Assembly (NCBI RefSeq): GCF_014876775.1 | Contig: NZ_CP062310.1 | Span: forward strand, 248,001-312,000 | DNA length: 64,000 nucleotides | Origin: Infirmifilum lucidum | GTDB lineage: Archaea > Thermoproteota > Thermoprotei > Thermofilales > Thermofilaceae | Reading direction: 5' to 3' | In this document: positions 1 through 64,000 of the stretch, in pieces | How positions within the stretch are numbered: the first letter of the stretch is position 1 | Layout of the letters: the number at the start of each line of letters is the position of its first letter | Program-made: the position numbers and the translations under genes | Notes under the pieces: model-generated | Seen by the model: only the letters and a program-made list of their open reading frames with translations | Databases searched by the model: none | What the model was told of the DNA's origin: nothing

Positions 1-144
1 TACCAGCCCCTCAGCGTACTCTTCGAAGACCTCGATGACCCCGTCCACACCCCTCAATGAAGACCTAACTTCTTCCGGGGTGGCTCTCGTGTGCACGACT
101 CCTATCGGCTTGAGCTGTATGACTCCCCGCGTCACTGCCTGCAC
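1..144 (-). CDS. trmO: TrmO/TsaA-like tRNA methyltransferase, 5' part only (cut by window edge)
   Basis: Only the first 45-48 codons lie inside the window. They read LKPIGVVHTRATPEE followed by GVDGVIEVFEEYAEGL, the characteristic N-terminus of the TsaA/VirR/YaeB family. Bacterial TrmO uses SAM to N6-methylate threonylcarbamoyl-adenosine 37 of tRNA; many archaea carry the same single-domain fold. Two in-frame GTG codons are possible starts, at 144 and 135. The second has a GGTGGGGTG stretch 6-7 bases upstream and looks better, but the longer form is drawn. The preceding gene stops 8 bases upstream, so the two are probably co-transcribed. The family call is firm; the exact substrate in this organism is inferred. 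Confidence 0.75.
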   Translation of the reverse strand, partial: MQAVTRGVIQLKPIGVVHTRATPEEVRSSLRGVDGVIEVFEEYAEGLV

Positions 145-152
145 CCCACCGT

Positions 153-2522
153 TTAAAGAGGCCCTCCCGCGCCTTCAACGCCTCTCTTCAACTTCCTCGC
201 CGCGCTCCTAACTGTCACTGCGACCCCTATCGCTGTGAGCAGGAGTACTGCAGGCCACGAGGGTACGCTCGTGTAAGTTACCGAGCAGTCGGTGGTGTTA
301 ACATCGCCGAGCGTCAGCATTGCATCCCACGCGAGCACGAGGGTTTTACTCGCGGCTTTCCCGCCGCACTTGAGCGCCGCCTCCGCGTAGAGCGCCGGTA
401 GGCCGAGGCTTGAGAACCCTAGCCTCGCAGTCGCGTTGTAGACGACCCTCACGTCCACAGGCCCCTTCACGAGGATCTCAGGGGTCTCCCGCCTGGTCCC
501 GTTAACTTCGTAGGCAACAGGGGCTATGTAGACGCCTGAAACGTTAAAGCTGGGAGACCTGACAGTTATGCTCTTCCCGCTGTCCACCCACTCCTCGTAG
601 CTTGCGTTGAGCGCGAAAACTCTCACGAGGTACTGTCTCGTATAGGTGACCGTGTACACGCCGGGGCCGATAACCCTCGCGCCTGCCAGGTTGAAGCTTA
701 AGCCCCTGTAGTGGACGACAGGCGACACTAGCCGTGTCCTGTTCCCGAAGTCCACCTGGGAGGGAACGAGCTCCTCGAGACCTGACCCTTCATCGAGCCA
801 CGCTGTCCTGGTCTCCAGGGCTACTATCGAGACGAGGAACTGTCTCCTGTAGACGCCCCGGATCTCGCCCGGCCCCTCGACCCTGTAGTCGCGGCCCACC
901 TTGCCCCCCGAGAAGTAGATGCCCTCCAGTTTGTACCTAGTACCGTTCCCCAGGTCTATCTCTTCTGGCACAAGCGAGCCAACTTCAATGCCCTGAGCCA
1001 CCCACTTCTCTACTCCTCCGGTCGGCAAGTAGACGCTAACCCTATACTGCCTAGTATAGTAGACCTCGACCACAGCGCCGGGCCAGACTCTCATAGAGCC
1101 GGCTGGCTTGCCGTCAATGTACACGCGCGGCTCCACAAGCCTAGTCCCGTTGCCGAAGTCTATGACCGGGGCAATGTACCTGGATATGTCCAGGCTCGTC
1201 GAGTAGAACACCCCCAGAGGCGTCCGAATAGTCACGAGGAAGAGCCAGGCCTGGAAGACGCGGGGCTCCCCCCTGCCAACGGTAACGGACGCCCCGCCCA
1301 CCTGCTGCAAGCCAGCTACAGCCCTCTCGTAGGTGTTGCCCCCGACAGACCAAGCCGATACTGGCACGGCCCAGCGCCCCTCGCGGAGATATATGAGCTT
1401 CAGTGTAACACTCCCGCTCTCGACCACGGCTACGGGGTACCTGCTAGACTGCCCGGCCACCACGAGCTCCGCGTTCAGCGGGGCCCACTCCCACAGTAGG
1501 GGCTCGACGACAAAACCGGCCCATGAGACTCCCCCGGATGGGGTTATGATGACCGAGTCTACGAGGGATCCGTCCCTGTAGAAGCTTACTCTCACGCTAT
1601 CGCCCGTGGTTTCGACGCCAACCTCGAGGCTCACGCGCGCGGCAAAGGGGGTCTGGGCTGCCGCGTAGACGTAGACGTCCCCCGCGCAGCCCCCCTGCTC
1701 CCCGCTGTAGTGCCTGACGTAGCCCTTCCCAGAAACCCTGTAAGGGTTGAGTTGCGCGAGGGAGCAGACCTGCTCCCTAGAGACAACTGTAGTATTCCAG
1801 ATGTTTATGTTTACGAACACGCCGCTCTCCGACGCTATGAGGACTTCTTGAACCCAGTACACTTGCTGCGAGCCAGCCTTCGTCGCGACTTTTAGGTTTA
1901 GGTTCAGCTGAACGCTGAAGCCCCTAGTCGAGTAGGGGTAGCTGTAGCTGACTGCTCTAAAGTCTGGCGAAAAGGAGACTTCAGCTCTCGCCCCGGAGAA
2001 GTTGTACGAGTAAACAGTGTACGTGCCGTTCACGAGGGCTATGCCGAAGTCAGCTATGCCCGTTGGCGCCGCGGGGCCGAGAACAGTATTGGAGAGCTTC
2101 GCTGAGTGCTCCAGAGCCCAGGCGAGAGCAGGGTTTCCGCACAGCGTGGCCTTCACCGCCCCCCGGACTCTGGCAGTACTGCTGGAGGGGTTGAAGATTG
2201 CTAGCCCGACCCGTCTCGGGGAGCTGAAGGTAACTGTAAGCGGCTCCGAAAGCCGTGTGTAGGGACTTGTGGAGGCCAGCTCCCTGGAGCGCGTGAGGTC
2301 GTATACCACGACCCTCACAGGCGTGTCCGAGTAGAGTTGGGGGTAGAGAGTGACAGTAACGCTCCCAGAGATCCCGAAGTCCAGGGGGTAGTACCAGTAG
2401 TAGCTTGGCGCAACGCTGGCCTGGATGGTGTACGCTAGCGTCACGCAGTTGTCCTGGGCGTACGCCCGACTAGCCACTGCTAGGGAGACCGCCAGTAGCA
2501 GGAAGGCTAGGCCCAGTCTCAC
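153..2522 (-). CDS. secreted, C-terminally anchored repeat protein
   Basis: A 789-residue extracytoplasmic protein with no recognised enzyme domain. A signal peptide (about residues 1-22, ending ASRAYAQ) is followed by a beta-rich region with many Val, Tyr and Asn-X-Thr/Ser sites. About residues 430-730 hold four diverged copies of a roughly 85-residue unit, recognisable by DFGNGTRL / DLGNGTRY / DFGNRTRL / VNGTRRE and by closing strands such as YYTRQYRVSVYLP and YTRQYLVRVFAL. One transmembrane segment (about 757-775) and a basic tail (ARKLKRG) end the protein, so the bulk would face outward. This suggests an S-layer-associated or adhesive protein, but no function can be assigned. The downstream trmO-like gene starts about 10 bases after its stop. 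Confidence 0.75.
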   Translation of the reverse strand: MRLGLAFLLLAVSLAVASRAYAQDNCVTLAYTIQASVAPSYYWYYPLDFGISGSVTVTLYPQLYSDTPVRVVVYDLTRSRELASTSPYTRLSEPLTVTFSSPRRVGLAIFNPSSSTARVRGAVKATLCGNPALAWALEHSAKLSNTVLGPAAPTGIADFGIALVNGTYTVYSYNFSGARAEVSFSPDFRAVSYSYPYSTRGFSVQLNLNLKVATKAGSQQVYWVQEVLIASESGVFVNINIWNTTVVSREQVCSLAQLNPYRVSGKGYVRHYSGEQGGCAGDVYVYAAAQTPFAARVSLEVGVETTGDSVRVSFYRDGSLVDSVIITPSGGVSWAGFVVEPLLWEWAPLNAELVVAGQSSRYPVAVVESGSVTLKLIYLREGRWAVPVSAWSVGGNTYERAVAGLQQVGGASVTVGRGEPRVFQAWLFLVTIRTPLGVFYSTSLDISRYIAPVIDFGNGTRLVEPRVYIDGKPAGSMRVWPGAVVEVYYTRQYRVSVYLPTGGVEKWVAQGIEVGSLVPEEIDLGNGTRYKLEGIYFSGGKVGRDYRVEGPGEIRGVYRRQFLVSIVALETRTAWLDEGSGLEELVPSQVDFGNRTRLVSPVVHYRGLSFNLAGARVIGPGVYTVTYTRQYLVRVFALNASYEEWVDSGKSITVRSPSFNVSGVYIAPVAYEVNGTRRETPEILVKGPVDVRVVYNATARLGFSSLGLPALYAEAALKCGGKAASKTLVLAWDAMLTLGDVNTTDCSVTYTSVPSWPAVLLLTAIGVAVTVRSAARKLKRGVEGAGGPL

Positions 2523-2547
2523 ATGTACAACTTTTTCCGGCAGTAAT

Positions 2548-3561
2548 TTATAGCCAGCTCTTCACCCCGAGAGTTCTGTCTGTGATGGATATCGAGTCCA
2601 TAGGATCTTTCACTGATGCCGTTAGAGCTCTAATAGCGTCTACGTTATCCGGAACGACGACAGCCTCCTGGTGCACGGCATAGGCAAGAGCTACAGTGTA
2701 CCCCTTCACAAGGACGCTACTACCCCACACGACGACCTCGTATATGTCGCCGAAGGGCCTGCCCGCATACCTCGCCAGCTCGCGCAGCTCAGCCGTAGAT
2801 CTTATGTGGTCGCCCACCACGGAGACTCTAGGCGTCTCGTAGAGAGCCTCCAGAACGCTTGAAGGGCTCACGGGCTCCCGGAACTCCGCGAACAGGACGT
2901 GGAGGTGCGAGAGCGTCGTGGGGGCTACAATGGCATATGTATTCACTTCCAGGCTGGGGAAGAGCTCGGCTAAGTCGCGGGCGTGGTGTGAAGGGGGTGG
3001 AAGGCTTTCAAGGACTAAACCCTCGATGGGCCCTCTCCCCGTCTCCTTAGGGTCGGCTCCACGCCTCACCACTACGCCGTTCACCCTCCTCAGCGCACCG
3101 ACCCTTGAAAGAGCATAGATAACTCTAGCCAGCCCCGTGGTGTTGCAAGAGAGAATTCTGAGATACTTCAAGCCCATGACTCTGCTGAAGTTCACTAGAG
3201 AGTTGAAGCTAGCATCTGCAACCCCGGGCTTTTCGCCGCCCTGGAAGACGGCCTTCCTCCCAGCCTTCTCGTATAGGAGTCTGTAGCTTGCCCCGACGCC
3301 GCTCGGGGTGGCATCCACGATCACGTCGCTCTTCAATACCATCTCCTCGATTGTGCCGGACGGCTTGATGCCGCTCCCTTCGAACTTCTCGATAGACTCC
3401 TCCGGGACGAAGACGTCCAACCCCATCTTCACGGCCAGTAGGGCCTCCCAGTCTGGCTTAGTCTTCGAGACCCCTACGAGCTCCATGTCGGGCTGGAGCT
3501 TGACGGCCCAGGCCACTCTCTTCCCAATCGTCCCGAAGCCGTTAACGGCTACCCTTATCAC
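2548..3561 (-). CDS. gap: glyceraldehyde-3-phosphate dehydrogenase, type II (archaeal)
   Basis: Phosphorylating NAD(P)-dependent oxidation of glyceraldehyde 3-phosphate to 1,3-bisphosphoglycerate; in many hyperthermophiles it works mainly in gluconeogenesis. The N-terminal Rossmann motif VAVNGFGTIGKRVA and the catalytic SCNTTGL are present, and the protein runs about 337 residues, normal for the archaeal class. An upstream ATG at 3576 would add MWFIN. The GTG at 3561 is preferred because it places the catalytic Cys at residue 139, as in crenarchaeal homologues, and an AT-rich box (about 3586-3593) sits roughly 26 bases upstream, consistent with a leaderless transcript. It is divergent from the carotenoid-related gene at 3610. 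Confidence 0.93.
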   Translation of the reverse strand: MIRVAVNGFGTIGKRVAWAVKLQPDMELVGVSKTKPDWEALLAVKMGLDVFVPEESIEKFEGSGIKPSGTIEEMVLKSDVIVDATPSGVGASYRLLYEKAGRKAVFQGGEKPGVADASFNSLVNFSRVMGLKYLRILSCNTTGLARVIYALSRVGALRRVNGVVVRRGADPKETGRGPIEGLVLESLPPPSHHARDLAELFPSLEVNTYAIVAPTTLSHLHVLFAEFREPVSPSSVLEALYETPRVSVVGDHIRSTAELRELARYAGRPFGDIYEVVVWGSSVLVKGYTVALAYAVHQEAVVVPDNVDAIRALTASVKDPMDSISITDRTLGVKSWL

Positions 3562-3609
3562 GTTAATAAACCACATGTTATTAATCTAAAATATTATTAT
3601 TGATAAATC
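3562..3609. promoter_or_regulatory. divergent promoter, gap / carotenoid-hydratase-like gene
   Basis: A 48-base, almost entirely A+T spacer between two divergent starts. The minus-strand reading contains ATATTTTA about 26 bases before the GTG of gap. The plus-strand reading contains TTATTAAT about 26 bases before the ATG at 3610. Both genes could be leaderless. Positions are judged by eye from spacing only. Confidence 0.5.
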
Positions 3610-4350
3610 ATGACAGAAAACTTCATGACTTCTGGCCTCTGCGAACTGGGGGTGTACAGGCTACTCCCCTCACTGCTCCTAGTACTAGGGTATGCATTGC
3701 AGGCAGTGACACCCAGACCCCTAGGCGAGCTCCTCCTGCTAGTGTTTCTCGCGGCGTCTATCTGCGCTGCCTCTGTCTTCTGGAGGGGTGCAATGCTACT
3801 GTTCCTCTCAGGCTCCCTAACAGGATTCATCTTCGAGGTTATAGGGCTCAGTACAGGGCTCCCTTTCGGCTCTTACACGTACCACTGGGCTGCGCCTAGA
3901 ATCCTGGGGGTGCCTGTCCCCGTTGTGGTGGCCTGGGGCACGTACGTCTACACGTCCTACCTCTCCTCGCTGCCACTCCCGGGTAGGAGGGGTAGGGCTG
4001 TGGCAACAGTACTCTACATGGTTTTCCTCGACTTAGGGTTAGATCCGGTAATGGTGGAGCGGGGGCTTTGGGAGTGGACAGCACCGGGGTCCAGCTGGTT
4101 TGGAGTCCCTGTCTCGAACTTCGCCGGCTGGGGCCTAGTCACGGCCATAGCCGTCCTCGTCTACCAGAGGATTGTTAGGGATGAGCCTCAAGTACCGCGT
4201 ATAGGCTCTCTCACGGTGCTCGCAGCATGCCTAGTAGTTGCGAGAGAAGCCACAGCGGCGACAATTGTACCCTTCATCTCCAGTTTCGCACTACTGACTA
4301 CACTGTCTGCTCTAGTGTACGTTCTCGGCGGGAGAAAGAGTATAAAATAA
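3610..4350 (+). CDS. carotenoid biosynthesis membrane protein (DUF422/CruF-like)
   Basis: An integral membrane protein of 246 residues with about seven hydrophobic segments. It carries the DUF422/COG2324 hallmarks FGSYTYHW (about residues 84-91), GVPVPVVVAWGTYVY, FLDLGLDPVMVERGLWEW and GVPVSNFAGWG. Characterised members hydrate C50 or C40 carotenoid ends (haloarchaeal bisanhydrobacterioruberin hydratase, bacterial CruF). No phytoene synthase or desaturase lies in this window, so the substrate cannot be deduced from context. It starts opposite gap and converges on the ABC ATPase gene; the 15 bases between the two stops are A-rich and may terminate both transcripts. Confidence 0.75.
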   Translation: MTENFMTSGLCELGVYRLLPSLLLVLGYALQAVTPRPLGELLLLVFLAASICAASVFWRGAMLLFLSGSLTGFIFEVIGLSTGLPFGSYTYHWAAPRILGVPVPVVVAWGTYVYTSYLSSLPLPGRRGRAVATVLYMVFLDLGLDPVMVERGLWEWTAPGSSWFGVPVSNFAGWGLVTAIAVLVYQRIVRDEPQVPRIGSLTVLAACLVVAREATAATIVPFISSFALLTTLSALVYVLGGRKSIK

Positions 4351-4365
4351 CATTAAAAAATAAAG

Positions 4366-5439
4366 TTACACAATTAGTTCTCCGCTGCGCTTGTAGAAGT
4401 GTACTTTCCTGAAGTCGAAGGCTATCTCGACTTCCTCGCCTACGTCGAACCTCTCTTCTGGGGACAGTACAGCCCTTACTAAGGATCCGTCTGGAGCCCG
4501 GAGGAAAGCGTACTCTTCGCGGCCGAGCCACTCAGTACTGTATACTGTGAAGCCCTTCCCCCTCTTTACTTTAATGTGCTCCGGCCTGAGCATTATCGTG
4601 ACTCTAGTCTCCCCCCTTTCCTTGAATACTCCCGCCAGATCCTCCGGCAATGCAAAGGAGGCTCCGGCCACTTCAACCCGTGGGTGGGGCTCGAGAACTA
4701 CCTCGGCGTCTAGCAGGTTGGCCGGAGGGCTACCTATAAAGCTTGCAACGAAGGTGTTTGCAGGGTTGTTGTAGAGTTCCTCAGGGGTGGCGTACTGCTG
4801 TAGCTCGCCTCTATTCATCACTGCTATTCTGTCTGCCAGGCTCATGGCCTCCGCCTGGTCGTGTGTGACGTAGATAGTGGTTATCCCCAGCTCCCTCTGA
4901 AGCCTCTTCAGCTCAGCTCTAACCTCGACGCGTATCTTGGCGTCCAGGTTGCTGAGTGGCTCGTCCATCAGGAATAGTTGGGGTTGCTTTACTATTGCAC
5001 GTGCCAGTGCAACGCGCTGCTGCTGCCCGCCGCTCAGCTGCGAGGGCTTCCTGTTGAGGAGATCCTCGATCTTCAGCATGGAGGATACTTCCCGCACTCT
5101 CGCGTCGATCTCCTGTTTAGGTAGTTTCTTCAGCCGCAGGGGGAAGGCTATGTTCTCGTAGACAGTCATGTGGGGGTACAGCGCGTAGCTCTGGAAGACC
5201 ATGCCTATATTCCTGTCCTTAGGCTCTAGGTCGTTGACAATGGTGTCGTCGAAGTATATGTACCCAGAGTTGGGTTTGTAGACGCCAGCTATCATTAGCA
5301 GCGTCGTTGTCTTCCCACACCCGCTGGGCCCCAGTAGCACGACGAACTCCTTGTCTTTTACCTCGAGGTTCAGGTTTTTCACGGCGTCTACTCCGCCTTT
5401 AAACGTTTTCGAAACGTTCTCCAACCTTACCCTAACCAT
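4366..5439 (-). CDS. sugar ABC importer ATPase (MalK/UgpC family)
   Basis: Cytoplasmic ATPase subunit of a carbohydrate uptake ABC transporter (CUT1 class), 357 residues. Walker A GPSGCGKTT (about 37-45), Q-loop VFQSYALYPH, signature LSGGQQQRVA (about 135-144), Walker B LFLMDEP and the switch His in VTHDQAEA are all intact. The C-terminal 120 residues form the MOBE/TOBE-like regulatory domain (RPEHIKV). It is the last gene of a four-gene operon; the permease stop lies 6 bases upstream. It is one of only two such ATPases in the window, the other being at 53392. Confidence 0.9.
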   Translation of the reverse strand: MVRVRLENVSKTFKGGVDAVKNLNLEVKDKEFVVLLGPSGCGKTTTLLMIAGVYKPNSGYIYFDDTIVNDLEPKDRNIGMVFQSYALYPHMTVYENIAFPLRLKKLPKQEIDARVREVSSMLKIEDLLNRKPSQLSGGQQQRVALARAIVKQPQLFLMDEPLSNLDAKIRVEVRAELKRLQRELGITTIYVTHDQAEAMSLADRIAVMNRGELQQYATPEELYNNPANTFVASFIGSPPANLLDAEVVLEPHPRVEVAGASFALPEDLAGVFKERGETRVTIMLRPEHIKVKRGKGFTVYSTEWLGREEYAFLRAPDGSLVRAVLSPEERFDVGEEVEIAFDFRKVHFYKRSGELIV

Positions 5440-5445
5440 ACCCTA

Positions 5446-6288
5446 TCACCCCTTAACACCACCTATCGTGACCCTAACCAGGTACTTCTCGCCCACTACG
5501 AATAGTACAACCACGGGTATTAAATAGAATACTGAGAGAGCAGCTATCAGTGAGAGGTTTATGCCGCCCATCTCCCCTATGAGGCTACGTATCAACAAGG
5601 AGAGCGTCCAGTTCGTCTGGGACTGGATGAACGTGTACACGAAGATGTACTCGCCCCAGCCACTTAGGAACGAGAAGAGCGCCACTGCGAAAATTCCCGG
5701 TTTAACCAGGGGCAGCATCACCCGGTAGAAGGCTCCCAGCCTGCTCGTGCCGTCAACGAGGCTTGCTATCTCCAAGTCCCATGGTATACTGTCGTAGAAG
5801 CCTTTAAGCACCCAGACTCCCAGCGGCAGGTCGACAGACATCTTCACAAGTACGACGCCTAGGATTGTGTTGAGCAGCTTCATCTCGCGTAGCATGAAGT
5901 ACAGTGCTATGAGTAGGACAGAAGCTGGGACTCCGTGTATAATGAGGAATGTCCCCAGGAGCGTGCTACGCCCTCTGAAGCTGTAGCGGGAGATGATGTA
6001 ACCGGCCATAGAGGATATTAAAACTACGAGTAGCATGTTCCCGAGGGCTAACACGAGAGTGTTGAGCGCAGTAGAGTAGACATTGGGGTAGAGCTTGCTG
6101 TAGACAGGGTCATTCTCGAACAGTATCCCCTTCCTTAGGTAGTTGAAGTTCTCCAGCGTGAAGCCCTTAATTGTAACAGGGCTCTCGCTAGACGCGAGTC
6201 CTAGGAGCAATACGATGGGAACTGCTATTATTACTAGAAGGATCAGGGCAAGCGCGTAGAGGAGGACAGTCGTAACTTTCACCCTCAT
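5446..6288 (-). CDS. sugar ABC importer permease (MalG type)
   Basis: Second inner-membrane permease of the first sugar importer, about 280 residues with six hydrophobic segments. The EAA loop contacting the ATPase reads EIASLVDGTSRLGAFYRVMLPLVKPG. An open frame extends to 6369 inside the upstream gene, but the ATG at 6288 is chosen because it gives MRVKVTTVLLYALAL, has AGGTGGGAG just upstream, and follows the neighbouring stop by 10 bases. The order binding protein, MalF-type, MalG-type, ATPase is the classical one. Confidence 0.88.
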   Translation of the reverse strand: MRVKVTTVLLYALALILLVIIAVPIVLLLGLASSESPVTIKGFTLENFNYLRKGILFENDPVYSKLYPNVYSTALNTLVLALGNMLLVVLISSMAGYIISRYSFRGRSTLLGTFLIIHGVPASVLLIALYFMLREMKLLNTILGVVLVKMSVDLPLGVWVLKGFYDSIPWDLEIASLVDGTSRLGAFYRVMLPLVKPGIFAVALFSFLSGWGEYIFVYTFIQSQTNWTLSLLIRSLIGEMGGINLSLIAALSVFYLIPVVVLFVVGEKYLVRVTIGGVKG

Positions 6289-6298
6289 AGACTCCCAC

Positions 6299-7210
6299 CT
6301 ACTCCATCTTCGGCTCAGCCATGAGCTCGCGGAGCCTGAATACTTTCCAGTATACGATCGAGAGAACAAGCCCTATTACGAGGAGTACGGACACGAAGAC
6401 GGCTGCATAGCCGTACCGCATGGACGCTAAGTACTGCCCGAAAGCCAGGTGGTATGCCTGCAGTATCATGACTTCTGTCGAGTAGTAACCTGGGCCGCCG
6501 TCTAGGGTTAGTAGGATGTACTCGAAGGAGGCGAGGAGCGAGAGAGTCTGGTAGGCCACGACGAACGCTATGTGCCACTTTATCAGTGGGAGGATAATCC
6601 GCCTCACTATTGTGAGTTGTGACGCCCCGTCAACCTTAGCGGCTATGATGTAGTCCTGTGGTATGGCTTTTATGGCCGAGCTAAATATTACCATTCCAAA
6701 GCTACAGCCTATGAAGCCGTTGACTATGAACAGGAAAGGCCAGTAATACTTGAAAGTCCAGGGCACAGGTTGCCCCCCTAGCCCCCTTATAACCGTGTTC
6801 AAGAAGCCCGTGTCCATTGGAGAGAATATCCACATCATTATGAACGCGTAGATGACGGAGGGCATGACTCTAGGCAGGTACCAGAGCGCGCGCATTAACG
6901 TGCCGATAGTGTCGTGGATGTGTGTGGAGACTAGTGCGAGCAGAAGGCCCATGCCCACGTTAAAGGCGAGAGTCCCCGCGACGTAAATTATAGTATTCCT
7001 CACGAATATGAGAGTATTTATGTCTGTGACGAATTTCTGGTAGTTTGCAAGCCCAACCCACTCCCAGATAAACCTGTAGTCCAGGTTTGTGAGCGACATG
7101 AGGATAGTTAGTACAGCCGGGACTACCATGAAGACTACTATGACAAGGGTAGCCGGGATAAGCATGAGACTGAGTATAGCGATCCTCATTAAACGCCTCC
7201 TAGAAGCCAT
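6299..7210 (-). CDS. sugar ABC importer permease (MalF type)
   Basis: First permease of importer 1, 303 residues, with six predicted membrane spans starting at IAILSLMLIPATLVIVVFMVV. The coupling loop reads DYIIAAKVDGASQLTIVRRIILPLIK (shown in part as AAKVDGASQ). CUT1 family membership follows from this loop and from its position between a solute-binding protein and a MalG-type partner. The large periplasmic loop of bacterial MalF is absent, as is normal in archaea. The substrate cannot be read from the permease. Confidence 0.88.
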   Translation of the reverse strand: MASRRRLMRIAILSLMLIPATLVIVVFMVVPAVLTILMSLTNLDYRFIWEWVGLANYQKFVTDINTLIFVRNTIIYVAGTLAFNVGMGLLLALVSTHIHDTIGTLMRALWYLPRVMPSVIYAFIMMWIFSPMDTGFLNTVIRGLGGQPVPWTFKYYWPFLFIVNGFIGCSFGMVIFSSAIKAIPQDYIIAAKVDGASQLTIVRRIILPLIKWHIAFVVAYQTLSLLASFEYILLTLDGGPGYYSTEVMILQAYHLAFGQYLASMRYGYAAVFVSVLLVIGLVLSIVYWKVFRLRELMAEPKME

Positions 7211-7254
7211 CCGGAGACACCTCTGAGAGAAAAAAAGAATTTTGTTTTCAGGTA

Positions 7255-8757
7255 CTACTCTCTTATAATCACCTGGTCTCCAAGTGTGCTCTGGAGGTTC
7301 TGCTTAAATACCTGGAGGGCTTGGTCGGAGTTGAACTGTCCTGTCTCAATGCCCTTTATTACGTTAAAGATTATCGTGTTGTAGTCGCTCCACTTCGGGT
7401 GTAGGGGCTGGTACTTAGCGTACTCGACCATGTAGCCTGTAGCCGCAAGGAACGTGTCCTGCGTATAAACTGAGTCAGAGAGCTGACCGTGTAGTATTGC
7501 TAAGTGAGCACTCTTAACAGCATGCAATGAGTTGAGGTAGGGGTCTGTTGCCAGCGTGATTATGAGGAATGCAACTTCAGGGTGCTTACAAGTCTTAGAT
7601 ATGAAGTAGGCCTGTGGTTGTGACAGCGTTACAGGCTTTAGACCAGGCTCTCCAGCCGGGTATAGCGCGAAGCCAAACATCTGCCAGAACTTCTCCTCGG
7701 AAAGTCCGAAGGATCCTACCCATTGTCCTTTGTGCCAGGTGCCGCCGAACCAGAACAAGACCTTGCCAGCAACTACTGTGGGGTGTATATCACGGTTCCA
7801 ATCGAGTGAAGTAATTTTGTCAGATATTACTTTCCTCTTCTGCATTGAAGCCTCGTAGAACCAGTCAAAGGTCTTCTTCCAGGCTTTCATGTCGGCAACA
7901 AGTTTCCCAGTGGCCGGATCTTGGAGTGTCCCGCCGAAGGCGAGGTAGACTATTGGCCAGTCAGGCCCGGCACTGGGTCTGTGCCAGATTCCGTACCCGG
8001 GTTGGACAACGCCCTTCTGTACAGCTTCCTCTGCGACTTTAAGCAGATCCCAGAGCGTGAACTCGCCCTTCCTTATCCTGTCCGGTAGCGAGTTTATCTG
8101 CTCGTCGGTCCAGCCCAGCTGCTTCAAGAGTAGCTTGTTGAAGTAGACAGGCCGTGCCTCTGTATCCTGGGGGATGCCCCAGATGCGGCCCTTGTAGGTC
8201 ACAGAGTCCCAGAGCCCGCTTATGATGTCGTAGTAGGTCCAGTTCCAGTACTTCTTGACGTAGTCGTCGAGCGGTATTATCCAGCCGTTCTCGCTGAGTA
8301 GGGCCGCGTAGTGGTGCTCCATCTGGAAGATACAGGGGCCTGTCCCGCCCTGTAGGGCCAAGAACACCTTATTCCTGTAGTCTGTCCAGGAGGCTGTAGA
8401 GAAGTCTCCCTCAACCTTCACGGTAGCCGGTACACCCAGAGCCTTGAATATCGTGTTCAACCTGTTCGCTGCCTCTACAAGGTTTAGCTGCCTATATATG
8501 GACTCCCTCTCAGGCCCCTGCGTCCAGGCTGTAATAACTATTTCAACAGGCTTGCCCCCCTGCTGTTGTAATTGTTGTAGCTGTGCTTTTAGGCCCTGTA
8601 GCTCAGTCGCTAGCTTATCGTACTCAGACTTCGGGACGTACCCTTCCGCAGGGGCTGTTGGTGTAGTTGCCCAGTGTACTAGGTAGCCCGCTATGAAGCC
8701 TATTACAAGAGTAACTATGAGCAATAGTGCTGTTGTCTTCTGCAGTGGTTTTGACAT
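7255..8757 (-). CDS. sugar ABC importer solute-binding protein
   Basis: Extracytoplasmic binding protein of 500 residues. An N-terminal membrane anchor (about 8-30, TALLLIVTLVIGFIAGYLVHW) is followed by a Pro/Ala linker and a short Gln-rich coiled coil (ELQGLKAQLQQLQQQGG). A type-I sugar-binding fold follows, with WGIPQDTEARPVYFNKLLLKQLGW, the usual hinge region of COG1653 proteins. There is no lipobox Cys, so it is held by the uncleaved anchor. It is the first gene of the importer-1 operon. It is longer than the bacterial average because of the stalk. The ligand is unknown. Confidence 0.87.
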   Translation of the reverse strand: MSKPLQKTTALLLIVTLVIGFIAGYLVHWATTPTAPAEGYVPKSEYDKLATELQGLKAQLQQLQQQGGKPVEIVITAWTQGPERESIYRQLNLVEAANRLNTIFKALGVPATVKVEGDFSTASWTDYRNKVFLALQGGTGPCIFQMEHHYAALLSENGWIIPLDDYVKKYWNWTYYDIISGLWDSVTYKGRIWGIPQDTEARPVYFNKLLLKQLGWTDEQINSLPDRIRKGEFTLWDLLKVAEEAVQKGVVQPGYGIWHRPSAGPDWPIVYLAFGGTLQDPATGKLVADMKAWKKTFDWFYEASMQKRKVISDKITSLDWNRDIHPTVVAGKVLFWFGGTWHKGQWVGSFGLSEEKFWQMFGFALYPAGEPGLKPVTLSQPQAYFISKTCKHPEVAFLIITLATDPYLNSLHAVKSAHLAILHGQLSDSVYTQDTFLAATGYMVEYAKYQPLHPKWSDYNTIIFNVIKGIETGQFNSDQALQVFKQNLQSTLGDQVIIRE

Positions 8758-8807
8758 GTTTATCGGGGTAGAGTGAAAGATAACTACTTATTTGTTTTTC
8801 TAGAAAT

Positions 8808-8849
8808 ATTTAAATGTTCATTTAAATTAAATCTATATACTCTATAGAT
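8808..8849. promoter_or_regulatory. two AT-rich palindromes upstream of importer 1
   Basis: In the 117-base gap before the binding-protein gene, ATTTAAAT occurs twice (8808-8815 and 8820-8827) separated by GTTC. It is followed by ATCTATA-N5-TATAGAT (8831-8849). The TTTAAATA at 8807-8814 could itself be the TATA box for the minus-strand operon. A dyad over and upstream of a TATA box suggests a repressor or activator site, but no second copy was found to confirm it. Confidence 0.4.
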
Positions 8850-8874
8850 TTTGAGAAATTGTGGATAATATGAG

Positions 8875-10197
8875 TTATTTTGTCCTCCTTATTTTAGCAA
8901 TAGCCTTCTCTAGGCTATACTGAACCTTGGACAGTGTCTCGAGGGAAATTATGCTGGAGGTGAGGTATACGAGGCCGAGTGTCAGGGCAATGGAGAGCAC
9001 GACGTAGATGAGAGCCTCGGGAGGCGGGCTGGAGCTGATAATGTCCTTGGCGAGGATTGTCGGCTGTGTTAGGGGGAACGTGTAGAGCACTGCTTTGAGT
9101 ACGGGGCCAATCATGTTCGAGGGGGCGAAGACCACGAAGTAGCTAGGGAGAACCACGAGCATGCCTAGAGGACTCATCACTGTGTTAGCTATCCGGACGT
9201 CGCGGCTGAGCGCGCCTACAATGACGCCGAGGGCTGCTGCGAAGAAGAGTGATATGAGGAGGCTCGGGGCCAACAGTAGCATAGACTGAGGCGGGAACAG
9301 GTCTGCTAGGCCGGGGAAACTCACAGGCATGGGCTGTCCCGGAGCTGTTATGGCTGGAGCCGAGCCGAGAAAAGTCGCAAAGTACACCAGGAAGTACAGG
9401 AGCATACCCACGAGCTCGAGTGCGGAGCCCACCAGAGATACGATGAACATCCCCAGTAGTTTCGCTGTCAAGATATCGCGTGGCGGGACGGGCATTGTCA
9501 GCAGCGTCTCCAGGGTTCTCTCCTCGTTCTCCACGGCCATGGAGGTGGCAGACATCTGCATGACGACGAGGGATATCGACATTACGACCATTGGCACTAG
9601 TATCGCTGCCATTAGGAGGCCTGCCAGCGAAGTGGGGCCTGCGGGCAGGAACGTCTTCTTGCTCGCTATGTATGTCTGCGGCTTATAGACGACGGGGTTC
9701 AGGAGCACTTGTGGGTTAATGCCGGACTTGTTAGCGATGAGGGTGATGTAGAAGTTCTTCACTTGCTCCACTATCGGTTGTACCTCGACTCCCGAGAACA
9801 TGGAGATCTCGTCTACGACAGAGAGTACTGTTATGTTCGCGGGCCTGCCCTGGGCTATACTGGTGGAGAAGCCTTCAGGCAGGATCACCACGACCCGTAG
9901 GCCTCTCCGGGATGCCGCCGCGGCTATGCTCTCGATGCTCCCGGGGGGTATTTCGGTTACGTTGAAGCCCGCTCTTGCCAGCCACTGGATGAGGGCCTTC
10001 GAGTAAGCGCCTGTGTCGAGGTCTACGACGCCGATGTTCTGGGCGCCCCGCACCGCCTGCTCTACCGCTGACTTCATGGGTACAGATATCACGAGAGCCA
10101 CTACAGGCAGTATGAGGGCGCTCAGTATAAATGGTACTAGTATCCTGGGGTCTCTCAGCAGATCCTTGACTTCCTTGGCGAGGAGCGGGACTATCAC
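8875..10197 (-). CDS. ABC-2 type transporter permease (NatB/YhaP-like)
   Basis: A 440-residue membrane subunit of an exporter. An N-terminal transmembrane helix (about 19-42) precedes a roughly 150-residue extracytoplasmic domain (GVVDLDTGAYSKALIQWLARAGF and on). Then come five or six helices with VENEERTLETLLTMPVPPRDILTAKLL, the conserved ABC-2 elbow motif. It overlaps the ATPase gene upstream by 4 bases, so the pair is translationally coupled. NatB homologues export Na+ or are linked to drug resistance; the substrate here is unknown. It is intact, unlike the ABC-2 set at 57.7-59.4 kb. Confidence 0.85.
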   Translation of the reverse strand: MIVPLLAKEVKDLLRDPRILVPFILSALILPVVALVISVPMKSAVEQAVRGAQNIGVVDLDTGAYSKALIQWLARAGFNVTEIPPGSIESIAAAASRRGLRVVVILPEGFSTSIAQGRPANITVLSVVDEISMFSGVEVQPIVEQVKNFYITLIANKSGINPQVLLNPVVYKPQTYIASKKTFLPAGPTSLAGLLMAAILVPMVVMSISLVVMQMSATSMAVENEERTLETLLTMPVPPRDILTAKLLGMFIVSLVGSALELVGMLLYFLVYFATFLGSAPAITAPGQPMPVSFPGLADLFPPQSMLLLAPSLLISLFFAAALGVIVGALSRDVRIANTVMSPLGMLVVLPSYFVVFAPSNMIGPVLKAVLYTFPLTQPTILAKDIISSSPPPEALIYVVLSIALTLGLVYLTSSIISLETLSKVQYSLEKAIAKIRRTK

Positions 10198-10922
10198 CTG
10201 CCACCACCTTTTACCACCTTAAAGAAGACCTCCTCGAGGTTGTGTGCGCCGTACTTTTCAACGAGATCCCTGACGTGCCCCTCCTCTAGAACCCTCCCCC
10301 TGTCGATCAGTGCGACACGGGTGCAGACGTCCTCTACTTCCAGCATGTTATGGCTAGACATGAGCACGGTCACGCCGAGGCTCCTGGCGTACTCCCTCAC
10401 TATGTCGCGTATCTCCTTGGCCTGCACCACGTCCAGCCCGGCAGTAGGCTCGTCAAGAATGGCTAGCTTAGGCCTCACCATGAGGGCCCTCGCAACCTGC
10501 ACCCTCCGCTTCATCCCCTTGCTGTAGGACTTCATCTTCTCATGGATCTTCTCGCCTAGCCCCGCGATCTCCACGCCAACTTCTACTGCTTCTTCAGCCT
10601 CCCTGGTCTTGCCGAAGTAGAGCTCAGCCACCATCCTGAGAAACTCGTAGCCCGTGATGTTCCTGTAGGTTCCAGCGTCTTCGGGGAGATAGGACGTCTG
10701 CTTCTTGACTCTGAGCGAGCCGGGCTTCTCGCCGAGGACGAGCACCTCGCCCCGCGTAGGGTAGAGCAAGCCGGCCAGTATCCTGAAGGTCGTCGTCTTC
10801 CCCGCGCCGTTGGGGCCTATGAGCCCGAAGACCTCGCCTTCATCGACAGCAAAGCTCACGCCGTTCAGCGCCCTAAAGCCGCCGAAGTCTTTAACAAGAT
10901 CCTTGACAAGGACTACAGTCAT
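10194..10922 (-). CDS. ABC-2 exporter ATPase (NatA-like)
   Basis: ATPase of 242 residues: Walker A GPNGAGKTT (about 37-45), signature YSKGMKRRVQVARAL, Walker B LAILDEPTAGLD and switch His in MSSHNMLEVE. The sequence LEEVFFKVVKGG at the C-terminus is typical of the NatA/CcmA class. It is first in a two-gene operon. A TATA-like stretch TTTATTTATAT (about 10945-10955, read on the minus strand) lies roughly 26 bases upstream of the ATG, suggesting a leaderless message. The membrane protein at 10988 is divergent from it. Confidence 0.88.
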   Translation of the reverse strand: MTVVLVKDLVKDFGGFRALNGVSFAVDEGEVFGLIGPNGAGKTTTFRILAGLLYPTRGEVLVLGEKPGSLRVKKQTSYLPEDAGTYRNITGYEFLRMVAELYFGKTREAEEAVEVGVEIAGLGEKIHEKMKSYSKGMKRRVQVARALMVRPKLAILDEPTAGLDVVQAKEIRDIVREYARSLGVTVLMSSHNMLEVEDVCTRVALIDRGRVLEEGHVRDLVEKYGAHNLEEVFFKVVKGGGR

Positions 10923-10987
10923 TGTTAGCGCTTGGGAAAACGATATAAATAAAACTTTCGTTAGAAATAAGAGTAGAGGCGGGCGGC

Positions 10988-11749
10988 TTGGAAGACCCCT
11001 CGCGTTACTGTGAAAACGTCTATATATGCTTGGTCTCGACGCTCGCTGTAACAGTTGTGGCGTTCTACGTGGGGGTTTTGCTCGCGAGGGTTAACCAACT
11101 TCTCCTCCCCCTCCTCCTGACTCTATCCGTATACCCCGGCTTCCTGAGAATGGTCTCCAGTAACAGGCTCTCAGCCGCACTGGTACTCGTCTACTCCTGG
11201 GTTCTAGTCTCGTCGCTGCTCATGATAAACTCTGCATTCACAGGGCTCGTCCACGGAGGCCTGGTAGCTAAAGGCGAGGAATACGTGCGCGAGATGTTCG
11301 AGTGGATCAAGACTAGTAGGGGGGCAGAGGGGAACCCCTCACTGTTCTTCGTTCCCAAGGTTGTAGAGGTGGTTGTTTTCTCGCTGGCCACGCTCCTCAC
11401 TGTAGGGTTTGCTGGCCTCCTCATGGGTGCCTACCTCCTAGACTACATGAACTTCTACGTCGGAGTCCTACTCACGTACGCAAAGCCGGGGCACTTCCTC
11501 GAGGTCGCACTCCTGTCCTGGCAGGTCTACGCTATCCTGAGGGTTTTAGGGTACGTGATGCTTGGGACAGCCCTTACAAGAGTATCCTGGCTCCTAGTGA
11601 AGGAGCGTCGAGTCGTGGTAGAAGAGGGCGTAAAGAGGCTACTTGTCTACGCACTCGCGCTGATAGCCCTCGACTTCATCCTTAAAGGCACTGTTGCAAA
11701 CGCACTGTACCAGCCGCTCCTCAAAGCATGCACAGCACTCCCACCCTGA
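10988..11749 (+). CDS. multi-pass membrane protein, function unknown
   Basis: A 253-residue protein with six or seven hydrophobic segments: about 13-40, 45-60, 68-90, 128-160, 165-190 and 222-240. It starts from TTG at 10988 behind a GGCGGGCGG stretch; no ATG or GTG lies nearby in frame. It is not recognised. A hydrophilic loop (EEYVREMFEWIKTSRGAEGN) separates the membrane halves. Its divergence from the NatA/NatB-like pair hints at a related membrane function, but this is only positional. Confidence 0.6.
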   Translation: MEDPSRYCENVYICLVSTLAVTVVAFYVGVLLARVNQLLLPLLLTLSVYPGFLRMVSSNRLSAALVLVYSWVLVSSLLMINSAFTGLVHGGLVAKGEEYVREMFEWIKTSRGAEGNPSLFFVPKVVEVVVFSLATLLTVGFAGLLMGAYLLDYMNFYVGVLLTYAKPGHFLEVALLSWQVYAILRVLGYVMLGTALTRVSWLLVKERRVVVEEGVKRLLVYALALIALDFILKGTVANALYQPLLKACTALPP

Positions 11750-11807
11750 AAAACGAAAACTGAGCCTGGATCCTATTGACCCGTGCACTCCAGCCCGCTA
11801 CGGTACT

Positions 11808-12202
11808 CTAGGCGCTCACACGCGCTTTGACAGGCTGTTGCTGCAAGGTGGTGTAGAGGAGCAGTGGGGCTGGCTCTAGCTTGCCTGTTCTAGGGTCAAC
11901 CCTGAGCCCGAGGAGCTCTAGGGTTACGGATCCTACCAATACTCTGCTTATTATGTCGCTCACCCAGACCTCGGATATCGTCTCCCTATCCCCTATCGCG
12001 ATGACTGCAACTCCCCTGTCCACAATTATCATGCCGGCCCCCGTCTCTACCTGATCCCTTCTAACAACCTTTATCCCCAGTTCCTCGGCTAGGCTTCTGG
12101 AAATGACAGAGAGAGTGGCCCCGTGTTGACGAGAGCGTCCATAGCAACGCACTTCGACTTGTCTAGCGAGCATATCCTTGCTTCAACGGTTATGTGGTCC
12201 AT
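11808..12202 (-). pseudogene. retropepsin-like aspartic protease, frameshifted
   Basis: From the ATG at 12202 the frame reads MDHITVEARICSLDKSKCV and AMDALVNTG. One missing base in the GGGG run near 12114-12118 then shifts it. The next frame continues ATLSVISRSLAEELGIK through to TLELLGLRVDPRTGKLEP, a complete single-domain retropepsin-like C-terminus. Two defects are visible: the frameshift at the active site and Asn where the catalytic Asp of D-T/S-G-A should be. It resembles the intact gene at 22292 and the broken one at 46350. A sequencing error could explain the shift but not the Asn. Confidence 0.65.
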
Positions 12203-12303
12203 ATCCGCCCCATGTATAAGGAGCCGCCGGGCTTAAAGCTTGAGGTGGAGAGCCTGAGGCCTCCGGTGGTTATTCTAAAATTTTTATATCTTCGGCTCTT
12301 CTT

Positions 12304-12747
12304 ATGCAGAACCGTATGACGGAGGTATACCAACAACCGGGATCTGGCACTCCCAACGGCCTCTACGTCTACTCTAGGGAGAAGAAGGGGTGGATTCTAC
12401 TGGATAGATTCTGGCTGGGAGATAACGGCCTACACGTCATCTACTTTGACAACACGCTATGCCCCGCGTGTAGACGCTTCGACAAAGTGTGGTTCCCCTT
12501 CGTCGAGAAGAACGCCGATCAGGCTGGGAACACTTACTTCATGATAGCCCTCTGCAACTGGTTTGCGAAGCAGTGTGACTCGGAGCCCGCCAGGAGGCTC
12601 TTCGAGATATTTGACGTCCACGTGTCCCCAACCATAGTATTCCTACTGCGGGAGAACGGGAAGGTGAAGAAGAGTTTCAAGAACGAGGGCTCGATGACTA
12701 TGGAAAAGCTTACGCTAACGTACGTTCTCTTCACTATGCAGGCTTAA
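12304..12747 (+). CDS. thioredoxin-fold protein with CPAC motif
   Basis: A 147-residue cytoplasmic protein whose core matches the thioredoxin fold: HVIYFDNTLCPACRRFDKVW carries the redox pair (about Cys 55 and 58), and the cis-Pro appears in FDVHVSPTIVFL. The N-terminal 35 residues are not typical. It could be a thiol-disulfide reductase of narrow specificity. TTTTTATAT at about 12281-12289 lies 20-25 bases before the ATG, so the message is probably near-leaderless. It converges on the epimerase gene, with a 14-base overlap of the two 3' ends. Confidence 0.78.
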   Translation: MQNRMTEVYQQPGSGTPNGLYVYSREKKGWILLDRFWLGDNGLHVIYFDNTLCPACRRFDKVWFPFVEKNADQAGNTYFMIALCNWFAKQCDSEPARRLFEIFDVHVSPTIVFLLRENGKVKKSFKNEGSMTMEKLTLTYVLFTMQA

Positions 12748-13681
12748 GCTCCTCTAAGGCGTTTTTTGCGGCCTTTCTCACGGCCTCCCTACTGTTGTGC
12801 TTGGGCTTCCACCCGAGGGACACAAGCTTAGATATATCTAGGTGCATGTACTTCACGTCGCCCACCCAACCTCTACCCCCGTCAACCCCTCCCGTGAACT
12901 TGTAGTGAACGCCGCTTAGCCCCATCACCTCCACAACAATGTCCGCTACCTCTACTACTGTTATGGAGTCCTCGCTCCCGACGTTGTAGGCCTCAAACCC
13001 GCCCTGAGTCGCGAGCCAGGCATGGAGCGTTGCCTCAACGGCGTCTTCGATCCAGACGTAGCTTTTCTTCTGCGTCCCGTCTCCTAAAATCTCGAGCTCC
13101 CGGGGGTTCTGGAGCAGTTTCCAGACGAAGTCCCTCACGACTCCTCTCTTAGCCCTCGGGCCCACGACGTTAGCATACCTGAGTGCGACGGCTTTGAAGC
13201 CGAACGTGTGGGCGTACGCCGAGAGCAGCGACTCGCAAGAGAGCTTTGAGGCCCCGTAGAGCGATATAGGCCTCATGGAACCGTAGTCTTCGGGCGTGGG
13301 GAGGACTTTGGCGTCGCCGTACACAGTGCTCGTCGAGGCGAAGACCACGTCTCTCACGCCATGCCTCCTCATTGCCTCAAGCAGGTTGTGCGTGGCCAGA
13401 ATATTGTTCTCGAAGTGTTCCTGTGGATCCCCTACTCGGACTTCAGGATTCGCCGCGAAGTGGAACACCGCGTCCACTCTCTTCTCGAATGCCTTCTCCA
13501 AGTCGCTCGGCGACCTTAAATCCCCTCTTACGACCTCGACCTCGTCGAGGACGCTCAAGAGGTTTTCGATCCTGCCGGACGAGAAGTTGTCGAAGACTAC
13601 TACGCTGTAGCCCTCTCTGACGAGCCTCTCGGCAAGGTGGCTCCCTATGAAGCCAGCCCCTCCTGTTACGACAACCCTCAT
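12734..13681 (-). CDS. NAD-dependent sugar-nucleotide epimerase/dehydratase (GalE-like)
   Basis: An extended short-chain dehydrogenase of about 315 residues. The Rossmann motif TGGAGFIGSH opens the protein, followed by FHFAANPEV, STSTVYGD and the catalytic YGASK. C-terminal substrate-binding elements (ILGDGTQKKSYVWIEDAV) are typical of archaeal UDP-glucose or UDP-N-acetylglucosamine 4-epimerases. The ATG at 13681 is preferred over GTG at 13687 because GGTG sits a few bases upstream of it. The preceding 130-residue gene ends 8 bases upstream, so they are co-transcribed. The exact sugar is not determined. Confidence 0.85.
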   Translation of the reverse strand: MRVVVTGGAGFIGSHLAERLVREGYSVVVFDNFSSGRIENLLSVLDEVEVVRGDLRSPSDLEKAFEKRVDAVFHFAANPEVRVGDPQEHFENNILATHNLLEAMRRHGVRDVVFASTSTVYGDAKVLPTPEDYGSMRPISLYGASKLSCESLLSAYAHTFGFKAVALRYANVVGPRAKRGVVRDFVWKLLQNPRELEILGDGTQKKSYVWIEDAVEATLHAWLATQGGFEAYNVGSEDSITVVEVADIVVEVMGLSGVHYKFTGGVDGGRGWVGDVKYMHLDISKLVSLGWKPKHNSREAVRKAAKNALEELKPA

Positions 13682-13689
13682 GGGCACAC

Positions 13690-14082
13690 CTACGCCAAGC
13701 CTATTAGCCTTGCTCTCGGTAGCTTCAAGCCGGGCTGTATGGCTGTTAGCAGCTTCACGACGGTATTGTAGTGCTCCTCGGCGTCCGTGTTTGAGAAGCT
13801 CCTAGCCGAGCCGGGGTATATTTCCAGGCTGAAGTCGCTCCCGTCCTCTAGCTCCACTCTGAGGTAGACGAGGGGCATCTCATTGCCCTTGTAGTCAAGG
13901 CCCCCGCGGGCAAAGCCGAAAGACGTAAAAGCCGTGTTAAGCTTTTTCTCGAGTTCTTCTTTTAGCTGTGAGGGCTCCCTCTTCAAGATCTCGCCTAGGA
14001 AGTCCTCTCCCCCTTCAAACTCGATAACGCCGTAGCTGTATACTACGTCCCCGACGGAGAAAATACTCAGCTTCACAGGCAA
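13690..14082 (-). CDS. hypothetical protein, 130 aa
   Basis: A soluble, mixed alpha/beta protein without recognised family: VGDVVYSYGVIEFEGGEDF, an amphipathic helix (EPSQLKEELEKKLNTAF) and a strand VYLRVELEDGSDFSLEI. There is no signal peptide and no Cys. It sits between the V4R-domain gene (30 bases upstream) and the epimerase (8 bases downstream) on the same strand, so a three-gene operon is likely. Nothing in the sequence says what it does. Confidence 0.65.
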   Translation of the reverse strand: MPVKLSIFSVGDVVYSYGVIEFEGGEDFLGEILKREPSQLKEELEKKLNTAFTSFGFARGGLDYKGNEMPLVYLRVELEDGSDFSLEIYPGSARSFSNTDAEEHYNTVVKLLTAIQPGLKLPRARLIGLA

Positions 14083-14112
14083 TAGAGGCTGTGGTTGTAG
14101 ATAAAGCTATCA

Positions 14113-14976
14113 CTACCGCCTAGTAATTACGAACTCGCAGTAGGGGTCTCCCCTCTTTACGCACTTCGTCTCCGAGGGGAGAACGTCCCTCATGCCAACA
14201 CCCCAGCTCGCGGCAACGAACCCTGCCAGCATCCCTCTAATCATCATGCTCTCGGCCTCCTCAATGCCTGCTAGAGCCTTGCACTCGACATTGTCGTGAA
14301 CTCTAGCCACGAACTTCTCGTCGCTCCACTCGAGGATCTCCAGTACACCGTAGCCCATCAGAGTGAAAGCCCTGGCAGCAAGCACGGCAATGTCCTCCCT
14401 CCTCTTCAGGAGCTTCGAGTAGAAGTCCCTGTAAGCACTCGCGCCGGCCTCGAAGAACGTGTAGTAGAGTATAGAGCCGAACCCCGTCCCGAGCTGGGAC
14501 CATCCTGCCAGGAGGAACTTGCTTAAAACCTCTCCGCGCATGATGACAGACCTTTGACCTCCCAGTAGTGGAGGGTAGCCCCAGGGGTCAGCGCTTACCC
14601 CGTTGCTTATGGGCGGCGCGAACTCAGCTCTCCTCACCATGTTAACTCTGCTTAGACAGTCCGTTACCCTCCTGGCAGTAGAAGAGTCGGGTACATCTGC
14701 AACGACGAAAGCCCAGAGTTCACGCGTTTCTTCATTCCAGGATACGTGGAGTGTCAGTATGGGGACGTTATTCCTAGAGAAGCACTCTAGGCACTCTATT
14801 AAAACTCCCCTGGCAAGCAATGCTTCCTCACTGTATACTATCCGGAACATGTAGGTAGAGGTTGAGGGGAGAATGAAGATACGCCCAAGCTCGTATGACA
14901 TGAGCCCTTTGAAGCGAGAGAGCATACATTTGTACTTTGTTGCCTTTTCTCTTATAAATTTTGTTCCAAAATACAT
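14113..14976 (-). CDS. V4R-domain protein with N-terminal ACT-like region
   Basis: A 287-residue soluble protein. The C-terminal 75 residues match the V4R (4-vinyl reductase) small-molecule-binding domain: ECKALAGIEEAESMMIRG, MLAGFVAAS and the closing ETKCVKRGDPYCEFVI with its paired Cys. The N-terminal 130 residues (MFRIVYSEEALLARGV, ILTLHVSWNEETRELWAFVV) look like an ACT or Lrp-C-type sensor. V4R domains bind hydrophobic ligands or tetrapyrroles and often sit in regulators; no DNA-binding helix is obvious here. It appears to head an operon with the 130-residue protein and the epimerase. Confidence 0.7.
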   Translation of the reverse strand: MYFGTKFIREKATKYKCMLSRFKGLMSYELGRIFILPSTSTYMFRIVYSEEALLARGVLIECLECFSRNNVPILTLHVSWNEETRELWAFVVADVPDSSTARRVTDCLSRVNMVRRAEFAPPISNGVSADPWGYPPLLGGQRSVIMRGEVLSKFLLAGWSQLGTGFGSILYYTFFEAGASAYRDFYSKLLKRREDIAVLAARAFTLMGYGVLEILEWSDEKFVARVHDNVECKALAGIEEAESMMIRGMLAGFVAASWGVGMRDVLPSETKCVKRGDPYCEFVITRR

Positions 14977-15070
14977 GGGTCAGATACGGCCGCACTCTTC
15001 ACGTCTCCGTAAGCCCTCCGGTTGATCGTCATCCCCCGTTTTACTCAAAGAACCCGCGAATATGTTTTTC

Positions 15071-17035
15071 TCACAAGCTCTTCTTTGCTCTACGCCGTAG
15101 CGAAAAGGAGACTACAAGGGCTACTACGAGGAGAACAGTAGCCGTGGTTGCCTCGGCTGGGACTTGTGGAGTTATCTCGAGTGCTGCCCTGGCGTGCTCG
15201 TAGCCCTCCGACGATGCCTCTGCGAGTATCCTTATCTTGCATAAAAAGAGAGGGGTTACGTGGAAGCTAGCTACGCCGTCCTCGCGTGTCTGGAGGGTGA
15301 ATGTTCTCCTCGTGAGGCAGTCCTCGTAGTCGACTGTTATGTTTACTCCGGGTGCCGGGGGGCTAGTCTTCACGCGTATTGTCGCGTTCTCGAACAGGAG
15401 TACCTCGCGTGGCTCTATCTCGAGGCTTAGAGGCCTGGGGGCTACTGTGAAGTTTATTCTCGCGTAGCTGGGGATAGAGTTCGGGTTGGAAGCGAAAAAC
15501 TCGACGACCCACACGCCCGTCTTATTTGCTTTTAACTCGAGGGTGCAGGGGCACCTTAGAGTGAGCGTGTACTGGACTTTATCGGGCCTCAAAACTATGA
15601 CTTCGCATACTGTACCGGGTTGAGTGTCTACAGTTATCGCGACGTTGTCCTGGAAGTAGGCTAGAGGCTTGTACCGGAGCCTCAGTGGTACTCTACCTGT
15701 AATGCTTTCAAGCGGGGTTTGCTTGTACGAGTAGCTCTGCCTTGCCTCGACAGAACCTGTATACTTGTAGTAGACGAAGACTACGGGCCTACTCTCAAAT
15801 CCCTCGCCTAAGCCCGCGACGAGGCGTATGTAGCCGGGGCCTGGAGGGTCTACACCAACCCTAAAGCCGGGTCTCTGGGGCTCCACTGGGAGCCAGCCGT
15901 AGCCCGGGATGTATACCTCAGCCCAGGCGTGTAGGTACTCTCTCCCCTCGGCACTCGGGGGTGTCGCGAGGAGGCCTCCGGCAACTCTAGCCGGGATGCC
16001 AGAGGCTCTAGCAAGGGCTACGAAGAGCCTCGCGTACTGTAGACACACTCCCTGCCTCGAGTGCAGCGTCCATAGTGCCCCTAGCTCCCAGGAGGCGGAG
16101 ATTGTGCCTAGAGCAGGGTTGTATGCTATAGTAGTAGAGGTGTAGTCTGCTATCTTTTTCACTGCCTCCAGCACTGTCTGCGAGCCGGAAGTCAGTTTGC
16201 TCGCCAGCGCTCTGATCTCAGGCGAGTTTGATTCAATGTACTTCTCCGGCTTGAGGAATACTTTCAGCGCCTCAGGCAGGTTTGCCAGAGAGCTCATCGG
16301 GGCGTCTTCGGTCACATGCCTAGCTGTCTCTACCACAGCGAACTTCACAGCGATCTTGAGAGGCCTAGAACCGACCTCTAAACCCTTGTAGACTGCGTAG
16401 ATGTTCCCAAAGGCGTCGCGGTAGTAGGAGAGAGGGGCTGGAGTTATCAGCGGCCCAGCTACTACAGCTGTTGTAGAGGTGTTGGCAGGCAGGGAGAGGT
16501 AGAGTTCCTCGATTCTACCGTTACCCGTGAGCTCGACGCTGTATACAACCTCGTACATGTTCCTCCTGGAGGCGTAAGCTTCTATGAAGAAGTCGAGTTT
16601 CCTCAGGCTCTGAACGCCTCCCGCATACGCCGAGACTTCCAGCGTGTAGTACCCTGTGATCATGTCGGGTGTTACGTTGAACGCAAACGTGAAAACCCAC
16701 TCTTCGTAGCCCCCGACGAGCCTAGACTGTTTACTCGAGGCTCTATCCACGAGGACAGCCCCCAGAGGGTCTAGAACCTGGAGGCCTAGGTCTAGCTGGT
16801 ACCGCGTGCCCGGGCTCCCAGAGACTACGACTTTTGCCTCTACGGCTAGAACTTCGCCCACTCTAAACGTTCTGTCTGGGCGCGGGTAGAAACTGCCGTC
16901 CTTCAGGACTCCCAGAGTGACTTCCCGTACTTCAACGCTTGAGACTCCAGGGCTGCTCGTAGCTACTAATGCTACGAGCGGGCCGGCTAGAAGCAAGTAC
17001 AGGAGAGAAACTACGAGCAGTTTAGAGCTAGCCAC
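15071..17035 (-). CDS. secreted transglutaminase-like protein, membrane anchored
   Basis: About 654 residues. The GTG at 17035 is chosen because it gives a clean signal peptide (VASSKLLVVSLLYLLLAG) and removes an overlap with the gene upstream; the longer frame to 17095 does not. The middle (about 285-385) is a transglutaminase-core domain with catalytic Cys in RQGVCLQYARLF (about 330) and His in HAWAEVYIPGYG (about 368). The third residue, normally Asp, reads VEP. Ig-like or beta-sandwich regions flank it, and a transmembrane helix with a basic end (about 632-654) anchors it. A cell-surface protease or cross-linker is plausible; no substrate is visible. Confidence 0.8.
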   Translation of the reverse strand: MASSKLLVVSLLYLLLAGPLVALVATSSPGVSSVEVREVTLGVLKDGSFYPRPDRTFRVGEVLAVEAKVVVSGSPGTRYQLDLGLQVLDPLGAVLVDRASSKQSRLVGGYEEWVFTFAFNVTPDMITGYYTLEVSAYAGGVQSLRKLDFFIEAYASRRNMYEVVYSVELTGNGRIEELYLSLPANTSTTAVVAGPLITPAPLSYYRDAFGNIYAVYKGLEVGSRPLKIAVKFAVVETARHVTEDAPMSSLANLPEALKVFLKPEKYIESNSPEIRALASKLTSGSQTVLEAVKKIADYTSTTIAYNPALGTISASWELGALWTLHSRQGVCLQYARLFVALARASGIPARVAGGLLATPPSAEGREYLHAWAEVYIPGYGWLPVEPQRPGFRVGVDPPGPGYIRLVAGLGEGFESRPVVFVYYKYTGSVEARQSYSYKQTPLESITGRVPLRLRYKPLAYFQDNVAITVDTQPGTVCEVIVLRPDKVQYTLTLRCPCTLELKANKTGVWVVEFFASNPNSIPSYARINFTVAPRPLSLEIEPREVLLFENATIRVKTSPPAPGVNITVDYEDCLTRRTFTLQTREDGVASFHVTPLFLCKIRILAEASSEGYEHARAALEITPQVPAEATTATVLLVVALVVSFSLRRRAKKSL

Positions 17036-17057
17036 GCTAGATCTTGGGCATGCGAGA

Positions 17058-17768
17058 CTATAACCTTTCTCTCCGGGTAACAGGCCGTAGAGCACAGGGG
17101 TCGTCTGTGATGATGCCGTCTACACCCATTCTGAACAGTTTCTCTGCCTCTTCCAGGCTGTTCACAGTCCAGGTGATTATGCTGTAGCCCTCTGCTTTGA
17201 TCCTCTCGGCGATCTCATGGGTTAGAATGTCGTGTGCTGGGAGTATAGCTACAGCCTCTAGTTTCCTCGCTATCTCGAGGTACTCTTCGTCCCAATCTTC
17301 TAAGAGTATCCCTACATATACCCTTGGATCGAGCTTCTTGATCTTCTCTAGGGGCGCTGGCAGAAAGGACGTTATAATTGCTTCATCGACCATTTCTAGC
17401 TCGTGGAGGGCTTCTACGACCTCCTCCTCTACTCCTGGAACCTTCACCTCGATGTCGACGTACAGCCTTCCTTTAGCCATGGCAAGAACTTCTCTGAGTG
17501 TTGGGATCCGGGCCCTGCCGTGCACTCTGACTTTCGACAGCTCTTTGTAATTCGCTTCGCTAACTCTCAAGTTGACCCCGGCAACTCTCTCGAGCTCGTC
17601 GTCGTGCACTATCACTGGTACACCGTCTGCAGTTGCGCGCACGTCGAATTCTATGCCTGTTGCACCGCACTCCAGTGCTTTGAAGAAGCCGGGGAGAGTG
17701 TTCTCGGGGGCTAGGGCTTTCGCGCCTCTGTGGCCAGTCAGTATGAACTTTCTCCCAAGTTCGCCCAT
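17058..17768 (-). CDS. ugpQ: glycerophosphodiester phosphodiesterase (GDPD)
   Basis: A 236-residue cytoplasmic GDPD TIM-barrel enzyme, hydrolysing glycerophosphodiesters to glycerol phosphate and an alcohol. Key motifs are present: TGHRGAKALAPENTL (catalytic His, Arg, Glu), IEFDVRATADGVPVIVHDDEL (metal-binding Glu/Asp and second His) and VDIEVK. The C-terminal TWTVNSLEEAEKLFRMGVDGIITDDP is the classic GDPD ending. Length is normal. The transglutaminase-like gene lies 22 bases downstream on the same strand. A role in turnover of lipid head groups is inferred from the family. Confidence 0.9.
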   Translation of the reverse strand: MGELGRKFILTGHRGAKALAPENTLPGFFKALECGATGIEFDVRATADGVPVIVHDDELERVAGVNLRVSEANYKELSKVRVHGRARIPTLREVLAMAKGRLYVDIEVKVPGVEEEVVEALHELEMVDEAIITSFLPAPLEKIKKLDPRVYVGILLEDWDEEYLEIARKLEAVAILPAHDILTHEIAERIKAEGYSIITWTVNSLEEAEKLFRMGVDGIITDDPCALRPVTRRERL

Positions 17769-17861
17769 ATGTGCTGGGAAAGCCTAACCCTCTGATAAAA
17801 ACCTTGCCTGAAATAACTAAAAAATTTAAATTAGACTGCCTAGTAGCAAGAGTGATAGAAG

Positions 17862-18221
17862 ATGGGATACATACCTAAGGCTCTTCTCAGGCGGTTATAC
17901 GTGAAGGGGAGCATGAGGGCCACAGGCGAAGAACTGTCCTTCAAGGTTAAAAACACGCTCATAACAGCACAGGTCGACGCACCCATAAAGGTACAAGTGG
18001 ACGGTAGCCCCGTTAAATCTGAGGACTTAACAATCCTAGTGAACGGGCAACCCTATACTGGCCAGCCGTCGCCATCATCGCCCTTGGAGGTTCCAGTTGG
18101 AACAGAGCTCGAGTTCCGCATTAAAGGCCCCTATTCTAAGGGCAAGCATAAAGTTAGCGTAGAGGTGTCTGTCAAGGGATACGGAACCGGCACGATCGAA
18201 TTCGAAGACGAAGCCCAGTAA
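17862..18221 (+). CDS. conserved hypothetical protein, 119 aa
   Basis: A short, soluble, beta-rich protein starting MGYIPKALLRRLYVKGSMR. The KALLRxLYVKGS and KVKNTL segments recall a small archaeal family often found under the misleading name hydroxymethylglutaryl-CoA reductase; nothing here supports that reaction. The middle has paired short repeats (VDGSPV, VNGQPY). The sequence is very basic near the N-terminus and acidic at the end (EFEDEAQ). TATA-like TAAAAAATTTAAATT (about 17817-17832) lies about 30 bases upstream of the ATG. It stands alone, converging on the pyr operon. Confidence 0.65.
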   Translation: MGYIPKALLRRLYVKGSMRATGEELSFKVKNTLITAQVDAPIKVQVDGSPVKSEDLTILVNGQPYTGQPSPSSPLEVPVGTELEFRIKGPYSKGKHKVSVEVSVKGYGTGTIEFEDEAQ

Positions 18222-18246
18222 AGAAGCCTTTTTTTTTAATTTTTTA
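18222..18246. terminator. T-rich/A-rich convergent terminator
   Basis: The 25 bases between the stop at 18221 and the stop of pyrK contain a run of nine T, then AATTTTTT. Archaeal RNA polymerase stops at such T-runs without a hairpin. The tract could end the plus-strand gene; a shorter A-run serves the other strand less well. Confidence 0.5.
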
Positions 18247-18993
18247 TTACCTGTGAAAAACTTTCTTGAGCACTTCACCGCTGAAGACTGGCCCGTCCCT
18301 GCACACACGTAGCCCGACGGGCTCTAGGACACACGAGCCGCACACGCCTACAGCACACCTCATGTACCTCTCCATCGAAGCTTCAAAGTACAGGCCCTTC
18401 TCAGTAGACAGGAAAAGCATTTTCTCGATTAAGGGTTCGGGACCGCATGCGTAAATCCTCTCGAAGACGTTCGACGACAGCAGTTGAGATGCAACGTCCG
18501 TAGCGAGCCCTCTCACGCCTAGGCTTCCATCATCTGTTGAGACAATAGTGTGGCAGTTACGTGAAAAGGAGCCTGCAAGGAATACTTCCTCAGCCGTCCT
18601 GTAGCCTAAGACAGCCGTACAGGAGGCCCCCGCCTCTCTAATTTTCCGGGCGAGGAAGTTTAGCGGCGCTACACCGCTCCCGCCCCCGACAAGCAAAGCC
18701 CTGGATCCCGGTGGGGGTCTCGTAAACGGCCTGCCGTAAGGTCCCCTCACGTAGAGCTTACCCCCCTTCCTCACCTCGTTATAGATGTAGCTGGTTACCC
18801 TGCCCTTCCTCGTCACGGCCAGGAGCAGGTTCCCGTCGCTGTAGTCTGCGACGCTGAGCGGTATCTCGCCGACGCCTGGAACCCACAGCATTACAAACTG
18901 GCCCGGCTCTGGGTCGGAGAGCTCGACGGAGAGTGTCAAGAGCGTTGTGCTCCCGACTCTCTCCGACTCTACTACGAGTGCCCTAAGGTGCAC
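18247..18993 (-). CDS. pyrK: dihydroorotate dehydrogenase electron-transfer subunit
   Basis: FAD and [2Fe-2S] subunit that passes electrons from the PyrD (class 1B) flavin to NAD+. An FAD-binding barrel (GQFVMLWVPGVGEIPLSVAD) precedes the NAD domain GGGSGVAPLNFLAR, and the C-terminal cluster is RCAVGVCGSCVLEP plus a fourth Cys in GLRVCRDG. The start is GTG at 18993, overlapping the pyrI stop as TAGTG; the longer frame to 19053 runs inside pyrI and is rejected. About 248 residues. Its partner pyrD is not adjacent but lies at 48092. Confidence 0.88.
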   Translation of the reverse strand: MHLRALVVESERVGSTTLLTLSVELSDPEPGQFVMLWVPGVGEIPLSVADYSDGNLLLAVTRKGRVTSYIYNEVRKGGKLYVRGPYGRPFTRPPPGSRALLVGGGSGVAPLNFLARKIREAGASCTAVLGYRTAEEVFLAGSFSRNCHTIVSTDDGSLGVRGLATDVASQLLSSNVFERIYACGPEPLIEKMLFLSTEKGLYFEASMERYMRCAVGVCGSCVLEPVGLRVCRDGPVFSGEVLKKVFHR

Positions 18994-19472
18994 TACTGGG
19001 ACACCAGTTGAGACAGCGCCTCCTCGCCGAACTCCTCGTCGCAGTAAGTACACCTCAGCTTCAGGGGCTGGCGGGAGACTACGGCTATCCTGGGCACGAC
19101 GGGCTCCCGCGGAGAGTTTGAGATGCAGAGGGGGTTAACGCACTTGAGTATGCCTACGATCTCGTCCGGGACTACTACCCTCCTCTTCTCCACGACCTCG
19201 TAGTCCCGGACTATGTTTATCGTTGCCGTGGGCGCGATGAGGGCTATCTTGTCAACCTCTTCTGGCTTCAGGAACCTATTTTCGATTTTCACTATGTCCT
19301 TCCTGCCCAGCTTCCTGCTCTCCACGTTCATGACTAACGCCACCGTCATCCCCTCCTTCCCGGATATCCCGAGTATCTTCAAGACGTCGAGGGCTCTACC
19401 GGCAGGGATGTGGTCTATCACAGTCCCGTCCTTGATCTTCCTAACTATCAGCCTGTCTTCCACGACTATCAC
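18993..19472 (-). CDS. pyrI: aspartate carbamoyltransferase regulatory subunit
   Basis: Regulatory chain of ATCase, binding CTP/ATP in its N-terminal domain and zinc in its C-terminal domain. The protein starts [28 protein letters not shown]. The zinc ligands are two pairs, C-VNPL-C in [12 protein letters not shown] and C-TY-C in [10 protein letters not shown]. Its 159 residues match the family. It follows pyrB with a 4-base overlap (ATG inside the pyrB end), so the two are coupled and will form the mixed holoenzyme. Feedback by nucleotides is expected from the family. Confidence 0.95.
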
Positions 19473-20401
19473 CCCTTAAGGATCAGCCTCAGGAGGGCCA
19501 TCCTCACCCACACGCCCAGCTCAGCCTGCTTGAAGTAGTAGGCACGCTTAGTGGAGTCCACGTCAGGGGCTATCTCGTCCACCCTTGGCAACGGGTGCAT
19601 GACGATGAGATCCTCCTTCGCCGTTGCTAGAGCTCTAGCCGTAACCACGTAGCTGCCCCTGACTTTCTCGTACTCGGCGGGGTCGGGGAAGCGTTCCTTC
19701 TGGATCCTGGTTACGTAGAGGACATCGAGCTCCGGCAGCACGCTATCGAGGTCGCTCACCTCCTCGTAGCTCACGCCAGCCCTCTCTAGAGCTTCTAGAA
19801 CCTCCTGCCTAGCTCTAAGCAGCTGGGGCGAGATGAGGTACACTTTCCTCGGCCTGTATACCGAGAGGGCGAGGATGAAGCTGGCAGCAGCCCGGCCGAA
19901 CCTCAGATCCCCGAGAACCCCGTAGGTGAGCCCGTCAATCCTGCCTTTGGCACTCCTCACAGTGTACAAGTCGAGCATGGCCTGGGTTGGGTGGTGCTTC
20001 CTGCCGTCGCCAGCATTTACCACGGGGGCTTCGGCTATCTCAGCCGCGTACCTCGCCGCCCCCTCCAGCCTGTGGCGCACGACTATGACGTCGGCGTACG
20101 AGTCGAGCATCCTTATAGTGTCCGCGAAGTTCTCGCCCTTTGCAACCGAGCTCCTCTCGAGCTCCCCTAAGTCAATGTAGGAGCCTCCGAGCCTCAGCAT
20201 GGCGGTCTGGAAGCTAAGCCTCGTCCTCGTGCTCGGCTCGAAAAAGGCCGTTGCAAGTATGTAGCCGGAGAGCTCCCCCCTGTACCTCGCCGGGTCTGAG
20301 AGCATCCTGTCGGTCTCCGAGAAGAGCTCTTCGAGTTCCTCGCGAGTGAAGTCGAGTATTGAGAGGACGTCCCTACCCTTGAACACTTGCTCCCACCTCA
20401 A
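19469..20401 (-). CDS. pyrB: aspartate carbamoyltransferase catalytic subunit
   Basis: Condenses carbamoyl phosphate with aspartate to N-carbamoylaspartate. The carbamoyl-phosphate loop [14 protein letters not shown], the catalytic pair in [19 protein letters not shown], and the aspartate-side HPLPRVDEI are all present. Length 310 residues is standard. It overlaps pyrE by 29 bases at its 5' end and pyrI by 4 at its 3' end, within a tight pyrF-pyrE-pyrB-pyrI-pyrK unit. Confidence 0.96.
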
Positions 20402-20909
20402 GCACCCTCTTCAGGGTAGTGAGGCCCACGAGTCTGACTCCCTCGGCCTCCAGCGCCTCGCGTGCCCCCTCCTCCCTGTCGACCACAACTAGCGCAGTAT
20501 CAGCGATCAGGCCGCTAGACCTCAGAACCTTCAAGGCCTCGAGTAGGGAGCCTCCTGTCGTGGCAACGTCGTCGACGAGAATGGCCTTGGCACCTGGCTC
20601 AAAGTCCCCCTCAAGCTGCTTCATCGTGCCGTGATCCTTCCTGTCTCTCCTGACATATATGAGGGGCTTCGAGAGGGCTAAGGCCACGCCCGTTGCTAGC
20701 GGCAGCCCTCCGACCGCAATGCCGCAGACGATGTTGAAACTGTAGTTTAGGGCCTCGCGCGACAGCGCGTCCACCACTAGTTTGAACTCCCGCGGGTGGG
20801 AGGGCAGTTTCCTCAAGTCTATGTAGACGTTGCTGATCCTCCCCGAGGAAAGCTTGAAGACTCCTCTCTGCACGGCGCCGATGCTCCAGAGCAGCTCCTC
20901 AACCCTCAT
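20373..20909 (-). CDS. pyrE: orotate phosphoribosyltransferase
   Basis: Converts orotate and PRPP to orotidine 5'-phosphate. The PRPP-binding motif [18 protein letters not shown] (about 110-127) and the flexible-loop sequence [17 protein letters not shown] are clear, and 178 residues is the archaeal norm. Start ATG gives [24 protein letters not shown], the usual N-terminus. It overlaps pyrF upstream by 11 bases and pyrB downstream by 29, indicating translational coupling. Confidence 0.95.
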
Positions 20910-21585
20910 GCTTCACCGCCCTCTGGGCCTCCACTATTCTCGTAAGCTCCCGCACAGGGTCTTCAGATAGGACGACAGACCTTCCAACTATCTCGTAGTC
21001 TGCCCCGGCAGAGAGGGCCGAGGCTGGGGGCGCTCCCTGGACTCCGACTCCAGGCGAGAGTATCACGGCGTGTCTAAACCTCTCCCGGGCCCTCCGGATA
21101 GCATCTGGCTTAGTTGCCGCCACTACTAGGCCCTTCAGGCGCAGCGTGGATGCGTAGTCCAGCAACTCCCCCATGTGCTCGTCGACCAGGCTTCTAGGGC
21201 AGGTCATCGAGACTAGCCCGTAGACGTCTAGGGCGTTCAGCGGTAGCCTGTCCAGGCAGCGTGGAAAGAGGTGGACTATTGCCCCGTCGAAGCCCATCTC
21301 CTCTAAGATGGAGAGCTCCTCGAGCACGACGTCGCCGATGTCCGCCAGTTTAAAGTCCGCTAGGAAGTAGAGCTCATCGCCGAAGCTCTGGACGAGTTCA
21401 GAGATACCTGTAGGCCCCGCTCTCAGAAGTGCTGGGAGGCCCACCTTCACCCCGGCTACGAGGCCAGTAGTCCTGTGCAGTAGCTCGCTCCAGTAGGCTA
21501 GGGGGCTGTTACCCCTAGCGTAGTCGAGCGCCAGGATAACCCACGAGCCCTTCAGCTTACTTATGTGTTCCAGCTTCTCGGGCAA
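20899..21585 (-). CDS. pyrF: orotidine 5'-phosphate decarboxylase
   Basis: Decarboxylates OMP to UMP. Signature elements are WVILALDYARG (first Asp), the catalytic ADFKLADIGDVV (D-x-K-x-x-D), and the phosphate-gripping SPGVGVQGAPP and GRSVV near the end. It is 228 residues long. The start is drawn at TTG 21585; no ATG or GTG lies in frame before the conserved region, and a GCGGGCG stretch precedes it. It is the first gene of the pyr operon and divergent from the Nudix gene 92 bases away. Confidence 0.93.
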   Translation of the reverse strand: MPEKLEHISKLKGSWVILALDYARGNSPLAYWSELLHRTTGLVAGVKVGLPALLRAGPTGISELVQSFGDELYFLADFKLADIGDVVLEELSILEEMGFDGAIVHLFPRCLDRLPLNALDVYGLVSMTCPRSLVDEHMGELLDYASTLRLKGLVVAATKPDAIRRARERFRHAVILSPGVGVQGAPPASALSAGADYEIVGRSVVLSEDPVRELTRIVEAQRAVKHEG

Positions 21586-21677
21586 ACGCCCGCAACTACA
21601 ACTCCTAGAGGGCTAATAAACCTATCCCTCAGACCGGCTAGCGAGGCTTTATAAGGGTACGCTTGTAGTTACTGCGG

Positions 21678-22136
21678 ATGCCCACCCTAGCCACTCTCAC
21701 TTTCATAGTCCACGACGGGAAAGTGCTCCTAATCAGGAAGAAGAGCGGCTTCGGCGCGGGCAAGGTGAACGGCATCGGAGGAAAGGTGGAGCCCGGCGAA
21801 ACTCCAGAGGATGCGGCGGGGCGCGAAGTACTCGAGGAGGTTGGTCTCAGTATTATGAGTACCGATAGCGCCGGCTTGCTCTACTTCTACTCCTCGGGCA
21901 GCGAACCCGACTGGGTAGTGTACGTGTTCCGGGCCTACTCGTTCGAGGGGAGGCCTCTGAGCACTGTGGAGGCGGATCCGGTCTGGGTGCCTCTCAAGTC
22001 CATACCCTTCGATGAAATGTGGGAGGACGACAGGCACTGGCTCCCCCACGTCCTTGCAGGCTACACCGTGGAGGGCCACTTCTACTTCGATGAAAACTAC
22101 TCAAAACTGCTAAGGTTTAGATTGAAAATAGGGTAG
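21678..22136 (+). CDS. Nudix hydrolase, MTH1/8-oxo-dGTPase-like
   Basis: A 152-residue Nudix pyrophosphohydrolase. The box GGKVEPGETPEDAAGREVLEEVGL (about 33-56, G-x5-E-x7-R-E-x2-E-E-x-G) is intact. The C-terminal PFDEMWEDDRHWLPHVL closely follows the MTH1/NUDT1 pattern that recognises oxidised purine dNTPs. Sanitising the nucleotide pool is thus likely but not certain, as Nudix specificity is hard to read. ATAAGGG at about 21651 serves as a possible TATA element. It is divergent from pyrF. Confidence 0.88.
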   Translation: MPTLATLTFIVHDGKVLLIRKKSGFGAGKVNGIGGKVEPGETPEDAAGREVLEEVGLSIMSTDSAGLLYFYSSGSEPDWVVYVFRAYSFEGRPLSTVEADPVWVPLKSIPFDEMWEDDRHWLPHVLAGYTVEGHFYFDENYSKLLRFRLKIG

Positions 22137-22291
22137 GAAAGAGTGTTTTTAGAAGTAGTAGAGACCTGCTACCCCGAAGACCACGGCTTGGAGTTATGCT
22201 TGGTGGTTTATGATCCAGTTTTTAGGCCTTGAGCGGTCTCTCCAGCTATACTTTTATTTCATGGTTAGCGTCTTGAGAGCTGGGGAGCGTA
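22137..22291. other. intergenic: C-terminal membrane-protein fragment and promoter
   Basis: On the minus strand, 22155-22187 reads LQAVVFGVAGLYYF and a stop, without an upstream open frame. It resembles the end of the NrfD-like gene at 22828 (IQAGVFEVVGL and stop) in 8 of 11 positions, so it may be a leftover copy. On the plus strand TATACTTTTATTT (about 22247-22259) could be the TATA box for the retropepsin-like gene at 22292. Confidence 0.3.
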
Positions 22292-22699
22292 GTGGGATAT
22301 GTTAGGGTGAAGGTTCTAGTAGGTTCTCCCGATAGGACTAGAGTTGAAGAGGTAGTATTTCTAGCTGACACAGGGGCATACTATACTGTATTACCTTCAG
22401 AGCTAGCTGAGAGTTTAAGTATAAAACCAATGGCAAGGGCTGAACTCTTGTTAGCAGACAAGCGGGTGGTGGAGGCTCAGCTGTCCTATGCGTACATAAA
22501 GGTGGGTGAGAGGGAGGGTGTACTGCCGGTAGCCATAATGGATGTCCCTGAGCCAGTACTTGGTGTGACGGCTATGGAGGGGTTGGGGATAAAAGTCGAC
22601 CCCGTTACAGGAAGGGTAGAGTACACAAGACCATATGGCTTGGCCATGTTTATAACTGAAAACACTTTGTTCGGCTCTAGGAACCTTCATTGCTCTTAG
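22292..22699 (+). CDS. single-domain retropepsin-like aspartic protease
   Basis: A 135-residue protein starting at GTG. The one catalytic motif FLADTGAYYTVLPSELA (Asp about 26) and the C-terminal ILGV-type strand VLGVTAMEGLGIKVDPVTGRVE mark the clan AA retropepsin-like fold, which is active only as a homodimer. There is no signal peptide, so a cytoplasmic role is expected. The gene is more A+T-rich and uses more TTA/ATA codons than its neighbours, a sign of transfer. No RHH or DUF5678 partner precedes it, unlike the gene at 45876. Confidence 0.75.
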   Translation: MGYVRVKVLVGSPDRTRVEEVVFLADTGAYYTVLPSELAESLSIKPMARAELLLADKRVVEAQLSYAYIKVGEREGVLPVAIMDVPEPVLGVTAMEGLGIKVDPVTGRVEYTRPYGLAMFITENTLFGSRNLHCS

Positions 22700-22779
22700 A
22701 GAAAACCCAACGGCCACCCGAAGAGTGCAACATCAGATACGCGGCTCCCATAATGTCATTGCTACTCGGAGGAGGGCAG

Positions 22780-22829
22780 GAGGGTAAAGAAGTAGTAAAT
22801 TTTTGGAGGTAAAGAAGTATAAAGATTTT
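22780..22829. repeat. 25-base direct repeat, two imperfect copies
   Basis: Two adjoining units each begin GGAGG(G)TAAAGAAGTA and end in a run of T: 22780-22804 and 22805-22829. They lie between the retropepsin-like gene and the 3' end of the NrfD-like gene. The T-runs may act as transcription stop for the plus-strand gene. Confidence 0.5.
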
Positions 22830-23706
22830 AGAGACCCACTACTTCGAACACTCCTGCCTGGATCACAAGTATTCTCAGTACGAGGGCGCCAATGAGGGCA
22901 AGTACTGCCGCTGCGAGTGCGAGGCGCCTGTCCTCCTTCTTGAGCAACATGAAGCCCAGCACTAGGGGTGCTAGGACGCCAAGCACGACTACTCCAGCCC
23001 AGAACGGCGCGGCCAGCTCGCCAGCCAGGAGTGCCCTAGCGCTGATCTTAGCGGCAATGCTACCTGAGTAGAGGGCAACGTTGAGTAGCGCCGCTATGGC
23101 TATGAGTTCTGCCGCGTCGAGGGCCAGACTCGAAGTCGTGAGGATGCGTGACAGCTTCTCCTCGTGCACGAGTATCTTGAGCACGGCTATTGCGCAGATA
23201 GAGGCGCTTATGAGCCACAGGACTGGGATGAGAGCGGTGTTCCAGAACGGGACTCCTGGGGCCGAGGAGATGAGGAACCCACTGTACAGCGTTACTAGCA
23301 ACCCTACTAGGGCGAGGAGGGCCAGGAAGTACTTGTTGTCCGTAAACTTGGATAGAGCCGGCACCGCGGTGTGCCTCAGGGCCAGGGCTAGCGTGAGGAC
23401 TAGGAGGATTGACAGGAGGCTTATACCAAGCGTCATCCAGGACACGGCTAGTTTCGCTATGAAGACTCCGCTGGCTAGAGAGCCCAGAATTGCTAGCGGC
23501 ATGTTAAGAGGCCTGGAGAGGTCCGCGACTACGAAGACCAGCGCCAGTACTATGCTCGCGAAGAGGACTAGCGATAGCTCTCTCAGCTTCTCCTCGACCC
23601 TGTAGAGCCGTAGGAGCGCGTACGCTACGCTACCCATCCCGGCGATCCCTGCGAACCACAGGAAGGATCCTATCAGGAATGGGCTCCAAACCTCCTGGAA
23701 GCTCAT
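22828..23706 (-). CDS. NrfD/PsrC-type membrane subunit
   Basis: A 292-residue integral membrane protein with eight or nine hydrophobic helices, the quinol- or electron-handling subunit that anchors the iron-sulfur and molybdopterin subunits to the membrane. N-terminal PFLIGSFLWFAGIAGMGSVAYALLRLY matches the NrfD family pattern (glycine-rich first helix), and FWNTALIPVLWLISASICA is a typical middle helix. Its start overlaps the end of the ferredoxin-like gene by 4 bases. Third gene of the oxidoreductase operon. Confidence 0.85.
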   Translation of the reverse strand: MSFQEVWSPFLIGSFLWFAGIAGMGSVAYALLRLYRVEEKLRELSLVLFASIVLALVFVVADLSRPLNMPLAILGSLASGVFIAKLAVSWMTLGISLLSILLVLTLALALRHTAVPALSKFTDNKYFLALLALVGLLVTLYSGFLISSAPGVPFWNTALIPVLWLISASICAIAVLKILVHEEKLSRILTTSSLALDAAELIAIAALLNVALYSGSIAAKISARALLAGELAAPFWAGVVVLGVLAPLVLGFMLLKKEDRRLALAAAVLALIGALVLRILVIQAGVFEVVGL

Positions 23707-24266
23707 GGTCCCACCACCACGAAGTACTTGGGCTGAGTACCCTTATACTCGAGCAACTTCACCACGCGGCCCTTCCTGAGCTTCTGGCTTATCTCGCTCT
23801 TGGGGTCGTCTATGTCGCCGAACGCCCTGGCGCCGGCGGGGCACACGGTTACACACATGGGCTCCAAGCCGCCGGAGATCCTGCTCAGGCACTCTTCGCC
23901 CATGCACTTGGCGGGCAGTCCCGTGTCTTCGTCGAGCCATCTAGCGCCGTAGGGGCACGCAGTCATGCAGTACTTGCACCCGATGCAGAGAGACGGGTTT
24001 ATTTTTACCAGCCCGTCCTTGTCCTTGTAGCTCGCACCCGTCGGGCACACAGCGACACATGGGGCATTGTCGCAGTGCTGGCACTGGACTAGTAGCAGGT
24101 ACGGCTTCGCGTTGAGGTCGAAAGTTATCCTCTTGATGTTGCTCCTTATCCAGCCCCAAGTCCTGTTCTCCTTGGTGCTGGAGGCGTAGTTGGCGGCGTT
24201 GCAGGCGGCAATGCAGGCCCCGCAACCGATACACTTCGACTGATCCCAGAGGTGTGCCAGCCTCAT
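23703..24266 (-). CDS. four-cluster ferredoxin-like subunit (PsrB/NrfC/DmsB type)
   Basis: Electron-transfer subunit of 187 residues with 16 Cys in four [4Fe-4S] motifs: KCIGCGACIAAC, QCQHCDNAPCVAVCP, LCIGCKYCMTACP and the looped KCMGEECLSR with MCVTVCPAGA. It relays electrons between the NrfD-type membrane subunit and the molybdopterin subunit. There is no signal peptide of its own, as expected for a protein carried across the membrane with its Tat-bearing partner. It overlaps both neighbours by 4 bases. Confidence 0.93.
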   Translation of the reverse strand: MRLAHLWDQSKCIGCGACIAACNAANYASSTKENRTWGWIRSNIKRITFDLNAKPYLLLVQCQHCDNAPCVAVCPTGASYKDKDGLVKINPSLCIGCKYCMTACPYGARWLDEDTGLPAKCMGEECLSRISGGLEPMCVTVCPAGARAFGDIDDPKSEISQKLRKGRVVKLLEYKGTQPKYFVVVGP

Positions 24267-26704
24267 GCTCCCACCCTCGTGACCCTAACAGTCGAGTTTA
24301 GGCCCGTCGAGCCGTTTAGGGGCTCGAGCCAGCTGAGCGTGAATTTGTTGGGGTTGATGCCCTCTCTCATGACCTCGTACTCTCCCGCTATGAGCCTAGA
24401 AGTCCTGCCACCAGCCCTATTGTAGACGAAGAGGACGCCCTCGCGCACCCTGTTCGTCACCTTCACTCTAGCCCTCTGCTTGAAGCCGTTGTCCAGGCCC
24501 TCGAGCTCGACTAGGTCACCGTCCTTTATGCCGAGCCTCTCGGCGTCCCTGGGGTTCATCCAGACCCTCCTGTCTACGAGGAAGATTATGTTCTTGGTCC
24601 AGACAGCGTGAGCCGTGACGAACTGATCCCTGCCGTTCACCAGGTAGAACTCGTTGGGGGCTGCCGGCTTCTTGTACGGTGGCGGCTTCCACTTAGGCAG
24701 TGGGTCGTCCTTGTAGTCAAGGGCCTTGAGGCTGTATATCTCTACGAGCCCGCTTGGAGTTTTGAGCGCGCCGGGCCCAGCCCTGGGGATCCAGTACTTG
24801 AGGACGTAGAAGCCCTTCTCCTCCAGCGCTTTCTCGATCTCTTCGACTGGGACGTTCCACGCCTTGGACAGGCTCTCGAGAACCTTCCTCTTGACAAGCG
24901 TCTCGAACTCCTCGAACTTGTGGTAGTCTGCGTATTTCTCCGTGTAGCCTACTGCCGCCGCTCTGTCCGGGACGGTGCGCCTCACTATCTCCATCATGAT
25001 CCAGAAGCCGTTCCTCGCGTCGACGCCGGGCGGAGGGTCTAGAACCTTGTGGGACAGCTGGACGGCTGCGTGGGGCGTCCACTTTACGGTCGCAAGCTCC
25101 TCCCTCTCGAGGTATACGTTGTCGGGGAGTACGTAGTCAGCCCAGTCTACACTGTCGTTTGGGACAACGTCTATTACCACGACGAGCTCGAGCTTCTTCA
25201 GGGTCTCGACGAGCTTCTGAGTGTTGACGTCGCGGGTGAAGGGCTCTGTGCCGACGATGATGAGGGCCTTCACGGGGTACGGCTGGCCCGTAATTACAGC
25301 GTCGAGTACAGCGTCGAACACGTGCGGCACAGCCGGGTACTTCAGAGTGTCTATCCTCTTAGCCTTGATCGGGGGCAGGGTTCCGCCTGTTATTGTGGTG
25401 ACCTTGTCTGGCGCAGCTGTAGCGGAAGCCGGGAACTTTGCCCCAAGCTGTACGTAGAGGCCTCCCCGCGTGTCTATACTGCCTACTAGCGCGTTGAGGA
25501 TCAAGGCGGCTCTGAAGGCGTCCGAGTCGTTCGCGTTCTTCGAAGTCCACCAGCCGTCCTCTACAACACCCCTGCTCGTGGCGAACTCTCTCGCTATCCT
25601 CCTGATAGTGTCGGCTGGGACTCCCGTTATCTTCTCGGCTTCCTCCGGCGGGTACAGCGCGGCTCTGTCCCTGAGTAGGAGGAATGCAGTCCTAACCCTC
25701 CCGACGTTAGGCGCGTCACCCTCCCACTCGAGAGCCGGGTTCTTGGCGGCCTTGTAGCTGACGAAGTCCTTGGCGTCGAGGTCGTACACCACGTAGTCTG
25801 TCGTGTCCTTTCCGACGTCTTTCCCTGTTACGGGTGTCCCGTCCTGTTTTATCAGGAAGCACGCGTTCGTGTACTTCTTAACCCACGCTTCGTCGTAGAG
25901 CTTCTCCTGGATTATGACGTGTACCATCGAGAGGAGGAACGCAGCATCAGTACCCGGTATTATCGGGATCCACTCGGCCTCCGACATCGCGGCGTTGCCC
26001 ATCCTGGGATCGACGAAGACCAGCTTTACACCCCTCTCCCGGGCTTTCTGGAGCCTCTGAACCATCCCCATAGCCGCGTTGAGAACCCTGCCGACGAAAA
26101 CTATGTAGCGGGCATTCTCGTAGTCGGGGTCGGCGGTTGGGGGGCCGCCCGCCCCCAGGACTAGTCCTCTAGCATAAGTCGAGGCATTGTGGCAACAAGA
26201 AGCGTGTTGAACGTAGTTTGGCGTGCCGAGGGTGAAGGCTATTAGCGGCATGTGCCAGGCGTAGAAGTCGTGATACGTGAAGACGACGCTCTCCGGCCCG
26301 TACTTCGCGACTATATCCCTCAGCTTCTGGGAAATCTCGTTTAGCGCGGTCTCCCAGTCGACTTCCTGGAACTTTGCCTCGCCCCTCTCGCCTACGCGTT
26401 TTAGGGGCTTTTTAAGCCTGAGCGGGTGGTTCCACAGCTGTATGGAGGACGCGGCTCTGGCGCACAAGCCGGGCTGGGGGTGCTCGAGGTTAGGCTCGAA
26501 GTACATCACCTTGCCCTTCCTGACAAAGTAGAGCCCACAGCCAGCCCCGCACATGTTGCACATCACAGGAACTTTCTCCTCTACAGCTAGGCTTTGCTCC
26601 TGCTCCGGCGGCTTAACTACGAGGCTTACAGGCCACTTTACGGCAGAGGCAGCAGCCAGGAGGGCTCCAAGCTTTATAGCATCTCTCCTTGTAATTTCTG
26701 ACAT
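24263..26704 (-). CDS. molybdopterin oxidoreductase, polysulfide/thiosulfate-reductase type
   Basis: Catalytic subunit of about 813 residues in the DMSO-reductase superfamily. A twin-arginine leader (EITRRDAIKLGALLAAASA) precedes the proximal [4Fe-4S] ligands CNMCGAGC with a fourth Cys in GLCARAAS. SCCHNAS supplies a candidate Mo-ligating Cys, and the C-terminal NGRDQFVTAHAVWTKN and NPRDAERLGIKDGDLVEL form the molydopterin-binding domain. PsrA/PhsA relatives reduce polysulfide or thiosulfate; arsenate or tetrathionate enzymes are alternatives. The ATG at 26704 fits a TATA box 26-30 bases away better than that at 26716. It heads a three-gene operon. Confidence 0.88.
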   Translation of the reverse strand: MSEITRRDAIKLGALLAAASAVKWPVSLVVKPPEQEQSLAVEEKVPVMCNMCGAGCGLYFVRKGKVMYFEPNLEHPQPGLCARAASSIQLWNHPLRLKKPLKRVGERGEAKFQEVDWETALNEISQKLRDIVAKYGPESVVFTYHDFYAWHMPLIAFTLGTPNYVQHASCCHNASTYARGLVLGAGGPPTADPDYENARYIVFVGRVLNAAMGMVQRLQKARERGVKLVFVDPRMGNAAMSEAEWIPIIPGTDAAFLLSMVHVIIQEKLYDEAWVKKYTNACFLIKQDGTPVTGKDVGKDTTDYVVYDLDAKDFVSYKAAKNPALEWEGDAPNVGRVRTAFLLLRDRAALYPPEEAEKITGVPADTIRRIAREFATSRGVVEDGWWTSKNANDSDAFRAALILNALVGSIDTRGGLYVQLGAKFPASATAAPDKVTTITGGTLPPIKAKRIDTLKYPAVPHVFDAVLDAVITGQPYPVKALIIVGTEPFTRDVNTQKLVETLKKLELVVVIDVVPNDSVDWADYVLPDNVYLEREELATVKWTPHAAVQLSHKVLDPPPGVDARNGFWIMMEIVRRTVPDRAAAVGYTEKYADYHKFEEFETLVKRKVLESLSKAWNVPVEEIEKALEEKGFYVLKYWIPRAGPGALKTPSGLVEIYSLKALDYKDDPLPKWKPPPYKKPAAPNEFYLVNGRDQFVTAHAVWTKNIIFLVDRRVWMNPRDAERLGIKDGDLVELEGLDNGFKQRARVKVTNRVREGVLFVYNRAGGRTSRLIAGEYEVMREGINPNKFTLSWLEPLNGSTGLNSTVRVTRVGA

Positions 26705-26723
26705 GTCAAAAAACATAACTCTA

Positions 26724-26742
26724 TCAATATTTATATATCATT
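26724..26742 (-). promoter_or_regulatory. TATA box of the molybdopterin oxidoreductase operon
   Basis: ATATATAAATATTG read on the minus strand (about 26725-26739) lies roughly 27-30 bases upstream of the ATG at 26704. This predicts a leaderless or nearly leaderless message. The TnpB element begins only about 25 bases further upstream, so any activator site beyond that point has been displaced. Confidence 0.5.
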
Positions 26743-26757
26743 ATGTCTAAGACTCGA

Positions 26758-28043
<1,286 letters not shown>

Positions 28044-28050
28044 AAGATGT

Positions 28051-29283
28051 TCAGCTGAGTAAACTGTACGTGAAGCTTAAGTACCTTTGTGTGTGGCGCG
28101 TGATGACGAAGTTCTCGAGGACGTGTTCTCTGCCTGCCCTCCCCAGTCTCGCTCTATCCTCAGGGTTCCTCAGGAGGTGTAGTACTTTCTCGCTCAGCTC
28201 TTCAGGGCTCCAGCCCGTGAGCCCTGTCACGTTCTCAATTACTTGCTTCTTCACTCCTCCTACTGGTCTCGCGACTACTGGGACGTTCTTCCACAGGAAC
28301 TCTGTGACCGCGAGGCCGAAGCCTTCCTTCACCGCTGTGTGTAGTCCTACGGTTGTTATCCTCTGGAAGGCGTTTACCTCTATGTCGTGTACGCCTTGTT
28401 CGTCCGTGAGTATGAACACGTTTCTGTCGCCGGCCACGTACTCCACAACCTTCCTGTAGAAGACCGTGCCCTCTGGGTCGTCGCGGGCCATCGAGGAGAT
28501 CAGGAGTAGTTGCGCCTCGGGGTATCTCTTGGCAACAATCCTATAGACGTCGACTGCCGAGAAGACATCCTTCCAGGGGTCGAACCTTGCAACCTTTGCG
28601 AGCACAGGCTTCGCTGGGTCGACGCCGAACTTCCCGGCTATGCTCTCTACAAGCTTGGGTTCCAGGGGCTTGTTTTTATCGCTTAAGGGGTCGATGCTCG
28701 GGGGAGATATCAGGACGCGGTTCTCAAACTCCGGCTTCACGTACTCCTCGCTGTGGACGATGACGCCGTTATATAGCGGCAGGAATTGGGACACGAATTT
28801 GTAGACCTTCTCGTTCGGCGACGAGAGGTCTATGTGGCACCTCCAGACCCACACTCTCCCCCTCTTCCTAGCGTAGAAGGGTATAGCCATGGGCTGGGGG
28901 TCGTGAATCAGCACTATGTCTGCGTCGAGATCTAGTATCTCCGCGTTGTACCGGTTCCACTCTAGGTATTTCCTGCGCTCCTCCTCCGTTAGCTCGAGTT
29001 TTCTGTTACCCTGGAGAGCGTTGTGTATCTTCTTCGTAACCTGGAAGAAGTCCTGCTCCGCCTCCAGCACCTGCCACTCCGCGTCGATGCCCAGGGATCT
29101 CATCAGGGGAACCACGCTGTGCAGTATTTCTGCCACGCCTCCACCGTAGCTCGTCGAGTTTACGTGTACCAGCCTCTTCCCCTCGAGCTTAGAGGCGATC
29201 TGTATCAACTCGTTGTAAGCCTTGTCACCGATTATCTCGCGGTAGTCCTCCACTCTCCTCGAGTACTTTGGCTGAGCTCTCAT
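28051..29283 (-). CDS. treT: trehalose glycosyltransferring synthase
   Basis: A retaining GT4 glycosyltransferase of about 410 residues. TreT makes trehalose from NDP-glucose and glucose, and can run in reverse. The N-terminal VNSTSYGGGVAEILHSVVPL and EAEQDFFQVTKKIHNALQG are diagnostic of TreT from Thermococcales and Thermoproteales. The C-terminal donor site reads KEGFGLAVTEFLWKNVPVVARPVGG (E-x7-E). ATG 29283 is chosen over GTG 29295, which lies within the operator. Divergent from the TrmB-type regulator; the TnpB element abuts its 3' end. Confidence 0.88.
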   Translation of the reverse strand: MRAQPKYSRRVEDYREIIGDKAYNELIQIASKLEGKRLVHVNSTSYGGGVAEILHSVVPLMRSLGIDAEWQVLEAEQDFFQVTKKIHNALQGNRKLELTEEERRKYLEWNRYNAEILDLDADIVLIHDPQPMAIPFYARKRGRVWVWRCHIDLSSPNEKVYKFVSQFLPLYNGVIVHSEEYVKPEFENRVLISPPSIDPLSDKNKPLEPKLVESIAGKFGVDPAKPVLAKVARFDPWKDVFSAVDVYRIVAKRYPEAQLLLISSMARDDPEGTVFYRKVVEYVAGDRNVFILTDEQGVHDIEVNAFQRITTVGLHTAVKEGFGLAVTEFLWKNVPVVARPVGGVKKQVIENVTGLTGWSPEELSEKVLHLLRNPEDRARLGRAGREHVLENFVITRHTQRYLSFTYSLLS

Positions 29284-29287
29284 TTTT

Positions 29288-29309
29288 ACTACCACTTTTC
29301 AGTGGTAGT
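29288..29309. promoter_or_regulatory. palindromic operator at treT start (8-6-8)
   Basis: A perfect inverted repeat, ACTACCAC-N6-GTGGTAGT, ends 4 bases before the treT ATG. The TATA-like box at 29318-29332 puts the treT transcription start near 29299, inside the dyad, so a bound protein would block initiation. A near-identical 8-6-8 site is at 33564. The adjacent TrmB-family gene is the obvious candidate binder (inference). Confidence 0.7.
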
Positions 29310-29317
29310 TACTCAGT

Positions 29318-29332
29318 AAATATATTTTTATT
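29318..29332. promoter_or_regulatory. shared AT-rich TATA region of treT and trmB-like gene
   Basis: TAAATATATTTTTAT is AT-only and close to symmetric. Read leftward it lies about 26 bases before the treT operator centre; read rightward it lies about 27 bases before the GTG at 29354. It probably serves both divergent promoters. Confidence 0.5.
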
Positions 29333-29353
29333 TCTTTAGGTTCTTATGAGAGT

Positions 29354-30400
29354 GTGGCTGAGAGAGTCTACAGGCTCCTAAGGCAGGTGGGCCTCAAGCC
29401 GTACGAGGCCAGGGTCTTCGTGGCTCTCCTAGATGGAGTGCCGAGGACAGCGAGCGAGATTTCGGCAATGACTGGTGTTCCCCAGCCCCGCGTCTACAGT
29501 ATTCTAGAGTCTCTCAACGCCATGGGCCTCGTCGACGTCAAGCTCGGGAAGCCGAAGCAGTTCAGGGTGTCTGACCCGTTCTCCTCGATCGAGAGGATTG
29601 TAAACGCCAAGATAGGGGAGTTGACGGCTTTCAAGTCCCAGATCTACGAGGAGTTGAAGAGAATAGAGGGGAGGAGTTTCACCGTAGAGCCGCCCGACGT
29701 CTGGGTCATCAAGAGCCGCGAGGAGGCCATATCGCGTGTAAGGAGAGCTGTCGAGGGCGCGAGGTACGAGGTTCTAGCCGGGCTCGACGTGGGGACAATT
29801 AACGCTTTCTACGACGGTTTTTCCAGGCTTCTGGACAGTAATAATAGTGTTTCCCTAGCCGTCGCGTTGTACGATACGGCCTCTGCCGGCTTCGTCGAGC
29901 ACTGGCGGGGGTTGCCCAACGTAGAAGTTAGGGTGAGGAAGGTTCCAGTAATACCCCTAGTCATCGTAGACTCGTCGAGGGCCTTCCTACTGGAGAAATC
30001 CTACACGCTGGAGATAACTGAAGAGAGCCTACTCAGGATGCTCTCGGACTTATACTACCACTCTATCTGGAGGGTGAGTAGTACAGTGAAGGGCTTCCAG
30101 CCTACCCCGGGGAGAGGAATATACTTCACAGATATCTGGCTTGCAGCAGGCTTTGTGAAGAAGTGTATGGAAGCGTCATATAGTGTTACGCTGTGGGTCG
30201 AGGGTTTCAGCCGGAGGGATGGCTCTGCAGGGACTCTTGATGGCTCTATTATTGAATTGATTGAAAACAGTAATGGCGTGCAGATATCCTTCATCGTCGA
30301 GAAAGACAGTGCTAGAGTTAGTGTTGGGGGGCGTGGCGCGACGCTCGAGGACTTTGAGGGCAGGGTTTTCAGAGTAACCCCGCAGCAGAGGGTGGAGTAG
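29354..30400 (+). CDS. TrmB-family sugar-responsive transcription regulator
   Basis: A 348-residue regulator. The N-terminal winged helix reads LKPYEARVFVALLDGVPRTASEIS and VPQPRVYSILESLNAMGLVDV (about 10-62). A coiled linker (NAKIGELTAFKSQIYEELKRIEG) and a C-terminal TrmB sugar-binding domain with phospholipase-D-like fold follow (VWVIKSREEAISRVRRAV onward). TrmB of Thermococcus and Pyrococcus controls trehalose/maltose uptake and responds to those sugars. The gene sits between treT and a sugar importer, both carrying a matching palindrome. GTG 29354 is consistent with a leaderless message. Confidence 0.85.
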   Translation: MAERVYRLLRQVGLKPYEARVFVALLDGVPRTASEISAMTGVPQPRVYSILESLNAMGLVDVKLGKPKQFRVSDPFSSIERIVNAKIGELTAFKSQIYEELKRIEGRSFTVEPPDVWVIKSREEAISRVRRAVEGARYEVLAGLDVGTINAFYDGFSRLLDSNNSVSLAVALYDTASAGFVEHWRGLPNVEVRVRKVPVIPLVIVDSSRAFLLEKSYTLEITEESLLRMLSDLYYHSIWRVSSTVKGFQPTPGRGIYFTDIWLAAGFVKKCMEASYSVTLWVEGFSRRDGSAGTLDGSIIELIENSNGVQISFIVEKDSARVSVGGRGATLEDFEGRVFRVTPQQRVE

Positions 30401-30401
30401 A

Positions 30402-31241
30402 TCACCCTTTAAGAGCCCAGCCCGCAAAGCCTCTGACGTAGTACTTCCTGAAGGCCGTGTAGATTACTAGCGGCGGAATTAAGGCTAGGATTGCTCCCGC
30501 GCTGAGTAGGCCCCAGTCGATGTGGTACTCGCCTTTCAGGAGTGCTATACGCTGTGTTATGACCCAGTTGTCGGGCGAGGCCAGGAATACCATCGCGTAG
30601 AAGAAGTCTCCCCACACCCACGTGAACTGTATAGCTGAGGCTGCTATAACTGCAGGCGTTATGACTGGGATTAGTATCCTCATGAGGATTGTCGTCTCGG
30701 ATGCACCGTCTACGCGCGCAGACTCTACGAGGCTACTGGGAATCATCTTGAGGTAGTTTCTCATGAAGAACGTTATCCACGGAACACCCCAGGCGGAGTG
30801 CAGTAGTATTAGCCCGAGTAGCTTGTCGAGCAGGCCTATCTTCGCGTACAACATGTAGAGTGGGATTACGACCATCTGCTGGGGGACTGACATCATGAAG
30901 AGTATTGACACGAAGAGGGTAGTCTTCCCCTTGAAGTCGAGGTATGAGAGCGAGTACGCGAGTAGCGAGGCCAGGAGTACGGGTATGAAGGTGCTGGCTG
31001 TAGCCACTATGAAAGAATTCCTGAAGCCTGCCATGAGGTTGTAGAAGGGGCTTTGCAGTGCCTCGATGTAATTCTTGAGGCTGTACGTGCCTCCCATGCT
31101 CCACCACCCGTGAAGAATGACCTCAGAGTACGGCTTTAGCGATGTTACGACGAGCCCTATGAACGGGAGAGCCCACAGGGCCGCGAATACTAGGAGTGCC
31201 GTCGAGACTAGCACCCTCCTGGCGGAGACTGTTCTCCTCAC
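30402..31241 (-). CDS. sugar ABC importer 2 permease (MalG type)
   Basis: A 279-residue permease with six helices. The coupling loop reads ESARVDGASETTILMRILIPVITPAV (core ARVDGASE). TrmB-linked genomic context points to a disaccharide such as trehalose or maltose, but that is inferred. It starts at the last base of the MalF-type permease gene and ends 1 base after the regulator's stop in the opposite direction. No ATPase gene follows, so the operon is incomplete by classical standards. Confidence 0.87.
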   Translation of the reverse strand: MRRTVSARRVLVSTALLVFAALWALPFIGLVVTSLKPYSEVILHGWWSMGGTYSLKNYIEALQSPFYNLMAGFRNSFIVATASTFIPVLLASLLAYSLSYLDFKGKTTLFVSILFMMSVPQQMVVIPLYMLYAKIGLLDKLLGLILLHSAWGVPWITFFMRNYLKMIPSSLVESARVDGASETTILMRILIPVITPAVIAASAIQFTWVWGDFFYAMVFLASPDNWVITQRIALLKGEYHIDWGLLSAGAILALIPPLVIYTAFRKYYVRGFAGWALKG

Positions 31242-32122
31242 TACTTTTCACCTGCGAGTACGCTCTTGATGTAGAGACCAGCAGGTATGAGGGTGAGGAG
31301 GGCGAGAATAGTCGCAACAGCAGCTGCTTTGTGATACTCTAGGGCGCTGGCGAAGTAGGTGTACATTATGAGTGCTAGGACTGTGGAGGAGCCGCCTGGC
31401 CCCCCGCCTGTAGCCACGTAGACAATATCGAATATTTTGAGAATCCACATAATCGTCATTAGGGTTACAACTAGCGTTACGGGCTTGAGCTGGGGTAGGA
31501 TCACCTTGAAGAATATCTGGACAGGCGACGCGCCGTCAATAATAGCGGCCTCAATAGTGCTCTTAGGAATAGCGTCCAGCCCTGCGGAGAATATCGTCAC
31601 GCTAAAGCCCAGCCAGAGCCAGACCGAGCCCAGGATTAGGGCTAGGAGTGCAGTCTGAGGGTATATCGTCCATGTCTTCGCCAACTCCTGTATGCCCAGT
31701 AGGGAGAACAGCTTAGGGAATATGCCTATATCTGCGTCGAACATAAACCTTATCGTCAGCCCACTCACAACCCCAGGTAGAACCATGCCGAGGAATATTA
31801 CGCTCCTGACAGCGCCGCTCCCGTAGGCTTCCCGCAGGAGGTAGGCGAGGACAACCCCGAGGAACACGACTAGTGGGAGCCCGATAGCTATCCAGAGGGC
31901 ATTGTGGATCAGTGCACCCCACGGAGGGTAGGGGCCGGGCTCGGGGTAGATAAGTGCCTTAAGCGGGGATCTCTCGGTGACAACGGCGATGTGGCTGCCC
32001 AGCGAGAAGCCTGAAGATGTAGTGAAGCTGAGGACTACTGTTGCCAGGATGGGGTAGACCACCCAGACCCCTAGAACGGCTAGGGGCAGTAGCAGGAAGA
32101 CTAAAAATTCCAGCCCCCTCAT
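31241..32122 (-). CDS. sugar ABC importer 2 permease (MalF type)
   Basis: About 293 residues with six helices. The coupling loop is STIEAAIIDGASPVQIFFKVILPQLK (core AAIIDGASP). The ATG at 32122 (MRGLEFLVFLLLPL) is chosen over the frame start at 32131 because AGGTG lies 6 bases ahead of it. It lies between the binding protein (50 bases upstream) and the MalG-type permease. Confidence 0.87.
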   Translation of the reverse strand: MRGLEFLVFLLLPLAVLGVWVVYPILATVVLSFTTSSGFSLGSHIAVVTERSPLKALIYPEPGPYPPWGALIHNALWIAIGLPLVVFLGVVLAYLLREAYGSGAVRSVIFLGMVLPGVVSGLTIRFMFDADIGIFPKLFSLLGIQELAKTWTIYPQTALLALILGSVWLWLGFSVTIFSAGLDAIPKSTIEAAIIDGASPVQIFFKVILPQLKPVTLVVTLMTIMWILKIFDIVYVATGGGPGGSSTVLALIMYTYFASALEYHKAAAVATILALLTLIPAGLYIKSVLAGEK

Positions 32123-32171
32123 AATTAACACCTAAAAGATATAGAGAAAAAATAATGATTTAAAGTCTCTC

Positions 32172-33521
32172 TTAGGGCCTGGGCTGGGAGGCTTCTAAGG
32201 TCTTGAGGACACTGTCTAGCGCGCCGGGGTTGACCCAGAGGAGCTTTAGCTGGTCCCAGAAGAGCTTCTGCCAGTCCCCTCCTACAGAGTCATCGAGGTC
32301 GGGCAGTATACTCATACCCTTCCCGGCTATCTTCCTATAGACCGACTGCATCGGGGGCCACAGGGCTTCAACCGAGGCCTTCTTCCACGTAGGTATCTTG
32401 CCCGAGGGGACACTTGCGTGGACTACCTGGCCTTCTGTTGCGAGGAACTTGAGGAAGTCGAGGGCTGCGTCCGGGTTCCTAGAGTATTTCGGCACGAAGG
32501 CGTAGTCAGCCCCGCCCACAACGCCTCTTGCCTCGGGCAACGGGAAGAAGTCAAGGTCTTTCGGATCGTCGACCATTCCCGTAATCCAGGTTCCCATGAA
32601 GTAGATACCGTATTCTCCAGCCCACCACTTGGTCACAGCGGTTGTCCACTCTATTGGCTCGCTGAAGTACCTCTTGGAGATTAGCGGGACAAGCTTGTTT
32701 GCGAATATGTCCCTAACCCTGGGGTCTGTAAACCTCACCTTCCCGCTTATGAGGTCTAGCTGTAGCTGCGGGCCGCCGTATGCTATCAGGAAGTGCTCCG
32801 TGACGTCGCTCATAGGCCAGCCTACGCCGTCTCCCGTCGCAATCGGGTTCTTCACGCCGGGGATACCCTTTATCTTTTCGAGCAGGCTGACGAACTCATC
32901 ATAGCTCTTGGGCTCGCTTAGCCCGTACTTCTGGAAGAAGGACTTCCTGTACCAGAACCCGGGCTTGAGCCACATCGTGAAGGGGACGCCGTAGATCTTG
33001 TTACCATCCTTAACCTGGTCAACAATCCCCGGGATATAGTCGTTCTCGTTTATCAAGCCACTGACGTCCACTATGTGACCCTCCTTGCCCATCTTGACAA
33101 TCCACCAAGCCCAGCCGAAGATAACGTCGCCAGGAGCTATGCCTGCGGCAAACTGAACCGGCATCACCGCGGCGACGTCCTCAGCCCTCATAGTCCTGTA
33201 CTCTATCTCGACGTTTGGGTGCGTCTTCTTGTAAGCGTTTATCACAGCCTGGAAGTAATCCGCCTCCTTGCCAGCCCACGGGCCGATAACCACAAGCTTA
33301 ACGGGTGATGCCGGCGGTGGTGCCGCAGCTGCCCCCTCAAGCTTGCTTACACGTGCTGTTAACTGGTCGATGGAGGTTTTAAGCTGGGAGACTGTCGCCT
33401 GGAGGTCTGAGACCGAGGAGGACAGAGATTGTAGAACTACTAGTGCGTACCCGCCGAGAAGGAGTGATATTACTGCTAGTGCGAGTGCTATCGTTGTTAA
33501 CCTTTTCTCCTGCTGGCTCAT
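32172..33521 (-). CDS. sugar ABC importer 2 solute-binding protein
   Basis: About 449 residues. An N-terminal anchor (about 8-30) leads into a heptad-type stalk (LQSLSSSVSDLQATVSQLKTSIDQL) and an Ala/Pro linker, then a COG1653 sugar-binding domain (VIGPWAGKEADYFQAVINAYKKTHPNVEIEY). A TATA region at 33543-33557 lies about 26 bases upstream, favouring ATG 33521 and a leaderless message; TTG 33524 would add one residue. A copy of the treT palindrome lies just upstream of that TATA region. Confidence 0.87.
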   Translation of the reverse strand: MSQQEKRLTTIALALAVISLLLGGYALVVLQSLSSSVSDLQATVSQLKTSIDQLTARVSKLEGAAAAPPPASPVKLVVIGPWAGKEADYFQAVINAYKKTHPNVEIEYRTMRAEDVAAVMPVQFAAGIAPGDVIFGWAWWIVKMGKEGHIVDVSGLINENDYIPGIVDQVKDGNKIYGVPFTMWLKPGFWYRKSFFQKYGLSEPKSYDEFVSLLEKIKGIPGVKNPIATGDGVGWPMSDVTEHFLIAYGGPQLQLDLISGKVRFTDPRVRDIFANKLVPLISKRYFSEPIEWTTAVTKWWAGEYGIYFMGTWITGMVDDPKDLDFFPLPEARGVVGGADYAFVPKYSRNPDAALDFLKFLATEGQVVHASVPSGKIPTWKKASVEALWPPMQSVYRKIAGKGMSILPDLDDSVGGDWQKLFWDQLKLLWVNPGALDSVLKTLEASQPRP

Positions 33522-33563
33522 CAATATTTTAAGCTATAACGGATATATTTATATGTTTCTGTT

Positions 33564-33585
33564 ACTACCACAAATAAGTAGTAGT
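33564..33585. promoter_or_regulatory. second 8-6-8 palindrome, upstream of importer 2
   Basis: ACTACCAC-N6-GTAGTAGT differs from the treT dyad by a single base in the arms and has the same 6-base spacer. Here it lies upstream of the TATA region (33543-33557), not over the start. In TrmB-like regulators of Thermococcales, upstream sites are linked to activation and downstream sites to repression, so opposite effects on treT and importer 2 are possible (inference). Confidence 0.65.
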
Positions 33586-33644
33586 TTGCGGCCTGCTAGA
33601 TTCGTCAATGCGTCCCCCCTACTGGGAGCAGAAGCTAGTCACTA

Positions 33645-33757
33645 CTACTCCAGTTTCTGCGGGCGAATGTTCAGCCCCACTATAAAGTACTCGGGGTCTT
33701 CGCCGACACGTTGCAAGTATCCAAACGAGCTCTAGATTCTCACATTGACTGCAGGTG
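33645..33757 (-). pseudogene. possible gene-end remnant
   Basis: On the minus strand NLNCTCSQCENLELVWILAT passes by a one-base shift into VGEDPEYFIVGLNIRPQKLE and a stop. The residue use looks coding, but no start or family is recognisable. It directly follows the HEPN-MNT gene. It could be chance; there is no other gene in 33586-33761. Confidence 0.2.
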
Positions 33758-33761
33758 CAGT

Positions 33762-34565
33762 TCAAGTTCTCACGTGCAGGCTGAGCCGGAGCCTCCTGTA
33801 GTAGACGTCCATTAGATCCTCCTCGTCCAGCACCCTGGAGTACTCGCGCGCGGCCCAGGCCTTGAACCAGCGCTCATCTTCAACGTATAGCGGGACGGCG
33901 TCTCTCAAGGCTTTGTAGAGGAGCTCGTTGGAAGCCTTGCTCAGGTCTACAACGTCGACTTCTGCGCCGTTCCAGAGCCGCGAGAGCTCACTGGCTATTG
34001 CGTCAAGCTCCCTCAGGCTCAGTTGCCTCTCTGCGAGGACGGCTACATCGTAGTCGCTTTCCTCAGTGTAGTCGCCTCTCGCCCTCGACCCGAAGAGCAG
34101 GAGGGCTTTGACTCCGAGGCTTCTCAGCAGAGCCAAGAGGCCCCCCGGTAGCTGTGGCGGATCCACGCCCCTCTCCTCGCTGGTGCGCAGGAGAACTTCC
34201 GCGAGACGCGGGATGTAGTCCCGTGCCCGCGAGTAGACCTCCCTAAGCTCGGCGAGATCTAGGAGCCTATATGTGTGAGCGAGCCTGTTCCTGTTCCTGG
34301 CCATCTCGGCGATGAGCTCGGCGTCCCCGGGGCTCACGAGACTATTCTCTGCGAGTACCTGGCCCATCCCCGCGTACGAGGGCGGCTTCTTGATCCCCAG
34401 CTCCGATATGAGCGCCGCCATGGCGTCGAGCGGGTCTTGGTGGGCCTCGTACAGGAACCACCGTAGTGACGCCTCCCCGTAAGCATCGAGCGAGGCCCTG
34501 CCCGCTAGCTCGCCTGCCTTTCTCAGGGCGTCTACGGCCCTGGAGACGGGGGCTCTAATCTCCAC
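33762..34565 (-). CDS. single-chain HEPN-MNT protein (HepT-like plus MntA-like fusion)
   Basis: A 267-residue protein that joins both halves of the HEPN/MNT toxin-antitoxin type. Residues 1-130 are all-helical with RNRLAHTY, the R-x4-H-x-Y RNase motif of HepT (Arg92, His97, Tyr99). Residues 140-230 form a minimal nucleotidyltransferase with LLFGSRARGDYTEESDYDVAVL (G159-S160, Asp171, Asp173) and a third acidic strand EVDVVDL. In the two-gene system MntA AMPylates the HepT Tyr to silence its RNase. Here all these residues are kept in one polypeptide, HEPN first. The last 35 residues are a helical tail. It stands alone between two sugar-uptake regions. Confidence 0.8.
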   Translation of the reverse strand: MEIRAPVSRAVDALRKAGELAGRASLDAYGEASLRWFLYEAHQDPLDAMAALISELGIKKPPSYAGMGQVLAENSLVSPGDAELIAEMARNRNRLAHTYRLLDLAELREVYSRARDYIPRLAEVLLRTSEERGVDPPQLPGGLLALLRSLGVKALLLFGSRARGDYTEESDYDVAVLAERQLSLRELDAIASELSRLWNGAEVDVVDLSKASNELLYKALRDAVPLYVEDERWFKAWAAREYSRVLDEEDLMDVYYRRLRLSLHVRT

Positions 34566-34668
34566 AGAGCAAATTAGGCTGGCTTGAGAATTAATTTTTA
34601 CGCTATTCTAGTTTAGTTCGCCTGAACCGTCGATCCTCTACTACCTCTTAGGGAGTTAGAGGGAAAGT

Positions 34669-36144
34669 CTAGCTTATCGGGTAAAATAACTCCATCAACT
34701 TGCGGAAGTGCAGGTATGTTTCCCTGTAGACTTCTCTGCTGTCTTCATTTGGGTAAGTTATGTCCTCGCGTATGTTGAGGCTAACTTGTACCCTCCTAGC
34801 TGTGGAGTAATGAATGAGAGATCCTAGTAGCGTTGACTCCACGAATTCTGCCCTGTGGACAGGTACTTGGAAGACGTCCGCTATTATTTGCCGCCAGGTT
34901 TTAAGACTAGACCCGTTACCCCCGACCTTTATAGTACTTGCTCTCAACCCGTGCTCTGAAAGGGCATCGTATATCATTCTCAGCGTGAATACCACCCCCT
35001 CCATTAGTGCTCTCAGCACGTCGCTCCTCGTGTGGCGGAATTGAAGGCCGTAGAGGAGACCCTTGGCCTCAGGGTTTCTTATGGGGAACCTCTCCCCTCC
35101 GAGCAGGAAGGGTAGGGCTACTAAGCCGTTAGAGCCCGGAGGCGATTTCGAGGCTATAGAGTCTACTATTGTGTATATGTCGACGCCAGCGAGCTTAGAG
35201 TATTCTATCTCTGCCCGTCCTAAGCTCTTTATATACCATTCCACGACTATACCTCCATTGTTCACAGCGCCTCCTACCAGGTATTTTCCCATTCCAGCAT
35301 AGTACAGAAAAAACCGCATTTTCTCGTCGTCGAGGACGGGCTTGTCGACTAGGAAGCGCACAGCAGCGCTTGTCCCTAGGTTTATCGCTAGCGTGTCACT
35401 CCTAGTCGCCCCGACACCCAGTTGATTTGCCGAGGCGTCTGAGACTCCAGCATATAGTTCGACGTCCTCCGACAAGCCCGTTGCCCTAGCGAACTCTAAG
35501 CTTACATTCAGAGGTTTTTCGGCGCCCTCCAGTAGCTCGGGTAATTGGTTCTCATCTACTCCTCCAAGTTCCAGAGCTAGCGAGCTCCACTTTAAATTGT
35601 GAATATCCAGGAGCTGAGAGCCTGAAGCTGTAGAGAAGTCGAGAAGGTGAGCCCCCACAGTCTTCAGTATAATATAGTCTTTGGCTGAGAGCATAATCTT
35701 GTCTCTCGGTTTTAGCCAACCTTTACTGCGTGCTAGCAGGATTTTTGCAAGTGGATAGACGTGTAGAGGGGGGCATCCTGTTTCCCTGTAGAGCTCGTAT
35801 CTAATCTTGTTTATTAGGGGTAGAGACTCCTTGCTACGTGTATCAAAATATGTTAGTAGCCTCGTAGTGGGTTTACCTTCCCTTGATAGGATTCCAAAGG
35901 CATGCATCTGGGACGACAGGAAGATTGAACGTATCCTTTTTGACTGTTCTTTCTTGGCGAAATACGTTACCGTCTTCTCGTATATCCTGTATATCTCCTC
36001 GGCGTCTTGTTCTGCGATGCCTCCACCTGTATACATAGGTATCTTCTGCGAGAAGCTATCAATTATTCTTCCATCCTCTACTCGAAAAAGTGCAGCTTTT
36101 AGGTTAGTAGTTCCGATGTCAACTGCTAAAAGAAGCTCACTCAT
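34669..36144 (-). CDS. FGGY-family carbohydrate kinase A
   Basis: A 491-residue ATP-dependent sugar kinase of the xylulokinase/gluconokinase group. The ATP-binding N-terminus AVDIGTTNLKAALF, the substrate-region GCPPLHVYPLAKIL, the FGGY-like motif AGVSDASANQLGVGA and the C-terminal VGGNGSSLKTWRQIIADV are all present. It is the last gene of importer 3's operon, 7 bases after the permease stop, so its substrate is probably the sugar brought in by that transporter. The true substrate is not readable. Confidence 0.87.
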   Translation of the reverse strand: MSELLLAVDIGTTNLKAALFRVEDGRIIDSFSQKIPMYTGGGIAEQDAEEIYRIYEKTVTYFAKKEQSKRIRSIFLSSQMHAFGILSREGKPTTRLLTYFDTRSKESLPLINKIRYELYRETGCPPLHVYPLAKILLARSKGWLKPRDKIMLSAKDYIILKTVGAHLLDFSTASGSQLLDIHNLKWSSLALELGGVDENQLPELLEGAEKPLNVSLEFARATGLSEDVELYAGVSDASANQLGVGATRSDTLAINLGTSAAVRFLVDKPVLDDEKMRFFLYYAGMGKYLVGGAVNNGGIVVEWYIKSLGRAEIEYSKLAGVDIYTIVDSIASKSPPGSNGLVALPFLLGGERFPIRNPEAKGLLYGLQFRHTRSDVLRALMEGVVFTLRMIYDALSEHGLRASTIKVGGNGSSLKTWRQIIADVFQVPVHRAEFVESTLLGSLIHYSTARRVQVSLNIREDITYPNEDSREVYRETYLHFRKLMELFYPIS

Positions 36145-36151
36145 CCTCTTT

Positions 36152-37027
36152 TCACATTTTTACAGCTCCTTTGATTAGCCCTACAACGACGTACTTTTGA
36201 ACGAACATGTAGATCACTGCCGGAACAATCCCGGCGAAAATGGCTGTTGCCGCAAGCCCTCCAGGGTCTACTATTTCTCCGCCGAAAAGGAAGAATGTTG
36301 TCGCGATGGGCAGCGTATAGTATTTGCTTGTATTTAGGAGAATTAGTGCGAAGAGGAGGTCATTCCAAGACAGTGTAAACGAGAAGATAAAAGCCGTTAC
36401 AAAACCGGGTACCGCAACAGGTACTACAATCCTCCATAGAGCTTCGAATCTGGTACAACCGTCTATAAGGGCTGCCTCCTCAAGGCTTACAGGTATTCCA
36501 TAGAAGTAGCTTCTCATCATCAGTGTAGAGTAGGGAAGAGTATAGGCTAAGTGAACTAAAGCCAACCCTATCAGGCTATTGTACAATCCTATCGCCCTGA
36601 TAATGAGAGTTATAGGCACCATGAGCGTGAAGACCGGGAACACGTAGGCGAAGAGAACAAGCCACACTACAAACCTCTTACCGGGGTAGTTGAATCTAGC
36701 CAGACTATACCCTGCCAGAGAGCCGAAAAATACGCCAAGTATTGATGCTACAAGAGAGACTATAAAGCTGTTACTGATATATATTATCATGGGGTCTGGA
36801 ATAGTAGCTCTCAGTCCCTGCCCCCTCAGTATAGCTTCATATGTAGGGCTAAAGAGGCTAATATAGTGGTCTAGTGTCATGCGGGATGGAAGGGGTTTCC
36901 AGGCTTCCTCATGTGGGGAGAGGCTTGTCTTGAACGCCCAGAAGGAGGGGACTATTATCCATAGTAGGAGTAGTGTACTTCCGAACACTATAACTATCCG
37001 CTTGTAGAGGTTTTGTCTCGTAGGCAT
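36152..37027 (-). CDS. sugar ABC importer 3 permease (MalG type)
   Basis: A 291-residue permease with six helices beginning IVIVFGSTLLLLWIIVPSFWAFKTSL. The coupling loop is LEEAALIDGCTRFEALWRIVVPVAVPG (core ALIDGCTRF). It begins 2 bases after the stop of the MalF-type partner and is followed at once by FGGY kinase A. It is noticeably richer in A+T than importers 1 and the pyr genes, as is the whole 34.7-44.5 kb block. Confidence 0.87.
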   Translation of the reverse strand: MPTRQNLYKRIVIVFGSTLLLLWIIVPSFWAFKTSLSPHEEAWKPLPSRMTLDHYISLFSPTYEAILRGQGLRATIPDPMIIYISNSFIVSLVASILGVFFGSLAGYSLARFNYPGKRFVVWLVLFAYVFPVFTLMVPITLIIRAIGLYNSLIGLALVHLAYTLPYSTLMMRSYFYGIPVSLEEAALIDGCTRFEALWRIVVPVAVPGFVTAFIFSFTLSWNDLLFALILLNTSKYYTLPIATTFFLFGGEIVDPGGLAATAIFAGIVPAVIYMFVQKYVVVGLIKGAVKM

Positions 37028-37029
37028 AG

Positions 37030-37887
37030 CTACTCCCCCATCTGTCTCAACGTGAAGTATATCAAGGCAAGGTAGATGGGCAGAACTAGGATACTATACG
37101 CTGCTGCTAGCGGCATGTTAACTTCTGTCTGGAAGGCTATCTTGTATGTCTGGATTGGTATAGTGAGAGTTGCATCGATAGGGCCTCCGCCCGTTGTCAT
37201 GTATATCTGGGTGAATTCGCCCATAGTCCACATTAGGGATAAGAGAACCACAGTAAGTATAACAGGTTTTAGCATGGGGAGAGTTATATGCCTGAACTTC
37301 TGAAGTGCTGTAGCGCCATCGATGTCCGCTGCCTCGTAGAGGTCAACAGGTATCGCCTGTAGTCCTGCCAAATACCCCATGAAGAAGAAAGGCCAGCCAT
37401 GCCATATATTGAGTATAACCACTGACAACATCGCGTTGTTGTAGCTCAGCCAGTGTACGGGTTGTAAACCGAGGGCTTTCAGGAGTGTATTAAATGTACC
37501 TCTGTAATCGTAGTTAAACCAGAAGAGAACTGCGCAAACAAAAGATGGAAATGCCCAGGGGAGAATAGAAAAACCTCTCAAGAAGCCCCTCCCCCAGAAC
37601 TTCTCGTTTAAGAGGAGAGCTGCGCCAAGTCCGATCAATGCTTTTACGAATACAGAGGAAAACGAGTATATTATCGTGTTAGCTACTGTCTTGTAGAAAG
37701 TTTCGGAGGAGAGAAGCCTCTGGTAGTTATAAAGCCCAGCAAATACTGGTTCGCCGCCAACAGGTTTAGCCTGGAAACTGAGCCACACTTCGTAGATTAT
37801 TGGTACGATGAAGATGAAGAATACTAGAACTACTGTGGGAAGCACGTAGAACCACCGGTACATAGAGTCCTTAAGCCTTCTTTTCAT
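37030..37887 (-). CDS. sugar ABC importer 3 permease (MalF type)
   Basis: A 285-residue permease with six helices. The coupling loop reads LYEAADIDGATALQKFRHITLPMLKP (core AADIDGATA). It lies 50 bases downstream of the binding-protein gene and 2 bases upstream of the MalG-type gene. CUT1 family assignment rests on the loop and gene order. Confidence 0.87.
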   Translation of the reverse strand: MKRRLKDSMYRWFYVLPTVVLVFFIFIVPIIYEVWLSFQAKPVGGEPVFAGLYNYQRLLSSETFYKTVANTIIYSFSSVFVKALIGLGAALLLNEKFWGRGFLRGFSILPWAFPSFVCAVLFWFNYDYRGTFNTLLKALGLQPVHWLSYNNAMLSVVILNIWHGWPFFFMGYLAGLQAIPVDLYEAADIDGATALQKFRHITLPMLKPVILTVVLLSLMWTMGEFTQIYMTTGGGPIDATLTIPIQTYKIAFQTEVNMPLAAAYSILVLPIYLALIYFTLRQMGE

Positions 37888-37937
37888 AACAGGAACACCA
37901 GGAAAAAGTATAAAAAAATCAAAATTTTAAACTTAAT

Positions 37938-39308
37938 TTATCCGCCATATACTCTCTTTACCTCCTCTCGTAGTTTTTGAGCGTAGAAGTCTATTACTGT
38001 GTCGTAGTTCTCTCCTTTGACGACCGCTCTCTGAATCATTTCGTTCCAAATGAAGCCTTCACGGAAGGTTTCACTGACTGTTGTTCTTTCGCCAAGCGGG
38101 AATGCTGCTGTCTCCATGAATTTGACTTTCTCTATTGCTTTGGCCGGGTCTTCACCGAATGCGAGGTATTTGCCTGCTTTCCAGTCTCTTGAAATTACAG
38201 CCATTTGACTCTTGAAAATTGGGAGCGCATAGAGCGCTGAGGCTTCTACGAAACCTCGCCTGTAGTCATCTTTGTCGGCGAATAGGTAGTAGACGAGGTC
38301 TTTTGCAAGCTCTGGGTATTTTGTTGTCTTGAATATAAATACGCTCTCATCCCCACAGTCAACCGAAACTGGTAATAGGAAGAGTTTTGTGACTGCAGCT
38401 AGCTTTGGGTTCTGGGTCATTAGAGCGTAGTAGATACTAGCAGGGTTTATAGCCATAGCTATCTTCCCCTCGATGTAGGCTTTGTTGTTAGAGACATCAA
38501 CCCACTGGTCGCTGTCAGGCGGTGTAAGCCCCTCTGTCCAAATTTTCCTCTCTATCTCAAAGGCCCTCTTAAGAGCACTCCTGTACGGCTCCTTGTCCAT
38601 TATAACCCCGTTAACAGACCTGCTTGTCAACATCCCACCTCCGTAGCCACCCCAAAAGTGCTGGAAAGTCCACCACGTGTCATACCCATTTAGTCCGAGT
38701 GGTAATCCTATCCCATACACGCCGGGCTCAACCATATGTAGCTTCTTAGCGGCAACATATAAGTCGTCTAGTGTTTTCAGGGGGAACAAGTCCTGTGCAC
38801 CAGCCTTCTCTACGATGTCCCATCTAACGTGTAGCCATGTTGCTTCAAACATCGTGGGGATACAGTAGTAGTGTCCTTCCCATGAACACTGTTTTAACTT
38901 GACTTCGTAGATGTCGCTCTCGTTGAGATTCTTTACAATATCGTCGATTGGTAGCAGAAGGCCACGCTCGGCAAATATTGCGACAGGGTGCCCGTTTATC
39001 ACGATATCTGGTGGATTCCCGGCTTCAACAGCGGCAATTAGTTTCTTACCTATGTCGGCTACTGCTAGCCATGTTATCTCTACATCAACATTATTCTTAG
39101 CCGCCCATTCCCTTACTTTCTTTTCAACCCAGTACATTTGTGGGGGGACGAATGTTGCTCTCCCCCAGATTACGAGTTTAGGCTTCTCTGCTGGGGTTGG
39201 TGCTGGTTTGACGAAGAAAAGCACAGCTAGGCCTACTACCGCTAGTAATGCTATGATCGCGACGGCTAGGATCACCCTACTCTTCTGCTTACCTTTTTGC
39301 TCACTCAT
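37938..39308 (-). CDS. sugar ABC importer 3 solute-binding protein
   Basis: A 456-residue extracytoplasmic protein. An anchor helix (about 12-33, VILAVAIIALLAVVGLAVLFFV) and a short Pro-rich linker precede a COG1653 fold (KLVIWGRATFVPPQMYWVEKKVREWAAKN, later GIGLPLGLNGYDTWWTFQHFWGG). No lipobox. First gene of a binding protein-MalF-MalG-kinase operon. The promoter carries the CCAAAC-N2-GTTAGG motif directly upstream of a TTAAAAG TATA-like box (39337-39346). Confidence 0.87.
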   Translation of the reverse strand: MSEQKGKQKSRVILAVAIIALLAVVGLAVLFFVKPAPTPAEKPKLVIWGRATFVPPQMYWVEKKVREWAAKNNVDVEITWLAVADIGKKLIAAVEAGNPPDIVINGHPVAIFAERGLLLPIDDIVKNLNESDIYEVKLKQCSWEGHYYCIPTMFEATWLHVRWDIVEKAGAQDLFPLKTLDDLYVAAKKLHMVEPGVYGIGLPLGLNGYDTWWTFQHFWGGYGGGMLTSRSVNGVIMDKEPYRSALKRAFEIERKIWTEGLTPPDSDQWVDVSNNKAYIEGKIAMAINPASIYYALMTQNPKLAAVTKLFLLPVSVDCGDESVFIFKTTKYPELAKDLVYYLFADKDDYRRGFVEASALYALPIFKSQMAVISRDWKAGKYLAFGEDPAKAIEKVKFMETAAFPLGERTTVSETFREGFIWNEMIQRAVVKGENYDTVIDFYAQKLREEVKRVYGG

Positions 39309-39346
39309 ACAACTTAATCAAATAAGAGTCTTACTAATCTCTTTTA

Positions 39347-39364
39347 AGCCAAACTTGTTAGGCT
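39347..39364. promoter_or_regulatory. HTH_10-regulon operator, importer 3 promoter
   Basis: AGCCAAACTTGTTAGGCT, a near-perfect 18-base dyad (arms AGCC-N-AAC and GTT-N-GGCT). It touches the upstream side of the TATA-like CTTAAAAG of the importer 3 operon and overlaps the stop codon of the DapA-family gene. Its core CCAAAC-N2-GTTAGG recurs exactly at 43639 and with two changes at 40288. Confidence 0.65.
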
Positions 39365-40250
39365 AAAAATTTCGCAGGTATTCCTCGAGTAATCTTTTTA
39401 TACTTTCCTCTTGACCTCCTCGAGCCGGTAAAAGTGGTTTTTTGGGATAGCAGTGTTTAATACCCCTTACTCTCAACACTGTGTAGGCAATAGATATTGG
39501 ACTGCCGAGCCTGTGTAGTTCCTCGCGTAGCTTGTTTATTCGAAATTGAAGTACCCTTGCTTTCTCAAAATCACCCTCCTCCAGGGTTTTGAAGAGCTCA
39601 TACACGATTTCTGGAAGGTAGTTTGACATCCCGGGTATGAAAGACCTAGCACCCAAAACCCAGGTAGGCAGCATTAGGGCTTCTGTTCCAACGATAACGT
39701 CGAACTCTTCGCCTGCAAAAAGCTTATAATTTATATACGTGAGGACGTCGAAACTGCTGTCTTTCACTCCGGCGACCCCTACCTCTTTAAGCTTAGCTGC
39801 CAGTTCGGGGGTTACCGGGTACCCTACTCGAGGAGGATTATTGTAGACATAGACTGGCAGATCTGTCGAGTTTACGAGCTCTCTGAAGAATTCTACGACA
39901 GCTTCTTCTGTGTGCCTATAGTAGAAGGGGGGGACACTCGCAACAGCTCTAGCTCCCACCTGCTCAGAGTGTTTAGCAAGTTCTACAGCCACTTCCGTTG
40001 ATGTTGAGCCAACATGCACTACCACGTACTTTGAGGATGTCATGCGTTCAATTACCTTCTCAACAACTTTCTTCCTCTCTTCTACGCTCATCAGCGGGCC
40101 TTGGCCGTACGTCCCACATACATAGTACCCGTGAACATAGGGTTTCGTGAAGTCCAACAGTTGTCCGAGGGCTTCAAAGTCTATTTTACCCTGAGAGTCA
40201 AAGGGCGTCAGTAAAGGGGGGATTATGCCGAAGAGTTTTGTCCCCATCAT
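39363..40250 (-). CDS. DapA-family class I aldolase/lyase
   Basis: A 295-residue TIM-barrel enzyme of the DHDPS/N-acetylneuraminate-lyase/KDG-aldolase family. The pyruvate-binding Schiff-base Lys is in VGVAGVKDSS (about 160), the conserved Tyr in VYVYNNPPRVG, and the GTYGQGP loop replaces the usual G-T-T-G-E. Members cleave 2-keto-3-deoxy sugar acids to pyruvate and an aldehyde, or make dihydrodipicolinate. The catabolic neighbourhood favours a keto-deoxy sugar acid aldolase over lysine synthesis. Divergent from the HTH_10 regulator, with TATA-like AATAAATAATT (about 40270-40280). Confidence 0.82.
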   Translation of the reverse strand: MMGTKLFGIIPPLLTPFDSQGKIDFEALGQLLDFTKPYVHGYYVCGTYGQGPLMSVEERKKVVEKVIERMTSSKYVVVHVGSTSTEVAVELAKHSEQVGARAVASVPPFYYRHTEEAVVEFFRELVNSTDLPVYVYNNPPRVGYPVTPELAAKLKEVGVAGVKDSSFDVLTYINYKLFAGEEFDVIVGTEALMLPTWVLGARSFIPGMSNYLPEIVYELFKTLEEGDFEKARVLQFRINKLREELHRLGSPISIAYTVLRVRGIKHCYPKKPLLPARGGQEESIKRLLEEYLRNF

Positions 40251-40287
40251 AGAATAGATTTAAGTTTTCTCCTAATTATTTATTATA

Positions 40288-40301
40288 CCAAACAGAATAG
40301 G
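40288..40301. promoter_or_regulatory. HTH_10-regulon operator between lyase and regulator genes
   Basis: CCAAACAGAATAGG matches CCAAAC-N2-GTTAGG at 10 of 12 fixed positions. It is flanked on both sides by TATA-like boxes, ATAATAAATAA to the left (for the lyase gene) and TTTTATAG to the right (for the regulator), so one site could serve both divergent promoters. Confidence 0.55.
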
Positions 40302-40340
40302 TTTTATAGAGGAGATGCATGTGAGATTATAGAGGAAGCT

Positions 40341-41057
40341 ATGAGAGAGGCCTCAACTCGCCTACTCGCCTACAAGGTTGTTATGAAGCCATATAAAAGC
40401 GTATTAAGTAATTTAAGCAGGATTGCTGGTGCAAATGTCTACATTGAAGGAATAATAATGAATAGCGATAAAGCCACAACACTAGTTCATGTTTCTCTTC
40501 CACCTAGAAAAGAGAAGACGCACCAGTTAATCATCGAGATGCTCCAGAAATACCCAGAAGTTATAGACTACCGGATTTTAAGTAAGAGGAGGCACTCGTT
40601 AACGCTAGCGGTAACAAAGAATCTTTGCGAGTTTTATGAGTACACTCTCGGTTCCAGCAGGTTTACGTTCTTCCCGTATGTAATTAAGTCAGGTAACAGG
40701 GAGTTTTACATACTCTCGCCTGAAGATAAAAAGCTTCTACTTTCGAATCTCTCGAAATACGGTCAGGTATTACTTCTTGAGAAACTTCCACACGAGATGG
40801 TTATAAAGGAGACATGCTTAACAGGGTTGAGAATAGCTGTTGATAATATCATGACATCATACCAGAGGTTAATTCTCGCTGAGGCGCTTAAACGCGGGTA
40901 CTACGACTGGCCGCGTAGGACTTCACTTAGCGAGTTGGCACGGTTACTTAGCATCTCCAAGACTACTCTGAGTGAACACTTGAGGAAAGGGGAGCGAAAA
41001 CTGATCGAACTCCTACTAGGCTCTATCCAGCAGGGATCCTATTTATGTATTTCCTAG
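40341..41057 (+). CDS. HTH_10 (bacterioopsin-activator-like) transcription regulator
   Basis: A 238-residue regulator. The C-terminal helix-turn-helix reads TSYQRLILAEALKRGYYDWPRRTSLSELA and LLSISKTTLSEHLRKGERKLIE (about 172-230), the HTH_10/Bat pattern; many relatives are activators. The N-terminal 160 residues would be the sensing domain (IIMNSDKATTLVHVSLPP), not otherwise recognised. The last 13 bases overlap the start of FGGY kinase B, so the two are translated together. Its promoter contains one copy of the motif found at two other promoters in this block, suggesting autoregulation. Confidence 0.8.
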   Translation: MREASTRLLAYKVVMKPYKSVLSNLSRIAGANVYIEGIIMNSDKATTLVHVSLPPRKEKTHQLIIEMLQKYPEVIDYRILSKRRHSLTLAVTKNLCEFYEYTLGSSRFTFFPYVIKSGNREFYILSPEDKKLLLSNLSKYGQVLLLEKLPHEMVIKETCLTGLRIAVDNIMTSYQRLILAEALKRGYYDWPRRTSLSELARLLSISKTTLSEHLRKGERKLIELLLGSIQQGSYLCIS

Positions 41058-42574
41058 CAACAGATGTTGGCACTACTACGCTTAAAGTATCAGTTATTGA
41101 TGAAAAATCAAATTTCCTCTTCTACAAAACAGTTGAAATACCTGTCTTGAGGGCTGAACACCACGCTGCAGAACACGACCCCGAGTTTCTACTAAGAGTT
41201 TTCCTAGAACTAGCGAGGGAGGCGGTTTCTAGTTCAAAAGTTAAAATCGATGCTTTAGTTTTCTCAGGCTACCTCTTCGGGCTGGTGGGGATTGATCCTC
41301 AAGGTGAACCTTTGACAGGAATACTTACGTGGCTTGATAGAAGACCTGTCGAGATACTCGGTGAGATGTATTCGAAGGTACAGCCTCCGCTTGTCTACGA
41401 AAAGACTGGTTGTCCACCCCTCTACATATACCAGCTTGCAAAAATATACTGGCTTTATAGGCGAAAACCTGAGATATATCGTAGAACTGCCTACTTCGTG
41501 GACGTGAGAGGATATCTCATCTATAGGCTCACTGGTAAAGTAGTTTTCGAGAAGAGTTCAGCCTCTGGCTCGCAACTCCTAAACATGGCTGCTATGGAGT
41601 GGGACAGTGAGCTACTGGAAGAACTAGGATTGGACGAGTCTAAACTCCCAGAACTTGTCGAAGGGGATAGAGTTGTTGGAGAACTAAAACCTGAGGTTGC
41701 CAGGCTTATTGGCTTAGAACATTCTGTCCCTGTAATTCCAGGGATCTTCGATGGAGGATCTGTAGCTGTTGGTGAAGGAGCCCTATCTAATGGTGCTGGT
41801 TCCTCTCACCTTTCAACTAGCACGATGCTACGCGTCGCAACTCATACGCCTATCGTGGATAAAGTGGGGAAGATGAGGTTCCAAACGTACTATGCCTGCG
41901 AAGGTATATGGCTACCCGGGGGAGCTCTCAATAATGCAGGCATTCTACTCAAGTGGTTTCGAGACAACTTTGCCCAGCTCGAGAGGATAGTCTCAGAAGA
42001 AACTGGCATTAACGTATACGACCTTATAACCCTTGAGGCCTCAGAAGCGCCGGCCGGAGCAGGAGGTTTAGTCTTCATACCATACATTCTTGGCGAGCGT
42101 ATCCCAGAGTTCGGAAATGAGGCCTCAGGAGTCTTATTTGGTCTTAGGGAGTACCACACTAGAGCGCATGTTGTTAGGAGCCTCCTTGAAGGGGTCGCCT
42201 ACAACCTCAAGTTGGTTAAAGAAGCTCTAGCAGAGAATTCACTACACGTGAGAGAAGTCAGAATAACTGGTGGAGGAGCCGGTTCAGACTTATGGCTTCA
42301 AATAATAGCAGATGTGCTAGAAGTGCCTATCCATCGTATCCAAGCTAAGGATGCAGCACTATGGGGGGCAACTATACTAGGGATGAAAGCACTCGGGCAG
42401 ATAAGAGATGTTAAGACCTTTGCACAAAGTAAGGCTGTTATTGCCAAAACATTTGTGCCTAACGAGAAGAATATAAACACCTATAGAGGCGCTTACAACT
42501 TATTCAAATTACTACTTGAGAGAATAAAACCGGTCTACCTCTACCATGCTAGTCAAAGCTACAGCACTATCTAG
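41045..42574 (+). CDS. FGGY-family carbohydrate kinase B
   Basis: A 509-residue sugar kinase related to kinase A at 34669 but clearly distinct. ATP site ATDVGTTTLKVSVI; substrate region GCPPLYIYQLAKIYWL; GIFDGGSVAVGEGALSNG; and C-terminal TGGGAGSDLWLQIIADVLEVPI. It is co-transcribed with the HTH_10 regulator and converges on the dehydrogenase gene with a 4-base overlap. Two different FGGY kinases in one regulon suggest two substrates or a sugar and its oxidised form. Confidence 0.86.
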   Translation: MYFLATDVGTTTLKVSVIDEKSNFLFYKTVEIPVLRAEHHAAEHDPEFLLRVFLELAREAVSSSKVKIDALVFSGYLFGLVGIDPQGEPLTGILTWLDRRPVEILGEMYSKVQPPLVYEKTGCPPLYIYQLAKIYWLYRRKPEIYRRTAYFVDVRGYLIYRLTGKVVFEKSSASGSQLLNMAAMEWDSELLEELGLDESKLPELVEGDRVVGELKPEVARLIGLEHSVPVIPGIFDGGSVAVGEGALSNGAGSSHLSTSTMLRVATHTPIVDKVGKMRFQTYYACEGIWLPGGALNNAGILLKWFRDNFAQLERIVSEETGINVYDLITLEASEAPAGAGGLVFIPYILGERIPEFGNEASGVLFGLREYHTRAHVVRSLLEGVAYNLKLVKEALAENSLHVREVRITGGGAGSDLWLQIIADVLEVPIHRIQAKDAALWGATILGMKALGQIRDVKTFAQSKAVIAKTFVPNEKNINTYRGAYNLFKLLLERIKPVYLYHASQSYSTI

Positions 42575-43593
42575 GTGCTAGGTTTTAAGCTGGCTCTCGT
42601 GCCTCTCTTGAGAACCTCGGGGTTAACCACGTACTCTATTGGTGCCTCGCCTCGTATCACCTTCATTATAGCGTCGACGTTGGCTTCATCCATCCCTCTT
42701 AGACCCTCTCTTGTGTTGGCGCCAATGTGAGGGGTTATTACTACGTTCTCGTATTTAAGGAGCGGGTGTGTAGCGTCTATGGGCTCGTCTTCAACTACAT
42801 CCAGGCCAACACCCGCTACTTTCCCGCTCTCCAGTGCTCTTATCAGGGCTTGCGTGTCGATGAGTTCTCCTCTAGCAGTGTTAATAATCACAACGCCTTG
42901 CTTCATCAGCGAGAATTCTCTGTCCCCGATTATGTGGTACGTTTGAGGTGTGAGAGGCGCGTGCAATGTTATGATGTCTGATTCCCTGAGGAGAGTTTCG
43001 AAGTCGACAAGCTGTGCTCCTATTTTTTCAGCATCTCCCGGCTTGACGTATGGGTCGAAAGCTAGAACCCGTGCACTGAACCCCTTTGCAAAGATTTCGG
43101 CAACACGACTACCGATATTTCCGATGCCTATAACGCCTATTGTCTTCCCGCGTATGTTGAAACCAACCACCTTCCCGCGTTCAGACCACCTCCCCTGCTT
43201 TACTAGACTGTGCGAGTAGCAGACCTTACGGACGACAGCTAGGCACAGGGCGACTGCCAGCTCGGCAACAGCATCGCGCTCTTTGTACCCGGGGACACGA
43301 GTTACTATTACGCCTTCTTCCGTCGCTGCATCCAAGTCTACGTTGTCTACACCTATGCCGTGTCTAGCTATAAGCAGGACGTCCTTGTTGTTTTTGAAGA
43401 ACTCTCTGTCATAAGTGGGGGTAACGCTTGCGACGATGAAGTGGTACCCTTTGAGCCTCTCTGCTAGTTCTCTACCCCTTAACTTCTTATCTACATCTAT
43501 GAAGTCTACTTGAGCGTATTTTTTGAGCTCCTCGAGTAGGTCGGGGGCGCTAACACCGAAAGAACGTGAATTGACTATAGCTACTCTGTACAT
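42571..43593 (-). CDS. D-isomer 2-hydroxyacid dehydrogenase
   Basis: A 340-residue NAD(P)-dependent dehydrogenase of the SerA/glyoxylate-reductase family. The nucleotide motif IGVIGIGNIGSRVAEIFA (G-x-G-x2-G), the active-site Arg in IINTARGELID, Glu in VVEDEP and His in ITPHIGANT are in place. No regulatory ACT domain is present, so a catabolic enzyme (glyoxylate, hydroxypyruvate or a sugar-derived hydroxyacid) is more likely than serine synthesis. Divergent from the HpaI-type aldolase, sharing an operator-containing spacer. TATA-like GATATATC at 43623-43630. Confidence 0.87.
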   Translation of the reverse strand: MYRVAIVNSRSFGVSAPDLLEELKKYAQVDFIDVDKKLRGRELAERLKGYHFIVASVTPTYDREFFKNNKDVLLIARHGIGVDNVDLDAATEEGVIVTRVPGYKERDAVAELAVALCLAVVRKVCYSHSLVKQGRWSERGKVVGFNIRGKTIGVIGIGNIGSRVAEIFAKGFSARVLAFDPYVKPGDAEKIGAQLVDFETLLRESDIITLHAPLTPQTYHIIGDREFSLMKQGVVIINTARGELIDTQALIRALESGKVAGVGLDVVEDEPIDATHPLLKYENVVITPHIGANTREGLRGMDEANVDAIMKVIRGEAPIEYVVNPEVLKRGTRASLKPST

Positions 43594-43638
43594 TTTCCTC
43601 CACGCTACGCTTACTGAAGGGGTGATATATCAACCCAT

Positions 43639-43653
43639 CCAAACAGGTTAGGC
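43639..43653. promoter_or_regulatory. HTH_10-regulon operator between dehydrogenase and aldolase
   Basis: CCAAACAGGTTAGGC matches CCAAAC-N2-GTTAGG at every fixed position. To its left is GATATATC (TATA for the dehydrogenase gene); to its right is GATAATAATTTT (TATA for the aldolase gene). The site is just upstream of both boxes, a position typical of archaeal activators. Confidence 0.65.
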
Positions 43654-43694
43654 AATTGATAATAATTTTGGCCTGTGTTAAGAGTTGGACGCCT

Positions 43695-44459
43695 ATGTTC
43701 GGTAAACTACCAGAGCTCATTAGGAGGAAACAGACGAGCTATGGTGCATGGGTTACAATAGCTAACCCCGAGATCCCGGAGATGCTTTCCCTTGTAGGCT
43801 TTGATTGGCTTCTCTTCGACTTAGAGCACGCACCCATAGACTACCAACAACTCGAGTACATGTTAATGGGTGTCAGGGGGGACACTACACCGCTCGTAAG
43901 AGTACCATTTAACAACCCCGTCTACGTTAAACGAGTACTCGACCTGGGAGTAGCAGGTATCCTCTTCCCCCTCATCAACAGCAGAGAGGATGCCCTTCAA
44001 GCTGTAAAGTCCGTTAGATATCCTCCTGAGGGTATAAGGGGTGTGGGGCCTAGAAGAGCGGCTTATTGGGGGCTTAGGAGAAACGAGTATTTTAAGGAGG
44101 CCCAGAACATTCTCGTGATAGTCCAGATCGAGACCCGGGAAGCAGTTGAAAACGCTGAAGAGATTTTATCCGTGGAGGGCGTGGGGGCGTTTTTCATAGG
44201 GCCCAACGACCTTTCCTTCTCGTATGGCAAGAGATCCTGGAAAGATGATGTCGTGAGGAGAGCTATTGAGAGGCTAGCGGAAATCTCGGAAAAAACGGGA
44301 GTACCGGGTGGTATGTACTGCTCAGATTACGAGTCTCTCGAGTTTGCCCTCAGGAATAAGTTTAAGCTCATCGCGCTCGGCAGTGACTACCGCTTTTTAA
44401 TCGCGGGGGCTCGTGAGAGACTGGAAACTGCTAGGAGACTATCCATGAGCATAGCCTAG
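43695..44459 (+). CDS. HpcH/HpaI-family class II aldolase
   Basis: About 254 residues. Metal-dependent aldolase that splits 4-hydroxy-2-keto acids into pyruvate and an aldehyde (HpaI, YfaU/RhmA relatives). GAWVTIANPEIPEML, DWLLFDLEHAPIDYQQLE (His), PLVRVP, VQIETREAVENAEEI (metal Glu) and FIGPNDLSFSYG (metal Asp) all match. The frame could start at 43656, but the ATG at 43695 gives the usual FGKLPELIRRKQTSYGAW start and lies at a leaderless distance from the TATA region. Inferred role: last cleavage step of sugar-acid breakdown. Confidence 0.87.
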   Translation: MFGKLPELIRRKQTSYGAWVTIANPEIPEMLSLVGFDWLLFDLEHAPIDYQQLEYMLMGVRGDTTPLVRVPFNNPVYVKRVLDLGVAGILFPLINSREDALQAVKSVRYPPEGIRGVGPRRAAYWGLRRNEYFKEAQNILVIVQIETREAVENAEEILSVEGVGAFFIGPNDLSFSYGKRSWKDDVVRRAIERLAEISEKTGVPGGMYCSDYESLEFALRNKFKLIALGSDYRFLIAGARERLETARRLSMSIA

Positions 44460-44539
44460 AGTTATTCTTGTGCTGATTCCTAAGAACGTCTCAAAAATAC
44501 TTCACTGACCGCATTCAAGCCTGTGAGAAGCGCTGTAAA

Positions 44540-44869
44540 CTAGATTTCCTTTAGATCTTTTATGAAGCGCTTATAGAGTTCAAACCTACTATTATCCACT
44601 ACATGGAACTCGAACGGGTCGTCAAATCCAGCTTTCCTCAGATTCGCTATTACGAAACTAGGATCAAGAGAGGTTAAAATTAGGATGTCAATATCGCTAG
44701 CTAAAGTATTTTCTCCTCTTGATGTTGAACCAAACAGGAATAACTTCCCATTACTATCTAGCCTTTTCATAGCGTCTTTGAGTCTATTCAGGTAGCTTCG
44801 AAGGTTCCTAAATACTTCTTCTCTCCTTTTTGCTTCTTCAACTAGAATATCTTCTAACAAACTCCTCAA
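44540..44869 (-). CDS. minimal nucleotidyltransferase (MNT) protein
   Basis: A 109-residue MNT-type protein. LFLFGSTSRGENTLASDIDILIL holds the G-S-x10-D-x-D catalytic motif (Gly47, Ser48, Asp59, Asp61). The N-terminal helix (VEEAKRREEVFRNLRSYLNRLKDAMKRL) is typical of MNT antitoxins. It overlaps the decayed HEPN gene upstream by about 30 bases, the usual partner arrangement. The MNT part looks intact although its HEPN partner is broken. Its present function is uncertain. Confidence 0.75.
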   Translation of the reverse strand: MRSLLEDILVEEAKRREEVFRNLRSYLNRLKDAMKRLDSNGKLFLFGSTSRGENTLASDIDILILTSLDPSFVIANLRKAGFDDPFEFHVVDNSRFELYKRFIKDLKEI

Positions 44870-45228
44870 CCTCCTCTGAGAGCCTTTTTAACTTCTCTAC
44901 CTCTTCTTTAGTGAAGTCTCTAGCGAAATATCTAGAAGTAATGTACGCACCTCTAAACCCGCAAACTCCAGTGCTTTTTCTCCGCGAAACTCTCGAATTC
45001 TTCTTCTCTCCCCAGAACTCTACCAAGCAGCAGGAAAATTTTCCTCAATGTAATGAATCTTAGGAAAATCGACCCCTCTCGAGTAGCTTAGCCCTTAGGA
45101 AAAGCTGTAGGGACTGCTCAATGTTAAATACTGCTAGATCATAGTCACCACGAGAAAAGTGAAAATCCGCTGCATCTTTAAACTTCCTCTACATTTCAAG
45201 CAATTTTTTCCAGCTCTTCTTTCTTCAT
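44838..45228 (-). pseudogene. decayed HEPN-domain gene
   Basis: Reading from ATG 45228, pieces of one HEPN protein occur in shifting frames: MKKEELEKIA (then stop), FKDAADFHFSRGDYDLAVFN and IEQSLQLFLRAKLLERGRF, then a break, and finally FRGAYITSRYFARDFTKEEV plus EKLKRLSEEVEEFVRRY. These are the first, second and last helices of a COG1895 HEPN protein. At least three frame disruptions and two stops separate them. It is the lost partner of the MNT gene downstream. Confidence 0.65.
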
Positions 45229-45445
45229 GTCCACCTTTTTGGCGCCGCACGCATATTTAAAAGTGATTCAGAGAAGGATAGTCTTAGCTCCCGTTCTAAT
45301 ATTTCTGCCGAGCAGCCCCTCCATCACTTTCTTCCTAAGGCGCTCTGAGAGACAAGGCTTTTAGTCTAAATCCCTCTCGTCGCTTGTAGAGTGAGAATTA
45401 GTTCGCTTACTTCCTGTGTTACACATAGTTAGAGAATTTTGAAAA
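45229..45445. other. intergenic stretch, no gene seen
   Basis: Between the decayed HEPN gene and the RHH-gene promoter no coding frame, RNA gene or repeat is recognisable. Base composition is more A+T-rich than in the surrounding genes. It may contain further eroded sequence. Confidence 0.4.
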
Positions 45446-45457
45446 CTTGTATACAAG
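45446..45457. promoter_or_regulatory. perfect 12-base palindrome before the RHH gene
   Basis: CTTGTATACAAG, a perfect dyad, lies 4 bases upstream of the TATA-like CTTTTTATC (45462-45470) and about 48 bases before the ATG at 45505. Ribbon-helix-helix antitoxin-type proteins bind such short palindromes at their own promoters, so autoregulation by the downstream protein is the simplest reading (inference). Confidence 0.6.
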
Positions 45458-45504
45458 AAATCTTTTTATCTTAGTTTTCATTGTTTTCATTCTAAGGTAA
45501 TGCG

Positions 45505-45897
45505 ATGAGCACGGTAACGATCAGGGGGGTAGACGAAAAGACCTATAGGAAAATAAAGGCCATTGCAGCGCTTAGAGGAGTGAAGGTAGGTGACATTGTT
45601 AACGAGGCGCTGAAGCTCTGGCTTTCGATAAGGCCGGAGGTGTTGGAGGCATTTTCAACTATTGATGAAGAAGCTGACAGGAATAGGAAAGCCTATGAGA
45701 GTCTTAGATCGGAACTGGAGAAGTATAAAGGTAAATACGTAGCTATCGCCCACGGTAGCTTGCTAGGAGTCTACGACTCGATAAAGGAAGCCGCGGAAGC
45801 CGTAGAAAGAGCAAATGCGAGACATGGGATAGTGAAGAAGATAGTGGAAGAAGCCCCAGAGAAGGTAGAGCTGGGATGGAGTCTGGTAGAACTGTAA
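45505..45897 (+). CDS. RHH-DUF5678 protein (antitoxin-like)
   Basis: A 130-residue protein. Residues 1-43 form a ribbon-helix-helix DNA-binding domain (STVTIRGVDEKTYRKIKAIA, then VGDIVNEALKLWL). Residues about 65-112 match the small DUF5678 domain (LEKYKGKYVAIAHGSLLGVY, then DSIKEAAEAVERAN). The end extends into the next gene by 22 bases, so translation is coupled to the retropepsin-like partner. A perfect palindrome precedes the TATA box. This layout is like a toxin-antitoxin operon, but the partner is a protease-like protein and not a known toxin. Confidence 0.72.
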   Translation: MSTVTIRGVDEKTYRKIKAIAALRGVKVGDIVNEALKLWLSIRPEVLEAFSTIDEEADRNRKAYESLRSELEKYKGKYVAIAHGSLLGVYDSIKEAAEAVERANARHGIVKKIVEEAPEKVELGWSLVEL

Positions 45898-46280
45898 GGG
45901 GGTGGTATTCAGACAGAGAGAGGCCTCCCGTACCTTGCATTAGACTAAAAGTCTACACACCGTCTGAGAGGTATCTCGCTGAGATAGACGCGAATGTCGA
46001 TACCGGGTTTTCTGGGTCTCTACTAATTTCCCCTGACCTATACATTAAACTGGGCCTGGCTCTTTATGAGGAACCAGAAGTAGTCCGGGGTTCAGTGGCT
46101 GGAGGGTATTTCATAGACCTTAGAGTCTCGAATGGTATTGTTGAGCTAAATGGCCTAAGAACTGCCTGCAAGATCTACACAGCGCTGCTTGCCAAGAAGA
46201 ACCTAGTTGGAAGGGCTCTACTAAACAGGTTTAGGCTGGTTTTAGACGGGAAGAGCGGGGTTGTTGAGGTGGAATTATAG
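45876..46280 (+). CDS. single-domain retropepsin-like protease, partner of RHH-DUF5678
   Basis: A 134-residue protein with one aspartic protease motif, IDANVDTGFSGSLLISPDL (Asp42), and the fold-closing NLVGRALLNRFRLVLDGKSG. Clan AA single-domain proteins act as dimers. There is no signal peptide. The ATG lies within the end of the RHH gene and is the only usable start. The C-terminal L-V-G-R-x-L-L-N-R replaces the I-L-G-V strand of the related gene at 22292. A role in cleaving or regulating its RHH partner is a guess from the arrangement. Confidence 0.72.
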   Translation: MESGRTVRGWYSDRERPPVPCIRLKVYTPSERYLAEIDANVDTGFSGSLLISPDLYIKLGLALYEEPEVVRGSVAGGYFIDLRVSNGIVELNGLRTACKIYTALLAKKNLVGRALLNRFRLVLDGKSGVVEVEL

Positions 46281-46349
46281 TTGCCCGTGGATAATTTTAT
46301 GAGCGGGTGCTGGTTCCTCATCACTCCCGAGTAGGACTGGTAATCGAGG

Positions 46350-46704
46350 TCAGAGTAGCCAGAGTTCTGCAGGTTTTAACCTACCAGATACCGGGTTTAC
46401 CTCTAGGCCTAGTAGCTCTAGTGTTGTTACCCCTAGGAGTGGGGGACGTTTTCCGGGCCTACGACTACGAGGCTTGTAGCCCTACGGCCTTCGATTTCTA
46501 TCCTCGCCTCAGCTACGGGGTACTCGATGATTTCTCCACTAGCGGTCTTAAACCTCCTGGTATCAGTGTATTTGAGGCCTAATTTCTCGGCTAAATCCCC
46601 AGGGATTATAGATAGGTGGCGCCGGAGTCGACGATAGACTCCACGTCCACCCCGAGGTTCCCGCTGAAGTTCGAGGCAAAGCCTCTCACTTTAACAAGTC
46701 CCAT
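46350..46704 (-). pseudogene. retropepsin-like gene with two frameshifts
   Basis: From ATG 46704: MGLVKVRGFASNFSGNLGV and ESIVDSGATYL, then a one-base loss creates TAA. The next frame gives IIPGDLAEKLGLKYTDTRRF and on to VVVGPENVP. A second one-base loss follows, and the last frame ends LLGVTTLELLGLEVNPVSGR and LKPAELWLL. Together they make a full-length single-domain protein with intact D-S-G-A. It is convergent with the intact retropepsin gene at 45876 but belongs to a different subgroup, closer to the one at 11808. Confidence 0.75.
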
Positions 46705-46851
46705 CGAATGTAGTTAGTTGGGAGCCGTATAAATTCTTTAACAGGGTACAGGGTTGACCAGTACGTCGCTACAGGCGATAACTGTTATCCCGGAAAGCTC
46801 TTTGGATGGCTTTTTATCTGCGTAGTAGCCTCCAGTATAGGAGGGTTGGGG
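46705..46851. promoter_or_regulatory. spacer with pyrC promoter
   Basis: TTTTTATC at about 46811-46818 lies roughly 35 bases before the GTG at 46852 and is the likely TATA box for pyrCD. AGGAGGG at 46839-46845 is a strong ribosome-binding site 6 bases before that GTG. On the other strand a TTTATAC stretch (46719-46726) could have served the dead retropepsin gene. Confidence 0.45.
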
Positions 46852-48120
46852 GTGGCTGTAGACCTAGTGATTATAGGTAGGGCTTACCTTGGGGGTTCTT
46901 TCGAGGAAGTGGCGATAGGTGTCGACGGCGGCACTATCGTTAGTGTCACTAAGCCCTCCTTGGCGCCGAGTAGTGACGCCAGGATAGAGTTCGGCGGGAA
47001 GTTCCTCATACTGCCTGGCATGGTCGATATACATGTCCACATGAGAGAGCCCGGCCTAGAGTACAAGGAGGACTGGGGCACGGGCTCTAGGTCTGCTGTT
47101 AAAGGCGGCGTTACTCTAGTCGTCGACATGCCCAACAATGCACCGCCTGCGAACAATTGCGAGAGGCTCCGGGAGAAGCTCTTGAGGGCTTCGGAGAAGT
47201 CTCTAGTAGACTTTGCCTTCTACGCCGGTTTCAACCCTAGGCCCGAAGAGCTAGAGGGTTGTAGGAACCTATTTGTAGGCTTTAAGTTGTACCCTGAGGA
47301 GCTTTTCTCCCAGGAAGTGTTAAACGTTTTCCGGTATGCGAGCACGCTGGGCAGGCCCGTCGTCGTCCACGCAGAAGACCCGCACTTCTTCAGGGATGCG
47401 CCGCGGCACAGCGAGGCTAGGCCCCCCATCGCGGAGAGGTCTGGAGTCCTGAGAGCACTTGACCTCGCGGAGGCCACCGGTGCTTGGCTCCACGTGACCC
47501 ACTTGAGCACGGAGGCCGCCCTGCTCGAGGTACTGCGTGCGAAGACATTCCTACAGCCTAGGGTGACGTTCGACGTCACGCCCCACCACGCCCTGCTCAA
47601 TGACTCCCTGTACTCCTCCGCCCTCGCGCGGATCGCTGTTGTCAACCCACCTCTGAGAAGTGAGGGGGACAGGAGAGCCGTGTACGCGAGTTTGAAGAAT
47701 AGGCTCGCAGACGCCCTAGTCACCGACCACGCGCCACACAAGCTCGAGGAGAAGCTCGGCGAGAAGCCTGCGCCGGGGTTCCCGGGGCTGGAAATAGCCC
47801 TCCACGTTTTACTCGAGGAGGTGTTCTCTGGTAGGCTTAGCTTGTCTGCCATAGAGCTCTACTCCCGGAAGCCCGCAGAGCTCCTGGGCTTCAGGAAGGG
47901 GGTGATAGCGCCCGGCTTTGACGGGGATATTGTTGTAGTCGCTAGGGAGGAGTGGAGTATTAGGGGTGAGGAGTTCGAGTCGAAGGCAAAGTACACGCCC
48001 TTCGAGGGACACGTGCTCCACACGAAGACGCACGCCGTGTACGTGCGTGGGCTAGAAGTATATACCGCTGGCTACTTCATGGCCGATAAGGGTGGCAGAC
48101 TTGCCGTCCCTAGAGGTTGA
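46852..48120 (+). CDS. pyrC: dihydroorotase
   Basis: Zinc amidohydrolase that cyclises N-carbamoylaspartate to dihydroorotate, about 422 residues (type I). Metal ligands are in MVDIHVHMREPGLEYKEDW, VVHAEDP, HVTHLST and the catalytic TDHAPH. GTG 46852 is chosen because AGGAGGG is 6 bases upstream; TTG 46846 would add two residues and lies directly on the ribosome site. pyrD starts 29 bases before its end. It lies 25 kb from the main pyr operon. Confidence 0.93.
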   Translation: MAVDLVIIGRAYLGGSFEEVAIGVDGGTIVSVTKPSLAPSSDARIEFGGKFLILPGMVDIHVHMREPGLEYKEDWGTGSRSAVKGGVTLVVDMPNNAPPANNCERLREKLLRASEKSLVDFAFYAGFNPRPEELEGCRNLFVGFKLYPEELFSQEVLNVFRYASTLGRPVVVHAEDPHFFRDAPRHSEARPPIAERSGVLRALDLAEATGAWLHVTHLSTEAALLEVLRAKTFLQPRVTFDVTPHHALLNDSLYSSALARIAVVNPPLRSEGDRRAVYASLKNRLADALVTDHAPHKLEEKLGEKPAPGFPGLEIALHVLLEEVFSGRLSLSAIELYSRKPAELLGFRKGVIAPGFDGDIVVVAREEWSIRGEEFESKAKYTPFEGHVLHTKTHAVYVRGLEVYTAGYFMADKGGRLAVPRG

Positions 48121-49015
48121 GCTCGCAGGGCTGAGACTACGCAACCCGACTGTCCTGGCATCCGGGATCCTCGGGACGAGTGCTAGCATGGCTAAAAGAG
48201 TTGAAGAGGCTGGGGCTGGGGGGTTCACCACGAAGACGATAACCCTCGAGGCCAGGAGGGGTTACGATAACCCGACGTTTGTGGAGCTGGAGCACGGGTT
48301 TCTGAACGCCATCGGGCTCGCGAACCCCGGGATCGAGGCGTTCTGCCAGGAGATCAGGGCTATGAGGGCGTCGCTCTCGATACCCGTTATATTGAGCGCC
48401 GGAGGGGGGAGTTTAGAAGAGTTTGTGAGGGTTGCTGTTAGAGGTGTGGAGTGCGGTGCGCAGGCAGTAGAGCTGAATGTCTCGTGCCCCCACGTCAAGG
48501 GCATGGGCGCCGAGATCGGGGATAACCCCGACCTAGTAGCCAGGATAGTGGAGGAGGTGAGGGGCTCTACGGGGGTTTCGGTCTTCGTCAAGCTCTCCCC
48601 CCACCACAACTACATCAAAGTCGCCGGGAAGGCTCTCGGGGCGGGGGCCTCGGGGCTGACGGCTATAAACACGGTCAGGGGCATGGCTATAGACGTATAC
48701 GCCCGGAGGCCCGTGCTCAGCAACAGGTTTGGAGGCTACTCGGGCCCAGGCATAAGGCCTATCGCGGTCAAAGTCGTGTACGACCTATACAGGGAGTATA
48801 GCGACGTCCCCATCATCGGGGTGGGAGGCGTCGACTCGTGGCAGGCAGCTGTCGAGATGATGCTCGCCGGTGCAACAGCCGTCGGGGTCGGTTCCAGCAT
48901 CGCGAGAAGGAACCTTTCCCTCTTCAGCGAGATAACTCAGGGGCTGGCAAGGTACTTGGAGGAGGAGGGTTTTGCCTCTGCAAGAGAGATCGTGGGGCTC
49001 GCGCACAAAGACTAA
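48092..49015 (+). CDS. pyrD: dihydroorotate dehydrogenase, catalytic subunit (class 1B)
   Basis: FMN enzyme oxidising dihydroorotate to orotate, 307 residues. ASGILGTSASMAKRVEEAG, FTTKTITLEARRGY, the catalytic Cys in VELNVSCPHVKGMG, AINTVRGMAID and the FMN-phosphate GVGGVDSWQAAVEM and GATAVGVGSS segments fit class 1B. This class needs PyrK, which is present at 18247. It starts at GTG 48092 inside the end of pyrC, so the two are coupled. Confidence 0.93.
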   Translation: MADLPSLEVELAGLRLRNPTVLASGILGTSASMAKRVEEAGAGGFTTKTITLEARRGYDNPTFVELEHGFLNAIGLANPGIEAFCQEIRAMRASLSIPVILSAGGGSLEEFVRVAVRGVECGAQAVELNVSCPHVKGMGAEIGDNPDLVARIVEEVRGSTGVSVFVKLSPHHNYIKVAGKALGAGASGLTAINTVRGMAIDVYARRPVLSNRFGGYSGPGIRPIAVKVVYDLYREYSDVPIIGVGGVDSWQAAVEMMLAGATAVGVGSSIARRNLSLFSEITQGLARYLEEEGFASAREIVGLAHKD

Positions 49016-49050
49016 AATCTAGCTATAGCACAGCTACTACAGCATGGCTG

Positions 49051-49423
49051 ATGATGAGGGAGGCTAGGCTCGCCCGACCACTCAACGAGTTCGACGGGCT
49101 TGTCCTCGAGCCCGTCCAAGTAATCGAGGGGGTTGTGGGGGCTACGTCGTGGTACCTCTACGAGGCTTTTCAGAGACAAGATAGACAGTGTGAGTTTGAG
49201 AAGTGGGTGAGAGTGGCTCGATATAACGCTTCGAACCTGGAGATGTAGAGGCCAACCCGAGGGCGATGGAGCTGTTCGCGGGAGAGGCTAGAAGCGGCCC
49301 CTCTACTGGGTCTTGTTCAACGACCCCATCATCAAGTCGCACGGGACAATACAGGAGGCGCATAGGGGTGAGAGAGCGGGGAAATACTTGAAGGTTCTCA
49401 AGAGTAGGCCTGCAAGGGGCTAG
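49051..49423 (+). pseudogene. eroded DUF5678-type gene remnant
   Basis: Three frame-shifted pieces can be joined: ATG 49051 MMREARLARPLNEFDGLVLE and on; then PGDVEANPRAMELFAGEAR; then YWVLFNDPIIKSHGTIQEAH and GERAGKYLKVLKSRPARG with a stop at 49423. The last part follows the DUF5678 pattern (Y-W/V-A-hydrophobic, G-x-hydrophobic, hydrophobic-D-T/S-I-x-E-A) seen in the RHH protein at 45505. At least two shifts separate the pieces. No retropepsin partner follows; pyrG does. Confidence 0.4.
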
Positions 49424-49464
49424 CCGGAGGTAAAGGGTTAATACCCGGTCGTGCTCTAGACATT

Positions 49465-51129
49465 ATGCAGACTAGGTACGTCTTCGTCACCGGCGGTGTG
49501 GTTAGCGGGCTCGGTAAGGGTGTGGTGGCCGCCTCGATCGGCAAGATCTTCCAGATGCGGGGCCTCAAGGTCGACATGATAAAGGCGGATCCCTACCTCA
49601 ACGTCGACCCCGGCACGCTGAACCCCATCGAGCACGGGGAGGTTTTCGTGTGCGAGGAGGTGTGGGAATTTGAGCCTGCGCCTGGTTACAGGTTTACTAT
49701 CGCGGAGATCGACCAGGACTTCGGGACGTACGAGCGCTTCCTCGACATGAACATGCACCCCTCGAACAACATTACCTCCGGCCAGGTATACCTCTCGGTG
49801 ATCCTCAAGGAGAGGGTTGGATCATACCTCGGGAGGACGATCCAGGTGATACCCCATATCACGGACGAGATCAAGGACAGGATAAGGAGGGTGGCTGAGC
49901 GCAGTAAGCCGGACGTCCTGATCGTGGAGATCGGCGGAACAGTGGGGGATATAGAGGCCATGCCCTTCCTGGAGGCAGTGAGGCAGTTTAGGCTCGAGCA
50001 ACCCCCGGGCACAACAGCCCTTGTCCACGTTACTCTAGTTCCCTACCTCTCTACTCTCGGGCAGCTGAAGACAAAGCCGACTCAGCACAGCGTCAAGGAA
50101 CTACAGAGCATGGGCCTGCAACCGGACGTGATTATTGGGAGGTCGGACAGGCCACTGCCCGAGGACGTCAAGAAGAAGATAAGCCTCTACTGCAACGTCC
50201 CGCCCGAGGCAGTGTTCTCAGATCCCGATTTGGAGACAGTATACGAGCTACCGCTAGTACTCGAGAGGCAGGGCCTCGGGAGGTATTTGAGCAAGCTCCT
50301 AGGCATCACCCCAGAGCCCCGCACCGAGGGGGTGAGGGAGTGGGAGAGCATTGTGTCCTCTTTCCTAAGCGCCCGGGATGAAGTCGTCATAGCAATGCCC
50401 GGGAAGTACACGATGATCCAGGACAGCTACATAAGCATAAACGAGGCTCTCAGCCACGCAGGGGCCTCGCTCGGCGTGAGGGTAAAGCGTGTGTACATTG
50501 AAGCCGAGGACTTTGAGCGCGAGCCCAGCAGGGTCGAAGAACTCCTCAGCCAGGCCGACGGCATTTTGCTGACGCCGGGCTTCGGCGCTAGGGGTGTTGA
50601 AGGCATGATACACTCCGCCCGCTACGCCATGGAGAATAACAAGCCATTCCTGGGGATATGCTTCGGAGCACAGCTCCTATTCGTGGCGTTTATGCGCTAC
50701 GTAGTCGGGCTACGCGACGCCCACTCCACCGAGATAGACCCCGAAACCCCCCACCCTGTAGTGGACTTGCTACCAGAGCAGAAGGTGGCTGTCTTCAAGG
50801 GTGGAACAATGCGGCTCGGAGCACACCCCGTGAAAATAAGGAGAGGTACAAGGCTCTACGAAGCCTACGGTAGCGAACTGGTGTACGAGAGATTCAGGCA
50901 CAGGTACCACATAAACCCCGACTACGTGAAGCTAGCGGAGGAGAAGGGGTTGATAGTCTCCTCGACGGATCCCTCAGGCCGAATGGTGAACTCCATCGAG
51001 ATAGCGAGCAACAGCTGGGTCGTAGGCGTCCAGTTCCACCCGGAGTTTAAGAGTAGGCCTGGGAGGCCCTCGCCCATTTACAGGGCTTTCCTTAAAGCGG
51101 TTTTAGAGAACAAGAAGAAGAGTCTCTGA
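49465..51129 (+). CDS. pyrG: CTP synthase
   Basis: Glutamine-dependent conversion of UTP to CTP, 554 residues. The amidoligase domain begins [20 protein letters not shown] and contains [16 protein letters not shown] and [11 protein letters not shown]. The C-terminal class I glutaminase has [15 protein letters not shown], the nucleophile in [11 protein letters not shown], and the His-Glu pair in [14 protein letters not shown]. The start is ATG; GGAGG lies 30 bases upstream, so a leader is short or absent. It follows pyrCD, separated by a decayed gene. Confidence 0.96.
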
Positions 51130-51185
51130 GTTTTATAAATTTTCCCCTTATTTCATAAATATAGTTTTATTGCTAGTAGGAGTCT

Positions 51186-53336
51186 GTGAGAGTCGAGGAA
51201 AGCTACATTAAGGGCATTTTCCGGCGCGAAGCCCTCCCAGAGCAACCACCTGTCTCGGATCACCCTTCCCTGGCGGTACTCGCAGCGTTGAGAGGATATC
51301 CCGACCTCGGCGCGGACAACTTACTGAACCCCCTCACCTCCGGACTCTACTCGAGCCTAGTTGGGCAGCTCAACAGGAGAGTCCACCTCCTCATGCTGGA
51401 CGCGTTCACGGCTGGGGATCCCCTCAAGGCCCTGAGGCTCTACGCGCTACTTAGCGAGGTGGCACTAAACACTGTCGGGCTCGAGTCGCACTGGGCCAGG
51501 ATACCGGACAGCGAGAGGGAGAGAGCGTTCGGCTTTACTCTGGCAGAGCTCCAGAGCCTCGAAGAGGAGGAAGCTGCTAGGCATGGTGTACCCGTTCATT
51601 CGAGAGCCGTTGTTGAATACTACTTGCGCGACATGAAGAAGGTCATGTCCAGCAACCCTAGAGCTAAGAGCTTGCTGGCCTGGATGTCCGAGGAGGCATC
51701 TAAACGCCTAGACGAGAGACACCCCCTGTCCAGCTTCCTGCTCGCCATGAGGAAGCTTATAGAGTCGAACGCTTATTACCGCATGACCGTGCAGGGGCTC
51801 TGCAGATTCGGGAATGACTACGCTTTAGGCCTGAGGTGGCTCAGGAGGCTCGGCTTCGTGCAGGTGTCGACAAACCCCGTGCTCGCGGCTGAGGCCTACA
51901 AGGACGACCCGGAGCTGTGGGACAGGTTCAGGGAGTATGTCAAGTCGCACAGGGAGCTTCTCGAGGACATCGAGAGTAAGGGAGATGAGCTTGCAATGGT
52001 CGCGACGCTCCTAGCCCTGCTGCCTAACATGGAGGTGTTTAGGCCCGTAGCCTTTCTGCTAGACTTCAAGGACGGCATGGTTAGCTACCAGCTTAACCCG
52101 AACGTGGCGGACAGCGTCGAGGGTAGCGTTAGAGACGCGTTGAAGATCTACATGCTCGCAGAGGATTACTTCAGGAAGTACGACGCGTACCTCCTCTGGG
52201 GCTGGCCTAGCTACATGGAGAGGGGTAGGCCCAATATAGTGTTCAAAGTCGCGGGTAGCAGTGAGGCCTCCCTGGAGATAACGAGGATTCTGGAGAGCAT
52301 GGGCATCGGGACGAACAACACTGTCACGTTCTCGGTGTCCCAGGAGGTGAGTCTCATTCTGGCGAAGATTGAGGGGAGGGCTTCTGCTGTGAAGAGGGGG
52401 GTTAAGTTAACGAAGGTCTACGAGACGAACATGGGCGGGAGGTTAGAGGCACACCTCCGCGAGGTGAAAGCATCGGAACTCATAAGGACGGCCTTGAAGT
52501 TCTACGAGAACCCCGAGCGCGCGCTCTCAGAGCTTGCTCGTAGGCTTGGAGTGCCAGAGGCTACGCCCGGCGGGGTTTGGAGAGGCCCGACAGGCTGGGG
52601 CTACGAGCTCGAGGCAAAGACTCTCGACGAGAAAGTTGAGCTCGTCTCGAGCCAGGCCTACATGAAGTCTCTAGTGAACGACGCCCTAATAGACTTCCTC
52701 CTAAATGCTGGGGTTTGCGGCGCGACTAGAGAAGAGGTAAGGTCGTGCCTCGAGGCGTGGGAGAAGGCTATTTCGCTGAGCGGTACTTTCGTCGCGCAGA
52801 GGGTTTGGAAGATATTCTTTAGCGAGAGGAACAGAAGGTTATGGATAAGCTACATAATCAGGAAGTACGGCCTAACCCCAGAGCAGGCAGAGGAAGTTCT
52901 CGACGGTATAGACGTGTTACCCGCTTCTAAGCGTAAGCCAGCCGACACGTACTACACGCTCGCGGGCAGGAACATGACAAACACGGAGTTCCCCAACCAC
53001 CAGTTGAACGTTCACCTCGAGTACTTGGCCCGGGGGGCGAGACTAGAGGACTACCGGGAGGCTGTCTCCGTCAACTGGGGGCCCCAGGAGCTCGACTTGC
53101 TCCTAAAGTGGGGTGAGTTCAGGAAGGCCTATGACCTCACGCCGGAGCTGAAGAAGTTGATGCTTGAGGCTAGCCTGGCCGTGGATGGCTACGGCGAGAG
53201 TGGGTTGCGAGTAGAGGAGTGGGCTACCTTTGGGCCGCGCGTGAAGACTATGAGGGGTTTCACGGAGGCCTATAATAAATTTAGAGACAGGTGTTTAAAA
53301 GCCGCTAAGAGCCTTGTTAATCATGTCGATAGTTAG
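51186..53336 (+). CDS. large transaldolase-superfamily protein
   Basis: A 716-residue soluble protein, more than twice the length of ordinary transaldolases. The barrel signatures are in the middle: LGFVQVSTNPVLAAEAY (about 218-234) and NIVFKVAGSSEASLEITRIL, where Lys354 corresponds to the Schiff-base Lys, followed by MGIGTNNTVTFSVSQEVSL. The N-terminal 200 residues and the C-terminal 300 are mainly helical and unrecognised. A role in sugar-phosphate interconversion is possible, but the fold alone does not prove it. GTG 51186 starts the frame after a TATA-like TTTATAAATT stretch (51132-51141). Confidence 0.65.
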   Translation: MRVEESYIKGIFRREALPEQPPVSDHPSLAVLAALRGYPDLGADNLLNPLTSGLYSSLVGQLNRRVHLLMLDAFTAGDPLKALRLYALLSEVALNTVGLESHWARIPDSERERAFGFTLAELQSLEEEEAARHGVPVHSRAVVEYYLRDMKKVMSSNPRAKSLLAWMSEEASKRLDERHPLSSFLLAMRKLIESNAYYRMTVQGLCRFGNDYALGLRWLRRLGFVQVSTNPVLAAEAYKDDPELWDRFREYVKSHRELLEDIESKGDELAMVATLLALLPNMEVFRPVAFLLDFKDGMVSYQLNPNVADSVEGSVRDALKIYMLAEDYFRKYDAYLLWGWPSYMERGRPNIVFKVAGSSEASLEITRILESMGIGTNNTVTFSVSQEVSLILAKIEGRASAVKRGVKLTKVYETNMGGRLEAHLREVKASELIRTALKFYENPERALSELARRLGVPEATPGGVWRGPTGWGYELEAKTLDEKVELVSSQAYMKSLVNDALIDFLLNAGVCGATREEVRSCLEAWEKAISLSGTFVAQRVWKIFFSERNRRLWISYIIRKYGLTPEQAEEVLDGIDVLPASKRKPADTYYTLAGRNMTNTEFPNHQLNVHLEYLARGARLEDYREAVSVNWGPQELDLLLKWGEFRKAYDLTPELKKLMLEASLAVDGYGESGLRVEEWATFGPRVKTMRGFTEAYNKFRDRCLKAAKSLVNHVDS

Positions 53337-53391
53337 GGTTAACATATATATAGGCTTGCGGAGAAAAGTCTTTGTAGTAGGGGGATAGGGC

Positions 53392-54483
53392 ATGGCAAGA
53401 GTAGCTGTTAAAGAGCTGGTTAAGAGGTTCGGGAAGGTAGTTGCGGTAGACAGGGTGTCCTTCGAAGCTAGGGACGGGGAGTTTCTAGTCTTACTGGGGC
53501 CGAGCGGGTGCGGCAAGACTACCACGCTGCGGCTTATAGCCGGTCTTGAGACGCCTGACGAGGGAGAGATATACATAGGAGGCAGGCTCGTAAACGACCT
53601 ACCGCCGAAGGACAGGGACGTGGCGATGGTTTTCCAGAACTACGCGCTCTACCCGCACATGAAAGTGTACGACAACATCGCCTTCCCGCTCAGGGTACGC
53701 AAGCTGCCGAGGGAGGAGATAGACAAGCGCGTGAGGGAGGTCGCCAGGCTACTGAGGATAGAGGACTTGCTCGACAGGTATCCACGCCAGCTGAGCGGCG
53801 GGCAGCAGCAGCGCGTTGCCCTCGGGAGAGCCCTAGTCAGGCAGCCCCAGGTCTTCCTGATGGACGAGCCACTCAGCAACCTGGACGCCAAGCTAAGGGT
53901 ATACATGAGGGCCGAGCTCAAGAGGCTCCAGAGGGAGCTGGGGATAACTACGATCTACGTCACCCACGACCAGGCAGAGGCCATGACGATGGCCGACAGG
54001 ATCGCGGTGATGAACGAGGGCAAGATAATGCAGCTCGCAGATCCAGCCGAGCTCTACTACAGGCCCGCCAATACCTTCGTTGCAGGTTTCATAGGTGCCC
54101 CTGCAATGAACTTCATCGACGCGTCCGTGAGGCAGAGAGACGGATCCGTGATGCTCGACACGGGGGTATTCACGGTAGAGCTGCCGGAGCATGTCGGGAA
54201 AATCCTGCTGGAGAGCGGGGCGCCCTCCGAGGTAATATTCGGGATAAGGCCGGAGCACATAGATATTAGCAAGCAAGAGCTCCCCGGTGGCTACCAGGTT
54301 GAGGTCTTCGTTACGGAGCCACTCGGCGCGGAGACGATTATAGACTTCAAGCACGGTGACACGCTAGTGAAGGCGAAATACCCCGGGCACTTCGAAGCGA
54401 CTCCAGGCGAGAAGCTCTGGATACGCTTCAAGCTAGAGTATGCACACATCTTCGACAAGAGAACTGGCAAGGCTATTGTCTAG
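53392..54483 (+). CDS. orphan sugar ABC importer ATPase (MalK/MsmK-like)
   Basis: A 363-residue ATPase: Walker A GPSGCGKTT (about 36-44), VFQNYALYPHMKVYD, LSGGQQQRVALGRAL, FLMDEPLSNLD, VTHDQAEAMTMADR, and a C-terminal regulatory domain with GIRPEHIDI. No permease or binding-protein gene is near. It is a close relative of the importer-1 ATPase at 4366. Bacteria use single shared ATPases (MsmK, MsiK) with several CUT1 importers, so it may drive the ATPase-less importers 2 and 3; this is inference. GGGGGATAGGG precedes the ATG. Confidence 0.88.
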   Translation: MARVAVKELVKRFGKVVAVDRVSFEARDGEFLVLLGPSGCGKTTTLRLIAGLETPDEGEIYIGGRLVNDLPPKDRDVAMVFQNYALYPHMKVYDNIAFPLRVRKLPREEIDKRVREVARLLRIEDLLDRYPRQLSGGQQQRVALGRALVRQPQVFLMDEPLSNLDAKLRVYMRAELKRLQRELGITTIYVTHDQAEAMTMADRIAVMNEGKIMQLADPAELYYRPANTFVAGFIGAPAMNFIDASVRQRDGSVMLDTGVFTVELPEHVGKILLESGAPSEVIFGIRPEHIDISKQELPGGYQVEVFVTEPLGAETIIDFKHGDTLVKAKYPGHFEATPGEKLWIRFKLEYAHIFDKRTGKAIV

Positions 54484-54529
54484 ACCTTAGGGAATAAAGT
54501 TTTTAATTTAACTCTTTCTCCCAAGAAGT

Positions 54530-55177
54530 GTGACGCTAGGGGTAGCTAAGCCTGTCTCCGTTGTAAGCTTCGATCTCGACGGTACGCTTGTCACGCGCGA
54601 GTACGTAGACTACTTCTGGCTCGAGCTCGTTCCCAGGCTCTACGCCGAGAAGCACGGACTGGCGCTCGAGGAGGCCAAGAGGATAGTGTACGCGAGCTAC
54701 GACGAAATAGGCCCGGGGGACGTGAGGTGGTACATGCCGGGCTACTGGTTCAGGAGGTTTGGGATAGAGGAGCACCTCGAGAGCGCCCTTAGGGAGGCCT
54801 CGGAGAGGATAAGGCCCTACAAGGACGCTATTGAAGTCGTGGAGGATTTGCAGGGGAGGTACACCCTGATCATAAGCACTAGTGCTGCGCGGGAGTTTGT
54901 GGGCCTAGTCCTATCGAAAGTCGAGCTGTACTCTAGGGCGTTTAGCCGTGTGTTTTCGTCCTCCTCCGACTTCGGCCTACCAGGCAAGCCAGCCGCCTTT
55001 TACAGGAGGGTTGCCGAGAAGCTGGGGGTGAGGCCCGACCAAGTCCTGCATGTAGGCGACGACGAGGAGAACGATTTTAAGAACGCCGTAGAGGCAGGCG
55101 TGAAGGCTCTCTTTGTAGACAGGAAGAGCGGGGACTCTCTCAGAGACCTGCTAGAGGAGGTTTTAAGAGGAGCCTAG
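54530..55177 (+). CDS. HAD-superfamily phosphatase
   Basis: A 215-residue HAD hydrolase. Motif I VVSFDLDGTLVTREYVDYFW (nucleophile Asp), motif II LIISTSAAREF, motif III Lys in GLPGKPAAFYRRV and motif IV HVGDDEENDF are all present. A helical cap lies between motifs I and II. The phosphoglycolate or phosphoserine phosphatase type is closest, but substrates of this family cannot be read reliably. GTG 54530 is used; TTTTTAATTTAA (54500-54511) is a TATA-like box about 25 bases upstream. Confidence 0.83.
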   Translation: MTLGVAKPVSVVSFDLDGTLVTREYVDYFWLELVPRLYAEKHGLALEEAKRIVYASYDEIGPGDVRWYMPGYWFRRFGIEEHLESALREASERIRPYKDAIEVVEDLQGRYTLIISTSAAREFVGLVLSKVELYSRAFSRVFSSSSDFGLPGKPAAFYRRVAEKLGVRPDQVLHVGDDEENDFKNAVEAGVKALFVDRKSGDSLRDLLEEVLRGA

Positions 55178-55219
55178 CCCCCAAGGCTCTCGCCGCGACT
55201 GGTTCACGCATGCCTGTTT

Positions 55220-55891
55220 CTAGAAGACGCTCGTGAGCTCCTTCCCGGAGACTATGAGCCACACTCCTCTCCTCTGGGCTTCTACTACGTCTCCAGCAAA
55301 CCTGAGGCAGTAGAGAGCTGGCACGACTTTCCCCTTGAAGAACTCCGGTTTAATCTTCCTGGCCTCCTCCACCCGCCTGAGGAGCCTGTCTACAGTCCTC
55401 GGCGAGGCCCTCACCTTTGCTTCGCCTACTACGGTCAGATCGCCCGTGGAGGCGTAGATGTCGAACTCGTACTTCTCGTCAACTCTAAGGCTGGAGACAG
55501 CAACTGTGATGCTGCGCTTGGAGAGGAGGGAAGCGACAGCGTCCTGGGCCTCGTCCTCTATCGTGACGGCAAGCCTCTCCAAGGTTCTTTCCACGTCGCC
55601 AAGCCTCTTCTCGACTTTCCCGATTCTACCCAGCATTTTGTTAAAGTCCTCACGTAGGGTAATGAAGTCCTTTCGCAGGGCAATAAAGTCCTCGCGTAAG
55701 GTGCCGAAATTCCTCTGCAGGGCTCTGAAGTCCTCCCTTAGGGCTCTTATCTCGTCTTCTATTCTGTCCAGCCTCTTCAGGGTTTCGGAGACGCCGATTA
55801 GGCCGGCGACGGCGTACCTGAACTCGGTGTCTACCTCGAGGGTTCTGAGTATCCTCTGCTTCTCCTCGGGCGAGAGAACACTGGTGTCCAT
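55220..55891 (-). CDS. coiled-coil PD-(D/E)XK nuclease-like protein (DUF3782-like)
   Basis: About 223 residues from ATG 55891 (MDTSVLSPEEKQRILRTLEV); the longer frame to 55948 lacks a better start. Residues 15-45 are a short helical domain, 45-115 a heptad coiled coil built from tandem L-R-E-D-F-x-A-L units. The C-terminal domain YEFDIYASTGDLTVVGEAKVRA has the D-x(n)-E-x-K of the PD-(D/E)XK fold. Such proteins are common and multicopy in thermophilic archaea; their role is unknown. The gene stands alone, convergent with the HAD gene. Confidence 0.72.
   Translation of the reverse strand: MDTSVLSPEEKQRILRTLEVDTEFRYAVAGLIGVSETLKRLDRIEDEIRALREDFRALQRNFGTLREDFIALRKDFITLREDFNKMLGRIGKVEKRLGDVERTLERLAVTIEDEAQDAVASLLSKRSITVAVSSLRVDEKYEFDIYASTGDLTVVGEAKVRASPRTVDRLLRRVEEARKIKPEFFKGKVVPALYCLRFAGDVVEAQRRGVWLIVSGKELTSVF
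55644..55748 (-). repeat. five tandem 21-base repeats in a coding region
   Basis: Five imperfect 21-base units, each beginning AAGTCCT or AAATTCC on the plus strand and containing GCAGGG or GTAGGG. They encode successive seven-residue units of the coiled coil (L-R-E-D-F-x-x). Such repeats could change number by slippage without breaking the frame. Confidence 0.7.
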
Positions 55892-56193
55892 GCAACACCT
55901 AAGCCTACAACCGCGCACTGGGCTTTTAAAGCTTAAACCCGGCAACAATCGTCCTGGGCGGGGCGGCCTCCCGTAATAGTCAGCCTAAAGTTTATGGCTT
56001 TTTGAGGCTTAAGGAATAGGCGAACTATAGTCCCGGTGTGAAGGTATGACCCAGAAGTATGTGTATAAGCTCGGTCGGCAGCTAAAGGTTTTGACAGTGA
56101 GTCGACAAGAGATATTCTGTCATCGATAGCCTCTAAGAGTGAGCCTGGCCTAGGCATGCTGTGAAAAATGTTCCCAGGAGGGAAGTAAAAAAC
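55892..56193. other. intergenic stretch, no gene supported
   Basis: A 300-base gap before the nitrilase-family gene. A 27-codon frame from ATG 56046 (MTQKYVYKLGRQLKV) and an adjoining frame ending DILSSIASKSEPGLGML look faintly coding with a shift between them, but no family is recognisable. No RNA gene or terminator stands out. Confidence 0.35.
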
Positions 56194-57087
56194 TTATTCC
56201 TGCGTGGAGACCGCCAGTACGCCTTTACTCTTGGGGCTTTTTGCCCTCGCGAGGTAGCCTGATCCATCAGGTGTTATACTTGCCTTTGCGACAATACTGC
56301 TTATGCCTTCAAACTCCAGGCCGAGCACTCTGCCCACAGCCATGGGGTTTATGCCGTAGACTAGGGGGTCAAACTTCTGAACCATGAGCCAGGAGCTGTT
56401 CCTCCACTCTTTCTCGAGCCTCTCGCTCCAGGGCTCTGGGTTGGCGGACGGCTGCACTAGTACTGTGGCCCCTCTAGAGGCCAGCCTTGAGACGACGTCC
56501 TCCTTAAAGGCGTCCAGGCATATTGCTACCCCCAGTCTCGCCAGCGGGGTCTCGCAGACGTCTATCTCGTCGAGCCGCCCGGGCGAAACACCCAGCTTCG
56601 CCTCGGGGATGTCGAGGTAAACTTTCACCTGTCTGCACTTGGCTCTCCCGTCGCTGTTGAAGACGTACGAAACATTATGGATGGAGCGCGGGGCCGAGGG
56701 CTCCAGGATAGAGCCCGCTACTATAACGGCTCTATGGCTGGATGCAAGCTTGCTGAAAGAGTCGAAGTAGGCTTTCCTCATGTTCTTCCACTTAATGGAC
56801 ACGAGTGCGTATCTTGGGCTGAGGGTCTGTAGGGTCTTGAGCAGGAACGTGGGAAGGCTTCTTAGAGCTATCCTTGCTAGCTCCCTCTCGAGAGTTTCCT
56901 CGTGGAGTTTCTCGTCCAAGAAGACCAGGAATGTGCCCACGTGCTCCGGGTATACCACGATACTGTCCTCGATGCTCCCGAGCCTTGACTCTGCCTCCAG
57001 GAGTGGCTCCTCTAGTGACTCATAGAACGCCTTTACATCCGTATAACTCTCGGGTTTAAACTCGTACTGGACTGCTACGAGCTTCAC
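56194..57087 (-). CDS. carbon-nitrogen hydrolase (nitrilase superfamily)
   Basis: About 297 residues. The Glu-Lys-Cys triad is visible: Glu in VVYPEHVG, Lys in VKVYLDIPEAK, Cys in LGVAICLDAFKE. Members hydrolyse amides or nitriles, or condense acyl groups. GTG 57087 (VKLVAVQYEF) is preferred over the ATG at 57120 because the latter lies in the AT-rich promoter shared with the divergent gene. The closest enzyme type cannot be named. It runs alone. Confidence 0.82.
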   Translation of the reverse strand: MKLVAVQYEFKPESYTDVKAFYESLEEPLLEAESRLGSIEDSIVVYPEHVGTFLVFLDEKLHEETLERELARIALRSLPTFLLKTLQTLSPRYALVSIKWKNMRKAYFDSFSKLASSHRAVIVAGSILEPSAPRSIHNVSYVFNSDGRAKCRQVKVYLDIPEAKLGVSPGRLDEIDVCETPLARLGVAICLDAFKEDVVSRLASRGATVLVQPSANPEPWSERLEKEWRNSSWLMVQKFDPLVYGINPMAVGRVLGLEFEGISSIVAKASITPDGSGYLARAKSPKSKGVLAVSTQE

Positions 57088-57148
57088 GTGAAGTGTTCCC
57101 GAATTGAAGACTTTAAACATTTATATCTACGGGGCGTGGAGAAAAAAC
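57088..57148. promoter_or_regulatory. divergent promoter, nitrilase / flavin-reductase-like genes
   Basis: CATTTATATCT (57118-57128) is the only strong TATA-like box in this spacer. Rightward, its centre lies about 26 bases before GTG 57149. Leftward it is about 35 bases from GTG 57087. Both genes could use it, and this spacing is the reason the longer ATG-initiated frames are not used. Confidence 0.45.
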
Positions 57149-57700
57149 GTGTTTAGCGCTAGATATGTCGATGTTCCGATTAATAGGTATACAAGGCTAC
57201 TACACCCGAAGCTCGTCACTTTAATCGTCACGAAGTCCGGCGACGGCAGGGTAAACGTCATGCCGGCAAGCTGGGCTATGCCCACGAGCGTCGACCCGCC
57301 TCTCCTAACTGTTGCAGTTTCTCCGAGACGCTACACCTACGAGTTACTGCAGGCCAGAGGAGAATTCACCGTCAACCCCGTCCCAGTGGGCATGAAGAGC
57401 GTTGTCGACTTCACGGGCTCCGTGTCTGGACGGGAGGTAGATAAGGCCAGGAGTGCTGGAATAGGGCTCTTCGACGCCAAGGAGCTCTCAGTGCCCTGCG
57501 TTGAAGGCGCTCTTTCCTGTATCGAGTGCAGTGTCTGGGCACAGTACCCCGCGGGCGACCACGTGCTCGTCGTGGGTAGAGTTAGAGTAGCCCGGGTGTT
57601 GGAGGACGTCTGGGACGGCACGACGTATATTCTCGACAGGGCTAAACCGCTACTCCACCTTGGAGGCGACAAGTACTCTACAAGCGAGAGTGAAATCTGA
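57149..57700 (+). CDS. flavin-reductase-like FMN-binding protein
   Basis: About 183 residues. The flavin-reductase domain pattern is clear: HPKLVTLIVTKSGDGRVNVMPASWAMPTSVDPP (shown by KLVTLIVTKSGDG and NVMPASWAMP), VAVSPRRYTYELL, GEFTVNPVP and later GDHVLVVGRVRV. Proteins of this split-barrel family bind FMN and reduce flavins or act in hydroxylases; others are plain flavoredoxins. GTG 57149 is chosen from TATA spacing over ATG 57104. Three Cys around 116-128 (VPCVEGALSCIECSV) are unusual and could bind metal or form disulfides. Confidence 0.82.
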   Translation: MFSARYVDVPINRYTRLLHPKLVTLIVTKSGDGRVNVMPASWAMPTSVDPPLLTVAVSPRRYTYELLQARGEFTVNPVPVGMKSVVDFTGSVSGREVDKARSAGIGLFDAKELSVPCVEGALSCIECSVWAQYPAGDHVLVVGRVRVARVLEDVWDGTTYILDRAKPLLHLGGDKYSTSESEI

Positions 57701-57730
57701 GTAGGGCTACGGGCGCTTCAAAATCCATAG

Positions 57731-58483
57731 TCACTGGAAGACTACAGCCCTGAAGCCCCTCCTCTTCACGGCGCGCATGGTTCTCTCCGAGTATGCCAGT
57801 GCTATGAGCACTAACAGCGCTGTTGGCAGAGCAGAGTATGCGAGTAGATCCCAGTTGGCGTATCTTGAGACACTAGACCTAATAACATAGCCCGGTCCCA
57901 GCAAGGGTAGGAGTGCTAGAATTCGCACGTGCTCCTGCGAGAGTGGGATCAGCAGCAGTCCTAGGTACGTTAGAGCTGCGATGTCCAGAAGGGCCGCCGG
58001 TATACTCGTCACGAGAACTGTTGCCGCCAGGACTGCTCCATACGCTACGCTTTGGGCTCAGAGTATTGCGAGCGAGGCGAGGATCATAGCCGGGGAAGAA
58101 ACGCCTAGCACATCGATGCCCAAGCCGTAGGAGAAGGCTAGAACAGCCAGCGCTGAGAGAGTTACGGGGAAGACTAGAACAAAGCCCCTAGCCGACGATA
58201 CAATTACAGGAGACGCCCCTGCGAACTCGAGGGGTTCAAGGAGCCCCAGCTCTGACAGGTAATCAATCCACCCCCCAATCATCCACCCAGCGTTAGCGAT
58301 TATGGCCCACGCTACAAGGGCCCAGTACACCTCTCTAGCGTATTCCAGGCCCCTCGAAGAATACGCACCAAAGAGGAAAATGGACATCCACAGAGCGTCG
58401 GTTAGGGCTCCAGACGCTGTGCTCAGAAAGTAGCGCCTAGTCCTTAGCGCGTGAAGCCAAAAGAGGGCCTTAAGCCTCCTCAT
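57731..58483 (-). pseudogene. ABC-2 permease gene split by an in-frame TGA
   Basis: The first part (58483-58061) encodes 141 residues, MRRLKALFWLHALRTRRYFL through ILASLAIL, and ends at TGA (58058-58060). The same reading frame then continues without another stop (AQSVAYGAVLAATVLVTSIP) to 57731, another 108 residues with three membrane helices. Together they equal a normal 250-residue ABC-2 permease. A single base change, for example TGG to TGA, explains it. It overlaps the upstream permease by 4 bases. The second part could be read alone from GTG 58012. Confidence 0.7.
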
Positions 58484-59274
58484 ACGTGAACCCCTCTCCT
58501 TATGAGTTCAGCCTCTCCCCTTGATACCAAGAACTGGAATATAATGTTGAAGAGCATGCTCGTTGTGAGGAACATTGCGGAGAGGGCTAGGAAAGACCCG
58601 CTAGTAAAACTACCCTCTGTTACGGCGTGAGCCATCTCGAAGAGGTAGGTTGTGGGGAGTGCTCTTGAAAGTGCTCGCAGCCATGGTGGCAAGAGGGACA
58701 CGGGGTATATAGCACCGGAGACAAGCAGGATTAGGGGGGCGAGCCGGTCAAGCCACACTGTCTCCTCCTTTGAGGCTAGCACAGAGTACGCTACCAGCGA
58801 GCTGAGGCCGAGAAGGGGTATTACTGCGAGTGCAGAGAGGGCGAAGAGCGCTGAAGTGTACAGAAGCGCTTGTGCTAGGCCAAGGAATATCGCCAGCAAC
58901 GGTGCAAACTCGAGTGCCTTGAGAAGCGACTCAATAATGTACCTGGGAATGTAGCTCAGGATCAGCGCGAGGGAAGGTGTTGAGGGCGAGACTGCCAAGT
59001 ACGGCAAAATCCCCAGGAAGCGAAGTGAAAAAGCATTTCCAGCTAGATCCCATATTATGTCCACTGAGGAGACTATTAAGACGCTGAGCAGGACATCGCG
59101 CACTATGCTTGCAGGCGAAGCGCGCGGCTCTATGGCAACCAGGGCTAGGAGTACTAGGTACGGTCGCAGTAGGAGGACAGCTATGAGGGCTGGCGCGTGC
59201 CGGTAGAAGGAGGCCCACAGGTAAGCCCCAGCCTTTAGCTGGGAGAGGAAGACCCTCAAGTCCACTTCAACCAC
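58480..59274 (-). CDS. ABC-2 type exporter permease
   Basis: A 264-residue membrane protein with six helices, the ABC-2 fold ending SLLPPWLRALSRALPTTYLFEMAHAV, which is the usual conserved stretch. It is intact in sequence but its partners are not: the ATPase upstream is reduced to its end and the second permease has a stop. It starts at GTG 59274, overlapping the ATPase stop, or at GTG 59265. It is probably no longer functional unless another ATPase serves it. Confidence 0.75.
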   Translation of the reverse strand: MVEVDLRVFLSQLKAGAYLWASFYRHAPALIAVLLLRPYLVLLALVAIEPRASPASIVRDVLLSVLIVSSVDIIWDLAGNAFSLRFLGILPYLAVSPSTPSLALILSYIPRYIIESLLKALEFAPLLAIFLGLAQALLYTSALFALSALAVIPLLGLSSLVAYSVLASKEETVWLDRLAPLILLVSGAIYPVSLLPPWLRALSRALPTTYLFEMAHAVTEGSFTSGSFLALSAMFLTTSMLFNIIFQFLVSRGEAELIRRGVHV

Positions 59275-59449
59275 CCCGCTTGGTTGTTAGCACTATGAAC
59301 ACGTCCTCGAGGGTAGGCTCCTTGACTGATACTCCTCTGACCTTGAACCCGCTAGACCTGAAGTTGTGCACTATGGACTCCAGTGCTTCCTCGGTTCTGC
59401 TCGCTGGGACAGCGAGCGTGAGCTTCTCAATGTTCCCGTGATGGTGGTA
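59267..59449 (-). pseudogene. 3' remnant of ABC-2 exporter ATPase
   Basis: The minus strand reads TYHHHGNIEKLTLAVPASRT, then EEALESIVHNFRSSGFKVRG and VSVKEPTLEDVFIVLTTKRGG with a stop at 59267. The P-T-L-E-D-V-F ending is the hallmark C-terminus of ABC-2 ATPases. The nucleotide-binding domain, about 230 residues, is absent upstream; no Walker motif is found between 59450 and 59567. A deletion has removed it. Confidence 0.7.
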
Positions 59450-59567
59450 GGTCTTTTGATGTGAACAAGGCCCGCCCCCTCCTCTAAGAGGAAAACCCTG
59501 TGGAAATGCCGATACTGAGGTTTAGGCCTGGGGCTTGTAAGTAGCTTCAGGTAACCTGACAGTTTAT
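59450..59567. other. deletion scar region, no gene seen
   Basis: The 118 bases between the ATPase remnant and the MFS gene hold no recognisable coding sequence or promoter. They presumably mark one side of the deletion that removed the ATPase. Confidence 0.3.
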
Positions 59568-60668
59568 TTACTGTCCAGCTACTTTTTCCTCCAAATTTGA
59601 GTTGAGGCTTGGGAAGAGCGAGAAGATTAGGGCAAGAGTGCTCGCGAACGCTATAGGTTCGAAGCCTACAGCCATATTAGCAAGACTGCTCAGAGGGGGC
59701 GCGACGGCGTAGCCGAGCCCTATAAAGGATTCGAAAAGTGAAGTCATTTTTTCCGTGCTCCCACTCTTGTTGAACACCAGCTGTAAGGCTCTCGCGTATA
59801 CGACGCCCTGGCCGTAGCCAATGACTCCGGCGATAAGCACTACTACTGGGACACTGGTCGTCGACGTCAGAGCAAGGCCCGCTGCAAACCCCAGCGAGGC
59901 GAGAAGCGTGTTCTTCAAGTGCGCTGGGAGCCTTTCGAAGAGGAAGAACGTGAGAGTCCTCGACAGCAGCATGGTGAAGTTTACGAGGGAAATGTAGTCC
60001 CTGGAGATGTTCTTGTCCGCTACGAACAGAGGGTAGAAGGTGAGTACTCCGCTCGCGGAGGCCGAGTATGCTATGCAGTAAGCCCAGGGTGTCCAGTACA
60101 GGAGAAGGTCTTTAACGCTCCCTGGACTGCCAAGATCCGTGCCTGCCCTCCTACTGCTCGCACTACTCATCTTGAGCCCCTGCAGGGCTTGGAGTACTGA
60201 GAGAAGCGAGTACGCGGCAAAGAGGATTTGGGGGTTGAGCCTGAGGAGCGTAGAGGTCAGTAAGGCCCCAATTAGGGAGCCCGAGCTCCAGGAAAAAGAG
60301 AACTTCGAGACGCTAGACTCTTTACGGGACAAGTAGGCCTCTACGGCTGGCCAGAAGACTCCGAAGCCCAGGAGCACGAGGCTTGTGGATTCGAGAATGC
60401 CTGCAAAGTCGTAGGAGAATGGTAGGGCTGCAAAGCCCATAGCCATTACGGCGAATGACGCCGCTATTACGGCTCTAGGGTTGCCTGTGCGTAGGTGAAT
60501 GTTAGAGGAAAAGAGAGCTCCAACGATGTAGACTAGCGAGGCGAAGCCTGTGATGACGCTTATTTGAAACTCGCTTAGAGACGTGTTGTACGCGTAGAGA
60601 ACTAGTACAGGCATGAATACGGCTTGAAGAAAAGAGGCCGTGAAGGAGAGAATGTAGGCGGTTTCCAA
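59568..60668 (-). CDS. major facilitator superfamily transporter
   Basis: A 366-residue membrane protein with 11-12 predicted helices. The loop between helices 2 and 3 reads SSNIHLRTGNPRAVIAASFAVMAMG, an MFS-type turn with a poor G-x-L-x-D-R-x-G-R-R match. FWPAVEAYLSRKE and YGQGVVYARALQLVF are the mid-helix motifs of two halves. No substrate is evident. The start at 60668 lies 45 bases downstream of the ferredoxin stop; it may be co-transcribed with that gene. Confidence 0.75.
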   Translation of the reverse strand: METAYILSFTASFLQAVFMPVLVLYAYNTSLSEFQISVITGFASLVYIVGALFSSNIHLRTGNPRAVIAASFAVMAMGFAALPFSYDFAGILESTSLVLLGFGVFWPAVEAYLSRKESSVSKFSFSWSSGSLIGALLTSTLLRLNPQILFAAYSLLSVLQALQGLKMSSASSRRAGTDLGSPGSVKDLLLYWTPWAYCIAYSASASGVLTFYPLFVADKNISRDYISLVNFTMLLSRTLTFFLFERLPAHLKNTLLASLGFAAGLALTSTTSVPVVVLIAGVIGYGQGVVYARALQLVFNKSGSTEKMTSLFESFIGLGYAVAPPLSSLANMAVGFEPIAFASTLALIFSLFPSLNSNLEEKVAGQ

Positions 60669-60713
60669 GGTCGTTCCCTGGCAACTCTATCTAGCAGGGT
60701 GGAGAGCCCCTTG

Positions 60714-60959
60714 CTAGTCCCCTCTCTCGATCTTGATGGCTCCCACCGGGCACGAGTCGGCGCCAGTCTTGGCACACTCGTAGAGCTCTTCGGGTATTAT
60801 CCCCGTGGATGTTTTGCCGTCGAAGGAGACTTCGTAGCTTCTTTGAACCCTGTTCTTGTAGTCGGTGGGGTCTAGGTAGAACACCTCGGGGCACAGCGAG
60901 GGGGCAGAGTTGCAGGAAATGCACGCTTCTCGGTCAATTACAACCTTGTACTTTGCCAT
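60714..60959 (-). CDS. ferredoxin, single [4Fe-4S] or [3Fe-4S] cluster
   Basis: An 81-residue small acidic ferredoxin. The cluster ligands appear in DREACISCNSAPSLCPEVF and the C-terminal CAKTGADSCPVGAIKIE, so one cluster with Cys 13, 16, 23 and the Cys of SCPVGAI. The residue Cys of ECAKTG may form a disulfide, as in Thermococcales ferredoxins. Length and design are those of archaeal monocluster ferredoxins. Electron carrier in the cytoplasm; its partner enzymes are not indicated. Confidence 0.87.
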   Translation of the reverse strand: MAKYKVVIDREACISCNSAPSLCPEVFYLDPTDYKNRVQRSYEVSFDGKTSTGIIPEELYECAKTGADSCPVGAIKIERGD

Positions 60960-61003
60960 CTGAACCTGATGGTTACTCGTGTATCCCCTTCTTATATCTT
61001 TTT

Positions 61004-61873
61004 CTAGAGGGCGCTAGTTACGATGCTCTCCAGGAGCGGTACTAGCAGTGTCAAGAGAAAGCCGTGAATCAGGCTCACGACAGACGCCTCCTCCCCGTAC
61101 GTGTACACGTAGACCGGCAGGGTGTTGTCCATCGTAGTGGCCCCCCCGATGCTGACCATAGACACTTTAGGGCGTTTGAGTAAGGGTACTAGCACGAAGG
61201 CTATCTGTTCTCTCAGTACGTTAGTCAGGAAGGCTGTAAAACCCCAGACTGGACCGTACGCTTGCGCTACGAAGGGCCCCGTGAAGCTGTACCACCCCAG
61301 GCCTAGCATTATGGCTAGGGCTACTCCGAGAGGTAAGTTTAGAGCCCAGGAGGCGAGCAAGCCTACGATCACCGCTGACACTATGCTCAAGAAGACTGTC
61401 TTGAATGCTAGGGCACCACTCCTCCTTATAGTATCTGTACTCACTGTCTCGGCGACTGTAAGGCCAGTTACGATGATTACAGCGTACACTTCGAGTGTAA
61501 CAATGCTACTGATGATCGCAGAATATGTGCCGTCGAGCAGAAAGCCTGCCAGCCAGCCAGTAGCAATAGCTGACAGTAGAAGTGGGTCTGCTCTTACCTC
61601 GACTTTTCCGCCACGATCTACACCCGAGTCGTTGTCGACTAGCAAGCCTAGAGGTATGAGGACGGCAACGAGTAGGGCCAGCATCGCGACTGAAACCGCC
61701 ATGCTGTATATGAGGGGGGCGACCCCGTTCGTTGAGGCCCAGAGTGATATTGTGAAGACCAGTAATACGACGGCTGCCTTGAAGACCGGCTCAGGTACTC
61801 TGATTTTAAGGACTTTACTGAGAGCTATGGACGCGGCGAAAGCTACTAGGATCCCAGTCAAGCCCAGTTCCAC
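61004..61873 (-). CDS. lysO: LysO-family (DUF340) transporter
   Basis: A 289-residue membrane protein with about eight helices. The family signature is in the second half: LGLGWYSFTGPFVAQAYGPVWG (GWYS), AFLTNVLREQIAFVLVPLL and GGATTMDNTLPV. LysO of E. coli exports lysine. The start is GTG 61873 after GGTG-type context; a TATA-like TTTAAGTATTT (61898-61908) lies 26 bases upstream. Whether it carries lysine here is inferred from the family. Divergent from the SDR gene. Confidence 0.85.
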   Translation of the reverse strand: MELGLTGILVAFAASIALSKVLKIRVPEPVFKAAVVLLVFTISLWASTNGVAPLIYSMAVSVAMLALLVAVLIPLGLLVDNDSGVDRGGKVEVRADPLLLSAIATGWLAGFLLDGTYSAIISSIVTLEVYAVIIVTGLTVAETVSTDTIRRSGALAFKTVFLSIVSAVIVGLLASWALNLPLGVALAIMLGLGWYSFTGPFVAQAYGPVWGFTAFLTNVLREQIAFVLVPLLKRPKVSMVSIGGATTMDNTLPVYVYTYGEEASVVSLIHGFLLTLLVPLLESIVTSAL

Positions 61874-61943
61874 CTAGGCGCCCATACTTCCAGAGAGAAA
61901 TACTTAAAAAACTTTCATAGCGGTGAATTGTAAGGTTTTCAAA
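61874..61943. promoter_or_regulatory. divergent promoter, lysO / SDR
   Basis: TACTTAAAAAACTTT (61901-61915) is AT-rich. Leftward it is about 30 bases from GTG 61873. Rightward its centre is about 37 bases from GTG 61944 and 16 from GTG 61923; the longer SDR form would leave too little room, supporting 61944. Confidence 0.4.
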
Positions 61944-62660
61944 GTGAGCTTGCACAGGACTGCCCTCGTAACTGGAGCGTCGAGTGGTATTGGAGAGCAT
62001 ATCTCGAGGGAGCTTGTGAAAAGGGGGTACAGGGTTATAGGAGTAGCACGGAGAGAGGAGAAGCTGAAAGCGCTCCAAGCAGAGCTCGGTAGCAGTTTCA
62101 CATACATTGTGAAAGACCTAGCAGAGGAGGATTCCCCTTCACTCATAGCAAAGCTCGTCGTGGAGAATTTCCCGCAGCTAGATGTTCTCGTCAACAATGC
62201 TGGTTTCGCTGTTTTCAAACCGGTAGTCGAGCACACCCTCCGTGAAGTAGAGGAGGTGTTCCTCGTGAACGCTGTGAGGCCGATCCAGCTCGTCATAGCC
62301 TTAAGGGAAGTGCTTCGCCCAGGCGCCACCGTCGTGAACATAATCACACCGGCGGCCTTCGCGCTTAGCCCGAGGTTGGCTACGTACAGCTCGTCGAAGG
62401 CCGCACTGCATGTCCTCTCCCTTGCCCTTGAGAAGGAGCTCGAGCAGGCGGGGGTACGCGTAGTCAGAGTGTATCCCGGCCCTACTGCGAGTGAGTTCTT
62501 CACTAGGGCAGGTGTTCGAACTCCACGCCACGCCTTAAAGCCTGAAAAAGTTGCCGAGAGAGTAGTCGATTGCATTGAGCATGGTTGCAAAGAAGTATTT
62601 ATACCGAGAGTGCTCGGCGTCCTCGGGTTCTTCTCGCCTATCAACGTCTACCGCGTTTGA
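61944..62660 (+). CDS. short-chain dehydrogenase/reductase (SDR)
   Basis: About 238 residues. Cofactor motif TGASSGIGEHI, NNAG in LVNNAGFAVF, and the catalytic YSSSKAALHVL (Y-x3-K) are present; the usual catalytic Ser before Tyr lies in a region reading ITPAAFALSPRLATY, where Thr/Ser assignment is unclear. The Arg residues after the first strand (GVARREEK) suggest NADP(H) preference. Substrate unknown. GTG 61944 (VSLHRTALVTGAS) is preferred to GTG 61923. Its end overlaps the HAD gene by 20 bases, convergently. Confidence 0.85.
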   Translation: MSLHRTALVTGASSGIGEHISRELVKRGYRVIGVARREEKLKALQAELGSSFTYIVKDLAEEDSPSLIAKLVVENFPQLDVLVNNAGFAVFKPVVEHTLREVEEVFLVNAVRPIQLVIALREVLRPGATVVNIITPAAFALSPRLATYSSSKAALHVLSLALEKELEQAGVRVVRVYPGPTASEFFTRAGVRTPRHALKPEKVAERVVDCIEHGCKEVFIPRVLGVLGFFSPINVYRV

Positions 62661-63387
62661 CTTCCACGGCGGGCCTCTCGCCAGCGAGAGCCTCGTATAA
62701 CTGGCAGAGGTTCTCTAGGACAATCACGCCGTCGTTCACGGGGCGTTCAGGGTTGAACATGCCCGTTTTAACGAGAATAGACTGGAAGCCGGCTTCCGCC
62801 ACGTTGTTAGCGTGCTCGACCCGGTCATCTACGTGGACGACTTCGCTGTAACTAGCTTTGTACTTCTCTGCTACGCGTGCCAGGGCTTCAACCCTGGACG
62901 GGGCGTCCTCCGGGACAACGATTATCTCGTCGAAGAACTTCGAGAGCTCGCCTTGATCTATTCTCTTCCTCTTCATGCCAGGAACACCGTCACCGCCCGA
63001 CACGGAGACAACAACTTTCCCCTTGTTCTTCAGCTCCCGCAGGACTCTCACTGCACAGGGTAGAGTGGGAGAAGCCTTCACGCGCGCCTCGACGAGGAGC
63101 TCGTCGAACTCTCCCGCGTCCGGGCTCAGCTTTAGTCCTCTCTTGCCTGCGGCTTCTAGGAGGATGATGAGCATCTTCGAGTAGTCCATTGTCCCGCTCC
63201 TCTCAAGCCTGTACCACTCGTCGACAGCGTCGTTAGACACGGGCTGGAGCATGTTCGCCGGCACTCCGAGGTAGAGTAGCAGGATCTCGATGACGTCACG
63301 CATGTAGCTGTAGCTGTCTATAATTGTGCCGTCGATGTCGAAGGAGAACACCTTGACCCGCTCGACGAGTGCTTTTAAATCCTGCAT
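62641..63387 (-). CDS. HAD-superfamily phosphatase
   Basis: A 248-residue HAD hydrolase with motif I VFSFDIDGTIIDSYSYM, motif II VVVSVSGGDGV, motif III region KRKRIDQGELS and motif IV VVHVDDRVEH. The cap between motifs I and II is helical (about 35-110). The phosphoglycolate-phosphatase or pyrophosphatase-like branch is likely. The substrate cannot be assigned. Its neighbour thioredoxin lies 63 bases upstream on the same strand. Confidence 0.82.
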   Translation of the reverse strand: MQDLKALVERVKVFSFDIDGTIIDSYSYMRDVIEILLLYLGVPANMLQPVSNDAVDEWYRLERSGTMDYSKMLIILLEAAGKRGLKLSPDAGEFDELLVEARVKASPTLPCAVRVLRELKNKGKVVVSVSGGDGVPGMKRKRIDQGELSKFFDEIIVVPEDAPSRVEALARVAEKYKASYSEVVHVDDRVEHANNVAEAGFQSILVKTGMFNPERPVNDGVIVLENLCQLYEALAGERPAVEVKRGRR

Positions 63388-63450
63388 GCTACTCGACCCC
63401 TCAAAAGCAGGGCGGGGCTTAAAAGATTTTAGCGGTAGTGGTTGCTACGC

Positions 63451-63855
63451 CTACACCATAAGCCTCATGATGGCCTTTTCGAGCTCGCCTCGGAGAAACG
63501 GGCTGTAGCCCACGAACCTCTTGAACTCTCTACCCCTCCAGAAGACTATTATCGTGGGGATACTCATGACGTCGTACACGGCGGCGACTTCAGGGTTCTC
63601 GTCGACGTTAACCTTTAAGACCGCGACGCGACCTGCAAACTTCTCGGCAACTTCCTCGACAATAGGGCTCGTCAACCGGCACGGAGCACACCACTCGGCC
63701 CAGAAGTCGACGACTGCTACCTGGCACTGCTTTAGGGCTATATCCATGCTTGTCTTGTCTGCTCTACCCTCATACGGGCACTTCTTCTCTACCGGTCGTG
63801 GAGAGATCATCTCCTTGAGGAGCCTCCGCTTGATTAGCTCGAGCTCGGCCTCCAT
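63451..63855 (-). CDS. trxA: thioredoxin
   Basis: A 134-residue thioredoxin with active site WAEWCAPCRLTSP, where Ala replaces the usual Gly of W-C-G-P-C, and the cis-Pro in MSIPTIIVFWRGREF. About 30 extra residues at the N-terminus include a Cys (VEKKCPYEG). Cytoplasmic disulfide reductase. It has no adjacent thioredoxin reductase in the window. AGGTGC precedes the ATG by a few bases. Confidence 0.88.
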   Translation of the reverse strand: MEAELELIKRRLLKEMISPRPVEKKCPYEGRADKTSMDIALKQCQVAVVDFWAEWCAPCRLTSPIVEEVAEKFAGRVAVLKVNVDENPEVAAVYDVMSIPTIIVFWRGREFKRFVGYSPFLRGELEKAIMRLMV

Positions 63856-64000
63856 AGCACCTCCAGGTAACGTAACCCCCAGGGGTTAATATATTTAGGA
63901 AGTCGCTAGCTCGATATATCTCGTCGTTTAGTCAAAATAGTAAAAATTCTATTTTTAGCAAAAAATAAATACTCTCTGTACAGTTGGGGGTTTTGTGAGA
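63856..64000. other. AT-rich intergenic end of window
   Basis: The last 145 bases have no gene. AAAATAGTAAAAATTCTATTTTTAGC (described by its ends) at 63934-63960 contains the inverted pair AAAAATT / TATTTTT and may hold promoters for genes on either side. A GTG at 63995 could start a gene beyond the window. Confidence 0.3.

Follow-up and report, generated by a model that had tools for sequence, protein, structure and literature searches.

A single-chain HEPN-MNT fusion of Infirmifilum lucidum keeps the active sites of both HepT and MntA and may be a self-silenced RNase

HepT/MntA ranks among the most abundant toxin-antitoxin systems of thermophilic archaea. We know of no trigger that releases its toxin. 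In class I of the type VII systems (PF01934 plus PF01909; SO_3166/SO_3165 and Thermococcus cleftensis CL1_0071/0070), the closest system to the gene described here, MntA adds up to three AMPs to the Tyr of the HepT RX4HXY motif and so blocks the RNase, the archaeal case included (PMC7641770). In Legionella, a low-ATP branch leaves the HEPN protein unmodified (PMC11586414). No AMP-removing enzyme is identified in the cited work on HepT/MntA. The two domains have also been reported in single archaeal chains with no mechanism offered. HEPN-M/DUF86 proteins are "occasionally fused to MNT" (PMC3710099, Table 1), and the DPANN family cls.004259/NEQ050 is given as "MNT fused to HEPN" (PMC6393860, Table 1). 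Fused HEPNs are said typically to lack the RNase residues and to be mostly inactive domesticated modules (PMC3710099). Kanamycin nucleotidyltransferase, GlnE, and DrrA likewise carry NT and HEPN in one chain; in these the NT domain comes first, the HEPN domain lacks the RNase motifs, and other targets are modified (PMC3710099). Fusion of toxin and antitoxin is also seen in CapRel (PMC11578894), an autoinhibited toxin that can be released by a trigger.

Here we describe a gene in which a HEPN domain is followed by an MNT domain in one open frame and both active sites are kept. The window analyzed is a 64-kb stretch (G000:C1:248001-312000) of the complete 1.63-Mb Infirmifilum lucidum genome, and the features are given in Table 1. 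With a probability of about two in three, we take the gene to be a single-gene derivative of type VII HepT/MntA in which the MNT half would silence its own or a sister RNase by AMPylation of Tyr99. Its GTG start is backed by the aligned starts of orthologues. Inspection of the upstream sequence found no Shine-Dalgarno sequence ahead of the GTG, so the mRNA is possibly a leaderless single-gene transcript.

Table 1 Features of the fusion gene, in window coordinates
Feature	Position	Strand	Basis or remark
HEPN-MNT fusion ORF, 267 aa	33762..34565	-	GTG start at 34565, stop included
A+T-rich TATA-like stretch	34589..34600	-	24-35 nt upstream of GTG; read from sequence
HEPN (HepT-like) half, residues 1-131	34173..34565	-	Helical bundle; PF01934, predicted structure, Foldseek
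R92-x4-H97-x-Y99 motif	34269..34292	-	Putative RNase residues and AMP-acceptor Tyr; conservation in 51 fusions
Linker GVDPPQLPG, residues 132-140	34146..34172	-	Coil by DSSP, flanked by helices 104-131 and 141-149
MNT (MntA-like) half, residues 141-267	33765..34145	-	PF18765, NF047752, Foldseek to MntA
G159-S160-x10-D171-x-D173 adenylyltransferase motif	34047..34091	-	Conservation in 51 fusions
D204, putative third metal-binding acidic residue	33954..33956	-	Conserved in 49/51 fusions

An earlier note on this DNA, made from the letters alone, had proposed that HEPN and MNT are fused in one chain with HEPN first, and Pfam, NCBIfam, and structure comparison recovered HepT and MntA separately. 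PF01934 (HepT-like) matched residues 47-118 with 36.2 bits (cut-off 23.5), inside residues 1-130 where the note had placed the HEPN domain. The HepT toxin model NF047751 gave 35.3 bits, under its 60-bit cut-off despite an E value of 9e-9, which makes the HEPN half a clear but divergent HepT homologue. In the MNT half, PF18765 (Polbeta) matched residues 151-231 with 62.3 bits, above the Pfam cut-off, and the MntA antitoxin model NF047752 scored 76.3 bits, over its 60-bit cut-off; NTP_transf_2, the profile named in the note as a check, scored 38.3 bits. The motif residues are exactly those that the note had picked out. In the translation, R92-x4-H97-x-Y99 reads RNRLAHTY, GSRARGDYTEESDYD (residues 159-173, GS-x10-D-x-D) has the form G159-S160-x10-D171-Y-D173, and the third acid is D204 within GAEVDVVDL. 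By its position after the DxD strand, D204 appears to be the equivalent of S. oneidensis MntA D71 (PMC7641770). The fusion therefore contains both components that define class I, a PF01934/PF08780 HEPN with RX4HXY and an MNT with GSX10DXD (an exact match) plus a third acidic residue.

Structure prediction, also suggested in the note, was done with AlphaFold2 using a 51-row alignment and gave a mean pLDDT of 91.8 and a pTM of 0.63. The model is all-helical over residues 4-131 (pLDDT mostly >90), followed by a nine-residue coil and a beta/alpha domain from residue 141. In Foldseek searches of the PDB the C-terminal part matched MntA chains 7bxo and 6m6u (E ~1e-6) and the N-terminal part matched the HepT chains found in those complexes (TM-score by target length at most 0.85), and among the PDB chains listed none convincingly spanned both halves. 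The model thus predicts two well-formed domains, one resembling HepT and the other MntA in their solved complexes. Note that at a pTM of 0.63 the mutual placement of HEPN and MNT is unreliable, a weak point of the self-silencing reading; Tyr99 might be reached from within the chain or from the partner.

Conservation was assessed in 51 aligned HEPN-MNT fusions that are 18-79% identical to the 267-aa protein; all 51 matched both HEPN models (PF01934, NF047751) and both MNT models (PF18765, NF047752). Only Y99, G159, D171, and D173 are invariant. H97 (50/51), R92, N93, and D204 (49/51 each) are nearly so, with H97, D204, and R92 among the ten best-conserved columns. The claim that all catalytic residues of both enzymes are kept is thus borne out; these are the best-conserved columns, and such retention is not unique to the 267-aa protein. 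By our own hypergeometric estimate, which takes columns as exchangeable, the four invariant columns would all coincide with members of a set of eight catalytic positions, named beforehand out of 267, with a chance of ~3e-7. These alignments suggest that the AMP-acceptor Tyr99 is constrained equally with the adenylyltransferase site, as self-modification predicts. S160 is kept in 43 fusions and is Gly in the other 8, a point against self-silencing. The proteins with Gly, all of which keep DxD, are L075, L076, L080, L081, L082, L086, L104, and L105; the partial fusion L040 likewise has Gly for Ser and an intact DxD. Comparison with the 80% identical orthologue L020 gave dN/dS values of 0.20 for the HEPN half and 0.08 for the linker plus MNT; purifying selection acts on both halves. 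Judged from these sequences, fusion need not entail loss of the RNase site, contrary to the generalization of PMC3710099.

When 398 genomes of the phylum were searched with a profile and the open frames were then read, HEPN-MNT was found in one frame in at least 46 genomes of 19 families and the reverse order, MNT-HEPN, in at least nine genomes of eight families, these counts being minima from a profile made of HEPN-MNT fusions and hence biased to that order. Both orders occur together in five genomes, that of Infirmifilum lucidum included. Orthologues with the same domain order, which the note had proposed to look for, are present in related genomes. The colinear fusions of G022 and G023 are 79-80% identical and those of G019, G020, G014, and G021 are 46, 39, 33, and 29% identical; the closest named relative, Thermofilum MAG L001, is 80% identical across residues 1-264. 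In a tree of the HEPN domain, built on 135 columns and with many of its forks unresolved, the 267-aa fusion falls within a starred 16-row clade composed exclusively of HEPN-MNT fusions from Thermofilum-family genomes and at least six other families. The remaining HEPN-MNT fusions fall in further groups, the starred branches forcing at least three changes, and the MNT-HEPN fusions cluster as one group (92) in a separate HEPN clade.

Standalone HEPN relatives that lie beside separate MNT genes often terminate in G-[IVL]-D-P followed by a stop codon (L026, L028, L122, L123, L127, L129, L130, L132, and L134 are examples). The linker of the fusion reads RGVDPP at that point, with D135 kept in 46/51 and P136 in 48/51 fusions, and this match fits an origin in which a HEPN gene was read on into a downstream MNT gene. 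Split HEPN-first pairs are found in the Infirmifilum lucidum genome at L005:1453-2262 (G000:C1 about 21.8-22.6 kb), where the frames are four bases apart, and at L007. Related archaea contain alternating MNT-HEPN-MNT(-HEPN) runs of frames (L026:876-2709, L042, and L100), from which fusions of either order could have arisen. Searches of plasmid and phage collections with tblastn and a scan of IMG/VR found no relative, and carriage of the fusion by plasmids or phages was dropped from consideration. An apparent bacterial match (L004) was false, being a methionyl-tRNA-synthetase-like ORF.

A sugar ABC transporter (SBP_bac_1, BPD_transp_1) flanks the fusion gene on one side, its binding-protein gene 237 bp further on; on the other side are an FGGY kinase gene, 103 bp before the fusion, and another permease pair. 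In G022 and G023 the fusion is placed elsewhere in the neighborhood, and across the clade, close relatives aside, the neighborhood comparison found no recurrent neighbor. The fusion is therefore a solitary, moving, and patchily present gene, like toxin-antitoxin genes, and as no partner gene recurs, it presumably needs no partner or relies on host factors. Aspartyl-protease-like genes lie close to some members but were rejected as partners, as Pfam backs only some of them, that of L139 has no Pfam match, and the 1.63-Mb genome has eight such genes. Elsewhere in the window a lone minimal nucleotidyltransferase (44540-44869, minus strand; NTP_transf_2, 44 bits) has no adjoining HEPN in the ORF list, and two overlapping ORFs (45505-46280, plus strand) form what seems to be a small two-gene module; the match of one to ribbon-helix-helix (FitA-like) proteins is weak, and the other has an aspartyl-protease-like DTG motif but no Pfam match.

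Both domains, RX4HXY, GSX10DXD, and the third Asp are common to the fusion and HepT/MntA, and so are the folds of the two halves. In contrast to the two genes of HepT/MntA, it is a single ORF with no separate HEPN or MNT gene adjoining it. As the earlier note had argued, this is not a classical two-component module, and without a separable antitoxin there can be no classical addiction. The fusion is HEPN-first, whereas MNT is nearly always the 5' gene of split pairs (PMC3710099). Its MNT:HEPN ratio is forced to 1:1, whereas those of split systems are 2:6 (PMC7641770) or 1:4 (PMC11586414), and this difference, like the reported inactivity of most fused HEPNs, speaks against self-silencing. The DPANN family cls.004259, compared by its description, is MNT-HEPN by name and near-universal in its lineage, whereas the present fusion is HEPN-MNT and patchy (46/398). 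A nearer example of the reverse order is found in the same genome (L006:1408-2337, minus strand, G000:C1 about 377.3-378.3 kb; 309 aa as called), which keeps GSLARG..DID and RNILVHRY and has eight relatives in the phylum. All nine MNT-HEPN fusions keep R-x4-H-x-Y in translation; proteins of the L006 type resemble HEPN-MNT fusions in keeping both catalytic motifs and differ in their order and in a spacer of ~40-70 residues. A search of openly available papers found none describing or testing a HEPN-MNT fusion with both sites kept. The fusion architecture as such is already reported, and the retention of both active sites appears to be the new part.

As both active sites lie in one chain, each molecule would modify itself or another copy. 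HEPN RNases work as dimers, and modification between chains would therefore be as likely as within one. In the mechanism we propose, the N-terminal half would be a metal-independent RNase acting through R92 and H97, and the MNT half, with ATP and its GS/DxD/D204 site, would AMPylate Tyr99, either in the same chain or in the other chain of the putative HEPN dimer. The protein would be made and silenced as a unit at its fixed ratio. The most speculative steps concern release. De-repression might follow when AMPylation fails, because of low ATP, because the protein is truncated or cleaved (in the linker, for example), or because an invader product binds the MNT half as in CapRel (PMC11578894), and the outcome might be dormancy or a defense response. 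CapRel resembles the fusion in having toxin first and antitoxin second in one protein. However, the two are not homologous, the CapRel toxin pyrophosphorylates tRNA and its antitoxin blocks by binding rather than covalently, and no trigger is known for the HEPN-MNT fusion.

Other readings must be weighed against self-silencing. The MNT half could nucleotidylate another protein, tRNA, or a small molecule, with HEPN serving as a binding or dimerization domain devoid of RNase activity, as in kanamycin nucleotidyltransferase and GlnE. This is the role PMC3710099 proposes for most fused NT-HEPN proteins, and the stronger selection on MNT than on HEPN agrees with it. We consider it unlikely, however, as loss of Rx4-6H, the mark of domesticated NT-HEPN enzymes, is not seen: R92, H97, and Y99 are kept in 49, 50, and 51 of the 51 fusions down to 18% identity, and a substrate-binding domain has no need of a Tyr99 as invariant as DxD. 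The same invariance weighs against a protein that mainly AMPylates other, split HEPN toxins and uses its own HEPN as a docking subunit or decoy. Further HepT-like matches do occur in the genome, some beside separate MNT genes, but HepT/MntA pairs are generally cognate and the fusion is an isolated gene without a conserved partner, which leaves that possibility very improbable.

We give marginally less credence still to the production of two proteins from the gene, whereby GTG codon 134, preceded by GAGGAG, would serve as a second start and yield free MntA besides the fusion, keeping antitoxin in excess. The GAGGAG and GTG are present in the linkers of the 267-aa fusion gene and L021, with a similar site in L057, but such a linker site is present in only 13/51 fusions, and Shine-Dalgarno plus start sites are not enriched there (1.34% of codons in the linker vs 1.40% outside it, across the 51 fusions). 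In-frame stops do interrupt some relatives elsewhere (L057, L069, L070, L083, and L084), as expected if the frame came from faulty assembly or from a stop codon lost only recently, or if the gene were decaying. Against this stand the open frames of the same order in 46 genomes of 19 families, purifying selection, and the conserved catalytic columns. These refute the explanation at this locus and likewise dispose of the missing stop in a single sequence that the note had raised against its own reading, so that we give this explanation almost no weight.

A fusion that self-silences and has both sites cannot depend on loss of a labile antitoxin, and hence would part the AMPylation mechanism from addiction. 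It would also provide a one-protein system in which to seek the HepT/MntA trigger. A bolder proposal, which we regard as a long shot, is that Thermoproteota contain a widespread class of single-gene, covalently self-silenced RNases in which the domain order itself senses failure of translation or energy supply, or an attack on MNT. The toxin half would be translated ahead of its silencer, and truncation, linker cleavage, or ATP shortage would leave an unmodified, active RNase. If this is true, such a sensor-type fusion would be the covalent counterpart of fused toxin-antitoxin defense proteins such as CapRel.

Follow-up and report, generated by a model that had tools for sequence, protein, structure and literature searches.

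Background

Two groups of small operons come closest to the gene pair described here. Xre/COG2856, a predicted zinc protease with a helix-turn-helix (HTH) partner, is placed among toxin-antitoxin-like systems in PMC2701414, and there and in PMC10538038 the protease is held most likely to cut its repressor. Systems of this kind (ImmR-ImmA, DdrO-IrrE) resemble the pair in the window (the whole 64,000-nt stretch of DNA that was analysed) in that a small DNA-binding protein and a single-domain protease are encoded in one operon. They differ in their components, an HEXXH zinc protease with an Xre HTH protein as against an aspartic D-T-G retropepsin with a ribbon-helix-helix (RHH)-DUF5678 protein, and the DUF5678-retropepsin family also includes partners without a DNA-binding domain, the partner domain being portable. 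Xre/COG2856 (ImmR/ImmA), the closest known protease pair, shows that cleavage of a repressor has to be considered alongside a classical toxin-antitoxin function.

The second group consists of type II toxin-antitoxin modules whose antitoxins are RHH proteins (FitA, VapB, ParD, TacA, AtaR), with which the window pair shares a probable RHH fold, the antitoxin-first gene order, the gene overlap, a promoter dyad and an interchangeable DNA-binding domain. The layout of the window pair is that of such a module, with small overlapping genes, the first of them in the antitoxin position, and a candidate operator. To our knowledge, no toxin class of type II RHH modules is a retropepsin. No description of a DUF5678-retropepsin pairing was found in the open-licence literature searched, and the words aspartyl, aspartic and retropepsin are absent from the main text of PMC2701414 and from PMC4012209.

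The retropepsin fold and the D-T-G motif of the window protease are also those of TIGR03698 clan AA aspartic proteases (DTGF type), Rickettsia APRc (5c9f), Ddi1 and HIV-1 protease, but the window protease has a dedicated partner gene, whereas most of the archaeal relatives listed are without one. A further label, PEPT_D (PADLOC PDLC01133), is attached to proteases of Sulfolobales type III CRISPR operons, whereas the window pair lies outside any CRISPR operon; the label is silent on a DUF5678 partner.

The overlapping gene pair

The first gene of the pair (45505-45897, + strand) is an open reading frame for a protein of 130 aa with a match to PF18929 (DUF5678) and a structure model of mean pLDDT 85.3. 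The model begins with a probable RHH domain (residues 1-43, 45505-45633, helices at 11-24 and 28-41), which continues into a long linker helix (residues 44-74, 45634-45726) and a DUF5678 domain of beta-beta-alpha-beta order (45727-45840), with strands at residues 78-82 and 85-90, a helix at 93-102 and a strand at 108-112. The C-terminal tail (residues 113-130, 45841-45894) is modelled with low confidence in the protein alone, pLDDT falling below 50 at residues 125-130, and its end is conserved, reading GWSLVEL in close relatives and EWWGGSIEL in another branch. Conservation of the tail as a mere by-product of the gene overlap was rejected, as locus L051 keeps the tail with an overlap of only 4 nt. 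The named relatives of the partner protein belong to Thermofilum and other Thermoprotei.

By profile score DUF5678 is a borderline match. It was found at residues 70-102 (E 1.1e-4), with 22.4 bits in a protein search and 23.3 bits in a genome search against a gathering cut-off of 23.2, and relatives reach up to 60.8 bits. In sequence searches the RHH domain of the window protein does not reach the Pfam cut-offs (PF22513, E 0.0014), and that of a relative (L062) exceeds the PF01402 cut-off, with 26.3 against 20.5 bits. Residues 1-42 of the model align with the RHH repressors and antitoxins CopG, Arc, TacA, AtaR, ParD and FitA, the best Z score of 6.3 being middling. A Foldseek search with the RHH-DUF5678 model gave no match below E 0.001, a repeat comparison matched mainly residues 1-51, and Sso1393 (3qyf) was not among the structure matches listed for this model.

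The second gene (45876-46280, + strand) encodes a single-domain retropepsin-like aspartic protease of 134 aa and, by the coordinates of the two open reading frames, overlaps the first by 22 nt (45876-45897). The protein matches the TIGR03698 clan AA aspartic protease profile (E 6.4e-15), and since its 55.4 bits lie just below the curated cut-off of 57.35 it is filed as a clan AA retropepsin rather than as a certified TIGR03698 member. Its model (pLDDT 91.0, pTM 0.83) has the single-lobe retropepsin fold, with Rickettsia retropepsin APRc (5c9f) as the best PDB match (E 2.4e-6, probability 1.00), followed by Ddi1 and retroviral proteases. The catalytic D42-T43-G44 (45999-46007, + strand) is intact and is invariant in 33/33 intact paired proteases, as is G112 of the second conserved retropepsin motif, L-V-G-R (46203-46214, + strand). 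The preliminary description of the locus had named an RHH-DUF5678 gene, a 22-base overlap with a D-T-G protease gene, and a perfect dyad beside a TATA box, and all three are borne out.

Retropepsins are unusually numerous in the window genome, with 12 TIGR03698 matches per 1.63 Mb. Solitary retropepsins of the DSGA/DTGA type exist, and the paired ones differ from them; the reading of the window protease as a lone retropepsin next to an unrelated gene was rejected for this reason. Two other retropepsins were seen in the window. One (46353-46713, - strand) adjoins the intact pair and is a decayed solitary copy broken over three frames, with fragments at E 1.5e-15, 2.8e-10 and 7.2e-6. The other (PF13650, E 4.7e-8) follows a NUDIX gene, the two together spanning 21678-22699 (+ strand), and in a congener (L190) a NUDIX gene that looks alike by eye stands before pyrC, again with a retropepsin behind it.

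Promoter and candidate operator

A perfect 12-bp dyad, CTTGTATACAAG (45446-45457), lies just 5' of a TATA-box-like sequence, CTTTTTATC (45462-45470, + strand), which, as read by eye, would be the promoter element about 39 nt 5' of the start codon. The dyad occurs as a single exact copy within the 64,000-nt window and is a candidate operator for self-repression, which the RHH domain may contact. Taken alone, a dyad with 6-bp arms in 150 nt is unremarkable, as two runs of shuffling the same upstream sequence produced one in 10% and 24% of cases, and no general excess of promoter dyads was present across 44 upstreams (mean shuffle P 0.45). The half-sites CTTGTNNACAAG, however, recur in the promoter of L173, the closest relative; they were found in 2 of 43 upstreams, the window itself being one of the two, against a mean of 0.005 and a maximum of 1 in 200 shuffle runs. 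Over the whole genome ACTTGTNNACAAG has four sites, and the window site is the only one upstream of a gene, the other three lying within or at the end of open reading frames or between convergent ones. In another branch a different motif, ACCTAGGT, picked post hoc, is present in 7 of 43 upstreams, with 8 sites against 0.185 expected. For the counts over 43 and 44 upstreams, duplicate rows had been removed on the basis of the last 60 residues.

Overlapping genes for a DNA-binding protein and a protease, in one operon behind a promoter dyad, would also suit a protease that cleaves its repressor, as in ImmA/ImmR and IrrE/DdrO. The RHH protein would then repress the window operon, and perhaps others too, and the retropepsin would cut it on a signal, so that the genes are turned on and no poison is involved. 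Xre/COG2856 follows the same logic, and the flexible, conserved tail of the partner could be the cleavage site. Against this, a single copy of the dyad in promoter position was found in the genome. Repressor cleavage is a serious rival to a toxin-antitoxin-like function, if on the whole a somewhat improbable one.

Pairing across genomes

In searches of 250 Thermoproteota genomes, the TIGR03698 profile was positive in 104/250 and the PF18929 profile in 37/250. For 30 of these 37 genomes the best DUF5678 match was taken and the 800 nt downstream of it were scanned for a retropepsin, which was present on the same strand in 22/30, against 0/30 in an upstream control and 1/30 on the opposite strand. 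When 300 Thermoproteota genomes were searched with a profile built on the RHH-DUF5678 form (A1), 41 rows reached E <= 7.1e-15, and 37 of these are followed immediately, on the same strand, by a retropepsin (upstream control 1/41, opposite strand 2/41). Twelve of the 41 rows were seeds of A1, some of which had themselves been found via the retropepsin, and with the seeds excluded the protease was downstream of 25/29 matches. The RHH-DUF5678 genes with no adjoining protease (L146, L157, L151, L149) come from three genomes. Profile A4 was run on the complete set of 27 genomes from the window's order and picked up 27 rows, in 15 of the genomes; several of these rows were already in A4, and several of the latter had entered it by RHH-DUF5678 similarity alone. 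A retropepsin stands beside 25 of the 27 rows, that of L132 being a remnant and those of L205 and L214 truncated. The two rows that lack it stop 1 and 12 nt short of the end of a contig. In most relative pairs partner and protease genes overlap, by 4 to 53 nt. Rows alike in their last 60 residues were counted once in this comparison of loci.

A count of DUF5678 and retropepsin co-occurrence had been proposed in the preliminary description, with the want of a conserved neighbourhood as grounds for abandoning the module; the neighbourhood is conserved (37/41, 22/30 and 25/27). The pairing goes far beyond chance. That the two are chance neighbours, or unrelated small genes in a plain operon, could draw on the abundance of retropepsins in such genomes, of which the 12 matches in the window genome are an example, but this explanation is refuted because the same order and strand are kept in 37/41 and 22/30 cases, where the controls gave 0 to 2, and it retains next to no probability.

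No natural fusion of DUF5678 to a retropepsin was found among the open reading frames of the loci examined. Three loci are arranged differently. In L043 (345-1689, - strand) the DUF5678 gene is followed by a ThiF-rhodanese gene in place of the retropepsin; in L057 (1471-2662, - strand) it adjoins a PIN/DUF3368 gene and a small antitoxin-resembling gene, and a retropepsin was not found; and in L037 (953-1677) the DUF5678 and retropepsin genes are convergent, tail to tail and 2 nt apart.

DUF5678 as the constant part

Antitoxins exchange DNA-binding domains and keep the toxin-binding part. A comparable exchange is seen in front of DUF5678, which in L170 follows a VapB-type PF02697 domain (32.1 bits against a cut-off of 27.9 for PF02697, 32.1 against 23.2 for DUF5678) and in L061 and L165 a MarR/AbiEi-like domain, in each case with a retropepsin behind. 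In many loci the retropepsin is preceded by a protein of 57-107 residues that carries DUF5678 alone, with no DNA-binding domain. The conserved core consists of DUF5678 and the retropepsin; the N-terminal part is interchangeable and takes several forms, of which the RHH domain is one. The candidate two-gene module proposed earlier stands as a recurring unit, in which a promoter dyad and a gene for a DNA-binding protein are followed by a coupled second gene, but the RHH domain does not belong to the core. Repressor cleavage, too, is limited by these loci; it cannot be the shared function, because many DUF5678 partners that lack any DNA-binding domain still keep the protease.

DUF5678 also follows the retropepsin more closely than the RHH domain does. 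In 33 pairs the distance matrices of partner and protease were correlated with a Spearman coefficient of 0.70 (permutation maximum 0.31), the coefficient being 0.69 for DUF5678 and 0.58 for RHH, and the partial correlation 0.52 for DUF5678 given RHH and 0.27 for RHH given DUF5678; co-inheritance contributes to all of these values. Together with the conserved tail, DUF5678 probably forms the part of the partner that contacts the protease.

CRISPR-linked relatives

Tails resembling DUF5678 were also seen on proteins of CRISPR-associated types. In L006 and L010 a Cas_APE2256 CARF protein with an SSO1393-like winged helix precedes and overlaps a retropepsin gene and ends in a DUF5678-like tail of about 50 residues; the L010 protein matches the solved 324-residue structure 3qyf over its full length, tail included. 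The latter is Sso1393, a ring nuclease that degrades cA4, and the parts of PMC10018336 that describe it make no mention of a protease partner. In L002 a type III-G Cas7 with a similar tail overlaps a downstream retropepsin, with Cas10g, Csm4/Cas5 and Csx26 nearby. Compared by profile with DUF5678, the tails gave probabilities of 34% and 51% (E 4.2e-4 and 1.5e-4, each for a single comparison), the second value being that against the RHH-DUF5678 profile, so that the homology is weak and suggestive only. At another locus (L064, the same as L185 6706-7418, - strand), a 132-residue protein made up of three DUF5678-like tails overlaps a retropepsin gene by 4 nt. The PADLOC PEPT_D model, an aspartyl protease of a 'type III operon', matches the L002 protease at E 2.3e-55, the window protease at E 1.4e-6 and 22/33 aligned RHH-paired proteases at E <= 0.001.

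These relatives bear on a second serious rival, in which DUF5678 would act as an adaptor that docks the retropepsin onto varied sensors (of DNA, cyclic oligoadenylate or target RNA) and the protease would cut host or viral proteins in a regulated manner. The tails on the CARF ring-nuclease-type proteins and on Cas7, each overlapping a retropepsin gene, and the PEPT_D matches of RHH-paired proteases speak for it, as does the E value of 1.5e-4. The probabilities of 34 and 51% that accompany the tail comparisons tell against it, and an adaptor alone predicts no overlapping, self-repressing layout. As an account of the window pair it is considered unlikely.

Genomic setting, distribution and decay

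The window pair is flanked by an HpcH/HpaI aldolase gene, a remnant of an MNT/HEPN pair and a gene for a dihydroorotase-like amidohydrolase. The remnant (44540-45063, - strand) comprises a nucleotidyltransferase open reading frame (PF01909, E 2.9e-11) beside a HEPN fragment with stops upstream, and looks like a decayed MNT/HEPN toxin-antitoxin pair. In 7 other family members inspected the DUF5678-retropepsin pair is missing from the same spot beside pyrC, where other genes are found, and it therefore behaves as variable cargo; within the window's order 12 of 27 genomes are without it. Searches of plasmids, phages and viral contigs gave no usable match, one plasmid row being at chance level. 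An origin from a plasmid or virus was rejected on this ground, and the indication of mobility accordingly comes from the patchy distribution.

In five loci (L132, L133, L145, L152, L154) the partner can be read through, and the protease gene next to it is broken or reduced to a remnant; the broken proteases were read as separate six-frame pieces, and assembly errors are possible in draft genomes. Decay in the reverse direction, in which the protease is readable and the partner broken, was seen in L013 and L016 and probably in L144, where the partner has two stops and the protease signal is kept. Because five loci stand against three, the toxin-like asymmetry of decay is weak; the pattern slightly favours a costly protease, short of proving toxicity.

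Proposed function and significance

The best-supported working model, which is given an even chance of being correct, is a toxin-antitoxin-like two-gene protease module in which the partner holds the protease and the layout is self-repressing. The preliminary description had suggested that the protease may act on its RHH partner or on a cell target kept in check. In the present model the first protein would dimerise through its RHH domain and repress its own operon by binding the dyad next to the TATA box, and DUF5678 and the conserved C-terminal tail would bind the retropepsin and keep it inactive or tethered. The retropepsin would be active only as a dimer. On loss or triggering of the partner the protease would be freed and may then cut one or more cell proteins, with slower growth or a switched response as the outcome.

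A wider reading is put forward tentatively. DUF5678 may be a portable domain that docks and silences retropepsins on varied archaeal sensors (DNA-binding repressors, CARF ring nucleases that bind cyclic oligoadenylate, type III-G Cas7), giving a family of aspartic-protease effectors in stress and virus defence, and the RHH form would be its toxin-antitoxin-like version. The pairing provides a first functional handle on DUF5678 and on prokaryotic retropepsins. If the protease is indeed held by DUF5678, the window pair would be an aspartic-protease member of the world of repressor/protease and toxin-antitoxin systems, and the CARF and Cas7 versions would link retropepsins to type III CRISPR signalling through DUF5678.
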